From the NCBI GenBank assembly GCA_903844845.1, contig CAIMVG010000028.1, positions 1 to 45,610 of the forward strand: a stretch of DNA of 45,610 nucleotides, read 5' to 3'. The first letter of the stretch is position 1, and each line of letters starts with the position of its first letter. A program made the translations under genes and the position numbers. Below are positions 1-45,610 of this stretch, piece by piece. The notes under the pieces were generated by a model that saw only the letters and a list, made by a program, of their open reading frames with translations, had not been told where the DNA came from and did no database searches. Source of the DNA: an uncultured Dehalococcoidia bacterium (GTDB lineage: Bacteria; Chloroflexota; Dehalococcoidia; Dehalococcoidales; UBA1222).

Positions 1-605
1 CGATAGTACGGCGTATATATGCATCCGATAAAACGGTCAGATTTTTCAGGTGGTCATCTCTCGGCAAATGGAGAAAGGAGCTTATTCAAAGAAAGATTTT
101 ACTAAAAATACTTTTGACAGGGGCAGCCCTTTCATATATGCAAACGAGCGTCAGCGAGTGTGGCAATCTCGTTCCCAACCCTCCGTGTCATTCCGGGCGT
201 CGACCTCGGGATGTTCCCCGAGGTTCTCGCACCCGAGGCTTGGGTGTTCTTGTCCTCGAGGCTCGAAGAGACCCGGGAATCCAGGATTCTCAGAGTAGTG
301 ACAGAGGGGTAACGCTCCATCCGCAGCCGCCTCACTTCATCGTTTGGGTCAAAACGATAGTCGAATTGCAGTCACGTTATGTAAGCGCAATCAAAGCATC
401 TTTTTAAGGAAACGAATCGGTTTATCAGGCGCGGTCCGAAGGCATTCCAGGCACGGCATTCGTTTTTCGTTCTAACGAAACGAATACCCGTTGTCCTTAT
501 CTGCACTGACCGCTGTTTTGTTCTTCTTCGAGATATTCAGCTTTTAATTCGGTCGGGAAGAATGTGCCGAGTGGTATAGCTCCATAATAGCACATTTGTT
601 CTACT
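1..605. other. Non-coding leader region with palindromic repeats
   Basis: No convincing gene is visible. The open frames at 50-407 run through a GC-rich palindromic repeat, lack ribosome sites and have no recognisable protein features. The stretch holds the dispersed repeat at about 183-286 and an AT-rich hairpin at 458-485, where an ATTCGTTT arm meets AAACGAAT. The last 100 bases before the msrA gene are AT-richer and probably carry its promoter, but no convincing -35/-10 pair can be named. Confidence 0.5.
183..286 (-). repeat. Dispersed palindromic repeat, long-loop copy
   Basis: Read on the minus strand, this has the arrangement CTGGATTCCCGGG ... CCGGAATGACACGG. The copy at 41998-42034 has CTGGATTCCCGAG ... 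CTCGGGAATGACGG. Here about 80 bases of further small hairpins lie between the arms (for example CCTCGGG/CCCGAGG near 204-222), while the other copy has a seven-base loop. It looks like a REP/MITE-type extragenic palindrome family. No transposase is near, and the function is unknown. Confidence 0.5.
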
Positions 606-701
606 TTGCAAAGGTGGGCATTTCCGTCATTGTTATATATATTTAAGTATTTCACTACCGGATGTAATGCTTTATTTATGTCCTCCGGTTACAATGGATA
701 T

Positions 702-1403
702 ATGTCATTACTGTCACGCAACAATGAAACCGAAAAAGTTCTGGTAGATGCCGCCCTGATCCCTGAGTTCGAAACAGCCACCTTCTCGATGGGTTGATTC
801 TGGGGTCCTGACTCCCGGTTCGGGAGTGAAAGCGGAGTGGTTCAGACCGTCGCAGGATATGCTGGAGGGACTTCAGTCAATCCGACTTATCATGACCTCG
901 ACGGGCACACCGAGACGACCCAGGTCCGTTATGTCCAGACGGTGATATCTTACGAGCGCTTGCTGGAGATCTTCTGGAGCGGGGTGGAGCCGACCGCCCG
1001 TATCTCGCGCCGCCAGTATGCCCAGATCCTCTTTTTCCATAACGCGGAACAACAGCGCCAGGCCGAAGAATCGAAACAGCGGCTCGAGGAAAGACTGAAA
1101 CGCAAGACAACGGTGGAAATCCTTCCGTTCAAGCGTTTCTATCCAGCGGAGGACTATCATCAGAAATACTATCTGCAGCAAAACAACCGCCTTATGCAGG
1201 AACTGAAGAACGCGTATCCCAAGACATCGGACCTGCTGGAGTCCACCGCGGCCGCCCGTTTGAACTCGTTTGTTTCGGGTTATCTTACTCTGGATAAATT
1301 GCGTAATGAACTGGGACACACTGATTTATTGCAGCCCGCCCAAGACGCTATCCTGGAAATCGCCTCCGGTACCATAATAACACCGGCGAACTGCTCTCTT
1401 TAA
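702..1403 (+). CDS. msrA: Peptide-methionine (S)-S-oxide reductase MsrA, probable selenoprotein (UGA = Sec32)
   Basis: MsrA reduces methionine-S-sulfoxide in proteins. The family signature GCFWG is present, but the Cys codon is TGA (795-797): ATFSMG-TGA-FWGPDSRFG. The frame then runs on through typical MsrA sequence: GYAGGT, NPTYHDL, DGHTE, QVRY, ISYERLLEIFW, the QYAQILFFHN region and FYPAEDYHQKYY. The frame is intact on both sides of the single TGA, and a hairpin follows at SECIS distance. Read through, the product is 233 residues with Sec at 32. The only cysteine is Cys231, third from the C-terminus, a plausible resolving partner. The start is uncertain: ATG 702 gives a natural MsrA N-terminus, while ATG 678 and TTG 606 are in frame upstream. 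No clear Shine-Dalgarno is visible. A strong terminator follows. No selA, selB, selC or selD is in the window. The alternative is a nonsense-mutated pseudogene, less likely given the exact position of the TGA and the hairpin. Confidence 0.85.
795..827 (+). promoter_or_regulatory. Candidate bacterial SECIS element (UGA codon plus hairpin)
   Basis: UGA occupies 795-797. A perfect 7-bp stem follows: ACTCCCG at 811-817 pairs with CGGGAGT at 821-827, leaving a three-base loop GTT at 818-820. The loop guanine lies 21 bases past the UGA. Known bacterial SECIS elements have a short hairpin within the coding sequence, with a G at the start of the loop roughly 16-37 bases downstream of UGA, where SelB binds. 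The fit is structural only. No SelB gene is visible here. Confidence 0.75.
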
Positions 1404-1415
1404 CATCAATACGTG

Positions 1416-1455
1416 AAAATGGGGCTGGACAGCACATCCAGCCCCATTTTGTTGT
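1416..1455 (+). terminator. Rho-independent terminator after msrA
   Basis: GGGGCTGGA (1421-1429) pairs with TCCAGCCCC (1437-1445). The stem is extended by AAAAT/ATTTT to 14 bp, with a seven-base loop and a T-rich tail. It lies just after the msrA stop at 1403. Confidence 0.85.
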
Positions 1456-1547
1456 TGTATAATTTTACGATTCGTGATTAAGTTTGTGATTCCAAAACAG
1501 ATTTAGCGGAAGAATGCCACATTGAGATCGGCCTATTTATTGCGGGT

Positions 1548-1940
1548 TTAGTGACAGCTTCCGCCGTGTTCGCCCTGCTTTTCCGAATGGTCGCAGACTT
1601 CCTGGGGGTGTCCGCAGGTATTTTGTCCGATAACCAGTGTGTGGTTAATATTGGCTAGGACGGCTTTTTCGGGGTCCATTTCAGCCACCCCGAGCACTAC
1701 TTCTATCCCCCTGCTTTCGAAAGCCATCCTCGGCCCCATACCCATGCCCCCGGCCAGGACAGTTTTCGCTCCGAGGTCTGAAAGCAACTGTGGCAGGCTG
1801 CCGCAGTTATGGGCGATAGTGGAAATCTTTTTTTTACTTGATATTTTCCCGTTTGGATCCACGTCGATTATCATGAATTCAGTCGACTGCCCGAAATGCT
1901 GCGATAATTTGCCGCCGCTTGTGGGAATTGCGTATTTCAT
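1548..1940 (-). CDS. NifX/NifB-type dinitrogenase iron-molybdenum cofactor domain protein
   Basis: 130 residues. The N-terminus MKYAIPTSGGKLSQHFG and the later AGGMGMGPRMAFESRGIEVV match the small NifX/NifY/VnfY-like domain (Nitro_FeMo-Co family) that binds iron-sulfur or molybdenum-iron cofactor precursors. In non-diazotrophs such stand-alone proteins have poorly defined metal or Fe-S roles. A Cys/His-rich tail (CGHPQEVCDH ... HGGSCH) could bind a metal. AAGGAG sits well placed before ATG 1940. It lies downstream of and parallel to the DUF134 gene, a pairing seen often, so the two are probably co-transcribed from the promoter at 2512-2540. No nitrogenase gene is nearby. Confidence 0.8.
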   Translation of the reverse strand: MKYAIPTSGGKLSQHFGQSTEFMIIDVDPNGKISSKKKISTIAHNCGSLPQLLSDLGAKTVLAGGMGMGPRMAFESRGIEVVLGVAEMDPEKAVLANINHTLVIGQNTCGHPQEVCDHSEKQGEHGGSCH

Positions 1941-2036
1941 GTTCGTTCTCCTTCAAGATATTGTCACTAACAGTCGAAGTTTTTCCGGCTGATTAATACC
2001 TATGTTTAAATTTGATGTGTATATTCAAATGCCGAT

Positions 2037-2480
2037 TCAGGCTGTGTCCCGGTTACGGCGTACCCCTGGCGTATCACCTGTTGTGACGTCTTTAGATTTC
2101 GCCTTGCTGCAATAGGGACATTTAGCGCGTCGTTCGCCCGAACCATCTGTCTCTTGGCGCTGGTTTGTCAGGCAATCCGGGCTTGTGTTAACTACTTGAA
2201 AGCTGCCTCCCTCTATCCGGATAGCCTTGCCGTTTAGCAGTGCATCCGCGACTTTTTGCCTCGCCGCAGAAAGAACCCGCTGGAAAGTTGGGCGGGAGAC
2301 ACCCATCTTGCTTGCGGCTTCTGTTTGTTGGAGCGCTTCGACATCCTTTAGCCTGAGCGCTTCAGCTTCTTCCACCGAAAGACGAATTTCGCTCAAAAAT
2401 CTGAGGGGAATGCCTGCGGGTTTGAAATATGTGACATTTGGAAGTGACGAAACCACCCTGCATTTTTTAGTTCGTACCAT
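2037..2480 (-). CDS. DUF134/UPF0251 family predicted DNA-binding protein
   Basis: 147 residues. Residues about 25-95 carry the UPF0251 pattern: PAGIPLRFL, then LSVEEAEALRLKDVE, then a helix-turn-helix (QQTEAASKMGVSRPTFQRVL) and a helix ending KVADALLNGKAI. This family is a predicted sigma-like HTH regulator, often next to NifX-type genes as here. The C-terminal third is less conserved and contains CPYCSK, possibly half of a zinc site. ATG 2480 follows a consensus promoter. A GTCAC-TT-GTGAC palindrome at 2549-2560, just upstream of that promoter, could be its operator. Confidence 0.8.
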   Translation of the reverse strand: MVRTKKCRVVSSLPNVTYFKPAGIPLRFLSEIRLSVEEAEALRLKDVEALQQTEAASKMGVSRPTFQRVLSAARQKVADALLNGKAIRIEGGSFQVVNTSPDCLTNQRQETDGSGERRAKCPYCSKAKSKDVTTGDTPGVRRNRDTA

Positions 2481-2511
2481 ATCATCGGACTCTCGTTATG
2501 AGCATATGCCC

Positions 2512-2540
2512 ATTATAATAATCTATTAATAGTTTGTCAA
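2512..2540 (-). promoter_or_regulatory. Consensus sigma-70 promoter for the DUF134-NifX operon
   Basis: On the minus strand TTGACA (2535-2540) and TATAAT (2512-2517) are separated by exactly 17 bases, a perfect match to the housekeeping consensus. A 12-bp palindrome, GTCACTTGTGAC, lies immediately upstream at 2549-2560. Confidence 0.8.
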
Positions 2541-2672
2541 CAACGATTGTCACTTGTGACGAAGGGAATTGTTGCAAACTTCTATGCAGGTGTCACGATG
2601 TATAATGGTGCCCGGCGGCAGTTGAAAGCTGTGCCAACCTGAACCGTGGAGTACGGACGGAGGGATGACGGA

Positions 2673-2909
2673 TTGAGAGAAGGCGGTAAATTAGGGCAAG
2701 ACGGGCAGTGGCTGGTTATTACCGAGTCGGTATATATCGAGAACAAAGGGTGGGAGCATCAATGCGGGGAAACCTTGGAGGCGGTCGTACTCACTCCCCC
2801 GATTTTGGATGGCCCCGAAAAAATCACAGTCGATAAGATCCCGTATTGCCCGATATGCGAAGTGGCGCCTATTGTAAAAGACGGGCAGATACAGCGAAGC
2901 ATGAATTGA
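2673..2909 (+). CDS. Hypothetical small protein with CxxC-type pairs
   Basis: 78 residues from TTG 2673, chosen because GGAGGG (2659-2664) stands eight bases before it. A GTG at 2646 would give 87 residues. The sequence contains QCGETLEAV and, 30 residues on, YCPICE, which together could form a zinc site. I recognise no family. A TATAAT at 2601-2606 lacks a good -35. A hairpin at 2966-3003 follows. Confidence 0.5.
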   Translation: MREGGKLGQDGQWLVITESVYIENKGWEHQCGETLEAVVLTPPILDGPEKITVDKIPYCPICEVAPIVKDGQIQRSMN

Positions 2910-2965
2910 CAGAGGGTTTTTACGGATAAGTTTCGCGCAAATTTGCCGGAGACCATCCGTAACGA

Positions 2966-3003
2966 AGAGAAGCGGCCCGTAACTTCGTGCGGGCCGCTTC
3001 TCT
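2966..3003. terminator. Strong hairpin between convergent genes
   Basis: AGAGAAGCGGCCCG (2966-2979) pairs perfectly over 14 bp with CGGGCCGCTTCTCT (2990-3003), with a ten-base loop. There is no clear U-tract on either side. Its place between the plus gene ending at 2909 and the minus gene ending at 3075 suggests a bidirectional transcription stop. Confidence 0.55.
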
Positions 3004-3074
3004 TCCAGCTACTTTGATTAGATTCCACTCAATATCAGCAAAAGCTGAAACCTTATACTTGGCGGAACGGCAGT

Positions 3075-4181
3075 TTAATCCGAGCCTTCGATTTTTAAGT
3101 TACCGAGTTTCTCTCTGGTTACATCTGCGGTGTTTTCCCTGGCAGGGGATTTTGCGAGAGCAACCAGGTATATGATCTGTTGGTTTTCCACAACTTCCCT
3201 TGCCTGTTTAACTTCGGGGAAAGACATCAATTTTTGGATCAGGTCGATCGGGGCTCGAAGCATGACTGCCATAACCTGCTTGCCTTCGCGATAAACTTCT
3301 TGAGCCGCGCCTATTTCAGATTGTCTTTCCAGCCTGGATCTGAAAGCCTTTATCTCCGCGGGGTCCCCCGAAGCTATTTGGATTTCAACCCATTTTCTCT
3401 CCAGGGAGGGCTTCTCCGCTACAGTAGAATGGGATTTTTGAGGCTCGATTTTATTTTGCGCAGGCTCTGAAACCGTCTTTTTTACGACAGCATCTACTGG
3501 CGCAGGCATTGAATTCGGCGTGGACTTGAGCGCTTTATCGAAAGAAAGCGTAATTTCGCGTTTCTTAATATCCGACAACTGTTTTTCAAAATCCGTTTCA
3601 AATGCAGCTGCCCGATGTTTCAACTCCTCTGCTTGTGCGCGCATCTCGTTATGTAAAAACCCGCTGGCGTTTCTTAGCTGCAAAGTAATATTGTCTTTGA
3701 TTTCCTGGACCCATGCTTCGATTTGAAGTTGTGTCTGGCGCTGCAGAAGTTCTGCCTGTTTCTGGGAATTGGCAAAGGTTTCTCTGGTCTTTTCATCGAG
3801 AAAAATATTCGCTTGTTCCTGCGCAGCCGCCATGATCGCCTGTGCATCGGCAGACGCTCTTTCGTTTGCCTCTGTTTTCTTTAACTCATAATATTGTGAA
3901 GCTTGTTCCTGGGCTTTCGACAAAATGGACGAGGCCTCTATGGCGGCCTGGTCCCTTGCTTCTTTTTTTGTTTGTTCAGCGTACTCGTCTGCTTCTTTAG
4001 CTATTTTCTCAATAAAACGTGTGAGTGTCGGGGAAGTATCTTGATGTTTTGATAATTCGTCGCGTTCCTCGGTAAGTGCCTGGATATACGGCACAACTTC
4101 CCTCTCATCCAAACCAAGCTTCACCCGCTTGAAGCTTTTACCATTGATAATTAAATCTTGATTCGAATCATCTCTGGGCAT
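3075..4181 (-). CDS. DivIVA-like coiled-coil protein
   Basis: 368 residues. The N-terminal 45 residues (FKRVKLGLDEREVVPYIQ) resemble the lipid-binding DivIVA N-domain with its G-x-x-x-x-x-V spacing. Residues about 45-245 are a long charged heptad region rich in Ala, Gln, Glu and Lys, surely a coiled coil. After a Pro/Ser linker, a compact alpha/beta domain (WVEIQIASGD ... PEVKQAREVV, about 285-345) ends the protein. DivIVA proteins mark curved membrane and organise division or polar growth, and this one may do so here. AAAGGAG precedes ATG 4181. No partner gene is adjacent. The family call rests mainly on the short N-domain. Confidence 0.6.
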   Translation of the reverse strand: MPRDDSNQDLIINGKSFKRVKLGLDEREVVPYIQALTEERDELSKHQDTSPTLTRFIEKIAKEADEYAEQTKKEARDQAAIEASSILSKAQEQASQYYELKKTEANERASADAQAIMAAAQEQANIFLDEKTRETFANSQKQAELLQRQTQLQIEAWVQEIKDNITLQLRNASGFLHNEMRAQAEELKHRAAAFETDFEKQLSDIKKREITLSFDKALKSTPNSMPAPVDAVVKKTVSEPAQNKIEPQKSHSTVAEKPSLERKWVEIQIASGDPAEIKAFRSRLERQSEIGAAQEVYREGKQVMAVMLRAPIDLIQKLMSFPEVKQAREVVENQQIIYLVALAKSPARENTADVTREKLGNLKIEGSD

Positions 4182-4361
4182 TGCTTACTCCTTTAAAGAA
4201 ACATTTTGATGTGTAGTCGAAGGATAAGGATTGCGATTTTCAATCAGGCCGAAACCGGATGATCAGTTTTCTCATTCGTGACCCGATATCACGCGAATAT
4301 TATCGAACAACGGTTAGTCTGGCGAAAAGGCTCATTGAGTATATCGATAAAAAGCACCGAG

Positions 4362-4399
4362 TTCAAGCCCTCGAAACGAAAGTTTCTGCAGGGCTTGAA
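4362..4399 (-). terminator. Long hairpin with GAAA-type loop, possible terminator
   Basis: TTCAAGCCCT (4362-4371) pairs with AGGGCTTGAA (4390-4399). Inside it GAAAC/GTTTC closes a four-base loop (GAAA on plus). It lies 80 bases past the stop of the minus gene ending at 4481. On that strand a short T-run (CTTTTTA) follows about ten bases later. It could be a terminator or a structured RNA element. Confidence 0.4.
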
Positions 4400-4480
4400 G
4401 GACTCCATCATATTCCCGCATGTCCCAAAAAGGAAAATACGGAGATGGATTTTGCTTCGCAGGAACCCGGCGTCGCAGGG

Positions 4481-5089
4481 TCAATCGTGTCTTTTTTCAG
4501 CCGCCATCATCCCGGAATAAGCGAAGTTGCAGTCCCTCACGCCGGTTTGAATCCAGGGTAGCTTGAGTATGATATCCCACACCGGTGCGAGTTGTCCCAA
4601 CCAGCTATCAATCAACGGCTGCACCTTCTCGGGGATCCACCTTGTTTCCCAACGGCTGAGAAACAACGTTTTTACCTGTTCCTTGCGCATAAACTCGGCC
4701 GGCGGAAACTCGCTGCGGATGAGCCAGAGGACCTGGTATTCCGGCATCTGGTACCTGGCACCGATGATGTCTTTGACCAGCTCTATCAAGTTCTTCTCGA
4801 TATCCAGCTTCTCAAGGATGATTTTTTCAAATCCCACCCCATCCGTATTCAAACGCTTCAATACTACAACCGGAAGCCTGCCACCGATTGCCGGCACATC
4901 ATCAAGCCGGTATTTCAATGCCCCTTTATTTTTCAAATATTCGATGGTGGCTATCACAAGATAAGTTGCCAGGAGCCTCGAGTTAACTTTCTCGCCCGAA
5001 GGGGTATCGTAAAAAGTCAGCCCCTGGTTCAAACCCTGGAGTTTACCGGATATCATGAACAATCTGGCGGTAATCGAAATATCATGCAT
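4481..5089 (-). CDS. Hypothetical protein
   Basis: 202 residues starting MHDISITARLFMISGK. ATG 5089 is preferred over an in-frame ATG 15 bases upstream, because GGGAGGT falls within that extension and spaces well to 5089. The sequence looks globular and soluble, with alternating hydrophobic segments (LLATYLVIATIEYLKNKGAL, LIELVKDIIG) and Trp-rich stretches near the C-terminus (RWETRWIPEK, DSWLGQLAPVWDI). I do not recognise the family. It stands alone, divergent from the small membrane protein at 5135. Confidence 0.7.
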   Translation of the reverse strand: MHDISITARLFMISGKLQGLNQGLTFYDTPSGEKVNSRLLATYLVIATIEYLKNKGALKYRLDDVPAIGGRLPVVVLKRLNTDGVGFEKIILEKLDIEKNLIELVKDIIGARYQMPEYQVLWLIRSEFPPAEFMRKEQVKTLFLSRWETRWIPEKVQPLIDSWLGQLAPVWDIILKLPWIQTGVRDCNFAYSGMMAAEKRHD

Positions 5090-5122
5090 TTTGTTACCTC
5101 CCATATTGTTGACTATCGGTAT

Positions 5123-5128
5123 TATAAT
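5123..5128 (+). promoter_or_regulatory. TATAAT -10 box placed for a leaderless transcript
   Basis: TATAAT lies only six bases before ATG 5135, with no Shine-Dalgarno between. Transcription would begin at or next to the start codon. No good -35 is seen at 16-18 bases. TTGACT at 5109-5114 is too close. Confidence 0.35.
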
Positions 5129-5134
5129 ACTTGC

Positions 5135-5395
5135 ATGTTCTTTTTCAATCGTTTCAGCGTTCTCGGGCTCATTTTGCTGCTGCTGGGATTTATGCTTTTG
5201 CCCTTTATAGTGGGTATATTTTTGTTCCCGCCCGGCATCGTGCTGCTGCTTATCGGCTTAAGTCTGGCCATCTGGCGGCTCATCCCCGGGCACAAGCTGA
5301 TGGAGCCCAAAATAGTAACTTTTACCAACCAGTATATAGACTCGTCCACTATCCTCAGGCTTATTTTCCGCCGTAAGCCACAGCCGCCGGCATAA
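5135..5395 (+). CDS. Small two-helix membrane protein
   Basis: 86 residues. Two adjacent hydrophobic segments (about 8-27 and 29-48) flank a short PP-containing turn, followed by a basic, soluble tail ending RRKPQPPA. ATG 5135 is the first Met of the hydrophobic region. A longer upstream frame on this strand overlaps the opposite-strand gene and looks spurious. No family is recognised. It may be expressed leaderless. Confidence 0.5.
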   Translation: MFFFNRFSVLGLILLLLGFMLLPFIVGIFLFPPGIVLLLIGLSLAIWRLIPGHKLMEPKIVTFTNQYIDSSTILRLIFRRKPQPPA

Positions 5396-5540
5396 AACTA
5401 AAGAGGCCTCTTCGGTTTTCAACACTTGAAGCCTATAAGTGTGCTTGACGCGGGGCGTATACTTAAACATCCTGGGCGTATTTTCGTTGCGATGGAGGTC
5501 CACGTTGCCAAACTCGAATTTAAAAAATAAACCCCTGAAC

Positions 5541-6200
5541 ATGAAACCTGCCGCGAGATTGTTCCTGATTTTTGCGCTTGTAATTTCATTGGCCGCTGTC
5601 GGGTGCAGAAATGCTGACCAACAGGTTAATCAAACAGACCAGCCGGTGATGACGAATTCGATTGAGCATTTCATAAAGTTGCCTTTATGCAGGCAGGCTA
5701 CCGATTACACCTGTGGTGCAGCAGCGCTGCAATCGATCCTCTATTATTACGGCAATGAGTATGACGAGGGGACGTTAGCTGCTGACTTGAAAAGCGACCC
5801 GGACCTCGGGACAAATTATCGCAACATTATGGATTTTGCCGAGGCGCAAGGACTCCAGGCGGAAAGCCGCACAGACATGACAATCAATGACCTCGAAGCG
5901 GATGTACGCGCCGGCAAACCGGTAATCGTTGCCCTGCAAGCCTGGTCCGAAAACCCCGACACCTACTCGGATGATTGGAACGACGGGCATTACGCTGTGG
6001 TGGTGGGATATGACAATAACCGGATTTACTTTATGGATCCGCTCCAGCTTGGCAATTATACCTACATCATTACTTCAGAATTCCTGGCCAGGTGGCATGA
6101 CACTGACAACGACAACGTGACCGTGCTGAATCATTTTGGGGTTGTTATCTGGGGTGATAAATCCGGCTACGATCCCTCCATTGTGATTGCGTTAGGATAA
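5541..6200 (+). CDS. Lipoprotein with C39-like cysteine peptidase domain
   Basis: 219 residues from ATG 5541. The signal peptide MKPAARLFLIFALVISLA ends in a lipobox, AAVGC, giving lipidated Cys22. The mature part has the papain-like C39-type layout: Q52-ATDYTCGAAAL with nucleophile Cys58, GHYAVVVGYD with His150, and MDP with Asp166. C39 domains cleave after double-glycine leaders in bacteriocin exporters, but stand-alone lipoproteins of this kind have unknown substrates. An upstream in-frame extension from 5439 has no signal logic and was not used. A caspase-like exported protein follows 82 bases downstream on the same strand. Confidence 0.75.
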   Translation: MKPAARLFLIFALVISLAAVGCRNADQQVNQTDQPVMTNSIEHFIKLPLCRQATDYTCGAAALQSILYYYGNEYDEGTLAADLKSDPDLGTNYRNIMDFAEAQGLQAESRTDMTINDLEADVRAGKPVIVALQAWSENPDTYSDDWNDGHYAVVVGYDNNRIYFMDPLQLGNYTYIITSEFLARWHDTDNDNVTVLNHFGVVIWGDKSGYDPSIVIALG

Positions 6201-6282
6201 CATTCCTCTTGATTTCCGTCCCGCGGTGGGTATAATAGGGTTTGGTATTTGATAATTTGACTGACCGATACGGAGGGATTAG

Positions 6283-7065
6283 ATGAAGAGAAAACTGGCG
6301 CTGGCTTGTACACTCCTTCTGGCAGTTTTTATTGCCCTTCCCGTGGTACCCGTAACGGCAAGGCAGGGTGTTGCCACGGGCAATCCGATTCCTACTGCCG
6401 GGAAAGTTTACGCACTTGTAATAGGGATCAATACTTACCCCGGTCATGCTCTTAACTATTGCGTCGCGGATGCAGATGCCTTCGCAGCGATGGTACTTGA
6501 TAAGGAACCATCTGCCAGGGTTGTAAAACTGGAAAATGGAAACGCAATCAAAAAGAACATAATGGGCGCCTTAACCGCTTTACAGAACGACGTCCGGTCG
6601 AGCGATGACGTCATCATCTACTATAGCGGCCACGGCACCAACGGATTCAAAGGGCAAAGCGGTATCGTGGCTTACGATGGAGTTAGCGGTGGCTCCGGCG
6701 TTATTTGGAGCAGTGAACTCGGAGCTGCTATCAGCAATATTCACGCAAAAAGGATTGCGGTGATGCTGGACTGCTGCTACGGCAACGGCTTCGCAGGCGA
6801 TCTTAACCTTCCCGGGGTGTTGGCTATGATGTCGTCCGCTGGCTTGTCTGGCGAAACTGCTTTGTTCGGGCATGGCGTCTTTACCTACTGGTTATTGGGA
6901 CAGGGAATGGTGAATGGACTTGCCGATAAGGTCGGTGCCAACACCTATGCCTTGCCCGACGGCAAAATACCTTTCGAAGAAGCCTTCGACTATGCTTTCC
7001 AGAATATGACCGGGCAGAAGCCCAAAGTGGTTGATAACGTAACCGGAGATTATTGGCTTAATTAA
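6283..7065 (+). CDS. Secreted caspase-fold (C14) protein
   Basis: 260 residues. A signal peptide covers about 1-27 (MKRKLALACTLLLAVFIALP ... VTA). The peptidase C14 core follows: YALVIGINTY (43-52), DVIIYYSGHG with catalytic His117, and VMLDCCYGNG with candidate nucleophile Cys165. The usual D-x-C-H-S-G is replaced by Cys-Tyr-Gly after Asp163. Bacterial orthocaspases cleave after Arg or Lys. This one appears to act outside the membrane. An AGGGA near 6275 serves ATG 6283. No partner domain is fused. It is parallel to the C39-like lipoprotein, so both may belong to one exported proteolysis unit. Confidence 0.8.
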   Translation: MKRKLALACTLLLAVFIALPVVPVTARQGVATGNPIPTAGKVYALVIGINTYPGHALNYCVADADAFAAMVLDKEPSARVVKLENGNAIKKNIMGALTALQNDVRSSDDVIIYYSGHGTNGFKGQSGIVAYDGVSGGSGVIWSSELGAAISNIHAKRIAVMLDCCYGNGFAGDLNLPGVLAMMSSAGLSGETALFGHGVFTYWLLGQGMVNGLADKVGANTYALPDGKIPFEEAFDYAFQNMTGQKPKVVDNVTGDYWLN

Positions 7066-7088
7066 AAGAAAAGCGCGTGATATTCAAC

Positions 7089-7124
7089 GAATGGAGTACA
7101 GAATTTCCTTTCTGTGCTCCATTC
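7089..7124. terminator. Imperfect hairpin between convergent genes
   Basis: GAATGGAG-T-ACAGAA (7089-7103) pairs with TTCTGT-G-CTCCATTC (7110-7124), with one G-T pair and a six-base loop. It lies 24 bases past the caspase stop and before the convergent hydrolase. The U-tract is weak. Confidence 0.5.
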
Positions 7125-7207
7125 CCGTTTAACGCGGCGCGTTGGGCTACACCCCGTTTAAACCTAAAAGGTCCGCCTGGCCATTATCAAATATATACTG
7201 TGTTGCC

Positions 7208-8050
7208 TCAGGATGTCAGGAAAGGCAACACCCTCCCGGATATGCCGAATAACACGTGGCCCATCTCGGGGTCGATAATCGCTTCCATGTGCGGTACCAG
7301 TGTCCTAAGGCGCGAAACTATTCTACGCGACGGGTAAAGCGCGTCGCGCTCTCCGACCATCAGGAATACCGGCATTTTTAAGCGCTGCAGTTCGGAGTCC
7401 GTGAAAAGAGGCACGCTGCCGATGCGCGGCTTGAAATATGTCATGATGGCATTCATATATTTCAGCACATCGGGATGTATGGGTTGCCGCCCGAAAACGA
7501 TGCGGTTGCTCATCTCTGCGCCGCGTTTTCCCAGCATGGTCAGAGGGATAACCCGCAGTATGAACGAAAGCCTGGCCGGCGTGATCCCGGCCGGTGTCAG
7601 CAGAACCAGCCTGGCCACACGCTCGGGATGACTTACCGCGAACTTGAGGGCAACCCAGGCCCCCTGTGATATGCCAAGCAGCGAAGCGCTCTCAAGGCCC
7701 AGGCCATCAAACACATCTTCCATCCACTCTGTATAAGCACCGCCGATCCAGGACGGGCGGGCGGGGGCGCTTCTCCCCGGCTCGCCGATGATATCTACCG
7801 CGTAAACCCGGAAATGCCGGCTGTAGGCAGCCGCTTCACCTATCCAGGAAACGGCGTTGGAAGAAGCCCCGTGCAGCAATACCAGCGGGGGCAGAGATTT
7901 CTCGCCGCTGGCGATGACAAAGGTGTTTCCGTAGCGCGTGGCAACATTCAGTTTCTGATATGGCTCCGGCCATGCCGACAGTACTGTGTCGTAAAATGCC
8001 ATGACCTCTCTTTGACCGGCCTCGGATTTATAAAGCCACGATATCTCCAT
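7208..8050 (-). CDS. Alpha/beta hydrolase
   Basis: 280 residues from ATG 8050, chosen for AGGGGTGA just upstream. The alpha/beta-hydrolase core is clear: oxyanion-hole LVLLHGASSN, nucleophile elbow LLGISQGAW (Ser), acid in VGERDALYP and catalytic His in EMGHVLF. A cap region lies between about 160 and 215. The substrate cannot be told from sequence. Candidates are ester, lactone or epoxide-type small molecules. It lies 16 bases downstream of padR and shares its promoter, so it is probably induced when the regulator senses a ligand. Confidence 0.8.
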   Translation of the reverse strand: MEISWLYKSEAGQREVMAFYDTVLSAWPEPYQKLNVATRYGNTFVIASGEKSLPPLVLLHGASSNAVSWIGEAAAYSRHFRVYAVDIIGEPGRSAPARPSWIGGAYTEWMEDVFDGLGLESASLLGISQGAWVALKFAVSHPERVARLVLLTPAGITPARLSFILRVIPLTMLGKRGAEMSNRIVFGRQPIHPDVLKYMNAIMTYFKPRIGSVPLFTDSELQRLKMPVFLMVGERDALYPSRRIVSRLRTLVPHMEAIIDPEMGHVLFGISGRVLPFLTS

Positions 8051-8066
8051 GATTTCACCCCTGTTA

Positions 8067-8609
8067 TTAATTGTTCCTAGGAAGCCCGCGCCGCAGGGCA
8101 TGTGCCCATTCCAGTTCTTTCTCGTACATGCCGATGCGGTTTTCGTCGATCATGTGCCAGATGTAAGTTTCACGACCCGTACGGCCGGGGTTGATGCCCG
8201 CGCCGCGTTTTTGCTGTTCTTTGAGCATGCGCAGCTGAAGATCGACGGCGGATTCATATTGCTCCATCAACCCGTCTAATTCGGCTGGAGTGAGGCGGTC
8301 GGCCCATGCGAGTTGCACAAGGAAACCGTTACGCAACTGCGGAGGTTCCGGTTTGGACAGCACCCAGGCCCGCAATTCCTTTATCCCGGCCTCAGTTATG
8401 GTATAAACTCGGCGCGCGGGATAGCGCACCTGTTCATGAACCTCACTTGTGACAAGTCCCTCGGCGCGCAATTTTACCAATGCGGTGTACACCTGGTTGT
8501 TGTTCCCGGACCAATAATAGGCGGCTGACCCGTTGATAAGCTTTTTCAAATCGTAGCCGGTACAATCCTGCCAGCTTAAAAACCCCAGGATGGCATACTT
8601 TATGTCCAC
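8067..8609 (-). CDS. PadR-family transcriptional repressor
   Basis: 180 residues from GTG 8609, with GGAG eight bases before it. The N-terminal winged helix (MDIKYAILGFLSW ... GYDLKKLIN ... QVYTALVKLRAEGLV, then the RRVYTITEAGIKELRAWV wing) is diagnostic of PadR. The C-terminal helical half (about 95-175) is the Vir-type dimerisation region of the long PadR subclass. It precedes and probably controls the hydrolase gene. A PadR-type ATGT-N8-ACAT site overlaps the promoter. Confidence 0.85.
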   Translation of the reverse strand: MDIKYAILGFLSWQDCTGYDLKKLINGSAAYYWSGNNNQVYTALVKLRAEGLVTSEVHEQVRYPARRVYTITEAGIKELRAWVLSKPEPPQLRNGFLVQLAWADRLTPAELDGLMEQYESAVDLQLRMLKEQQKRGAGINPGRTGRETYIWHMIDENRIGMYEKELEWAHALRRGLPRNN

Positions 8610-8625
8610 GTTCGCTCCATAGGTT

Positions 8626-8671
8626 ATGTTAATACTATGTTATTATTAACATATATATTGTTGATTGTCAA
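8626..8671 (-). promoter_or_regulatory. padR promoter with overlapping PadR operator
   Basis: On the minus strand TTGACA (8666-8671) stands 17 bases from TAATAA (8643-8648). Over the -10 lies ATGT (8637-8640)-N8-ACAT (8649-8652), the consensus reported for PadR repressors. A larger inverted repeat, ATGTTAATA (8626-8634)/TATTAACAT (8644-8652), includes it. This fits autorepression. Confidence 0.7.
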
Positions 8672-8749
8672 TACCCTGCCTGAGCGCCACTCGCTCCACT
8701 ATCCTGGACGCAGGAGCGATTGCGGCGTGGTATTATCATAAAACCCGTT

Positions 8750-9382
8750 ATGTTTAAAGAAACATTTAATAGACTGAAAGCTCAGCAATTCCGAAAACCC
8801 TCGGGTCTTCTAGGCCTCGACGCTGCGAATTTCATGAGAAATAATAATCGAGGCTACATCGCCCGCGTATGCGACATCTTAGACATACAAGATGACGACA
8901 TTTTATTAGAAATCGGTTGCGGAGCGGGCTACGCTGTCAAATCAATAGCTGGGAGTAATAGCCTTTGTCGGGTGGATGCCATTGATTTTTCAGCCCTGAT
9001 GCTGAAAAGGGCAAGGAAAAACGTTAGCCGATATATTGACTCGGGTCGGGTCCGTATCTTCGACGGAGAATTCGGCGCGTTCGGTTTATTCGATACGGTC
9101 TACTCAAAAATATTCGCTATCAATGTGATTTATTTTTGGGACGATTTATCTCCGATATTTTCCAAGATTTTCAAACTTTTGAAACCGGGCGGGCATTTTG
9201 TTATTTTCATGTCAAGCCCGGAGAGATTGAGAGCGAGGCCGTTTACCGCCGACATGGTTTTTAATAAATATTCCATAACCGAAGTAAGGGCGGCGTTGTT
9301 GAAGGTCGGATTTTTAACAGTGATGCATGAGACTGTCGAGAAGGAAGGATTCGACACTTATTACGTAGAAGCCCAAAAATAA
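8750..9382 (+). CDS. Class I SAM-dependent methyltransferase
   Basis: 210 residues from ATG 8750. TTG 8720 would add ten residues, but its AGGAG is only three bases away. Motif I is LLEIGCGAGYAV, followed by an acidic residue in the VDAIDFS strand, then FDTVYSKI and LLKPGGHFVIFM, the order of Rossmann-type methyltransferases. The C-terminal half is short and the substrate is unknown. The gene is isolated, ends before a strong shared terminator, and is slightly AT-richer than its neighbours. Confidence 0.75.
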   Translation: MFKETFNRLKAQQFRKPSGLLGLDAANFMRNNNRGYIARVCDILDIQDDDILLEIGCGAGYAVKSIAGSNSLCRVDAIDFSALMLKRARKNVSRYIDSGRVRIFDGEFGAFGLFDTVYSKIFAINVIYFWDDLSPIFSKIFKLLKPGGHFVIFMSSPERLRARPFTADMVFNKYSITEVRAALLKVGFLTVMHETVEKEGFDTYYVEAQK

Positions 9383-9490
9383 CCTGGAATAAATAACCCC
9401 TTCACAGCCCAATCACACACTCTCAAACATCCTCGAACTCCAGACCTGTTGTCGTCGGAAAACAATTAATTGATATTGTTGGTATCGTAA

Positions 9491-9533
9491 CAAAGGAAAG
9501 GGACCGGTCGAATCGACCGGTCCCTTTCCTTTG
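9491..9533. terminator. Bidirectional terminator between methyltransferase and ftsZ
   Basis: A perfect 20-bp stem (9491-9510 with 9514-9533) closes a three-base loop. It is bordered by purine and pyrimidine runs (AAAGGAAAGGG ... CCCTTTCCTTT). It sits between the convergent ends at 9382 and 9556 and can stop transcription both ways. Confidence 0.8.
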
Positions 9534-9555
9534 TGGGGAACTATGGGGGAATCAG

Positions 9556-10689
9556 CTATTGATTGTTATATGAGCGCATCTGGGGGCGCGCTACTTTGTC
9601 CTGGGGAACGGCCTGGCGATTATTGACGCTCGGCTTGTTCCAGCGGCGCAGGAACGAGGGCACGTCCAGTTCGTCCTCGGTCTTGATATTCTTGAGTTTC
9701 TTGTTGAATTCATCGTCTTCCCTGGTATCGCCTTCGGTCTTGTTTACGAAACCGGTGGCGATGAGGGTGATGCGGACTTCGCTGCCCATGGCAGAGTCGG
9801 AGGCAACGCCGAAGATGATGTTAGCGTCGGGGTCGACGGCCTGCTTGATGACCTCGGCGGCTTCATTGACTTCGAAGAGGCTGAGGTCGTTTCCGCCGAC
9901 GATATTGAACAGGACTCCTTTTGAACCTTCGATGGTAACGTCCAGCAGGGGGCTGGCCAGTGCGGCGCGGGCGGCATCCTGGGCGCGGTTCTTGCCGGCG
10001 CCGCGGCCGATCGACATCCAGGCGGGCCCGGCATCTTTCATGACGGCCTTAACATCGGCGAAGTCCAGGTTGATCATGCCGGGGACGGTGATAACTTCTG
10101 CGATCGCCTGTACGCCGTGGCGCAGAACGTCGTCGGCCATCTTGAAAGCGGCATCGACGCCGGTCTTGGGGTCGCACAGGTCGAGCAGCCTGTCGTTCGG
10201 GATGATGATGAGGGTATCTACCTTGCCGAGAAGGCGACTGATGCCTTCCTGGGCAACCTGCATGCGGTGAGTGCCTTCAAATGAGAAAGGCTTGGTGACT
10301 ACGGCGATGGTCAGTGCGCCGGATTCCTTGGCGATAGCAGCTACGACAGGAGCGGAACCGGTACCGGTGCCGCCGCCCATTCCGGCGGTGACGAAGACCA
10401 TATCGGCCCCCTGCACCAGTTCTTTGATCTCATCGCGGCTTTCTTCAGCTGCTTTCATACCGGTGTTATGGTCGCCGCCTGCTCCCAGTCCGCGGGTCAG
10501 CTTTTCGCCGAGCTGCAGCCTGACAGGGGCTTCTGTGATAGCCAGGGCCTGAGCATCGGTGTTGACGGCGATGAATTCTACGCCCTGAATTTCTTCACGC
10601 ACCATGCGGGTGATTGCATTGCTTCCGCCGCCGCCGCACCCGAAAACCTTGATCCTTGCACCGTTGGGGACAAAACTCGTCTTAGCCAT
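9556..10689 (-). CDS. ftsZ: Cell division GTPase FtsZ
   Basis: 377 residues. The tubulin-like GTPase forms the Z ring at midcell. Visible are the N-terminal [13 protein letters not shown] loop, the signature GGGTGTGS (105-112), IIIPNDRLL and the T7 region FADVKAVM. The C-terminal peptide that binds FtsA is recognisable as DVPSFLRRW, but it is followed by about 27 further residues rich in Asn, Gln and Arg instead of lying at the very end. The gene follows ftsA by 29 bases in the mraZ-rsmH-ftsA-ftsZ operon. Confidence 0.97.
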
Positions 10690-10718
10690 TTTCTTCTCCT
10701 TATATCAAACTAAATTTT

Positions 10719-11948
10719 TTATTTGCCAGAGAAAAGGGATGCCAATCGACCTGCTAAACCACGCATCCTGCTTGTAAAACCACCGCCGTTCCATTCCTGG
10801 GAGCGGCCCGCGGGGTGTTTTGCCCCCCAGAGCAGTAGGCCGACACCGGTCGCATAGGCCGGGTCGCGCAAAGAATCGGTGATGCCGGTGATGTGCAGAG
10901 GGCAGCCGACCCTCACTGGCAATTTGAGAACGTCGCAGCCTAGTGTTTCGATACCTGAAAGGTTGGAACTGCCGCCTGTAAGCACCAGGCCGGCAGGGAT
11001 GACTGATTCGTAATCGGACCCCGGAAGCTCGAGCAATACCAGTCGCAGAATCTCTTCCACGCGGGCATGCAGGATATCACACAGGTCCTGGTAGGAGATG
11101 CCGTGGCCGTCCTCGGAGATGGGTGTTCCGCTGGCCATCTTGTTCTCGTAGACCGACATGACGCTGCCGTAGCGCTTCTTCATTTCTTCTGCCACTTCGA
11201 AAGGCAGCCCCAACCCAATCGCTACGTCGCGGGTGAGCTGGTAGCCTGCCACGGGAAGGATGGCGGTATGATAGATGCTGCCGTCCTTGAATACGCAGAT
11301 GTCCGTGGTTCCTCCGCCGATGTCGGCGATAGCCACGCCTGCCTGCCTCTCGTCGTCGGTGAGGACGGCTTCCGAAGAGGCCAGCGGCTCGAGGACCATG
11401 TCGTCGATGTCGATCCCGATGCTGCGAACGCATTTGACCAGGTTCTGTATCGAGTTCGCGGCGGCCGTGATAATATGCGTCTCGACGTCAAGACGAAAAC
11501 CGTGCATGCCGATCGGGTTTTTAACGCCCGGCTGGCCGTCTACCGCGTAATTTCGCGGGATAACGTGCAGCAGTTTCCTGTCCTGGGGCACTTTGACGCT
11601 CTGGGCGGTGGTCATGACGCGTCTGAGATCGTCCGGCCTGACCAGCCTGTCGTTGCGGGTGATAGCTACCACGCCCTTGTTGTTGGTGGAATTCACATGC
11701 CTGCCCGTCACGCCGACGTAGGCCGATTCCACCTTGGTTCCGCATGCCTGCTCAGCCTTCCGGATAGATTCCCGGATAGCCTCCCTGGCGTCATTGATAT
11801 TGACCACCAGCCCTTTATGCATGCCGTATGAGGGGGTGATGCCCACACCTACTACACGTACACCACCGCCGTTGTCCTGCTCGGCGATGATGGTGGCTAT
11901 CTTAGTAGTGCCGACATCGATCGCTGTAATGGTTGACTTCCTGCTCAT
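10719..11948 (-). CDS. ftsA: Cell division protein FtsA
   Basis: 409 residues, an actin-fold ATPase that tethers FtsZ to the membrane. The phosphate loops are IDVGTTK (10-16) and IADIGGGTTDI. The inserted SHS2/1C domain follows the first loop (GMHKGLVVNI ... VGVTGRHV). VLTGGSSNLSGI marks the second half. The last 15 residues (MRGLAGRLASLFSGK) form the amphipathic membrane helix. ftsA lies directly after rsmH, with a gap of about 100 bases where other bacteria carry ftsL, ftsI, mur genes and ftsQ. Confidence 0.95.
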   Translation of the reverse strand: MSRKSTITAIDVGTTKIATIIAEQDNGGGVRVVGVGITPSYGMHKGLVVNINDAREAIRESIRKAEQACGTKVESAYVGVTGRHVNSTNNKGVVAITRNDRLVRPDDLRRVMTTAQSVKVPQDRKLLHVIPRNYAVDGQPGVKNPIGMHGFRLDVETHIITAAANSIQNLVKCVRSIGIDIDDMVLEPLASSEAVLTDDERQAGVAIADIGGGTTDICVFKDGSIYHTAILPVAGYQLTRDVAIGLGLPFEVAEEMKKRYGSVMSVYENKMASGTPISEDGHGISYQDLCDILHARVEEILRLVLLELPGSDYESVIPAGLVLTGGSSNLSGIETLGCDVLKLPVRVGCPLHITGITDSLRDPAYATGVGLLLWGAKHPAGRSQEWNGGGFTSRMRGLAGRLASLFSGK

Positions 11949-12050
11949 CCTGCTCCTCCTTTTACAGACTGCCTGCTATGTTAATAACTCCTGCGAGTCA
12001 GTTCTGACAATCACATCTTTCCCCCTCACCTTACGGGCAAGGCCCGTAGC

Positions 12051-13100
12051 CTAGTTAAAATTTTGTGCCGCGCCGTAGATCATGCTCAGCTTTTCGGGGC
12101 GCTTCCATCCGCTGGTCTTTCCGGCGGTAAGAGCGACAAGCCGTTCAGAGTCCTCCCGGAACTCCTCGTTGTTGATGACCCTCTCGGCGACCCGCATCTT
12201 GGCGCTGCGCGAACGCGGGTTGGCCTTTTCCTCGGCCAGGCTGGGGACGATGACCCCTTTATGTGCGAGTTTCAATCGGGGTTGATGGTGACAAACACAT
12301 TGAGGCAGGCCGGGGGGGCAGGTGCAGCCTGTCGCCTCACGGCGCATAAAATTCTTGACGATGCGGTCTTCCAGCGAGTGATAGCTAATTACAACCAGGC
12401 GGCCTTCGTTGCCCAGCAGTTTGACCGCCTGCCCGAGGGCAGACTCAAGATGTTCGAGCTCCTGGTTGACCGCGATGCGCAGGGCCTGAAAAGTCTTGGT
12501 GGCCGGGTGGATCCGGCCGCGTCCGGGAACCGCCTTCCCGATGAGATCAGCAAGTTCGTCGGTGCTGCGGATGGGGCGCGCCCGCACTATAAGATGCGCG
12601 ATCTGGCGGCTATGGGTTTCTTCCCCGAATTCGAAAATGATCCGGGCGAGTTCCGCCTCTGAATACTTGTTAACGATATCCGCGGCCGAAATGGTCTGGC
12701 CGGGAGCAAAACGCATATCGAGCGGCGCTCCGTGTTTGAAACTGAAACCGCGGCCCGTCTCCCCGAGCTGGAGAGAGGAAAGGCCCAGGTCGAACAAGAT
12801 GCCGTTAACCGGCTCGAATTCATTTTTCAGACAGATCGCCTCCAGGTTGGCGAAATTGTCATTGACTATCAGGGCTGACCTGCCGAAGCGTGCGAGGCGT
12901 TCACGAGCGATCCCTGCGGCTTCAGGATCAGCATCGATGCCCAGCAACTGCCCTCCGGGGGCGCTGTGCTCCAGGATCGCTTCGGAATGACCGCCGCCGC
13001 CGGCGGTGCAGTCGATATAACGCCCGCCCGGCTGGATAGACAAGGCCTCTACGGTTTCCTTCAGAAGGACCGGTATGTGTACTGCGGTCGGCATCCCCAC
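12051..13100 (-). CDS. rsmH: 16S rRNA (cytosine1402-N4)-methyltransferase RsmH
   Basis: 349 residues. It methylates N4 of C1402 in the 16S rRNA decoding centre using SAM. Diagnostic segments are [13 protein letters not shown] at the N-terminus, [10 protein letters not shown] (motif I), [13 protein letters not shown] and [17 protein letters not shown]. The Cys-containing insert ([12 protein letters not shown]) is also typical. A conserved [13 protein letters not shown] follows near residue 295, then a roughly 40-residue tail. The start follows mraZ by four bases, as is usual. Confidence 0.95.
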
Positions 13101-13104
13101 TCCC

Positions 13105-13530
13105 CTAATGCGTTTCCAGGCTTTCGATTATCTGCCAGGCATCAGCCATGTCTGCGTTCTTTTCGGTTTCCCAGGCGGCCTTATCCCAAAGTTCAAGGGT
13201 GTTGTTGGTTCCGGCGATGATTATGTCTTCACCCAGCCCTGCATATTCGCGCAGTTTCGGCGGCAGGCTCAATCGTCCCTGGCCATCGATGCCGGTGTGA
13301 AAAGCGGTTGCGAAAAGAGCGCGGTTGATCTTGCGCAGTTTGGAAGGGGACAGACCGCCGGACGCGAGGCCGTCGGCCATTTTCTTCCACTCGGCGATGG
13401 TGTAAACTGACAGGCATTTTTCCGGACTGGGCGCCACGACGACGCCCTCCTTGAAATACGGACGGAAACGGGGCGGAAACGGTACGCGCCCTTTATCGTC
13501 TAACCTGTACTCAAATTCGCCGAGGAACAT
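13105..13530 (-). CDS. mraZ: Transcriptional regulator MraZ
   Basis: 141 residues from ATG 13530, chosen because GGGGAG stands nine bases upstream and MraZ proteins begin [15 protein letters not shown]-like. Two SpoVT/AbrB-like halves are visible: the first with [14 protein letters not shown], the second with [20 protein letters not shown]. MraZ binds TGGGN repeats before its own operon and controls division genes. Such repeats lie immediately upstream here. Confidence 0.95.
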
Positions 13531-13543
13531 ATTATAGTTATCT

Positions 13544-13598
13544 CCCCACTTCTTCCCACTTTCTACCATTCTACACTATGCGCACCCATCATTGTCAA
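13544..13598 (-). promoter_or_regulatory. mraZ promoter with MraZ boxes
   Basis: On the minus strand TTGACA (13593-13598) is 17 bases from TGTAGA (13570-13575). Just downstream come TGGTA (13564-13568), TGGGA (13554-13558) and TGGGG (13544-13548), each separated by five bases. This ten-base phasing is the known MraZ operator. The first box is degenerate. Binding there would block the transcription start region. Confidence 0.75.
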
Positions 13599-13837
13599 TA
13601 GTTTTCAGGGTAAAATTTATATATAAGACAACATAAAAGACGATAGTACTGTTGTTCTCCACGGATATGCGGGGGAATGCTGTATTATGTAACCTTGAGA
13701 GAAATCCCCCTTTCTCGGATTTTTCTCCTTTTTATAGTGTCGGAATGATATCGGCGGATGTCGCCTGAACATCCCATTCCAGAGTTTTCGCCGGATCCGG
13801 CAAATACGGTGATCGGATATGGTAGAATGGCCTTATC

Positions 13838-14602
13838 ATGCGTTTCGACATACTTACCCTTTTCCCCCAATTCTTTGAAACCCCTCTCTCCAGCGCCATC
13901 TTCCAAAGGGCCAGGGACAAGGGATTGGCATCCTTCAACACCTACAACATCAGGGACTACACACACGACAAACACAACGTCGTCGATGACTACCCGTTCG
14001 GCGGGGGGGCAGGTATGCTTCTCAAGCCCGAACCTATATTCGAGGCCATCGAAGATGTGCTTAAAGACAGGCATCTCTGTGAAGAACCGGTGCCCGTCAT
14101 ACTGACGACACCCCAGGGAAGGCCATTTTCCCAGCCCCTGGCATACCAGCTGGCTGAACACAAACGCCTGGTTATACTCTGCGGGCACTACGAGGGCGTT
14201 GACGACCGGGTACGGGAGCATATCGTCACCCACGAGATAAGCATCGGGGATTATGTTCTATCCGGCGGGGAATTGGCGGCTCTGGTTATCGCCGATGCTG
14301 TCACGCGGCTGCTCCCGGGCGTACTCGGTTCAGACGAATCAGCGGCCGGGGATTCCCATTCAGAGGGGTTGCTGGAATATCCCCAGTTTACACGCCCTGC
14401 TGAATTCCGCGGCTGGGCCGTTCCCGAGATACTTCTCTCCGGAAACCATGCAAAAATCACCGCCTGGCGGCGGGAACAATCATTACTGAAGACCGCTGAA
14501 AGGCGGCCCGACCTGCTTTCGAAGGCTTCCCTGACTGCCAAGGAGAGGAAAACGCTTGCTGCCAGGCTCGAAGAGCCGGAACATAATTACCCGGACGAAT
14601 AA
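13838..14602 (+). CDS. trmD: tRNA (guanine37-N1)-methyltransferase TrmD
   Basis: 254 residues. It methylates G37 of tRNAs and prevents +1 frameshifting. It has the SPOUT trefoil-knot pattern: [67 protein letters not shown] and YPQFTRP near residue 185. No strong Shine-Dalgarno is seen before ATG 13838. It is divergent from mraZ and opens a plus-strand run. In many bacteria rplS follows directly, but here rplS is 3.9 kb away. Confidence 0.96.
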
Positions 14603-14611
14603 ACTACTTCA

Positions 14612-15283
14612 ATGCAGATTCTCCGTGAAACGCCTTTCGCCCTGATTATTTCTGGATTGGTCTTCGCAGGGCTTTATATTTCAAACATCGTTTACGACCG
14701 CCAGGTCCCCCAGTATATCTCCCGGAAGATCGGCCACGCCGCCGGCGGCCTTGCCTACCTGCTGGCTGTGTACCTGTTCAGCTCCGGCTGGTGGCCTATG
14801 TTCCTCTCTGCAGGATTCGTACTTTTACTCTGGGCTGCAAGGTTGTTCAAACCGGGCACCTTCAGAGGTGTCGGGGGCTCCGGACGAACCACAAACTCGA
14901 TGGCCGAGGTGTGGTTCCCGCTTTCCGCCATACCGCTGATAGCCATCGGCTGGATGTGGTTGGGAAAGCCGGTCGAGACGGTCGTTTGCATATTATTTAT
15001 GGCCTGGGGGGATGGCGTCACCGGGCTGGTACGCAGCCGGCTATACCATAAACCCGCAAAAGGGCTGTGGGGCTCCATGGCGATGTTCATAATCTGTTTG
15101 ATCATCTCTTTCATCTTTATCCACCCTTTCTGGATCGGTCTGTCAGTTTCAATCGTGGCGACGGTTACCGAATACGCCTGCGGCGACGTCGGCCTGATCA
15201 CTAGGCTGGATGACAACCTGGCGATACCTGTCGCGTCATTTGTAACTTTGTTTGCACTTCTAGCTGCCACCGGACGATATTAG
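14612..15283 (+). CDS. Dolichol/phytol kinase-like integral membrane protein
   Basis: 223 residues with about six or seven hydrophobic helices. RKIGHAAGG near residue 38, TTNSMAEVWFP near 96 and AWGDGVTGLVRSRLY near 130, followed by KGLWGSMAMF, match the SEC59/VTE5 lipid-kinase and phosphatidate-cytidylyltransferase-like fold that uses CTP to phosphorylate polyprenols. It begins ten bases after trmD. The next gene is a UbiA prenyltransferase whose AGGAGG overlaps this stop, so the two probably act on the same isoprenoid or polyprenol lipid. The exact substrate is not deducible. Confidence 0.7.
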   Translation: MQILRETPFALIISGLVFAGLYISNIVYDRQVPQYISRKIGHAAGGLAYLLAVYLFSSGWWPMFLSAGFVLLLWAARLFKPGTFRGVGGSGRTTNSMAEVWFPLSAIPLIAIGWMWLGKPVETVVCILFMAWGDGVTGLVRSRLYHKPAKGLWGSMAMFIICLIISFIFIHPFWIGLSVSIVATVTEYACGDVGLITRLDDNLAIPVASFVTLFALLAATGRY

Positions 15284-15291
15284 GAGGATAG

Positions 15292-16215
15292 ATGAAACGC
15301 AAACTCAAAGCACACCTCTGGACCCTGCCACGGTGGTTCGCGGCGCCCTTTTTCGGAAGTACGCTTCTTCTCGGCGCGTCCCTCGCCGGAGGAATTTCAG
15401 CTAACTCGTGGCTGGCACTGGTCGCCGGGCTTTTGATAATGGCCGGCGGGCACAGCTTCAACAGCTACCTGGACTACGCGTGGACGGGCATCGACAAAGG
15501 GGAAGTGGAGGACCGAAGCGCAGAGAAGGCATACACCGGTGGTCAAAACCTCCTTGCCAACGGGGCAGTGAGTTTAAAAGAAGTCCTTGCAAATGCACTC
15601 TTCTGGTATCTGCTAGCGCTGGGGCCGGTCATATATTTAAGCCTCAACGTCAGTTTCAGCGTGTTGATTGTAGCGGCCCTGGCAATGGCGGTCACGTTCT
15701 GGTATTCCTGGGGGAAGTTCAACTGGACGCATGAATTGTCTCTCGGCGTGGGAGTGGGGCCTATTTCAGCACTCCTGGGCATGTTCGGGACAGTCGCGCA
15801 CCCGAATATAGCCGCAGGATTGCTCGCTGGAGTGCCGGTTGCGATCCTCCTGTGTTTCGCTGGACTCGCACTGGACGAATGGCCCGATGCCGAAGCGAAC
15901 CTTAAAAAAGGCGTTAAAAGCATCGCCTACTATATTTGGAATGCCAGCATCTCGCTCGAATCATTCATGGGCATCTGGTTCGTTTTCATGTACCTGTTCC
16001 AGTTCTTTCTGATTTATATGGGGATACTCGCCACCCAGACTATGTGGACATTCATCATGGTGCCGGTTTTCATGGCGCTGTTCGTACTGCTACGCTCAAA
16101 AAACCTCAAAGACAAAGAAGAAAACAAACCTTTCAGGAAAACAGCCGGTGTTTTCGTCATGCTGGCGGCCCTCTATCCGGTCATCCTTTTGGTTGGACAA
16201 CTAATCGGTCCCTGA
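15292..16215 (+). CDS. UbiA-family prenyltransferase
   Basis: 307 residues with about eight to nine membrane helices. The two Asp-rich motifs of UbiA enzymes are present: N-SYLDYAWTGID (about 60-70), and DEWPDAEANLKKG (about 197-209) binding the Mg-diphosphate of the prenyl donor. UbiA proteins attach isoprenoid chains to quinone precursors, chlorin rings or glycerol phosphate. The acceptor is open here. AGGAGG sits eight bases before ATG 15292. It is coupled with the upstream lipid-kinase-like gene. Confidence 0.8.
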   Translation: MKRKLKAHLWTLPRWFAAPFFGSTLLLGASLAGGISANSWLALVAGLLIMAGGHSFNSYLDYAWTGIDKGEVEDRSAEKAYTGGQNLLANGAVSLKEVLANALFWYLLALGPVIYLSLNVSFSVLIVAALAMAVTFWYSWGKFNWTHELSLGVGVGPISALLGMFGTVAHPNIAAGLLAGVPVAILLCFAGLALDEWPDAEANLKKGVKSIAYYIWNASISLESFMGIWFVFMYLFQFFLIYMGILATQTMWTFIMVPVFMALFVLLRSKNLKDKEENKPFRKTAGVFVMLAALYPVILLVGQLIGP

Positions 16216-16283
16216 TCTTGCATTTTACAAGCATTTTACCGTGGCGTAATATCGGGATAATAACAAGGTAATAGAATAAAACA

Positions 16284-16964
16284 ATGACCAAGATTTTAGT
16301 CGTGGATGACGAAACCAATATTGTTGAACTGGAAAAGCTCTACCTCCGGCGGGAGGGCTACCAGGTCGAGAGCGCGGGGAACGCCGCCGACGGGCTGGCA
16401 CTGTCAACTTCATTCAGCCCCGACCTGATCATATTGGACATCATGCTTCCTGACCGCGACGGCCTTGAAGTGTGCAAACAAATCCGGACAAACAGCAACG
16501 TTCCGATACTCATGCTGAGCGCAAGGCGGGAAGACATCGACCGGATCGTCGGACTGGAACTCGGCGCCGACGACTACATGACCAAGCCGTTCAACCCCCA
16601 TGAAATGGTATCGCGGGTGAAAGCCATATTGCGCCGCTCGCGGCCAGGGCCGGCAGAAGCCCAGTCTATCAAGCTGAATAACATGAGCATAGACATAGCC
16701 AAACACGAGGTTAAAATAGCAGATAAAGAAGTCAGCCTGCGTGCTAAAGAATTTGCGCTGCTCTCCGTATTCGCCCAGAATCCGGGCATCGTGCTTTCCC
16801 GAGAACGCCTGCTGACCCAGGTCTGGGGATATGATTTTTACGGAGAAACGCGAACGGTGGACGTCCATGTAAATCACCTCCGCGACAAACTGGCCGGTTC
16901 GGGAGTGGACATCGAAACCCTCAGAGGGACAGGTTACAAGCTCGTCTTAACGGGAGCCGGTTAG
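16284..16964 (+). CDS. OmpR/PhoB-family response regulator
   Basis: 226 residues. The receiver domain (1-120) has the acidic pocket DDE (8-10), phospho-acceptor Asp52 in LIILDIMLPD, the MLSA switch strand and Lys in YMTKPFNP. The C-terminal winged helix (about 130-225: KEFALLSVFAQNPGIVLSRE ... TRTVDVHVNHLRDKL ... IETLRGTGYKL) is of OmpR type. The stop is directly followed by the sensor kinase start, so the two form one two-component system. The target genes are unknown. Confidence 0.93.
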   Translation: MTKILVVDDETNIVELEKLYLRREGYQVESAGNAADGLALSTSFSPDLIILDIMLPDRDGLEVCKQIRTNSNVPILMLSARREDIDRIVGLELGADDYMTKPFNPHEMVSRVKAILRRSRPGPAEAQSIKLNNMSIDIAKHEVKIADKEVSLRAKEFALLSVFAQNPGIVLSRERLLTQVWGYDFYGETRTVDVHVNHLRDKLAGSGVDIETLRGTGYKLVLTGAG

Positions 16965-18356
16965 ATGAGCTTGCGGCTGCGCTTGTTCCTGACATACGGG
17001 ATCGTCGTACTGGTTTCACTTTTCGTCGTGGCGATCGGACTCACGATTTTCCTCCGCGCTTACGCAGACCGTATTTCCCGGGAGCGCCTTGAACTCACGG
17101 CCCGCCCGATCCAGGTTCAGGTAACGCTCCTCGTCCGCAATAATGCAACCCAGCAAGAACTCTTCGACGCACTCCAGGAACAGGCTGACAATAACCAGGT
17201 ATACCTGCTATTCGCGGATTCCTCAGGTGACCTGGTCAAGGAAATTTACCCCCAGCAATCGGGAAACATCGTTCTTAACCCCGGAACTTTGCCGGGCACT
17301 CCCTCCAGAACTGAAACCGGGACATTTCGTTCCGCAGGTAAACCCTACATCTATATCGCCTCTCCCCTCGTAGGTCAATATGCACAATCAGCCAGGGTTA
17401 CCACGATAGTCCTGGCGGTGCCGAAACCGAGGATACTGGCTGTATTAGGGACCCTCGCATGGCCCTTCCTCCTAGCCGCAGGGATCTCTCTGATCGTCTC
17501 TCTGTTGATTTCTCTGTGGCTGGGAGGAATCATATACAGGCCCCTGGCAGGAGTAAAAGAAGCTGCTCACAAAATCGCTGTAGGCGATTATTCGCAACGA
17601 GTCCCTGAAGAAGGCCCCAATGAAATCAAAGAACTGGCCATCGGGTTCAATCAGATGGCAAGCGAAGTCGAACAGTCTCAGAACCGGTTAAGGCATTTTG
17701 TGGCTGACGTATCGCACGAGCTTAAAAGCCCGTTAACCTCGATACAGGGATTCGCCCAGGCCCTCCTCGACGGGACCGCTGATGACGAAGAAACGCGCAT
17801 CAAAGCAGCCGGCATCATCGCTAGTGAAGCCAGAAGGCTGAAGCGCCAGGTAGATGAATTATTGGAATTGTCACGAATGCAATCGGGGCAATCACAAATG
17901 GCCTTGACTCCACTTGACCTCAATGATGTCCTCACCCGAAGCGTTGAAATTTACTCGGTTCAAGCAAGGGACAAAGGGGTTGAATTGAACCTTCGTATCG
18001 AACCAGGACTGGTAGTCTCCGGCGATGCCGACCGCCTCGAGCAAGTTTTCAACAACCTGTTGGATAACGCTATAAAAAACAGTCCGTACGGCTGTGCGGT
18101 CAAGATAACTGGCATGCTATCCCGTGACATTGCCCTTATAAGTGTGTCGGATTCGGGTAACGGCATCAGTTCCGAGAATTTACCGCATGTTTTCGAGCGT
18201 TTCTACCAGGTTCCCGGAGTGCGGACCGGAGTGGGCCTCGGGCTGACTATTGCCAAAGAAATCGTATCAGCCCACGGTGGAACGATTGAAGTGCAAAGCA
18301 GTCCGGGGAAAGGCGCTCGCTTCACCGTGACACTCCCAGTTGCATGTATGAAATAA
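16965..18356 (+). CDS. Membrane sensor histidine kinase
   Basis: 463 residues. The order is transmembrane helix 1 (about 8-30), an extracytoplasmic sensor region (about 31-160), transmembrane helix 2 (about 163-185), HAMP (about 186-240, IYRPLAGVKEAAHKIAVGDY), and a dimerisation domain with phospho-acceptor His251 in VADVSHELKSPLTS. The HATPase_c domain follows with N-box NNLLDNAIKNS, G1 SDSGNGIS and GVGLGLTIAKEI. It is an HPK1-type partner of the preceding regulator. The stimulus cannot be read from the sensor region. Confidence 0.93.
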   Translation: MSLRLRLFLTYGIVVLVSLFVVAIGLTIFLRAYADRISRERLELTARPIQVQVTLLVRNNATQQELFDALQEQADNNQVYLLFADSSGDLVKEIYPQQSGNIVLNPGTLPGTPSRTETGTFRSAGKPYIYIASPLVGQYAQSARVTTIVLAVPKPRILAVLGTLAWPFLLAAGISLIVSLLISLWLGGIIYRPLAGVKEAAHKIAVGDYSQRVPEEGPNEIKELAIGFNQMASEVEQSQNRLRHFVADVSHELKSPLTSIQGFAQALLDGTADDEETRIKAAGIIASEARRLKRQVDELLELSRMQSGQSQMALTPLDLNDVLTRSVEIYSVQARDKGVELNLRIEPGLVVSGDADRLEQVFNNLLDNAIKNSPYGCAVKITGMLSRDIALISVSDSGNGISSENLPHVFERFYQVPGVRTGVGLGLTIAKEIVSAHGGTIEVQSSPGKGARFTVTLPVACMK

Positions 18357-18480
18357 TCATCGGCCTTAAAATCATCGATTCCATTCCATGAATACGGGGC
18401 TTGCGTTCGCCTCCAGACTTGAATATTTCAGCCTGTTATGTTAGTTTATATGGATACTAAAAAATAGTTGAGGTAAACGT

Positions 18481-18972
18481 ATGGCCGCCGAAACGAAGAA
18501 GAAAGACAACAAGGAAGTCAAAGAAAAAAAGATCGTCATCAAGAAAGAACCGATCCCCCAGCTCGCGGCTGGTGATAACGTTAAAGTAAGCATGCGCATC
18601 GTGGAAGGCGAAAAAGAGCGCATCCAGATGTTTCAGGGTGTGGTCATCAAGGTCCACAACTCTGCAGACGGGGGCAACTTCACTGTTCGCCGTGTTGCTT
18701 ACGGCGTCGGTGTCGAGAGGACGTTCCCCTTCGCATCTCCGCTGGTGGCACGTGTTGAACTTGTACGCCACGGCAAAGTCCGCCGCGCCCGTCTTTTTTA
18801 CCTGCGTAACCTGAGCGGTAAAGCTGCCCGTATCAAAGAAAAAAGGTTGAGCAAGGACAAGCTCGCTCTTATCGAAACAGCCGGCGCTTCTGAAATCGAG
18901 GAGACTCCAGTAATGGAGGCCCCGGTCGCTGAAGCCCCCGCCACACCCGAAACCGAAACCAAGGCTGAATAA
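18481..18972 (+). CDS. rplS: 50S ribosomal protein L19
   Basis: 163 residues. The L19 core lies at about 25-140: [71 protein letters not shown] and [12 protein letters not shown]19 sits at the subunit interface. It is longer than the usual ~115 residues, with a Lys/Glu-rich N-terminal extension of about 25 and an acidic Ala/Pro/Glu tail of about 25. GAGGTAA precedes ATG 18481. priA follows after ten bases. Confidence 0.95.
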
Positions 18973-18982
18973 CAGCCTTTCA

Positions 18983-21442
18983 GTGAAACGCTCGCCTGCG
19001 AGCAGGATGAGGAGTCCGGCTTTGTCGTTCGCCGAAGTCAGTGTCAACTCTCCCGTGGGCGAGCGTCAGCTTTTTAGCTACTCTATCCCGCAAGGGCTCC
19101 GGGCCGTACCAGGCTCCGGAGTCTGGGTTTCTTTCGGAAACCGAATCCTCCAGGGCATAGTGGTAGAAATTTCAGAATTTCCTTCCGTTGAATCGGTCCG
19201 GCCGATCGAAAGCCTCATTCAGAAAGAGCCCCTGCTCTCAAAAACACAGCTTGAACTCGCCCTGTGGATAAGCCGATACTACTTCTCCCCCTTGTTTGCG
19301 GCCATCGCCTTATTTTTACCTCCCGGATTCGAACGCCAGCCCCAGATGTTATTGAGCCCTGCCGATAAAACAGATTCAAGGCCTCCCGGCCTTGACGAAG
19401 ACCAGTCGCGTTTCTTGGAATTCATACGTTCGCAAGGCCCGATACGCCTGAAACACCTTGAAAAAAAGTTCGGGAAAAAAGCCGCCGGAAAATTGGCATC
19501 GCAATTGGTCAACACGGGGATGCTAATCCGAACGTTCGAGTTTGAACCCGAAAGGGTCAAGGCAAAGTTCGAAGACATCGTCAAATTAACGATCTCAGGA
19601 CCAATCGAAAACGTTATTGAGGGTTTAAAAGCAAAGAGAGCAGGCAGGAAGGCCGCCCTCGTTACGTTCCTCGGATCCCAGAAGAAAGATGTACCTCTTG
19701 TCCAAGTCGTCCAAGCGGGATTTCCCAGAACGCTGGTCAACTCACTGAAGGTCCAAAGAATAATCGAGGTTTATCCGGTCGAAATCCGGCGCGAACCGAT
19801 TGATTATTCCCGGATTAACACGTCTACCGCTCTAAAATTGACGCCAGCGCAAAGCGTGGCGCTTTCTTCCATCACGCAAAATCTTAAATCGGGGAAACCC
19901 GGGGTTTTCGTCCTGCACGGGGTTACCGGAAGCGGCAAAACAGAGGTATATTTACAAGCCCTGGCAGAAAATTTCAAAATGGGGAAGCGAGGCATAGCAC
20001 TCGTGCCCGAAATCGCCCTTACCCCGCAAACCATCGAACGTTTCGCAAGCCGCTTTCCGCACAGGGTAGCCGTACTGCACAGCCGCCTGTCGCTCGGCGA
20101 ACAATTCGACCAGTGGCGCGATATTCAAACAGGCGCATACGACGTCGTGATCGGCCCGAGGGGGGCGCTTTTCGCGCCTCAGCCGGATCTCGGCCTGATA
20201 ATCCTTGACGAGGAACATGAGTGGACCTATAAACAGACGGAACAGTCTCCAAGGTACCATGCGCGCACGGTAGCTCTCAAACTGGCGGAATTGACCGGGG
20301 CTACGGTTGTCTTCGGAAGCGCCACGCCGGATGTAGAGACCTATTACCATGCAAAGACAGGGGATTACACACTCCTGGAATTGCCTGAGCGCCTCACACC
20401 TCGACCCTGCTCCCCCATGCCCGACATCGAACTGGTCGACCTGCGGCAGGAACTCAAAAAGGGCAACCGCAGCATGTTCAGCGAGATCCTCAGGCAAGCC
20501 ATCGGTCAGGCGGTGAGTCAAAATGAACAGGTCATTTTATTTTTTAATCGCCGGGGCAGTTCAACTTTCGTGCAGTGCCGAAGCTGCGGATTCGTGATCA
20601 AATGCAAAAAATGCCAGGTGCCCATGAGTTACCATTCAGCTGAAGAAGCACTCGTGTGCCACCAGTGCAACTCTCGCCAGCCGGTGCCGACTTCCTGCCC
20701 GCGCTGTTTCAGCAGCCGCATCAAGTTTCTGGGGATCGGAACTCAAAAATTGGAGGAGGAAACGGCCCTGGGATTTCCCAAAGCACGCTTGCTGCGATGG
20801 GACAGCGACGTGACGCGTGCGAAACATTCCCATGATGAAATCATGACTAAACTTAAAACCCACCAGGCCGATATTTTAATTGGCACTCAAATGGTAGCCA
20901 AAGGCCTCGACCTGCCGCAGGTTACGCTTGTGGGAGTCGTCAGCGCCGATACAGCGCTCAACCTGCCGGATTTCAGAGCAGGAGAACGCACCTTCCAATT
21001 GCTGTCGCAGGTCGCAGGCAGAGCAGGCAGAGGCGACCGCCCTGGGCATGTGATCATACAGACTTATTCACCCGAACACTACGCAATCCAGGCTGTGTTA
21101 AAAGGAAATTACCTGGCATTTTATAAGCAAGAAATTGCTTTCCGGCAAGACCTTGGGGAGCCTCCGTTCACCAGGCTGGTGAGTCTTACTTTCACCCATA
21201 CGAATAATTCCATATGTAAAGAGGAAGCAGAACGGCTTAAAAGCGAGTTTGAACTCGAAATAGCAAAACGGGGCATCATGGATATAAAGATTATCGGCCC
21301 GGCCCCGGCATTCATCGCCAGGCTCCGCGGGCGCTACCGATGGCAGATGATCCTCCGAGGAAAGAATATCTCCAGATTACTCAAGGATTACAGCATCCCA
21401 TCGGGATGGGCGATAGATATCGATCCGGTCGGCTTGAACTAG
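18983..21442 (+). CDS. priA: Primosomal helicase PriA
   Basis: 819 residues from GTG 18983 (ATG 19007 is possible). PriA reloads the replisome at stalled forks. The 3'-DNA-binding domain (FAEVSVNSPVGERQLFSY) opens the protein, followed by a winged helix, helicase lobe 1 with GVTGSGKTEVY (about 313-323) and DEEHEWTYKQ (about 409), and FGSATPDVET. The zinc module with CXXC pairs (CRSCG, CKKCQ, CHQCN, CPRCF) falls at about 533-575. GTQMVAKGLDLPQVTLV and QVAGRAGRGDRPG mark lobe 2. It is parallel to rplS and the cca-like gene. Confidence 0.95.
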   Translation: MKRSPASRMRSPALSFAEVSVNSPVGERQLFSYSIPQGLRAVPGSGVWVSFGNRILQGIVVEISEFPSVESVRPIESLIQKEPLLSKTQLELALWISRYYFSPLFAAIALFLPPGFERQPQMLLSPADKTDSRPPGLDEDQSRFLEFIRSQGPIRLKHLEKKFGKKAAGKLASQLVNTGMLIRTFEFEPERVKAKFEDIVKLTISGPIENVIEGLKAKRAGRKAALVTFLGSQKKDVPLVQVVQAGFPRTLVNSLKVQRIIEVYPVEIRREPIDYSRINTSTALKLTPAQSVALSSITQNLKSGKPGVFVLHGVTGSGKTEVYLQALAENFKMGKRGIALVPEIALTPQTIERFASRFPHRVAVLHSRLSLGEQFDQWRDIQTGAYDVVIGPRGALFAPQPDLGLIILDEEHEWTYKQTEQSPRYHARTVALKLAELTGATVVFGSATPDVETYYHAKTGDYTLLELPERLTPRPCSPMPDIELVDLRQELKKGNRSMFSEILRQAIGQAVSQNEQVILFFNRRGSSTFVQCRSCGFVIKCKKCQVPMSYHSAEEALVCHQCNSRQPVPTSCPRCFSSRIKFLGIGTQKLEEETALGFPKARLLRWDSDVTRAKHSHDEIMTKLKTHQADILIGTQMVAKGLDLPQVTLVGVVSADTALNLPDFRAGERTFQLLSQVAGRAGRGDRPGHVIIQTYSPEHYAIQAVLKGNYLAFYKQEIAFRQDLGEPPFTRLVSLTFTHTNNSICKEEAERLKSEFELEIAKRGIMDIKIIGPAPAFIARLRGRYRWQMILRGKNISRLLKDYSIPSGWAIDIDPVGLN

Positions 21443-21519
21443 GTTCCGGCAACCAGCAGGCCCAACCTTTGCGTTTTTCATAACTCCATACCGGGTATCG
21501 GTTGATTCTTGCCAATACC

Positions 21520-23082
21520 ATGCCTTTCGTTTATTCTGAAAGCGTGGAAAACAATCACTTTCATGTCGAATTCAGCCCAGATATTGCGTCTGTGTTGTCG
21601 CGCATACAGAATTTCGTAATGTCCCGCCGTATCGAAACGTATCTCGTCGGCGGATTAGTACGTGACTTAATAATGAAAAGGGATACGATAGATATCGATA
21701 TATCCATCGCAACAAACGCTCTCTCTATCGGACCGGAAATCGCAGCCCACCTCGGCGCTCGTTCCATCATACTCGACAGCGATAACCGTGTTGTCCGGTT
21801 GCTGCCTGTTAACCCGGACAAAACTTCACTTCACAGGTGGCAACTTGATATAGCGACTTTGCAGGGCGACTTAAAAAGCGACCTTGCCCGGCGGGATTTC
21901 ACCATCGACGCGATGGCAATTGACCTAGCTAAAATCAATTTCGGACCTTACGGGGGTACCCCCATCGATGTAATAGATCCATTCAACGGCGCCGGAGATA
22001 TTCAAAGCAAGCTTGTCCGGGCTGTAACCCCGCAGATTTTCGAGAATGACGCCATTAGGTTACTTCGAGGAATCCGGCTGTCAGTTGAACTTGGATTCAA
22101 GATAGAACCCGGCACCGGGCTTCTGATCAAGCAATACCACTACCTGATCAAGGAAGTGGCCGGAGAACGCGTACGGGAAGAGCTACTGAGGCTATTGGAA
22201 CCCGGAGACAGTTACGACACAATCGTTTATCTCGACGAGACGGGGCTTCTCACTGCTCTCATACCAGAATTAGAAGCGACCATGAATGTTGACCAGCCCC
22301 AGGAACATACCTGGAATGTATTCCACCACTCCGCCCGGTCCATATCGGCGCTGGATTTCATCCTCAGGCGCGGCGGCTGGGAATTTGCCGGCCTTGAAGT
22401 TTTGGATGGAATACCCTGGAACGATAATATATCCTCCTATTTCGCCTCGGAGATAAGCCCCCATTCATCGGTAAGGGTTCTAACAAAAATAGCAGCCCTG
22501 CTGCACGATATTGCCAAACCCCAAACACGGATCGTCAATGAATTTGGCAAAGTGCGCTTTTACGGGCATCCTCAGGAGGGAGCACCCATATCCGCGAGAA
22601 TACTGGAAAGACTGCGTTTCAGTAACAACGAAATCAAGTTTGTAGAAAATATCGTCCGGTACCACCTTAGGCCTGTACAAATGACGGAGGACGGAGCCCC
22701 CCCCACAAAACGGGCGATTTACCGGTACTACCGGGATATGGGAGAAGCTGCCTATGCCAATCTATATTTTAGTCTGGCCGATCACCTTGCCACACGGGGC
22801 CCGGATCTGGAAAACGAAAATTGGGATTGGCATGTGGGTGTCGTCGCCGAGGTAATCAAAGCGCAAGAAACGGCCCCCCAGATCACCCAACCATTAAAAC
22901 TGCTTGACGGCAACGAACTCATACACGAACTCGGGATGAAACCCGGGCCGCGCATCGGAGAGATCCTCGAAGAACTTAGAGAGGCCCAGGCGGCGGGGGA
23001 GATCACAACCCCAAGCGAAGCGCTGGATTTCGTGAAAAAATTGTCCCTTGATATCAAAACACTCGAACCAGGTTCAAGTTAA
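21520..23082 (+). CDS. CCA-adding / poly(A) polymerase-type tRNA nucleotidyltransferase with HD domain
   Basis: 520 residues from ATG 21520 (TTG 21502 also in frame). The nucleotidyltransferase head has YLVGGLVRDLIMKRDTIDID, with the catalytic DxD, then RRDFTIDAMAID and a head-neck segment ENDAIRLLRGIRLSVELGF. An HD-type domain follows (LLHDIAKP near residue 325, then YGHPQEGAPISARILERLRF). Such class II enzymes repair or add the 3' CCA of tRNAs. The HD part adds phosphatase or phosphodiesterase activity in relatives. Its 3' end overlaps the convergent HDAC-like gene by nine bases. Confidence 0.88.
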   Translation: MPFVYSESVENNHFHVEFSPDIASVLSRIQNFVMSRRIETYLVGGLVRDLIMKRDTIDIDISIATNALSIGPEIAAHLGARSIILDSDNRVVRLLPVNPDKTSLHRWQLDIATLQGDLKSDLARRDFTIDAMAIDLAKINFGPYGGTPIDVIDPFNGAGDIQSKLVRAVTPQIFENDAIRLLRGIRLSVELGFKIEPGTGLLIKQYHYLIKEVAGERVREELLRLLEPGDSYDTIVYLDETGLLTALIPELEATMNVDQPQEHTWNVFHHSARSISALDFILRRGGWEFAGLEVLDGIPWNDNISSYFASEISPHSSVRVLTKIAALLHDIAKPQTRIVNEFGKVRFYGHPQEGAPISARILERLRFSNNEIKFVENIVRYHLRPVQMTEDGAPPTKRAIYRYYRDMGEAAYANLYFSLADHLATRGPDLENENWDWHVGVVAEVIKAQETAPQITQPLKLLDGNELIHELGMKPGPRIGEILEELREAQAAGEITTPSEALDFVKKLSLDIKTLEPGSS

Positions 23083-24096
23083 ATCGAAAGACTCTTTGAG
23101 CCGCATAAGGAGCGGATCGATATCAGGCGCGTTATCATTTTCGCGGCTTGGCCCCAGCGGATCCGGGGCGTCAGCGTTCCCTAGAAGCACATCGAAAACA
23201 GCCCTTATCCCGCCGGATAACGCCGCCAGGTCGTATCCACCCTCAAGAGCGATCACAATCCGTCCACCGCAAGATGCCTTCGCGAGGGCGTTTATCCGGC
23301 GCATAATATCTGCGTATCCTTTTATCGTGAGCGACATCGAAGCCAAACTTTCGCGCCAGTGCCCATCGAAACCCGCCGATACAAGGATAATCTCTGGTTT
23401 GAGCCTGGAAGCTACCGGCACTACGATTTCGTCATAAACCCTGGCATATTCATCATCCCCTGAAAATGGGGGAAGCGGGATATTAAATATATTACCAGCA
23501 CCTCGTTCGTGAATAGCGCCACTCCCAGGGTAGAGAGGCGACTGGTGAACCGAGATATAGGACACTCTCGGTTCGCGGGCGAAAATATCCTGGGTGCCGT
23601 TACCGTGGTGTACGTCAAAATCCAGGATAAGGACACGGCCTATCTTAAGAGTATCCAACGCGTAAGCCGCTGCAACTGCAATGTTGTTAAAAAGGCAAAA
23701 ACCCATCGCCCCGTCCCGCGTGGCGTGGTGCCCAGGCGGTCGCACGAGTGCGAAAGCCGAGACCAAATCGCCGTTCACAACGGCTTCAAGGCCGCGTTTG
23801 ACTCCTCCGGCAGCGAAAAGAGCAACATCATAAGACCTCGAAGAGACGATCGTCTCAGCGTCTACGCGACCTCCCCCTACCTCCGAAAGACAGCGAATGT
23901 AATCGACATGCCTGCCGGTATGCACCCTCAAAAGATCATCGACGCTGGCGGGGGGAGGGGCGACGTGGACCAGGTTGTCCCAGAGGCCGGTTTCCTGGAG
24001 TTTTTGAACGACGGCCTCCAAACGCAGGGGGCTTTCAGGGTGTTCCCCGGTATCGTGTTCAAGAAAGACCGGGCTATAGACTACTCCCACCGTCAT
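23074..24096 (-). CDS. Histone-deacetylase-family (acetoin utilisation / acetylpolyamine amidohydrolase-like) protein
   Basis: 340 residues from ATG 24096, chosen for AGGAG about nine bases upstream. A longer frame would overlap the LysE gene. The zinc-deacetylase pattern is complete: EHPESPLRL, RPPGHHA (the His pair), FNNIAVAA, LILDFDVHHGNGTQDIF (metal ligands), ISVHQSPLYPG, VSAGFDGH (Asp ligand) and IALEGGYD. Substrates may be acetyl-lysine, acetylpolyamines or other acetyl-amines. It is the last gene of a minus operon with a LysE transporter and a lipoprotein, which hints at small amino compounds. Confidence 0.88.
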   Translation of the reverse strand: MTVGVVYSPVFLEHDTGEHPESPLRLEAVVQKLQETGLWDNLVHVAPPPASVDDLLRVHTGRHVDYIRCLSEVGGGRVDAETIVSSRSYDVALFAAGGVKRGLEAVVNGDLVSAFALVRPPGHHATRDGAMGFCLFNNIAVAAAYALDTLKIGRVLILDFDVHHGNGTQDIFAREPRVSYISVHQSPLYPGSGAIHERGAGNIFNIPLPPFSGDDEYARVYDEIVVPVASRLKPEIILVSAGFDGHWRESLASMSLTIKGYADIMRRINALAKASCGGRIVIALEGGYDLAALSGGIRAVFDVLLGNADAPDPLGPSRENDNAPDIDPLLMRLKESFDLT

Positions 24097-24107
24097 AGGA
24101 TCGTCTC

Positions 24108-24722
24108 CTATCTGATGACAGCCTGAATCCCCGTAATTATAAAACGTAAACCGAAGACCAGCAGGAACAGACTGGTAGCTATAAATAGCCACTCCTGAAA
24201 CTTTTTACCAAAAAAATGATGCGTCCGGTTGATGAAAACAGATACGAAACTCAGCCATGCTAAATCGCAAATCCAATGGGCCGCTATTAAAACCAACAAG
24301 CCGCCTATGCCATACTCTAAAAATTTCAAGACCAGCAGGCTCCCTGCGGTGGCCCACCAGAGCAGGAAAAATGGGTTAACTGTGCTCATCACGATACCCG
24401 CGACAAACGCCGTATAGGGCAAGTCTTTCCCCTCATGAACAACCTTTGCGCGATCGAGAAACATACCAACTCCCATCCATACTACCATCGCTCCACCCGC
24501 AAGACTCAGCACCGCTTGTACGGCAATAATCTGGAAAAAATGGGAGAAGCCGAAATAGATGAGGAGTATGAGGGGGATTTCGATAACGGCGTGGCCTAGG
24601 GCCATCAGGGTACCCGCCCAGGGAGACTTGTAGCTTTTGGCCAGAGTAACTGCGAAAAATGGGCCCGGAGCAACGACCCCGGATAAAGACACGCCCAAGA
24701 CCAGGGTTATCAACGCCCACAT
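24108..24722 (-). CDS. LysE-family amino-acid/homoserine-lactone exporter
   Basis: 204 residues with about six membrane helices. The LysE/RhtB signature is at the N-terminus (SLSGVVAPGPFFAVTLAKS) and in STVNPFFLLWW near residue 115. Such proteins export basic or other amino acids and related amines by proton antiport. Little leader precedes ATG 24722. It lies 18 bases after the lipoprotein stop and 11 bases before the HDAC-like start, so the three genes form an operon. Confidence 0.85.
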   Translation of the reverse strand: MWALITLVLGVSLSGVVAPGPFFAVTLAKSYKSPWAGTLMALGHAVIEIPLILLIYFGFSHFFQIIAVQAVLSLAGGAMVVWMGVGMFLDRAKVVHEGKDLPYTAFVAGIVMSTVNPFFLLWWATAGSLLVLKFLEYGIGGLLVLIAAHWICDLAWLSFVSVFINRTHHFFGKKFQEWLFIATSLFLLVFGLRFIITGIQAVIR

Positions 24723-24740
24723 AATGTAGAATTATAGCAT

Positions 24741-25310
24741 CTAACCCGAAGAAGTTGTCGGTAAATCCTGCGTCGTTTTGACTTCAAAATAGTAGTTTAA
24801 AGTAATCTTGACCGCGGCATCGCCTTTGACGAGGTTAGGCGTGAAATTGAAATACCCCTCGCTGCCCCAATCAAACCCAGAATAAGTCGGGTCCGACATG
24901 CAGAATACTATACCACCCGAATCGTCAAGAAGTTCCGGAACGCCCGCAGTTACCACCCCTTTTGAGGTAACGGGAAGGACTTTTCCGCTGGGAGTGGTCA
25001 TCGTCATGCGGAACGGGCCGCCTTCTACTTTCCAACTGATGTGAATTATGGTGTTACTAGTGAGGTACACAGACAACACGTACCCCGCATAATCACCTGG
25101 AGCCATGACCGATAGGGTGATAGGGACGCTATTCAGTTTTGGAGTCGTGGTGGGAACTACCTTAGTTGTCGGAGGAGCAGTCGTAACGGTCACAGTTGAT
25201 ACCAAAGTCTTAAGTATAGTGACCGGCACAGTTATCATCTTGGCTTTACAACCGCAGAGAGCGAAAAGCACCAGTAAGATACCGAAACACAGACACATCC
25301 TGTTTTTCAT
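24741..25310 (-). CDS. Lipoprotein of unknown function
   Basis: 189 residues. The signal peptide MKNRMCLCFGILLVLF ends in the lipobox ALCGC, with lipidated Cys21. A Thr/Val/Pro-rich linker (about 26-58) leads to a compact, probably beta-sandwich domain (about 60-180). I recognise no catalytic motif. It is the first gene of the operon with LysE and the HDAC-like protein, and could be an exposed binding or anchoring protein. Confidence 0.7.
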   Translation of the reverse strand: MKNRMCLCFGILLVLFALCGCKAKMITVPVTILKTLVSTVTVTTAPPTTKVVPTTTPKLNSVPITLSVMAPGDYAGYVLSVYLTSNTIIHISWKVEGGPFRMTMTTPSGKVLPVTSKGVVTAGVPELLDDSGGIVFCMSDPTYSGFDWGSEGYFNFTPNLVKGDAAVKITLNYYFEVKTTQDLPTTSSG

Positions 25311-25398
25311 CAGTTCTCATATTACCGTATCCTGTTTGTGGAAAAGTGCCACCATAGATACGCACTTGTGACCTTTTTCGGCCAATTTTGTACCAGGC

Positions 25399-25428
25399 TT
25401 GAGTCCTCTTTTAGTTTTCGACTATACT
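25399..25428 (+). promoter_or_regulatory. Probable promoter of the nurA operon
   Basis: TTGAGT (25399-25404) and TATACT (25423-25428) are separated by 18 bases. ATG 25453 follows 25 bases on, with GAGGTGG in between. The match is good but not perfect. Confidence 0.5.
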
Positions 25429-25452
25429 TGAGCCAACCTGAGGTGGAAACTG

Positions 25453-26652
25453 ATGCTGGACTTGAGCCGTGTAGCCGGACAAATCGGAGAGATGATTGGC
25501 CAGCTCAAAGCCGGTGGGCAGGAGAGGCAGGAACACCTTGTCCGCGCACTCACTTTGCTGGTTGATAGGGCTATCGACTTCGAAACACTGAAACGTAAAG
25601 CCTCGCAGAGCAAAACTACCTTCCTTGTGGCCGGGTTGGTCGAGCCACTTGGCTCGCATGTACCTCCAGGAGCAATACCTTCGGATTTCAGCATAATCGC
25701 CACCGACGGGTCTCAAATAGACGTCGATAGGCATCAATCCGCGCGCTGCTATCTCATCAACATAGGCCGTGTACGCCTGGATTACGGGAGTGATTCAGGC
25801 GCAGAGCTTCAAAGCCTGCCTCAACTCTGCGCCGATTCCAAGGACCTGGTCATATCAAGCGGAACAAAAGAGCAGGTCGTCGAAGGTGCGCTTCTGAATA
25901 TCAAGCGCTCCGTAGACGAATGCCGCCACCTCGCAGACATGGCTGCCGAACTGCCCAAAGACAGGCCCGCACTCGCCGTGATCGATGGCTCTCTCATACT
26001 CTGGGGATTATCAAGCAAAGAATATCCCGATTTTGTCGTCGAGCAGCTTCTGGATAAAGGGTTCATTAAATGCCTGGACGACATGCTGAAATTGGCACAG
26101 GAAAGGCCCCTCGCACTGTCCAGTTTTATCAGCTTTCCGCGTTCGACTGACGTGGTCAACGTGCTCCGTCTCGCAATCTGCCCCCACGAAACAGCCGACT
26201 GCGATAAATTCTGCGGAGAAATAAATATAGGGAAACGCGCCTGCGACGCCGTTTCCGGTATCCAGGACCGGGACCTTTTCGATAGCCTTCTTGGAGTCGG
26301 GGAGCGATCGGCCCTATTTACCAGCCAATCCAAAATAGTCAGAGAGAGTTACGGACGCCACAGGGTCAATTTCTTTTATATAAAGCTTGAGGATGAAATA
26401 GCCAGGGTTGAGATACCTGAGTGGGTCGCCAGGGACGCGGATAAACTCAGCTTGACCCACGCACTCCTGCTGGACCAGTGCCAGCGCGGACAAGGCTACC
26501 CCGCCGCTCTCTCTGAAGCGCATGAAGAAGCGGTGGTAACCGGAGCCGACCGTCGAAATTTTCTGCAATTGGTGGAGATATCCATGGCTGATGAGCACAT
26601 GCCGCAAACCACTTCCGCCAAGGCAAGGAGCAAAAACGCGAGGTGGCTTTGA
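25453..26652 (+). CDS. nurA: NurA-domain nuclease
   Basis: 399 residues. NurA is a 5'-3' DNA nuclease that works with the HerA pump in DNA end resection. The domain spans about residue 75 to the C-terminus. The first metal-binding aspartate is Asp85 in FSIIATDGSQID, followed by the central ALAVIDGSLILWGL with the second acidic residue. A helical N-terminal region (about 1-60) precedes it. The C-terminal segment (LLDQCQRGQGYPAALSEAHE) resembles the NurA end with its conserved histidine. It opens a three-gene operon with a HAS-barrel protein and HerA. Confidence 0.8.
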   Translation: MLDLSRVAGQIGEMIGQLKAGGQERQEHLVRALTLLVDRAIDFETLKRKASQSKTTFLVAGLVEPLGSHVPPGAIPSDFSIIATDGSQIDVDRHQSARCYLINIGRVRLDYGSDSGAELQSLPQLCADSKDLVISSGTKEQVVEGALLNIKRSVDECRHLADMAAELPKDRPALAVIDGSLILWGLSSKEYPDFVVEQLLDKGFIKCLDDMLKLAQERPLALSSFISFPRSTDVVNVLRLAICPHETADCDKFCGEINIGKRACDAVSGIQDRDLFDSLLGVGERSALFTSQSKIVRESYGRHRVNFFYIKLEDEIARVEIPEWVARDADKLSLTHALLLDQCQRGQGYPAALSEAHEEAVVTGADRRNFLQLVEISMADEHMPQTTSAKARSKNARWL

Positions 26653-26734
26653 AGACCGAACGCCCGATATTAATAATTATGTCTAGTTGACAGCGGGGTT
26701 TGCCCCTGCGCAACTGAATCAGTGAGGATACCAT

Positions 26735-27331
26735 ATGAACGAAACAAGCCAGCGCCTGGGAGAGGTGATAGAGGCATCGACAACGGGATTTACCGCACAG
26801 TGCTATGAACTCTATGACCTACCGCCCCTCGGGAGCCTGGTCAGGACGGGCGACAGTACAAATGGACTTTTCGCGGTCGTGTGCCACGCCGTCACCGAAG
26901 GGTTGGAGCCCGGCAGAAAACCGATAGCACGCGGCAAGGACGAACCGGACGAGGAATCAATATTCCAGTCCAACCCTCAACTCTCAAAATTACTCAGGAG
27001 CGAGTTTTCGACGCTGGTCGTCGGCCACAGGAAGGGGGGACGGATCCTCCAATACCTTCCCCCTCAACCGGCACGCATACACTCGTTCGTACACGCATGC
27101 ACTGCAGAAGAATCAAAGGACTTCGGCAGGACATTCGGATTTCTCAATATCCTATTAAACGCCAAAATCGAAACGCCAGCCGACGAATTGATCGCCGCCA
27201 CCCTCAGGATAATGGGGGCCTCTTATGCCGACCCGAGACCTTTCCTGATCGGTGCTGGCAAGGAACTGGCGAGCCTGCTGGGTGAGGATTATGGAAAACT
27301 GAAAGCCATCCTGGAAAGGATAAAACCATGA
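26735..27331 (+). CDS. HAS-barrel protein between nurA and herA
   Basis: 198 residues. The first about 65 residues (RLGEVIEASTTGFTAQCYEL ... PPLGSLVRTGDS ... LFAVVCHA) resemble the HAS-barrel that forms the N-terminal domain of HerA ATPases. The rest is helical and acidic with no ATPase motif. GAGG precedes ATG 26735, and its end overlaps the herA start by four bases (ATGA). It may be an adaptor that docks on HerA or caps NurA. That is inference from domain and coupling. Confidence 0.7.
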   Translation: MNETSQRLGEVIEASTTGFTAQCYELYDLPPLGSLVRTGDSTNGLFAVVCHAVTEGLEPGRKPIARGKDEPDEESIFQSNPQLSKLLRSEFSTLVVGHRKGGRILQYLPPQPARIHSFVHACTAEESKDFGRTFGFLNILLNAKIETPADELIAATLRIMGASYADPRPFLIGAGKELASLLGEDYGKLKAILERIKP

Positions 27332-28938
27332 ACGAAGACGTTAGATTGGGGTTGGTGGTTTCCGGGTCGCTGAGCGAGGGAGTGGCAGTAAGGCTCGACA
27401 GCAAGGCCTCCGTAGAAGACGTGGTAGTGGGACGCTACGTCACCATCGAGGGCAAGAGCCGCCGGTTCCTGGGAATGATAACCGATGTGAAGCTCGACGC
27501 CAGCGATGAACGCATGACTTTCGCGCCACCCGACCCCGGTGACACGTTTAGTGCCGAAATACTTTCCGGAACGAGCGCATACGGCTTGCTGACAGTAACC
27601 CCTTACCTAGTGATTGGAGGCGACTCGAAGGCGGTAGTCGAAGGACCCCAACCCGTCAAGACCATCCCCAGCCATTTTTCGCCGGTCGGGCTTTCGTCCG
27701 ACTCGGACATAGAACTCGTCTTTGGGAAAGAGGACGACAAGCGCTTCTGGATCGGTAATCCGCTGGACATGGAGACCAAGCTCTGCCTCAACCTCCCCGA
27801 ACTGGTCAAACGTTCCAACGGGATATTCGGAAAGAGCGGCACGGGAAAAACTTTCCTCACCCGCATCCTGCTCATCGGGATGCTACAGAAAAGCGCCTGT
27901 GTCAACCTTGTCTTCGACATGCACAGCGAGTACGGATGGGAAGGCTCAAGCGAAAAGGGCCGTAAGGTCAAAGCCCTGAAGCAGTTGTTTCCCACAAAAG
28001 TCTCTATCTTTTCGCTTGACGAAGAGAATGCCCGCAGAAGGCAGGTATCTACCGACTTCATCGTAAAGATAGGTTATGACGAAATCGAGCCCGAGGACAT
28101 GGCTCTGTTGCGCCAGACACTGAACCTGACAGATCTGGCCGTCGAGGCATGTTTCACCCTTCGCAAGCACTTCGGGCGCAACTGGATAAAAAGCACTCTC
28201 GAAATCGATGCAGGAGAGGAGAGCGAGGAACTGCTGAAAAGCCTCACCATACACGAGAGCAGCTTCCAGAGCCTCAAACGCGGGCTGGGCACCATCACCC
28301 GGTTATCTTTCATGCAGCCGCATGTGGAACAGAGAGCGGTGGACTTCGTGTTGAAGTACCTTCAACAGGGCACCAACGTGGTACTGGAGTTCGGGCGATA
28401 CACCGACATCACAGCTTACATACTGGTCGCCAACCTGCTGACACGCCGGATCTATTCGCAATACAGGGACCAGACAGAAAAAGCACTGGCAGAGGATACG
28501 AAACCGCCTGCTCCCCTCGTGATAACCATCGAAGAAGCACACAAATTTCTGAACCCTGAGGTAGCCTCGCAGACGATCTTCGGGACCATAGCCCGGGAGA
28601 TGCGCAAATACAACTGTACGCTGCTGGTCATCGACCAGAGGCCGTCCGGAATAGACTCCGAGGTCATGAGTCAACTGGGAACCAAGATAACCTGCCTCCT
28701 GGATAACGAAAAGGACATCGACAGCGTGCTGGCAGGCATCTCCGGTAAAAATGAGCTGAAAGGCGTTCTGGCCAAACTGGCTTCCAAACAGCAGGCACTG
28801 GTCTTCGGCCACGCCGTACCTATGCCGGTTGCATTCAGCCCGAGGGAATACGGTTCACGCGAATCGTACAAAGATTTTACACCCGCAGAGACAAGTCCGA
28901 GGGAGGTTGAGAAAAACATCGATGAGTTGTGGCGATGA
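27328..28938 (+). CDS. herA: HerA-type hexameric DNA-pump ATPase
   Basis: 536 residues. A HAS-barrel opens the protein (about 4-100). The FtsK/HerA-type RecA core has Walker A IFGKSGTGKT (to residue 175), a DMHSEYGWEG strand, Walker B LVITIEEAHKF (about 393-403) and the LVIDQRPSGID sensor segment, which is typical of HerA. HerA feeds DNA to NurA. The gene ends the operon. No Mre11/Rad50 pair is nearby. Stand-alone HerA/NurA-like pairs also serve anti-phage roles, but the genes here sit in housekeeping context. Confidence 0.85.
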   Translation: MNEDVRLGLVVSGSLSEGVAVRLDSKASVEDVVVGRYVTIEGKSRRFLGMITDVKLDASDERMTFAPPDPGDTFSAEILSGTSAYGLLTVTPYLVIGGDSKAVVEGPQPVKTIPSHFSPVGLSSDSDIELVFGKEDDKRFWIGNPLDMETKLCLNLPELVKRSNGIFGKSGTGKTFLTRILLIGMLQKSACVNLVFDMHSEYGWEGSSEKGRKVKALKQLFPTKVSIFSLDEENARRRQVSTDFIVKIGYDEIEPEDMALLRQTLNLTDLAVEACFTLRKHFGRNWIKSTLEIDAGEESEELLKSLTIHESSFQSLKRGLGTITRLSFMQPHVEQRAVDFVLKYLQQGTNVVLEFGRYTDITAYILVANLLTRRIYSQYRDQTEKALAEDTKPPAPLVITIEEAHKFLNPEVASQTIFGTIAREMRKYNCTLLVIDQRPSGIDSEVMSQLGTKITCLLDNEKDIDSVLAGISGKNELKGVLAKLASKQQALVFGHAVPMPVAFSPREYGSRESYKDFTPAETSPREVEKNIDELWR

Positions 28939-29235
28939 GGCGGCCCTTCGCAACCGCAGCCCGGACTACATCGAGCTTACCGGAGAAAAAGCAAGACTGA
29001 GGCTTCCTGCAACGCCGAACTAAAGACCGGTGACAAGCCCGGCTATCATGTGGATGGTATCCTTAGATGATTTGCTGGAAATGCCAAAAAGCCGCGCTGA
29101 ACTGGGCTAGAGATATCGAGCCACCTGGTCGCGTGAATCAGGTGAAGCGACCAGATCCGTATTCACCCACCAAAGAAGCCCTGAACCAAAGAGTTTTTAC
29201 GGCATATTTTTTGAATTAGAAAAGCGGAGTAATGC
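28939..29235. other. Intergenic gap after herA
   Basis: About 300 bases without a supported gene. A 33-codon frame (ATG 28922 to a stop at 29023) overlaps the herA end and has no ribosome site of its own. No promoter, repeat or RNA motif stands out. GGAG just before 29236 belongs to the next gene. Confidence 0.4.
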
Positions 29236-30069
29236 ATGGCAAGAAAAAAAATCGGCATCGCACTTGGCGGCGGGGCCGCCCGAGGAATTGCCCATATAGG
29301 GGTCCTCGAAATCATCGAAAAAGAGGGTATAGATATCGACTTTGTGGCCGGCACAAGCGCAGGCGCGGTAATCGGAGCGCTGCACGCTTCGGGCATGAAT
29401 GCCGCGGATATGAAACATTTGATTCTCGGCTTCGATTGGAAGAAACGCGGGCAACTAGTGGATTTTACCATCCCTCACACAGGATTCATCACGGGTGAAC
29501 GCCTCAAACATGAAATACAGAAAGTGATAGGCGGCGATATCGAGTTTAAAGATCTAACAAAACCTTTCGCTTGCGTTGCTTGCGACCTTATGACCGGTGA
29601 AGAAATAGTGATGAACAAGGGTTCAGTCGCGGATGCCGTCCGAGCGAGTATATCGATCCCTGTTGTTTTCCAGGCAATTAAACACAAAGGACGATATTTG
29701 GTGGACGGCGGGCTCGTAAACCAGGTGCCCGTTAACGTCGTTAAAGCCATGGGCGCCGATTACGTCATAGCAGTAAACGTGGTTCCAAGGCATGTCTACA
29801 AATTACAGCCACGCCAGGGCGACCACAGAACAGATGAATCCGGGGCTGAAACGCCTCTCAACATCATGGGCGTAATGCTCAGCGTCATCGATATCGCCAA
29901 CTCTTACCGCATCGATGCGAGTTTAAGCGGCGCGAATGTCCTCATAGAGCCGTCCATGACCCACATCGGGCCCGCTGATTTCAACAAGGGCGACATGGCA
30001 ATCCTCCAGGGGGAAATGGCCACCATCGATGCCGTCCTTAAAATAAAAAAGGACCTGGCGAAGAATTAA
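29236..30069 (+). CDS. Patatin-like phospholipase
   Basis: 277 residues. Patatin-fold acyl hydrolase with a Ser-Asp dyad: oxyanion loop LGGGAARGIAHIGVL (about 9-23), nucleophile elbow AGTSAGAVIG (Ser near 41), and VDGGLVNQVPV carrying the Asp (near 157). It resembles the RssA/YchK subgroup. It has no signal peptide, so it probably acts on membrane lipids from the cytoplasm. GGAG spaces well to ATG 29236. It stands alone before tRNA-Ala. Confidence 0.88.
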   Translation: MARKKIGIALGGGAARGIAHIGVLEIIEKEGIDIDFVAGTSAGAVIGALHASGMNAADMKHLILGFDWKKRGQLVDFTIPHTGFITGERLKHEIQKVIGGDIEFKDLTKPFACVACDLMTGEEIVMNKGSVADAVRASISIPVVFQAIKHKGRYLVDGGLVNQVPVNVVKAMGADYVIAVNVVPRHVYKLQPRQGDHRTDESGAETPLNIMGVMLSVIDIANSYRIDASLSGANVLIEPSMTHIGPADFNKGDMAILQGEMATIDAVLKIKKDLAKN

Positions 30070-30070
30070 A

Positions 30071-30099
30071 TTGATGGGCAGTACGTGTCCTGCTATAAT
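30071..30099 (+). promoter_or_regulatory. Promoter of tRNA-Ala
   Basis: TTGATG (30071-30076) and TATAAT (30094-30099) are separated by 17 bases. The tRNA begins ten bases later, at 30109. Confidence 0.75.
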
Positions 30100-30108
30100 T
30101 ACGCACAC

Positions 30109-30183
<75 letters not shown>

Positions 30184-30201
30184 GATTTTAAAGCTAAAAT
30201 A

Positions 30202-30225
30202 GGGGCCTCCATCGATGGAGGCCCC
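30202..30225 (+). terminator. Terminator after tRNA-Ala
   Basis: A perfect 24-base palindrome starting GGGGCCTCCAT, followed by a weakly T-rich stretch (TTCCATTTT). It lies 19 bases past the CCA end, and could also stop the integrase transcript coming from the other side. Confidence 0.7.
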
Positions 30226-30254
30226 TTCCATTTTCTGAAAAAGCTAACGGAAAG

Positions 30255-31433
30255 CTAACGCTCCTTTTTAATCGCCTCTTTCTCTGGAACGAGATTTATT
30301 AATTCATCAAAGCGATTCGCCGCCGCTTCCTGCAACCCGGGGGCTACATGGGAATAAACGTCTAAGGTCGTAGTGATGCTGGAATGCCCTAGCCTTTCCT
30401 GTACGATCTTGGGGTGGATTCCCTGCTTAAGCATTAGGGAGGCGTGGCTGTGCCGGGCATCATGCAGCCGGATTCCATTCAGCCCCAGACGCCTCACGAG
30501 CTTAATCCATGCGTGTGTCACACTGTTAGGCAGTAATGGTTTCCCGTCGAGCTGGCAGAAAAGTAATGTGTCGTCTCTGAGCGCTATTCCCTGCATGGCA
30601 AAGGCAAGTTTTTGCTTTTCATAGTGGTCACGCAATTCAATGGCCGTTGAAGGAGACAGTGAAATCATCCGGCGGCTGCGTGCCGTCTTTGGCTCGCGGA
30701 AGATGATAGTCCCGTCCCGGAGTTGGTGCATCGACCGGGTAACGAATGCCTGACAAAGTAACAGGTCCACATCTTGCCATCGGAGAGCAAGCAGCTCAGA
30801 GCGCCGCATTCCGGTGAACAATGCCAAGAAAAAGAGTGTGTAATACTGCGTGTCTTTTGCCGCTGCCAAAAGCTTCTGTATGTCGCCCTCATTTAAAGTG
30901 TGCATTTCCGGCCGGTCGAAGTGAGGAGGGTCAACTGCGTCAGTCGGGTTGCGAGCGAGCAGTCCCCACTTGACTGCTGTTCTGAGGGCGGTGTGCAAGG
31001 TGAAGTGGTGATACCTCACCGACCTGGCAGACAGCCCTCCTTTGCCATCACAACGCCCGCTAGCAATCTTCTGCGCTTCATACCGGGTAATGTGTTCAGG
31101 CTTGAGTTGAGTTAAAAGAATATTCCCCAACCCCGGGATAAGATGACATCGGATAATATTTTCATAGCCCTCTGTTGTCCTAGGGGCAAGGTTCGGTTTA
31201 GCATAGTCCGTCAGCCATTTCTCGAAAAATACCGCGAGGGTGGTTTTGCTTGGGCGCATGAAAGTTCCGGTGTCGATCTGGTGAATCATCTCCGCCAAGC
31301 GCTTTTCAGCATCTTTCTTGGTGCCCTTGATACTCACCCATTGTTGCTTGCGCTTGCCGGTCGCCGGGTCTTTGCCAAGATTGAGGACTATGGTATAAGT
31401 GCCTGTGTATCGGCTTTTGATATAGCCTCTCAT
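30255..31433 (-). CDS. Tyrosine-type site-specific integrase
   Basis: 392 residues. An N-terminal arm-binding domain (about 1-60, with GKRKQQWVSIKGTKKDAEKRL) is followed by a SAM-like core-binding domain (about 65-165). The catalytic domain has Arg in FTGMRRSELLALRW, HDARHSHASLML (His-x-x-Arg), ERLGHSSITTTLDVY with the final His and nucleophile Tyr in DVYSHV. It inserts the element at tRNA-Ala. AAGGAGGT precedes ATG 31433, and this start overlaps the upstream gene's stop (ATGA), so the two are translationally coupled. Confidence 0.93.
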   Translation of the reverse strand: MRGYIKSRYTGTYTIVLNLGKDPATGKRKQQWVSIKGTKKDAEKRLAEMIHQIDTGTFMRPSKTTLAVFFEKWLTDYAKPNLAPRTTEGYENIIRCHLIPGLGNILLTQLKPEHITRYEAQKIASGRCDGKGGLSARSVRYHHFTLHTALRTAVKWGLLARNPTDAVDPPHFDRPEMHTLNEGDIQKLLAAAKDTQYYTLFFLALFTGMRRSELLALRWQDVDLLLCQAFVTRSMHQLRDGTIIFREPKTARSRRMISLSPSTAIELRDHYEKQKLAFAMQGIALRDDTLLFCQLDGKPLLPNSVTHAWIKLVRRLGLNGIRLHDARHSHASLMLKQGIHPKIVQERLGHSSITTTLDVYSHVAPGLQEAAANRFDELINLVPEKEAIKKER

Positions 31434-32548
31434 GCTATACCTCCTTCGGATTGCCCGGGAGCTTTATAAACTGCTTTATAACGGCCAACGTGTCGCAATT
31501 CTTTTAGATTAGGGTATGGATTATCAATTGTCTGCTCATGAGTAACTACTTCATACCCTACTCTTTTAAGAAGGTCCACCGACAAAACATCTTCCGGCGT
31601 CAACCCGTTCGGCCTGTCTTTGTAATTGGAAAAATCAAGGTTCTTATGGACTATAGTCTCAACGTCCCCCATTTCCTTAGTAACCAATTCCTTGAGATAT
31701 CCCAAAATACTCATGTATTCTTCCAGAGAAATTGTGTTCCATAAAGGCCCCTTACTCAAAAAAAGCAACATGGCGGCACATGCCCGATCCTGCACCTGCG
31801 ATAGACCGTATGAGTAACCTGTGATTGGATTTAGCACTCTTATATCTCTGTCAGCGTCCGGTGGCATATGTTGTTCCGCAACAATAGACGCAGCTTGGGA
31901 GGCAAAATACGAGACGGATCTGTCTGATTGAGGTAACAAATCATTACGCGTCCGAAAATCCAAAGTTAGTCTCGGAATCATGTTCAAAGACCGGAAAACT
32001 GCATAGTCCCAATCGTAATGGACGTCACTTAAGCGCCCATCCAGGTCACGAGTGTCCATCGGGGTTTTTAGAATTTCCGAAATTCTTTCCCGAATGGCAT
32101 ATTCATAAGCAAAAGCAAAAAGGTACCCAGTCCGCCTTGTTTCCGCTTTAACGGCAATCCTCAACCGGTTCACCCATTTCGCTTCCCGGATAGTGAAAAT
32201 ATGGCCGATTGCCAGGCAGTATTTCCACACTTCAATTAAATCGTTAGCGGCTTCGGGTGAAATCCCGCTCCCCGGTACGTCAAAGGCGCCCATTGACCAG
32301 AATTTATCAAGCAGTTTAACCTCAGGTGCACGCCCCTCAAGGTTTGGCCGAATGGTTTTCCTCAGTCTGTCCTGAATAACATCTTTCCCCGGCCAATTGG
32401 GCCCACCCCACAATTTCAGTGATTCCGGTAATTGCGCGATTACCCACTGTTGTATTTTCGCCGGCTTCGAAATCCACTCAGGATGCTGGATGCACGCCTC
32501 CGCAATAATCTTATCGACCTCAGGAGTAAGTTTTGCGCCTCTTGGCAT
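31430..32548 (-). CDS. Unknown protein coupled to integrase
   Basis: 372 residues, starting ATG 32548 with AAGGAG before it. It is probably soluble. The first 70 residues (LTPEVDKIIAEACIQHPEW ... WPGKDVIQDRLRK) look like a small helical, possibly HTH, domain. The middle contains charged helices (EAKWVNRLRIAVKAETRR). No catalytic motif or family is recognised. The four-base overlap with the integrase start suggests a role linked to recombination, element control or host interaction. Confidence 0.7.
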   Translation of the reverse strand: MPRGAKLTPEVDKIIAEACIQHPEWISKPAKIQQWVIAQLPESLKLWGGPNWPGKDVIQDRLRKTIRPNLEGRAPEVKLLDKFWSMGAFDVPGSGISPEAANDLIEVWKYCLAIGHIFTIREAKWVNRLRIAVKAETRRTGYLFAFAYEYAIRERISEILKTPMDTRDLDGRLSDVHYDWDYAVFRSLNMIPRLTLDFRTRNDLLPQSDRSVSYFASQAASIVAEQHMPPDADRDIRVLNPITGYSYGLSQVQDRACAAMLLFLSKGPLWNTISLEEYMSILGYLKELVTKEMGDVETIVHKNLDFSNYKDRPNGLTPEDVLSVDLLKRVGYEVVTHEQTIDNPYPNLKELRHVGRYKAVYKAPGQSEGGIA

Positions 32549-32737
32549 TCTATTTCTCCTTTATCTGTATAAACCACAGACGTGAATCGCCTGTTTTTAA
32601 GTGTTATAGCCTTATGCGTGACATATATTATCCAGATATAGATAATTATATTATGCACACAGTAATCGTGGTATTTAACAGCCTCATATATAGATATAAT
32701 ACAATGGAGATTGAGGACTGTCAATAGGGGGGAATAG
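32549..32737. promoter_or_regulatory. AT-rich divergent control region of the element
   Basis: This 189-base gap separates the minus integrase operon from the plus regulator operon. TATAAT at 32695-32700 fits the plus operon but has a poor -35. The surrounding sequence (ATATAGATA, TTATC ... GATAA and similar) holds several imperfect inverted repeats. It is the natural place for XRE repressor sites that switch between integrated and excised states. Confidence 0.45.
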
Positions 32738-32929
32738 ATGGAAACAAACCGAGTAAGGGAGTTTCGGGAAAAAGCGGGTCTCACTCAGGTTGAATTAGCA
32801 CGGCGGGCTCGTATCGCATCGCCAAACTTGAGCAGCATCGAAAGGGGAAGATTAGTAGCATGGCCCCGTGTCAGGCAAAGCCTGGCCAAAACACTGAAAT
32901 GCACTGAGGCCGAATTATTCCAGACCTAG
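32738..32929 (+). CDS. Small XRE/Cro-type HTH regulator
   Basis: 63 residues. One lambda-repressor-like HTH fills the protein: REKAGLTQVELARRARIASP (recognition helix next), then LSSIERGR and ARTLK-like SLAKTLKCTEAELF. The family binds operators as a dimer. Here it probably represses the divergent integrase operon or its own. GGGG precedes ATG 32738 (ATAGGGGGGAATAG). Confidence 0.85.
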   Translation: METNRVREFREKAGLTQVELARRARIASPNLSSIERGRLVAWPRVRQSLAKTLKCTEAELFQT

Positions 32930-32977
32930 CTTCAACACCGCAGGCAAAGGCAACGAAAAGTGAGGGAAGATAACTGA

Positions 32978-33169
32978 ATGGAAGGACAGAAACTAACTTT
33001 AAACGTAAATGAAACTTCGAAGTTACTTGGAGTCGCCCGCGGCAGCGTTTATCTTGCGATCGAGAGGGGCGAGATCCCTGTTCTGAAACTTGGGAAGCGC
33101 TTACTCATCCCGCGAAAGGCCTTGGAAGATCTCTTGGACAAAGCCAGTCAGCCCAGGGTGGCAGAATGA
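32978..33169 (+). CDS. Excisionase-type HTH protein
   Basis: 63 residues. The MerR-like excisionase-family fold is clear: TLNVNETSKLLGVARGSVYLAI, then ERGEIPVLKLGKRLLIPRKAL. Such proteins bend DNA at the attachment site and steer the integrase towards excision. Its stop overlaps the next start by four bases (ATGA). Confidence 0.85.
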   Translation: MEGQKLTLNVNETSKLLGVARGSVYLAIERGEIPVLKLGKRLLIPRKALEDLLDKASQPRVAE

Positions 33170-33483
33170 CGGAAACCGGCATGGTTCGAGACTCGAGAGA
33201 AGCCTTAGTCCCCAATCCTATGGATACAGATACATCCTTTTATCGGTTCCACAACCTGGACTCGGACAAGCTTTCTGAGAACGAACTAGCCGATGAATAT
33301 CACGCACTACGACCTCAGCTTTGGGGTCTCTCGCCGAATCATTGGTTACGCAATCGTGTTGCAGCCCTGGAATCAGAACTACAAAGACGTCGCCGTTCGC
33401 AATTAGATCCCAGGTATAAAACATCACCGCCGATAACGGCTCCAACCTCGAAGCCGGAAGTAAAGGGGGGCGCCGTACTATGA
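33166..33483 (+). CDS. Hypothetical protein coupled to excisionase and ATPase genes
   Basis: 105 residues, overlapping both neighbours by four bases. The middle (LSENELADEYHALRPQLWGL ... RNRVAALESELQRR) is helical with a coiled-coil-like end. The tail is Pro/Lys-rich. No family is recognised. The double coupling shows it belongs to the replication/excision operon. Confidence 0.65.
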   Translation: MTETGMVRDSREALVPNPMDTDTSFYRFHNLDSDKLSENELADEYHALRPQLWGLSPNHWLRNRVAALESELQRRRRSQLDPRYKTSPPITAPTSKPEVKGGAVL

Positions 33484-34754
33484 ACAGCGCCGTAAGCGAA
33501 ACGGCCCAACCCGCTATCGGCAAGCCCGAGGCTGAATTTAAGATAGGGCAATACAATTACCGGTGGGCGGACCTCGGCATCCGGATCGGCGTCGACCGGC
33601 TTGATGATGAAGGACCAGGCGAGATGTCTGTCTATTCCGAGGACGGCGGCACGTCCAAGCTTTTATTTTGGGGGAGGACTAACCTTCTTTCCGTGCAGTC
33701 TTGCTCCCAGCTCGCAAAACGCCTGGATGAGAATGTGAAACTGGATTGGTCTACCATCCTGACTTATGTATCCACCCTCACCTTTCAAGAACACCGCCGG
33801 GGGGAGCCCATCCTACAGATCGGCAAGAGACCGGCCAGCACGAAGGTTGAATATCAGCTCTATCCGGTACTCGAGAAAGGGCAGGCGACAACACTGTACG
33901 CACCCGGCGGCTGCGCGAAGTCGTACCTGGCTGACTATTTCGCCATCCTGATTCAACTCGGATATACAGGGCTCGACTCTGACCATTTCGGGCTTATCCC
34001 TGAGGCTACCAATTGCCTCTATCTTGATTGGGAATCCAACAAGGAAGACCACGAAAGGCGGGTATGGGCAATCAAGCAGGGGCTTGGCATCGAGACGGAA
34101 GAGTGCTTTTTCTATCGCTTCTGCGAGCAGCCTTTGGCCGGAGATATCCACGCCCTGCAGCGACTTGTCGTCGACAATGATATCGGCTTCGTGATCGTAG
34201 ACTCGCAGCAGGCGGCAAGCGGCTACGGGCCCGATGCAGCTCAACAGGCCAGCAGTTTCTACAATGCCCTGCGCTCTCTCCGGTGTACCAGTCTGACAAT
34301 TGACCACGTGAGCAAATCGGATTGGGCGAGCCCCGGGACTGAATCCACCGGACCTTATGGATCCGTAGTGAAGTACAACCGGGCCCGCTCTGTTTTTGAA
34401 ATCAAAAAAGCCCAGGAACCGGGTGATGATTTTCTGGAACTCTCCCTCAAACATATCAAGCACAACGAAGGCAAACTGCTTAAACCCATAGGCGTGCGGA
34501 TCGATTTCAACCATGATAAGGAATCCCACCTTGAGAATGTGACCTTCAAACTCTGCAACGTGGCCGATAACCCGGAACTCGCAAAAACGTTGAGCGTCAG
34601 GGATCGGCTCGTCGGCGCTTTGAAGAGTGGGAAGCGGGAAGTGCCGGAGCTGAGCGAAGAACTGAATGTCGCGGAGACAGTCATCCGCGCCAGGTTGAAT
34701 GACAACAAAAAAACCTTCAAGCATTTTACCGACGGGTGGGGTCTTCTTGTATGA
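33480..34754 (+). CDS. RepA-like AAA ATPase (replicative helicase loader/helicase type)
   Basis: 424 residues. The N-terminal part (1-120) is unassigned. The RecA-type core has a Walker A, YAPGGCAKSYL (141-148), in which Ala replaces the usual Gly before Lys, then YLDWES, Walker B GFVIVDSQ (about 236-243) and TIDHVSKSDW, the pattern of plasmid and phage RepA/AAA_25 proteins. The C-terminal about 50 residues form a winged-helix-like segment (GKREVPELSEELNVAETVIRARL). It likely serves replication of the excised element. Iteron-like repeats follow at once. Confidence 0.78.
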   Translation: MNSAVSETAQPAIGKPEAEFKIGQYNYRWADLGIRIGVDRLDDEGPGEMSVYSEDGGTSKLLFWGRTNLLSVQSCSQLAKRLDENVKLDWSTILTYVSTLTFQEHRRGEPILQIGKRPASTKVEYQLYPVLEKGQATTLYAPGGCAKSYLADYFAILIQLGYTGLDSDHFGLIPEATNCLYLDWESNKEDHERRVWAIKQGLGIETEECFFYRFCEQPLAGDIHALQRLVVDNDIGFVIVDSQQAASGYGPDAAQQASSFYNALRSLRCTSLTIDHVSKSDWASPGTESTGPYGSVVKYNRARSVFEIKKAQEPGDDFLELSLKHIKHNEGKLLKPIGVRIDFNHDKESHLENVTFKLCNVADNPELAKTLSVRDRLVGALKSGKREVPELSEELNVAETVIRARLNDNKKTFKHFTDGWGLLV

Positions 34755-35026
34755 AACGAACTACTTTACCGAACACCGAACATACACCCTCTCTAAAGAG
34801 AGAGAGGGGTGTTCGTTCGTACAGGTGTATGGGGGTGTTCGAACAGGTGTTCACTAAGGCTAAACCATGCCTGAGTGCAGGCAACAATAGCGAACGCTTT
34901 ATAAATATCATCGGAGTTTGTGAAATGAAAAGTGAAAAAGGACAACGAGATATAACCCGGGTACACGGCGGACACACACGTATTCGCACGCTTTCAATGA
35001 CGTGCGCAGACCGAGAGGATAACTAA
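34751..35026 (+). CDS. Possible small coupled protein overlying the iteron region
   Basis: 91 codons, starting in the ATGA overlap with the ATPase stop and ending flush against the next gene's GTG. That coupling supports it. But its first 35 codons are made of the repeat cluster, and composition is unlike a folded protein (many Arg, Thr and Cys). The frame may be open by chance, with the DNA repeats as the real feature. Confidence 0.4.
   Translation: MKRTTLPNTEHTPSLKRERGVRSYRCMGVFEQVFTKAKPCLSAGNNSERFINIIGVCEMKSEKGQRDITRVHGGHTRIRTLSMTCADREDN
34770..34853 (+). repeat. Iteron-like cluster, candidate replication origin
   Basis: Within 84 bases GGTGTTCG occurs at 34808-34815 and 34834-34841, with variants GGTGTTCA (34846-34853) and GGTGTATG (34823-34830). 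In inverse orientation come CGAACACC (34770-34777) and CATACACC (34781-34788). The two halves face each other around ACACCCTCTCT / AGAGAGAGGGGTGT (34784-34812). The location right after a RepA-like ATPase is where plasmid-type origins often lie. Confidence 0.5.
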
Positions 35027-35392
35027 GTGAAGATGAGAGGAAGCAAGCAGCTGTGCAGCGCCACAAACAGAGACGGCAGTGCGTGCCACGGCATGGCTCT
35101 GGCCGATGGATTTTGCTTCAGCCATTCTCCGGCATTACGAGAAAAGCGGATGGCCGCGAGGTCGAAGGGCGGGCAGCACAGTGCAAAAACGGCCAGACTG
35201 CAGAAGATGATGCCTCCGCGGCTGGTGCCGGTGTTCCTGTTGTTGGAGACAGTCCTCAAGGAACTTTATGACCGTCAGATTGACGCGAAGACTGCCCAGG
35301 CGATTGCTAGCGTGTCGCGCTCGCTGGTATTTGTGTTTACTGCCGGCGAACTTGAAGAAAGGGTCCGTGCTTTGGAAAAAAGCCGGAAATAA
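35027..35392 (+). CDS. Small CCCH-type zinc-finger protein
   Basis: 121 residues from GTG 35027, preferred over ATG 35033 by the AGAGG spacing. Near the N-terminus, C-SATNRDGSA-C-HGMALADGF-C-FSH-S fits the C...C...C...H finger common in small phage and mobile-element proteins. The rest is helical (PVFLLLETVLKELYDRQIDA ... ELEERVRALEKS). The function is unknown. It may bind DNA in packaging or replication. Confidence 0.65.
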   Translation: MKMRGSKQLCSATNRDGSACHGMALADGFCFSHSPALREKRMAARSKGGQHSAKTARLQKMMPPRLVPVFLLLETVLKELYDRQIDAKTAQAIASVSRSLVFVFTAGELEERVRALEKSRK

Positions 35393-35404
35393 AGAGAGGT
35401 TAAA

Positions 35405-35596
35405 ATGGATCTTAAGCGAAGGGTACAGAAAATGGAAAAGGTCAAACAAACAGGCGAGAAGAAGATATTCGTCGCCTTTATGGGTGACGATGGAAAGCCG
35501 GCTGGTGCAGAGGATGTTGAGGCAATCCGACAGTACGAGGAGGAGCAAAAGCATAATAGCGAATGTTGCCTTTTACGAGTAGTCACAGACGGATAA
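35405..35596 (+). CDS. Small hypothetical protein
   Basis: 63 residues with GAGAGG before ATG 35405. A Lys-rich start (LKRRVQKMEKVKQTGEKK) leads to a short strand KIFVAFMG and an acidic helix. No family is recognised. It is the last gene of the plus operon before the hairpin at 35605. Confidence 0.5.
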   Translation: MDLKRRVQKMEKVKQTGEKKIFVAFMGDDGKPAGAEDVEAIRQYEEEQKHNSECCLLRVVTDG

Positions 35597-35604
35597 CGCA
35601 AAGG

Positions 35605-35634
35605 GCGCCGCGGATCCCAGGGGGAACGCGGCGC
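35605..35634 (+). terminator. GC-rich hairpin ending the plus operon (repeat copy 1)
   Basis: GCGCCGCG (35605-35612) pairs with CGCGGCGC (35627-35634). Between them GATCCC faces GGGG. The sequence CGCCGCGGATCC and the following CGGCGCTGA recur at 39673-39706. It is a probable terminator with little U-tract. The next about 260 bases to 35895 hold nothing I recognise. Confidence 0.45.
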
Positions 35635-35894
35635 TGAGGTTTATGGCCAAGTGATGAAGCGAATAGATGCGGCAGGCAAGGCCAGCAAAGTACGGTTGCA
35701 CAGATCCGCCCGGAGTACACCTGCTTAGATGAACCCCAACGTATGCCTATTGTAAGAACGAACGACGAATTGAAACGCGGCCTCAACGTTGCTGAGTACC
35801 AGACTACAACAATATGCGTATTGACAAGCGAACATTTGAGTCATAAACTCAAGAGGCCCTGATCAGATTTTATAACTCGAACGTTGGAGGTTTA

Positions 35895-36146
35895 ATGACT
35901 AATTTTGTTGCCCGTTGTGAGTTTTGTAGAGGCACAGGGAGAGAGTTTCAGGGTGGAATATGTCGAGTATGCAAAGGAGGGGGTAAATTCCAGTATACGG
36001 GCGGACGATCGAACTGGACTCAGTGTTCGTGTTGGCAATCTAAGGAAGGCCCAGGCCGGCAATGGTCCGCAATGCTTCCGCAACCTTGTGAGGTATGTGG
36101 GGGTAGTGGGTGGCTCCGCTTTGATGATGACCATATTTTGAGCTAA
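35895..36146 (+). CDS. DnaJ-type zinc-binding small protein
   Basis: 83 residues with GGAGG before ATG 35895. CXXCXGXG-like units repeat: CEFCRGTGRE, CRVCKGGGK, CSC and CEVCGGSGW, the layout of the DnaJ cysteine-rich zinc domain without a J-domain. Such mini proteins are common in phages and elements and may act as chaperone-like or DNA-binding factors. Confidence 0.65.
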   Translation: MTNFVARCEFCRGTGREFQGGICRVCKGGGKFQYTGGRSNWTQCSCWQSKEGPGRQWSAMLPQPCEVCGGSGWLRFDDDHILS

Positions 36147-36166
36147 ATACCCTTTACAAGACACGG

Positions 36167-36307
36167 CTAGCGTTTAAAAAGCCTGGCTCCGACAAATGCC
36201 AGGCACACCAATACTAATGATGCGTCGCCCCACCATGGGAACACTTTGCTCATCACAAGGGCAATAGTAATCAAAACGGCGGCTAGAGAATCTATATAAA
36301 TATTCAG
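36167..36307 (-). CDS. Possible small membrane protein with CTG start
   Basis: About 46 residues with one or two hydrophobic segments (SLAAVLITIALVM and ASLVLVCLAFVGARLF) and a basic end. The open frame reaches 36361, but that part runs through the terminator hairpin. The only ribosome site in frame is AAGGAG seven bases before CTG 36307. An ordinary start codon is lacking, so this stays tentative. Confidence 0.35.
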   Translation of the reverse strand: MNIYIDSLAAVLITIALVMSKVFPWWGDASLVLVCLAFVGARLFKR

Positions 36308-36335
36308 GTTACAGCTCCTTCTAAAATGGTTGATA

Positions 36336-36359
36336 GGAGGGGGCCGAACTGCCCCCTCC
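36336..36359 (-). terminator. Terminator of the AAA+ module
   Basis: GGAGGGGGC (36336-36344) pairs perfectly with GCCCCCTCC (36351-36359), with a six-base loop. It lies 19 bases past the stop of the minus gene ending at 36379. The downstream T-tract is weak. Confidence 0.55.
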
Positions 36360-36378
36360 AAATTAGCGAATCTTTGTT

Positions 36379-36873
36379 TCAGATCCTGCCTTTGTCCACG
36401 TCTCGGATAATTGCGTGTTTTACTATCGAATCGAGATCATTTTCATCCACGATAATAGCCATGTTATTATAAGCACCCGGACCTCTGACGAGTGAATTGA
36501 AAGGTTGGACGCGAAACTCCCTATATTCTTCAGGTACCGAATCATATGGATGTATTTGTTTGCCTCCGATCTTGAGTAAGCTCGCATATAACAAGTCTCT
36601 ATCATAGTTGTTCCCAGCCGTGAACTGTACAAGCACCGTCTTGCCTTCCCAAACTATTATTCGCCTTCTGTTCATGCCAGCAGTTTCGCGATGTGTAAAT
36701 CCTATCCGAAAAAGATAGGAATTTGAAGGATAACCTGGCCATCTAACGTATGCCATTGTTTCGAAACCATGATCAAAATGTTCTATAGTCCGGTATTCAT
36801 CCCACCACTCAAAATCGAACGCTCCTGTTTCATGGTAAGTTCCGGACAGGGTGTATTTGGGCATTTCGCTCAT
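36379..36873 (-). CDS. Unknown partner of the AAA+ ATPase
   Basis: 164 residues with AAGGAG placed before ATG 36873. It looks like a soluble, beta-rich protein with many aromatic residues (FDFEWWDEY, YVRWPGYPSNSYLFRIGF, RRIIVWEGKTVLVQF). I recognise no family or active site. It follows the AAA+ gene by 57 bases and precedes a terminator, so it is co-expressed with it and could be its substrate, adaptor or effector. Confidence 0.65.
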   Translation of the reverse strand: MSEMPKYTLSGTYHETGAFDFEWWDEYRTIEHFDHGFETMAYVRWPGYPSNSYLFRIGFTHRETAGMNRRRIIVWEGKTVLVQFTAGNNYDRDLLYASLLKIGGKQIHPYDSVPEEYREFRVQPFNSLVRGPGAYNNMAIIVDENDLDSIVKHAIIRDVDKGRI

Positions 36874-36930
36874 CGTTTTCTCCTTATTATTTTAGAATTA
36901 GTTCTTTAATAGCCGCAGTTAAAGTTCAAC

Positions 36931-38265
36931 CTACTTCTCTTTGTTCTTATTTACGTATGTCAGGAGATCAGGTTGCCTCTCCTGTGGCATCGAGAAGCCT
37001 AACCTCTGATTTTTATGCGTGTTGAGCCTGGTTAGGATTGTATCTATGTCTGACTTTTGTGGAGAGATCTTTGCCAAGGATTCGCCAAACTCTATAGCCA
37101 AGCCCCAGATCGTTTCCTGCAATTTTGCCGGAGAGAAGCCCTCGGTCCTTTCTGCGATGTAATTTCGAGATGCCTCATCAATTTTGATCTTCTTATTACA
37201 AAGGTTATTAAGTAATAATCTTCTTTCTTCCAAGTTGGGATTTTCGAAATGGCAAATTACGTCAAAACGGCTTGGGCGTTGTGACATGGCTGAATCCAAG
37301 CTGGTGATATTATTGGTCGTAGCGATAACGACGCAATCAGACTTGGACTCGAGCCCATCGAGTTCGACAAGTAATGAAAGTAATGCTGGATTGCCATAAT
37401 TGCCAAATTCATCACGTGAGAGTGCTACGCACTCTATGTCGTCGATTATTATTATGGCTTTTCCCAAATCCGCAGCAAGAGAAAAAACGTTGGATAAGTA
37501 TCCGTCATCGGCCATTCGGAATGGTACCGTCGTTATGACCGAGATATCGGAGGTGGCATCACTCATGACTGCTTTGCAGACCAAGGTTTTTCCACATCCG
37601 GGAGGGCCAGCAAAAATTAGTCCGCGTTTAGTCGGAATCCCCAATTTTTTCCAAAGGGCTGTTTTGCGAAGGAAGCCAACGCTGTTCTTTTGTATTGTTT
37701 CCTTAATGCGATCGTTTAATATGATTGCATCCCATGATTGCGGGCGAATGTCCAGGAATTTAATCCTGGTACCTAATTGGACCTGCTTCCCGCGGTAGAT
37801 ATTCTCCTCCCTTCCGACTGTGTTGATTGATTTCACCAACGCATTGATTTTAACCCTGTCTTTTGAAAGCCCCTCGACCGACACGCTATTACTACTTTCC
37901 GGGCCGATTTCCGCAGTGACGACAAGGCGCACAGCCCCTTTTTGAAGCAGTAGCTGGCCATCGCGAAGAAGCAGCTCTTTCTTCCTGTAATCCACTTCGA
38001 CCTTAACAAATATTGCCTCGGGCGCTCGATATCCTAACTTTCGGACCGTTTCCCACTCTTCCCTCTCAATTATGCGTTGGAGCGACCATGCCAAAAGAGA
38101 CCAGTAGAAATTTGGCAGAATTATGCAATCCTGATAACGCTTTCCTTTACCGAGGAAATTTTCAATCGGTGCAACGTTTTTTTCACGCAGGCATTTCTGA
38201 TATCTCTCATACCGGGTCAAGCCGGCATCGGCATCTGTCGCTACATTATTCTTTTCATCTGTCAT
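36931..38265 (-). CDS. Atypical AAA+ ATPase of a mobile-element module
   Basis: 444 residues with GGGAGA before ATG 38265. The first about 195 residues form an unassigned N-domain. The AAA+ core follows: Walker A FAGPPGCGKT (218-227), Walker B AIIIIDDIEC (270-279), sensor 1 VVIATTNN, arginine finger in SQRPSRFDV, and sensor 2 GFSPAKLQE. The Walker B reads Asp-Asp where most AAA+ proteins have Asp-Glu, with a Glu two residues on. The general type is that of proteasomal/FtsH/Bcs1-like ATPases that unfold or remodel proteins. No protease domain is fused. It is flanked by an unknown downstream gene and an upstream zinc ribbon. Confidence 0.72.
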   Translation of the reverse strand: MTDEKNNVATDADAGLTRYERYQKCLREKNVAPIENFLGKGKRYQDCIILPNFYWSLLAWSLQRIIEREEWETVRKLGYRAPEAIFVKVEVDYRKKELLLRDGQLLLQKGAVRLVVTAEIGPESSNSVSVEGLSKDRVKINALVKSINTVGREENIYRGKQVQLGTRIKFLDIRPQSWDAIILNDRIKETIQKNSVGFLRKTALWKKLGIPTKRGLIFAGPPGCGKTLVCKAVMSDATSDISVITTVPFRMADDGYLSNVFSLAADLGKAIIIIDDIECVALSRDEFGNYGNPALLSLLVELDGLESKSDCVVIATTNNITSLDSAMSQRPSRFDVICHFENPNLEERRLLLNNLCNKKIKIDEASRNYIAERTEGFSPAKLQETIWGLAIEFGESLAKISPQKSDIDTILTRLNTHKNQRLGFSMPQERQPDLLTYVNKNKEK

Positions 38266-38373
38266 TTAATTTCTCCCATTTAGAAATATTTGTTATCGAC
38301 AAATCATGATGTGCTGATCGGAAAGTTTTCATTTGAGCGGTAATAAATCGATGGGTTTGGATTGTTAGTTACC

Positions 38374-38628
38374 CTATAAACCTGGCTGCCGGGTTGGTAT
38401 TTTTGAACGCAATACCAAGCGAGGTTTTAACATTCTAATCTTGCTCTCGATCTCTTCTAAACTCCCTGAGATGCTGCAGGAGAAGCAGTGGTAAATTTCG
38501 ATTGGGTGTTTCCGATCCTGGTCCCAATCTTTAAAAAGGTTATTGCAAAGACATTTAGGGCAGAGTATTCGGCTAAATATAGTCTTGCCTCCAATTAAAA
38601 CATTCGATCTATTTCTGCATATATTCAA
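38374..38628 (-). CDS. Possible small zinc-ribbon protein
   Basis: 84 residues from TTG 38628, with no good ribosome site. LCPKCLCNN and YHCFSCSISG form two CXXC pairs about 25 residues apart, a zinc-ribbon layout. The tail is basic. It lies 108 bases upstream of the AAA+ gene on the same strand and downstream of the promoter/leader at 38745-38890. The start is doubtful. Confidence 0.45.
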   Translation of the reverse strand: MNICRNRSNVLIGGKTIFSRILCPKCLCNNLFKDWDQDRKHPIEIYHCFSCSISGSLEEIESKIRMLKPRLVLRSKIPTRQPGL

Positions 38629-38744
38629 TTTTTAATGTGCATTTGTTGCAGGCTACCCGGATTGGCACTGTTAGGTGCTATTTTTCAGTAACTTGGTATA
38701 CCTATTTGGTTTGCGCACCTCCTTCCAATAGTTTTTGGGCAAAC

Positions 38745-38855
38745 AAAAACCAGGCCTTTCGGCCTGGCACAAGAAAAAACCTAGAATAAATCTAGGTCCG
38801 GGAAACTATCCCCATCGTTTGTTCGGAATCAACTAAGTTTGTTCTAATTTCTTAT
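38745..38855 (-). ncRNA. Candidate small RNA or attenuator leader with tandem terminators
   Basis: A transcript from the promoter at 38862-38890 would start near 38855. It meets CCTAGA/TCTAGG (38780-38796 on plus), followed on the minus strand by six T's. Then comes CCAGGCC/GGCCTGG (38750-38767) with a GAAA loop and TTTTTG after it. A further small hairpin (GGGA/TCCC) precedes these. The result is an RNA of about 80 or 115 bases, or a leader controlling the zinc-ribbon and AAA+ genes. A seven-codon frame (MGIVSRT) ends in the first terminator stem. Confidence 0.5.
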
Positions 38856-38861
38856 GATAGA

Positions 38862-38890
38862 AATATAACCTATTTCGTATAGTTTGTCAA
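38862..38890 (-). promoter_or_regulatory. Strong sigma-70 promoter of the leader RNA
   Basis: On the minus strand TTGACA (38885-38890) and TATATT (38862-38867) are separated by exactly 17 bases. No coding region starts directly downstream. The tandem terminators do. Confidence 0.7.
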
Positions 38891-39051
38891 GGATTACATA
38901 CCCCGTTAGGCATATTTGGTGCCAACCAAAACCCACAATTAGGAGTGGTATTATCGTGCATTTCTAGCTTGAATATTGGGCATTTAGACTCTTGATATTT
39001 TCAACATATATCTCTAATATATGACACAATATAGCGAACCGGGATAAAATA

Positions 39052-39525
39052 ATGGAATCCAAAACAATCAGAGTTGAAATTGACGTTTTCAATGAACTTA
39101 ATTCATATCGCAAAAGGGGTCTATTAAACAAATATTTACGTCTCGTCCTTGGGCTCCCTACTCCGTTTAAGGATGTTCTAGATAGTTTAAAAAAAGAAGA
39201 ACAAACCGCCAAAGGATATCTGAAAAATCGGTATGATATTCGCTCGAAGAAGCAGAGAACCCTAGGCATTATCTTCGCCAACAAAAGCAAACTGGTCATT
39301 CTAGTCAGGGAAAACGATGCTATTAATTTATGCTTAAGGGGTAATGATAAGGGAACAACCCAAAGGTATTTCAAGGCGAAATCTTTTAAATGGACTATCG
39401 ACTACGACGATGAGGTAAAAAAAACCTTGGCAATTGATATTATTAACAAAATTCAATCTACCGACGGTAGGCGGCGAAAACCACGCAAGCTGGAAACGAG
39501 AAGGAGAGCGCCGCGAACAGGATAG
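39052..39525 (+). CDS. Hypothetical, possibly ribbon-helix-helix, protein
   Basis: 157 residues from ATG 39052, weak ribosome site. The N-terminus (KTIRVEIDVFNELNSYRKRG) resembles a ribbon-helix-helix DNA-binding strand-helix. The centre has strands (TLGIIFANKSKLVILVREND) and the last 25 residues are very basic (RRRKPRKLETRRRAPR). It is AT-rich, unlike the housekeeping genes. It is divergent from the AAA+ module and its promoter, so it is a candidate regulator of it. Confidence 0.6.
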   Translation: MESKTIRVEIDVFNELNSYRKRGLLNKYLRLVLGLPTPFKDVLDSLKKEEQTAKGYLKNRYDIRSKKQRTLGIIFANKSKLVILVRENDAINLCLRGNDKGTTQRYFKAKSFKWTIDYDDEVKKTLAIDIINKIQSTDGRRRKPRKLETRRRAPRTG

Positions 39526-39661
39526 AAAGAGAAGATAACTTAAAAAGCCGCATAGAATCAAAGTTCAAGGTCGGGAAGTCTGCAAGTACGCCGGCCTTCT
39601 CTGTTTTACTTAGATGCGGGCAGGTTATTCTACACGCTAGGCAGGTTATTCATCACGCTAT

Positions 39662-39702
39662 AAAAAAGGGAACGCCGCGGATCCTGACAGGGAACCGCGG
39701 CG
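39662..39702 (-). terminator. Terminator of the small Cys-rich operon (repeat copy 2)
   Basis: CGCCGCGG (39673-39680) pairs with CCGCGGCG (39695-39702). On the minus strand TTCCCTTTTTT follows. It lies 25 bases past the stop at 39727. The core matches the hairpin at 35605-35634. Confidence 0.7.
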
Positions 39703-39726
39703 CTGACATTACCGGCACCAGAGCGA

Positions 39727-39897
39727 TCAATCGTAAAACATGTAATTGGCGCAGGTCGGATGGCCTTCCCATAACGGCGCGGCCTGAAACGATGAGCCCC
39801 CCAGGCATTCGAGGCAGAACCAGAGACAATTACGGCATCCGAACTCCGAAGATTTCACTTCCGGGGGCACTTGTTGGACAAATTCGATTTCCATCAT
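39727..39897 (-). CDS. 56-residue Cys-rich protein
   Basis: Starts ATG 39897 in a four-base ATGA overlap with the preceding stop. Five cysteines are visible: C-RN-C-LWF-C-LE-C in the middle and PTCANYMFYD at the end, fit to hold a zinc or iron-sulfur site. It is short but supported by coupling and by the terminator after it. No family is recognised. Confidence 0.6.
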   Translation of the reverse strand: MMEIEFVQQVPPEVKSSEFGCRNCLWFCLECLGGSSFQAAPLWEGHPTCANYMFYD

Positions 39898-40118
39898 GCC
39901 GCCTTCGCGCCTGCTGCCGGTTCGCGGACCAGTTTTTCGGCTATGCAGACGTGGGAATACCTGACGACGGGATTATCAGCCGCCCATTTCGGCACTTTCG
40001 CATCGATATTAGACACAAGTTTGCCCGTTTCAGACACGAACGGGGCGATGGTGCGCACGTCGAGCCATTCCCGTGCGCCGTTCTTCCTGATTGCCGCGTA
40101 ACAGCCTGTTCTTTCCAT
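39894..40118 (-). CDS. Small hypothetical protein
   Basis: 74 residues with AAGGAGA eight bases before ATG 40118. The sequence has a basic start (MERTGCYAAIRKNGAREWLD), a short hydrophobic middle and an Ala-rich end. No family is recognised. It is the middle gene of a three-gene minus operon. Confidence 0.6.
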   Translation of the reverse strand: MERTGCYAAIRKNGAREWLDVRTIAPFVSETGKLVSNIDAKVPKWAADNPVVRYSHVCIAEKLVREPAAGAKAA

Positions 40119-40159
40119 GTTATTTCTCCTTCGCCCGGCGGCCGCTGCCGCCTGCGGCG

Positions 40160-40357
40160 TTAAATCTTCATTTTTGGTTCATCGAGTTCGGTGACGACCA
40201 GCGGGGGCTGGATTTGAAGCCGGATGAAGCGCCGCTGCGCCAGTTTTATGGCGTAGGCGGCGAAAGCCGCCTGGCTGCGCTTCTGGCCTGCCGCGCACTT
40301 TCCCGCACTCGGACATAACCCGGGGCATATCTTTTTTCCACAGCTGGTTTCTTTCAT
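40160..40357 (-). CDS. Small protein with N-terminal Cys cluster
   Basis: 65 residues with a near-perfect AAGGAGGAG before ATG 40357. Four cysteines lie in the first 21 residues (SCGKKICPGLCPSAGKC), followed by an Ala-rich basic helix (AAFAAYAIKLAQRRFIRLQI). A small metal or iron-sulfur site is possible. It is the first gene of the operon. The palindromic structure at 40382-40512 lies just before its ribosome site. Confidence 0.6.
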   Translation of the reverse strand: MKETSCGKKICPGLCPSAGKCAAGQKRSQAAFAAYAIKLAQRRFIRLQIQPPLVVTELDEPKMKI

Positions 40358-40381
40358 CGGACTCCTCCTTTATTTTTTTAC

Positions 40382-40512
40382 CTGCCCCCATTACCAGAAC
40401 AAAGTGGTGTGAACTGAACGCCGTAACCCGCAGGGGCGTAACGGAGTGAAGCAGTGCGAAGCGCTTTACGGCATAGTGAAGTGAAACACGTATAGTTTGT
40501 GCGTGGGGGCAG
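40382..40512. repeat. Nested palindrome upstream of the Cys-rich operon
   Basis: CTGCCCCCA (40382-40390) pairs with TGGGGGCAG (40504-40512). Inside, CCGTAA (about 40420) faces TTACGG (about 40465). On the minus strand the outer stem is followed by TAAAAAAATAAAGGAGG, the ribosome site of the gene at 40357. It may be a folded 5' leader or the first unit of the palindrome-rich region. Confidence 0.5.
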
Positions 40513-40541
40513 ATTATAAATTCGTTCCCTCCAATGACGGG

Positions 40542-40676
40542 ATTGTGTGTAATTCAGATTCAATTACGCGTAATTGATAACAGATTGTGCGTAATATTAA
40601 TCGGAGTGAGCCGCCTAGTCAGTGATAACAACATTAGGCACAACGGAGGACGTGTCTTGATAATATTGTGCGTAAT
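40542..40676 (+). repeat. Direct repeats ATTGTGYGTAAT with palindrome
   Basis: ATTGTGTGTAAT at 40542-40553 and ATTGTGCGTAAT at 40584-40595 and 40665-40676 repeat at 42 and 81 bases. Between the first two lies the 16-base palindrome CAATTACGCGTAATTG (40561-40576), made of the same half-site. GCCTA/TAGGC (40613-40639) is a further small hairpin. The arrangement looks like protein-binding sites. Confidence 0.5.
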
Positions 40677-40777
40677 CCGCGGGGCGGGTGGTTACCGCCG
40701 AAGAGAGAGACAACTAGTTAGCCATTTCTGTAGGCATGTTGTCGAACGAAACGGCAGCCGGGGCGAAGCCACGGCTA

Positions 40778-40897
40778 GCCCTGCGGAGCAGGGCAGGTAA
40801 TTGCCCGTTCCCATCCTCCGCGAGCGAGGCGGCGGCACCTTAGCCCCGCAGGGTAAATAGCCATCGTTCTGCGGAAGCCTAGGCATAACCCGCCGCC
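40778..40897. repeat. GC-rich nested hairpins
   Basis: GCCCTGC-GGA-GCAGGGC (40778-40794) is a perfect hairpin. Next, GGCGGCGG (40828-40835) pairs with CCGCCGCC (40890-40897), and inside it CCGCAG (40846-40851) pairs with CTGCGG (40869-40874). No gene overlaps. Confidence 0.45.
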
Positions 40898-40949
40898 GAG
40901 CGAGCCTCCCGCGTGCTCTGGGGGGGCGAGGCCTGCCGAGTTGAGGCGG

Positions 40950-41022
40950 TGCGCACAATTAACTTATGTTACCGGCCAGACTGAGCCGCAGTGAAGTTAC
41001 ACATAAGACTTGATTGTGCGCA
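40950..41022. repeat. Long interrupted inverted repeat
   Basis: TGCGCACAAT (40950-40959) pairs with ATTGTGCGCA (41013-41022). Inside, CTTATGT (40963-40969) pairs with ACATAAG (41001-41007). A GGGGCGGGG tract follows at once. The outer arm shares TTGTGCG with the direct repeats at 40542-40676. Confidence 0.5.
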
Positions 41023-41173
41023 GGGGCGGGGTACAGATGCGGCCCTTCGATACATTTGATGGAAAACCAGGCCGAGGAACACTCCGGCTTATGCGGTGCA
41101 AGACGGAGTGGACCGAGGGGAGACTGATTATAGATATGCCCTGTTGAGCAGAATCGAAGCTTTGGCGGTGCGG

Positions 41174-41960
41174 ATGCCAGTCGGCGCGGCGTGCGTGTTA
41201 GAGCGGCGACTGGCATGGGGCGGTATGAATGGTGCCCTACAACACTCGTTTGCGGCAACACAGAACGTGCGACGCTCCGGCGAACAATTAGCGGTGACGG
41301 AGCGGAGCACGAGGGAACGAGCCAGTTATAGCCAACGCCAACTTATTAGGCACGAACTGGCGAGTGACCGTTTCACCCTCCTGCTGGCCGCAAGGTGATT
41401 GGGGGGCGGGTAACAGTCCGCCCGTGAGCGGGCTGTTACGGGGGCACACTCAAGACTTTTCAGGTGCGGGGGCCAGTCGGCGGCGTGTGTGCGGACGACT
41501 GGCAGGCGGCGGGGCTATGAAACCGTACCCTTCGACAGGACACCCTCTGATGATTAACAGGATAGCGGCTGCAACCCGGCAAACACCTACCTCCTTGACG
41601 GGGTGCGCCGCGAAAGAGCGAACCAGGCCTAAAACCCGAAAGAACAAATCGTAGATTATGGCGGGGCGGGTGCCAGTCGATGCGGCGTCCGGAGCGGCGA
41701 CTGGCAAGGCGGGGGATACCAGCCTCGTGCCCTCTTTTTTGATACAAACGCTTTACCCTAGCCACTGCGAAGCGGATCGGCAGGGTAAAGCCACTATAAC
41801 CGTAAGAAGCGTTACCCTCGCCGTCAGCATCATCGGGGGGCGTGTTCAGTCGGGCGGACGTGTCAGGGAGCGCGACTGAACAGGGCGGAGTGACCTTTTC
41901 GTTGATTCAGGATTTGGCGGGGACGAGTGCCAGTCGACGCGTGTGTTTGGCGACTGGCAC
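41174..41960. repeat. Array of hairpins with shared CAGTCG arms
   Basis: Five units have the arm CCAGTCG or TCAGTCG and its complement: 41174-41216, 41472-41503, 41671-41706, 41844-41881 and 41927-41960. Loops are 14-23 bases, with G-rich tracts (GGGGCGG type) on both sides. The unit at 41844 has TTCAGTCG/CGACTGAA instead of GCCAGTCG/CGACTGGC, changed on both arms. A related unit, GTAACAG/CTGTTAC, is at 41410-41439, and unlike ones lie at 41266-41311, 41321-41361 and 41751-41790. No coding frame explains them. Confidence 0.6.
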
Positions 41961-41997
41961 GGGGGCGGACACCTCCTCCCCTCCGGATACGTTTATT

Positions 41998-42034
41998 CTG
42001 GATTCCCGAGTCTGCTGCTCGGGAATGACGGGGG
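41998..42034 (+). repeat. Dispersed palindromic repeat, short copy
   Basis: CTGGATTCCCGAG and CTCGGGAATGACGG form a 9-bp stem (42002-42010/42018-42026). It is the same family as 183-286 in the opposite direction. Such palindromes usually lie between genes. Confidence 0.6.
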
Positions 42035-42176
42035 ATGGGGGACGGAATTGCCGCGCTACGCTCGCAATGATCATGCACGGGCTTTCAGCCGTCAGCGGGC
42101 AGCTGTCAGCACGATGGAACTACGACCAAGCCATTTATTGATTATCTCGCTGCGCTCAACAAGGCAATGGAAATGG

Positions 42177-42199
42177 ATGCCGGATGTGCGCTCCGGCAT
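42177..42199 (+). repeat. Related short palindrome
   Basis: ATGCCGGA (42177-42184) pairs with TCCGGCAT (42192-42199). The frame TGGATGCCGG ... CCGGCATGACA parallels TGGATTCCCG ... CGGGAATGACG of the copy at 41998. The DNA from 42035 to 42290 holds no supported gene. Confidence 0.5.
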
Positions 42200-42294
42200 G
42201 ACAAAGAGGGAGCTCGACAATGACAGAGGAGTGGATCCCTCGAGGAACCGCTCGAGGACAAGCGACAGCCTGCGGGCAGCCCCGCAAAGACACG

Positions 42295-45200
42295 TTATGC
42301 CGCCGCGTACACGCTGCGACCAGCGCCGTAGTAAGCATCGTAGATATGCTGAAACACTGCGGTGGCCTTTTGCTCGAATAGTGCCGGTGTATAAACCTTT
42401 GGCAAACCCCGGTCCAGCAGTTTCTCGATAGTGACTCTTACCTCAGCCCTGGCCTGTTGCCGCTTGCGCCAATCGAGCACCAGTTTGCTGGCTTTAAGGG
42501 TATTCAGCAGCTCTCGGGCAGTAGCTTTGACCTTGTCCCGTTCGGCTTCAGTCATCTCAATTTGAGGTTTGGTCAGGAGGTCGAAGAGGGCCAGTTCCTC
42601 CTCGTTCAGTTGTTCCCCCACACCCCGCTTCTCTTCCTCGTTCAAACTTCGGGCAAAGACCATCAGTTGCTGGAAGAACTCCTCAGCGTTGAGGCTGCCC
42701 GCGTTGTAGTCGTCGATCATAGCCTGGAAGCGTTCGAGATAATCCATGCGCGTGCGGTTGAGCCGCACCATAGCCATGAGCTTCTGCGCCACCGTAGCTT
42801 TGAGTTTTTCGTTCATGGTGCGCTGGTGGCCCGTCTTGAACTTGTCGGCCAGTTTCTCGAAGTCAATCTGGCTGAGGTCAATCCAGCGTCCGTCGTCGTA
42901 AGGCTCGTTTGCCTCGCGGATTATGTAACCCTCGGTGGCGATGGAGCGGTCAAGCAGCCCCTCCACCTGTTGCATGACCAGAGAGATATCCGCCGGAGGA
43001 ACGAGCGCGCGGATCGTGTCGGCGATGATCTGTATGGGCGTCAACTCTATTCCAAACTCCTGTGCCGATGGATCAGGCAGCACGGCTTTGTAGAGACGCT
43101 GTACAGTATTAGCCAGATCGAGATACCGGCGCTTGATATCTTCAGAGGCCACCAGAGCCTCAACGGCGTCATCTAGCAAGCCGACGCGGGCAAATCCACT
43201 GGCGCTCTGAATGGCCGCCAGATTCACGCCACGTTCCCGGCAGAAGACGCGTGTCTCCTCCAATGAATGCCTTAGCGCTGCCACCAGCGCTGACTTATCC
43301 TCCACGGGCTTGTCGCCGCCGTGGCCCGCGCCGTAAATGGCCAGCGCCTGCTCCAGGTTGCGGAAAACTCCGGCATAATCCACGATCAGTCCGCTCACCT
43401 TGCCGGGATAGACCCGGTTGGCCCGGGCAATGGTCTGCATGAGCGTATGGTTGCGCATGGGCTTATCCAGGTAAAGCGTCGAACAGCTCGGTGCGTCGAA
43501 GCCGGTCATCCACATGGCGCAGACAAAAACCAAACGGAAGGGGTCCTCGGGTTTCTTGAACTTCGTCTCCAGGTCTTCTTCTACCATGCGCTTGCGGTGA
43601 GGCCGGATATCCAGCCCCTTCTCAGCCATGTCGGCAATCTCGTTCTGCCCCTGCGAAACCACCACTGCCATATCGGTTTCTTTCATGCGGGCGATGCTAT
43701 CTGCAATCTCTTGCCGTGCTTCGCCATTCGCACTGGCCTGTTCCGCCTCCAAAGCCGCTATTTTCGCCGCCCAGTACTTCTTAACCTTGTCATACATGCG
43801 GATGGCCGTGGCCTTGTCGATACTGATCATCATGGCCTTGCCCTGAAAGCCACGCCCCGTGAAATGCTCCACCAGGTCTTTGGCCACCGCCTCCAGACGG
43901 GCATCGCGTGTGATCAGGTGGTATTCGCGGGCAAATTCGCGCTCAAGCTTCTTCTCCTGGGCCTCGTCCAGTTCCGCCTCTTCCAGCAGGCGCTCCATGT
44001 CCTCGTTGAGGCTGGTGTTGACCAGTTGCAGTTCCGGGATGCGGTTTTCGTAGTAGAGCGGCACCGTAGCGCCGTCAGCCACTGACTGCTGGAAATCATA
44101 GACGCTGATGTAATCCCCGAAGACCTGCCGCGTCTTTTCCTCGCCAACGATCAGCGGCGTGCCGGTGAAGGCAAGGAAAGCCGCATTGGGCAGGGTCGTG
44201 CGCATGTTCAGCGCCAGAGTGTCGTACTGGCTGCGGTGCGCTTCATCGGTAATGACGATGATATCACTCCGTTCGGAAAGAACCGGGTGGGTCTCGCCCT
44301 TGTCGGTGCGAAACTTTTGAACCAGCGTAAAGACATAGCGGTGATCCTCAGTAAGCAACTGCCGAAGGTGTTTGCTGCTTTCCGCCTGGGCGTGGGCTTC
44401 GGTTACAACGCCTGCCGAGGCGAAATGCTTGTAGATCTGCCCGTCCAGTTCCTGCCGGTCGGTGACCACCACAAATGTCCAGTTCCCCGGCACCTTGCGC
44501 AGCACTTTCTGGGCGAAGAACATCATCGCCACACTCTTGCCGCTGCCCTGCGTATGCCAGAACACCCCCAGCTTGCCGTTCCGTTGTCGAATATTGGCCA
44601 GGGCTTCCAGTGCATTATTAACGCCCAGGTACTGATGGTTCTTGGCTGTCAGCTTGACTAGTCCGCTTTGGACTTCCTGAAACAGAATGAAGTTCTCCAC
44701 CAGATCCAGCAAACGCACAGGGTCGCATACACCGCGCAACATGGTTTCCAGAGACACCCGGCCAGCCTCGTCCTCACTGCCCACTTTTTTCCATTCGGCG
44801 AAGTGCTCCCATCCAGCGGTGACGCTGCCCACACGGCTTTGGCTGCCGTTGGAGACGATAATGAGGGCGTTGGGCCAGAAAAGCTGAGGCACGGTATCCT
44901 TGTAATCACGCAAGTTGCCGGCGAAGGCGGTCTCCAGACGGCGGTGGGTGGCCTTCAGTTCAATGAATACCAGAGGCAATCCGTTTACAAAGCCCACAAG
45001 GTCGGCCCGCCGGGTGTACATCTCCCCGGTGACCCAGAACTGGGAACAGAGCAGAAAGTCATTGTTGCCAGGGTCGCCCCAATCGATCACCCGCACCACT
45101 TCAACAGTCTCGCCGTCCCCGGCGGGATCCTGTATGGGGATGCGCACGTCGTTCTTGAGCAATTGATAAATCTCGCGGTTGGCGGCCACCATGCTCATGC

Positions 45201-45444
45201 GCGAGCGGTCGCGGGTCAGTTCCTCGATGGCCTGATTGATGGCTTCAAGTGAGGCGTCCGGGTTAAGCCGCTGCAAGGCCGGGCGCAGGCGAGCGGTAAG
45301 GATAACCTCGGCGCGGGTCTCGCGGCCAAGTGTGCTGGCGCCGTGGTCGAACTCGTGATAGGCGTCGACTGTCTCCCAGCCCAACTCCGCCATCAGGGCG
45401 ATGGCCGGTTGTTCAACCAATGCGTCTTCGGTGTAATCAGACAC
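42295..45444 (-). CDS. hsdR: Type I restriction enzyme R subunit HsdR
   Basis: 1049 residues from GTG 45444, AAGGGG upstream. HsdR supplies translocation and cleavage to a type I restriction-modification complex. The N-terminal nuclease has ADLVGFVNGLPLVFIELKATH, with the E-x-K pair at 162-164. The SF2 motor has Walker A HTQGSGKSVAM (299-304), TDRQELDGQI, DEAHRSQYD (400-408) and AFTGTPL, then MWMTGFDAPSCSTLYLDKP and a helical C-terminal part that binds the methylase. hsdM and hsdS would lie upstream, beyond the window edge. The gene is GC-rich like the chromosome. A 1.9 kb non-coding gap separates it from the last small operon. Confidence 0.95.
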   Translation of the reverse strand: MSDYTEDALVEQPAIALMAELGWETVDAYHEFDHGASTLGRETRAEVILTARLRPALQRLNPDASLEAINQAIEELTRDRSRMSMVAANREIYQLLKNDVRIPIQDPAGDGETVEVVRVIDWGDPGNNDFLLCSQFWVTGEMYTRRADLVGFVNGLPLVFIELKATHRRLETAFAGNLRDYKDTVPQLFWPNALIIVSNGSQSRVGSVTAGWEHFAEWKKVGSEDEAGRVSLETMLRGVCDPVRLLDLVENFILFQEVQSGLVKLTAKNHQYLGVNNALEALANIRQRNGKLGVFWHTQGSGKSVAMMFFAQKVLRKVPGNWTFVVVTDRQELDGQIYKHFASAGVVTEAHAQAESSKHLRQLLTEDHRYVFTLVQKFRTDKGETHPVLSERSDIIVITDEAHRSQYDTLALNMRTTLPNAAFLAFTGTPLIVGEEKTRQVFGDYISVYDFQQSVADGATVPLYYENRIPELQLVNTSLNEDMERLLEEAELDEAQEKKLEREFAREYHLITRDARLEAVAKDLVEHFTGRGFQGKAMMISIDKATAIRMYDKVKKYWAAKIAALEAEQASANGEARQEIADSIARMKETDMAVVVSQGQNEIADMAEKGLDIRPHRKRMVEEDLETKFKKPEDPFRLVFVCAMWMTGFDAPSCSTLYLDKPMRNHTLMQTIARANRVYPGKVSGLIVDYAGVFRNLEQALAIYGAGHGGDKPVEDKSALVAALRHSLEETRVFCRERGVNLAAIQSASGFARVGLLDDAVEALVASEDIKRRYLDLANTVQRLYKAVLPDPSAQEFGIELTPIQIIADTIRALVPPADISLVMQQVEGLLDRSIATEGYIIREANEPYDDGRWIDLSQIDFEKLADKFKTGHQRTMNEKLKATVAQKLMAMVRLNRTRMDYLERFQAMIDDYNAGSLNAEEFFQQLMVFARSLNEEEKRGVGEQLNEEELALFDLLTKPQIEMTEAERDKVKATARELLNTLKASKLVLDWRKRQQARAEVRVTIEKLLDRGLPKVYTPALFEQKATAVFQHIYDAYYGAGRSVYAAA

Positions 45445-45610
45445 TTGTTACTTCGATCCCCTTATGGCGCTGAAAAAGTTCAGAAACATATTGGACTCTC
45501 TGGGGGGTGAAGACAGGGAGCCCGATTGAAGCAGATCTACCTAGAAAGTTATTACCGAAGCGGGTATATTCGCTTCATGCATTACGTCAATGATGTTCTC
45601 GACAATCCCA
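45437..45610 (-). pseudogene. Broken or frameshifted ORF upstream of hsdR, cut by the window end
   Basis: From the window edge one frame reads ...GIVENIIDVMHEANIPASVI and stops at TAG (45541-45543). The neighbouring frame continues smoothly as LGRSASIGLPVFTPQRVQYV and ends at 45437, overlapping the hsdR start by eight bases. One added T at the AACTTTCTAG stretch would join them. It is either a frameshifted gene, a sequencing error, or two short frames. The family is unknown. Confidence 0.45.

Follow-up and report, generated by a model that had tools for sequence, protein, structure and literature searches.

The msrA locus in the window, i.e., the whole stretch of 45,610 nucleotides analyzed here, raises the question whether a UGA codon at the catalytic position of a peptide-methionine sulfoxide reductase (MsrA) ends the gene or is read as selenocysteine (Sec). 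The frame runs from MSLLSRNN via TFSMG-U-FWGPDSRFGS to PANCSL and a TAA stop codon, and its sole in-frame TGA stands where the GCFWG motif has the catalytic Cys codon (Table 1). The protein read through this codon matched the Pfam family PMSR (PF01625) across the catalytic domain with 136.1 bits (cut-off 23.7, E = 1.6e-39) and the NCBIfam model msrA with 116 (cut-off 108.1). An earlier note on this DNA had described an intact MsrA frame with UGA in place of the catalytic Cys codon; the G-U-FWG motif and the PMSR match confirmed this. Judged from sequence comparisons, the UGA almost certainly encodes Sec, and it is very likely both that the product functions as an MsrA and that the gene is that of a Sec-containing peptide-methionine (S)-S-oxide reductase of the Clostridium oremlandii type.

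Table 1. Features of the msrA locus (positions in the window).
Feature	Position	Strand	Basis
msrA gene for 233 aa, with UGA read through	702..1403	+	profile matches, same-genus alignment, dN/dS
UGA codon, Sec32, catalytic position of GUFWG	795..797	+	TGA in 83 of 87 aligned loci
SECIS-like hairpin ACTCCCG-GTT-CGGGAGT	811..827	+	7-bp stem 811-817/821-827, loop 818-820
MsrA catalytic domain, about residues 22-160	765..1181	+	active-site match to C. oremlandii MsrA
Helical C-terminal domain with five helices predicted, about residues 161-223	1182..1370	+	as in C. oremlandii MsrA
Cys231 codon, disordered C-terminal tail, candidate resolving residue	1392..1394	+	inferred
Intrinsic-terminator-like hairpin, 14 pairs	1416..1450	+	downstream of msrA

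The start at position 702 is backed by alignment with the gene from the same genus, in which a stop codon lies 4 codons upstream; a clear ribosome-binding site was not found. A lipoprotein signal in the upstream frame (FTTGC) was considered and ruled out by this stop. A lipoprotein-like signal precedes the MsrA domain in five relatives within the order (L025-L029) and is found neither in the window gene nor in the same-genus gene; the location of the enzyme therefore seems to vary within the order. Gene calling by stop codons yielded only an ORF of 188 amino acids (837-1403) beginning after the UGA, the headless protein that had been predicted for an ordinary gene caller, and the terminator-like hairpin reported behind the gene is also present. 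The window was scanned for further selenoprotein genes at 89 TGA codons flanked by long open stretches; only the codon in msrA joined a recognizable redox motif with a long hairpin.

Downstream of msrA and facing it, genes for FeMo-cofactor-domain and DUF134 proteins lie on the minus strand (1548-2480). Elsewhere in the window, a C39-like peptidase gene is followed by a caspase-domain (Peptidase_C14) gene (5439-7065), genes for NurA and a HerA-like protein lie close together (25453-28938), and HsdR, the R subunit of a type I restriction enzyme, is encoded on the minus strand (42295-45444). NurA and HerA form a pair for DNA-end resection that is known mainly from archaea. An interspersed repeat at 180-320 has 47 more matches to its parts elsewhere in the genome.

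The genome was searched for selA, selB, selC and selD as the earlier note had proposed. The source is a metagenome assembly of 1.91 Mb, 97.9% complete, with msrA on contig C28. All four genes were found together on contig C7 as a compact cluster in the order selC-selD-selA-selB (L017:5736-10215), and an absence of selB and selC, which would have spoken against Sec, is thereby excluded. The tRNA-Sec gene selC, with the anticodon UCA, matched RF01852 with 70.8 bits, over the cut-off; SelD and SelB matched their profiles with 355.7 bits and 356.5 bits, the latter over the cut-off, and selA was recognized as the ORF between selD and selB. Furthermore, an in-frame TGA (SGUG) lies in selD itself and is followed by a stem-loop. 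At least two predicted selenoprotein genes are thus present besides msrA, encoding SelD (SGUG) and a glutaredoxin-PDZ protein (TUPYC). A genome-wide reassignment of UGA to Trp, Gly or Cys with no Sec insertion, known from some small-genome bacteria, is extremely improbable, being contradicted by the use of UGA as stop codon for 5 of the 18 long ORFs in the window, and also by the complete Sec system and by the occurrence of UGA at the catalytic redox position of three unrelated proteins (MsrA, SelD and glutaredoxin).

Conservation of the codon was analyzed at increasing distance. Sec-type MsrA, each with one TGA, occurs in 7 of 61 genomes comprising the source genome and its genus, family and order, and the codon is TGA in six of the six relatives found in the order. 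SelB is present in 7/7 of the Sec-MsrA genomes versus 26/54 of the others (P = 0.0125, with genomes counted as independent). An apparent TGA match in one genome (G153, L128) turned out to be an ordinary Cys-MsrA with catalytic TGC. Additionally, the part of the protein after the Sec codon, a query that catches Cys and Sec forms alike, was searched against bacterial and archaeal genomes, one for each species. At least 568 stretches were confirmed; among the best 80, which lean toward the query so that the Sec fraction holds for that sample, 76 had TGA and 4 a Cys codon. Alignment with MsrA homologues, suggested earlier for detecting a Cys/Sec exchange, did reveal one: at the catalytic codon of 87 loci from many phyla, 83 had TGA, 2 TGC and 2 TGT. 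The loci with TGA include those of isolates such as Desulforamulus aeronauticus and Desulfosarcina alkanivorans.

Could the TGA still have arisen in an ordinary Cys-MsrA gene through a nonsense mutation or a base error? The source is a metagenome assembly, and TGC and TGT are only one base away from TGA. Such a pseudogene or sequencing error is nevertheless refuted by the conservation of TGA across independent genomes, since the 83 loci stem from independent assemblies including isolates, and we assign it practically no probability. Moreover, the codons after the TGA are under purifying selection, with a dN/dS of about 0.16 over 198 codons between msrA and the same-genus gene, and the stem of the hairpin covaries (see below). 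The earlier argument that a chance nonsense mutation is unlikely holds on the grounds of the shared TGA and of this selection.

The record titles of relatives among the matches listed name Chloroflexota, Nitrospirota, deltaproteobacteria, Synergistaceae and Bacillota, and further titles among these matches Acidobacteriota, Planctomycetota, Actinomycetes, Trueperaceae and others. Relatives with named records belong to the Dehalococcoidales/Dehalococcoidia of the Chloroflexota, which suggests the same placement for the source genome. The view that Sec-MsrA is rare in bacteria is too strong, as members of the subfamily occur in anaerobes from many phyla. In a quick tree, rooted by an outgroup and with many weak inner branches, a branch with 99% SH-aLRT separated the Sec-MsrA subfamily from ordinary Cys-MsrA. 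Six Cys forms, two of them haloarchaeal, were nested inside the subfamily, which fits a replacement of Sec by Cys. By its sequences, the subfamily looks mostly Sec-containing. The same tree hinted that the window gene had been acquired horizontally, but this was not upheld: a tree uniting all Dehalococcoidia has the better likelihood (p-AU 0.986).

The hairpin behind the UGA begins 14 nt past this codon, and its loop G at position 818 is base 24 if the U of the UGA is taken as base 1. The perfect 7-bp hairpin with a G-starting loop that had been reported is present, but taken alone it is weak evidence: a stem of equal length occurred at an allowed place in 2% of synonymous recodings, which is only modestly unusual, and the folding energy is ordinary (z = -0.69 and -0.30). 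The element becomes convincing because of the comparative data. Its conserved core comprises a 5-nt loop, RGUUY (817-821), on a stem of 5 bp (812-816/822-826). Among the 83 TGA loci, the wobble bases at hairpin positions 21, 24 and 30 are nearly fixed (C in 80, G in 81 and G in 81 loci, respectively), and Gly wobble bases outside the hairpin vary freely. At the pair 19-31, 49 loci have U-A and 18 have G-C; with loci counted as independent, the two bases are paired in 72 of 83, with 48 expected and a maximum of 64 in 5,000 shuffles. For the pair 18-32, which is C-G in 45, U-A in 12 and U-G in 10 loci, pairing was found in 70 of 83 (58 expected, maximum 66 in 5,000 shuffles, loci again counted as independent). 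In the four Cys-coding relatives the stem is broken. The hairpin thus shows compensatory changes and fits a putative bacterial SECIS with a loop G.

Together with the Sec gene cluster, the TGA in 83 of 87 loci and the purifying selection, this covariation upholds the main claim of the earlier note, a probable selenoprotein MsrA. Judging by the conserved elements, SelB with Sec-tRNA(Sec) would bind the hairpin and Sec would be placed at residue 32. Sec insertion is inefficient in general, and the UGA lies near the start of the gene; both would suit a partial decoding in which the UGA serves mainly as a selenium-dependent switch, with a 31-residue stub being made when selenium is short. We regard this as improbable, as the data contain no sign of a regulatory role and the stub has no known function. 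Such a switch is in any case compatible with the reading of the gene as Sec-MsrA.

Sec-MsrA with the GUFWG motif forms a family that already has a name and solved structures (PMC13188914, PMC4479559), and it is listed among the known prokaryotic selenoproteins (PMC13188914). AlphaFold modeled the window protein with a pLDDT of 90.8, a disordered start and tail, and five predicted helices at residues 162-223. By sequence (E = 7e-50) and by fold, the nearest solved structures are those of the MsrA from C. oremlandii OhILAs (CoMsrA; PDB 4lwj, 4lwk, 4lwl, 4lwm, 4u66); Foldseek superposed the predicted fold on 4lwj with an rmsd of 1.3 Å over 201 columns. Y63, E71, Q105, Y106 and H153 are invariant in 49 sequences, and Y156 is present in the window protein; Tyr, Glu, Gln-Tyr, His and Tyr are the active-site residues named for CoMsrA (PMC4333827). 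Common to both proteins are Sec in the G(U/C)FWG motif, the active-site residues and a fold of two domains, the C-terminal one being helical; among MsrA structures this helical domain is unique to CoMsrA, where it is needed for activity (PMC4333827, PMC4479559). They differ in phylum and share about 40% identity; furthermore, a 10-residue tail with Cys231 belongs to the window protein, whereas CoMsrA functions without any Cys (PMC4479559).

Ordinary Cys-MsrA (E. coli 1ff3, poplar 2j89; Chloroflexota loci L031-L037 and L120-L135) has the catalytic domain and the predicted reaction in common with the window protein. It differs by an active-site Cys and by a TGHAE-type insertion that precedes the catalytic Glu; its tail is a different one and holds the resolving Cys, the helical domain is missing, and it forms a separate branch in the tree. 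The MsrA proteins of the haloarchaea Natronorubrum bangense and Natrinema zhouii show the motif GCFWGPDA and the C-terminal extension of the Sec-MsrA subfamily; they differ in their Cys codon TGT, and their placement in the tree is unsure due to long branches.

In the catalytic reaction, Sec32 would attack the sulfur of methionine-S-sulfoxide, whereupon methionine would be released and the selenium left oxidized. Attack on the sulfoxide sulfur and release of methionine are established MsrA chemistry. The enzyme might then be recycled by a glutaredoxin, most plausibly the Sec-glutaredoxin-PDZ of the same genome, or via Cys231 in the tail, with a thiol reductant acting next.

The glutaredoxin-PDZ fusion with the motif TUPYC is encoded at L151:1495-2016, corresponding to contig C4:42870-43388, and thus on a contig separate from that of msrA. 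Its gene has a perfect 8-bp hairpin GUGAAAGA-GUU-UCUUUCAC 3' of the UGA, with the same GUU loop as in msrA. Full-length glutaredoxin-PDZ was found in 5/7 Sec-MsrA genomes versus 3/54 others (P = 0.0002, genomes counted as independent), and a UxxC motif with TGA was confirmed in six genomes (G000, which is the source assembly, G014, G031, G033, G035 and G048). The genes for msrA and glutaredoxin-PDZ adjoin in G031, where they are convergent and their matches end about 60 bases apart; they lie about 1.8 kb apart on one contig in G014 and about 9.4 kb apart on one contig in G048. The Sec-MsrA of C. oremlandii is reportedly reduced by a Sec-glutaredoxin (Kim et al. 2011, as cited in PMC13188914). 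We consider the chances about even that the Sec-glutaredoxin-PDZ protein is the reductant of the window enzyme. CoMsrA is reduced by glutaredoxin and not by thioredoxin, and Sec gives it a 20-fold gain (PMC4333827, PMC4479559). Additionally, the source genome has a Cys-type MsrB gene without internal stop, which completes the repair set.

The second route would make the window protein a Sec version of the 2-Cys MsrA, not a glutaredoxin-dependent 1-Cys type: Cys231 would resolve the oxidized Sec32, and thioredoxin would reduce the Se-S bond. It concerns the recycling step and leaves the identity of Sec untouched. Cys231 is the only Cys besides Sec32, and because of its presence the protein is not classed with the 1-Cys enzymes. 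In the last 12 residues, 27 of 90 subfamily members carry a Cys, which is mostly their sole other Cys and often part of CPL or CPVP; moreover, the tail is predicted to be flexible and the genome encodes three thioredoxins. On the other hand, the same-genus gene and 63 of the 90 members lack a tail Cys, and AlphaFold did not place the tail. As the same-genus gene lacks this residue and CoMsrA works without Cys (PMC4479559), the tail Cys cannot be essential for the family. Both Cys231 as resolving residue and recycling through the tail by thioredoxin are therefore proposed tentatively, with the balance somewhat against them. The wider proposal, that many Sec-MsrAs resolve selenium via a tail Cys and that the Dehalococcoidales enzyme forms a two-selenoprotein repair relay with its Sec-glutaredoxin-PDZ partner, is rather unlikely to hold in full.

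Sec-MsrA is an already known enzyme type. Added here are its presence and conservation in Dehalococcoidales and the breadth of the subfamily, as well as the covariation in the SECIS, the Cys in the tail and the link to glutaredoxin-PDZ; a literature search, mostly of papers outside subscription, found no report of a tail Cys in Sec-MsrA or of the glutaredoxin-PDZ link. Since gene calling gives a headless ORF, MsrA may seem absent or broken in bacteria that possess it, and the same applies to the relatives. A mostly Sec-containing subfamily with nested Cys forms is a good case for studying the replacement of Sec by Cys alongside loss of the SECIS, and the link to a Sec-glutaredoxin offers a testable repair pathway in uncultured Dehalococcoidia.
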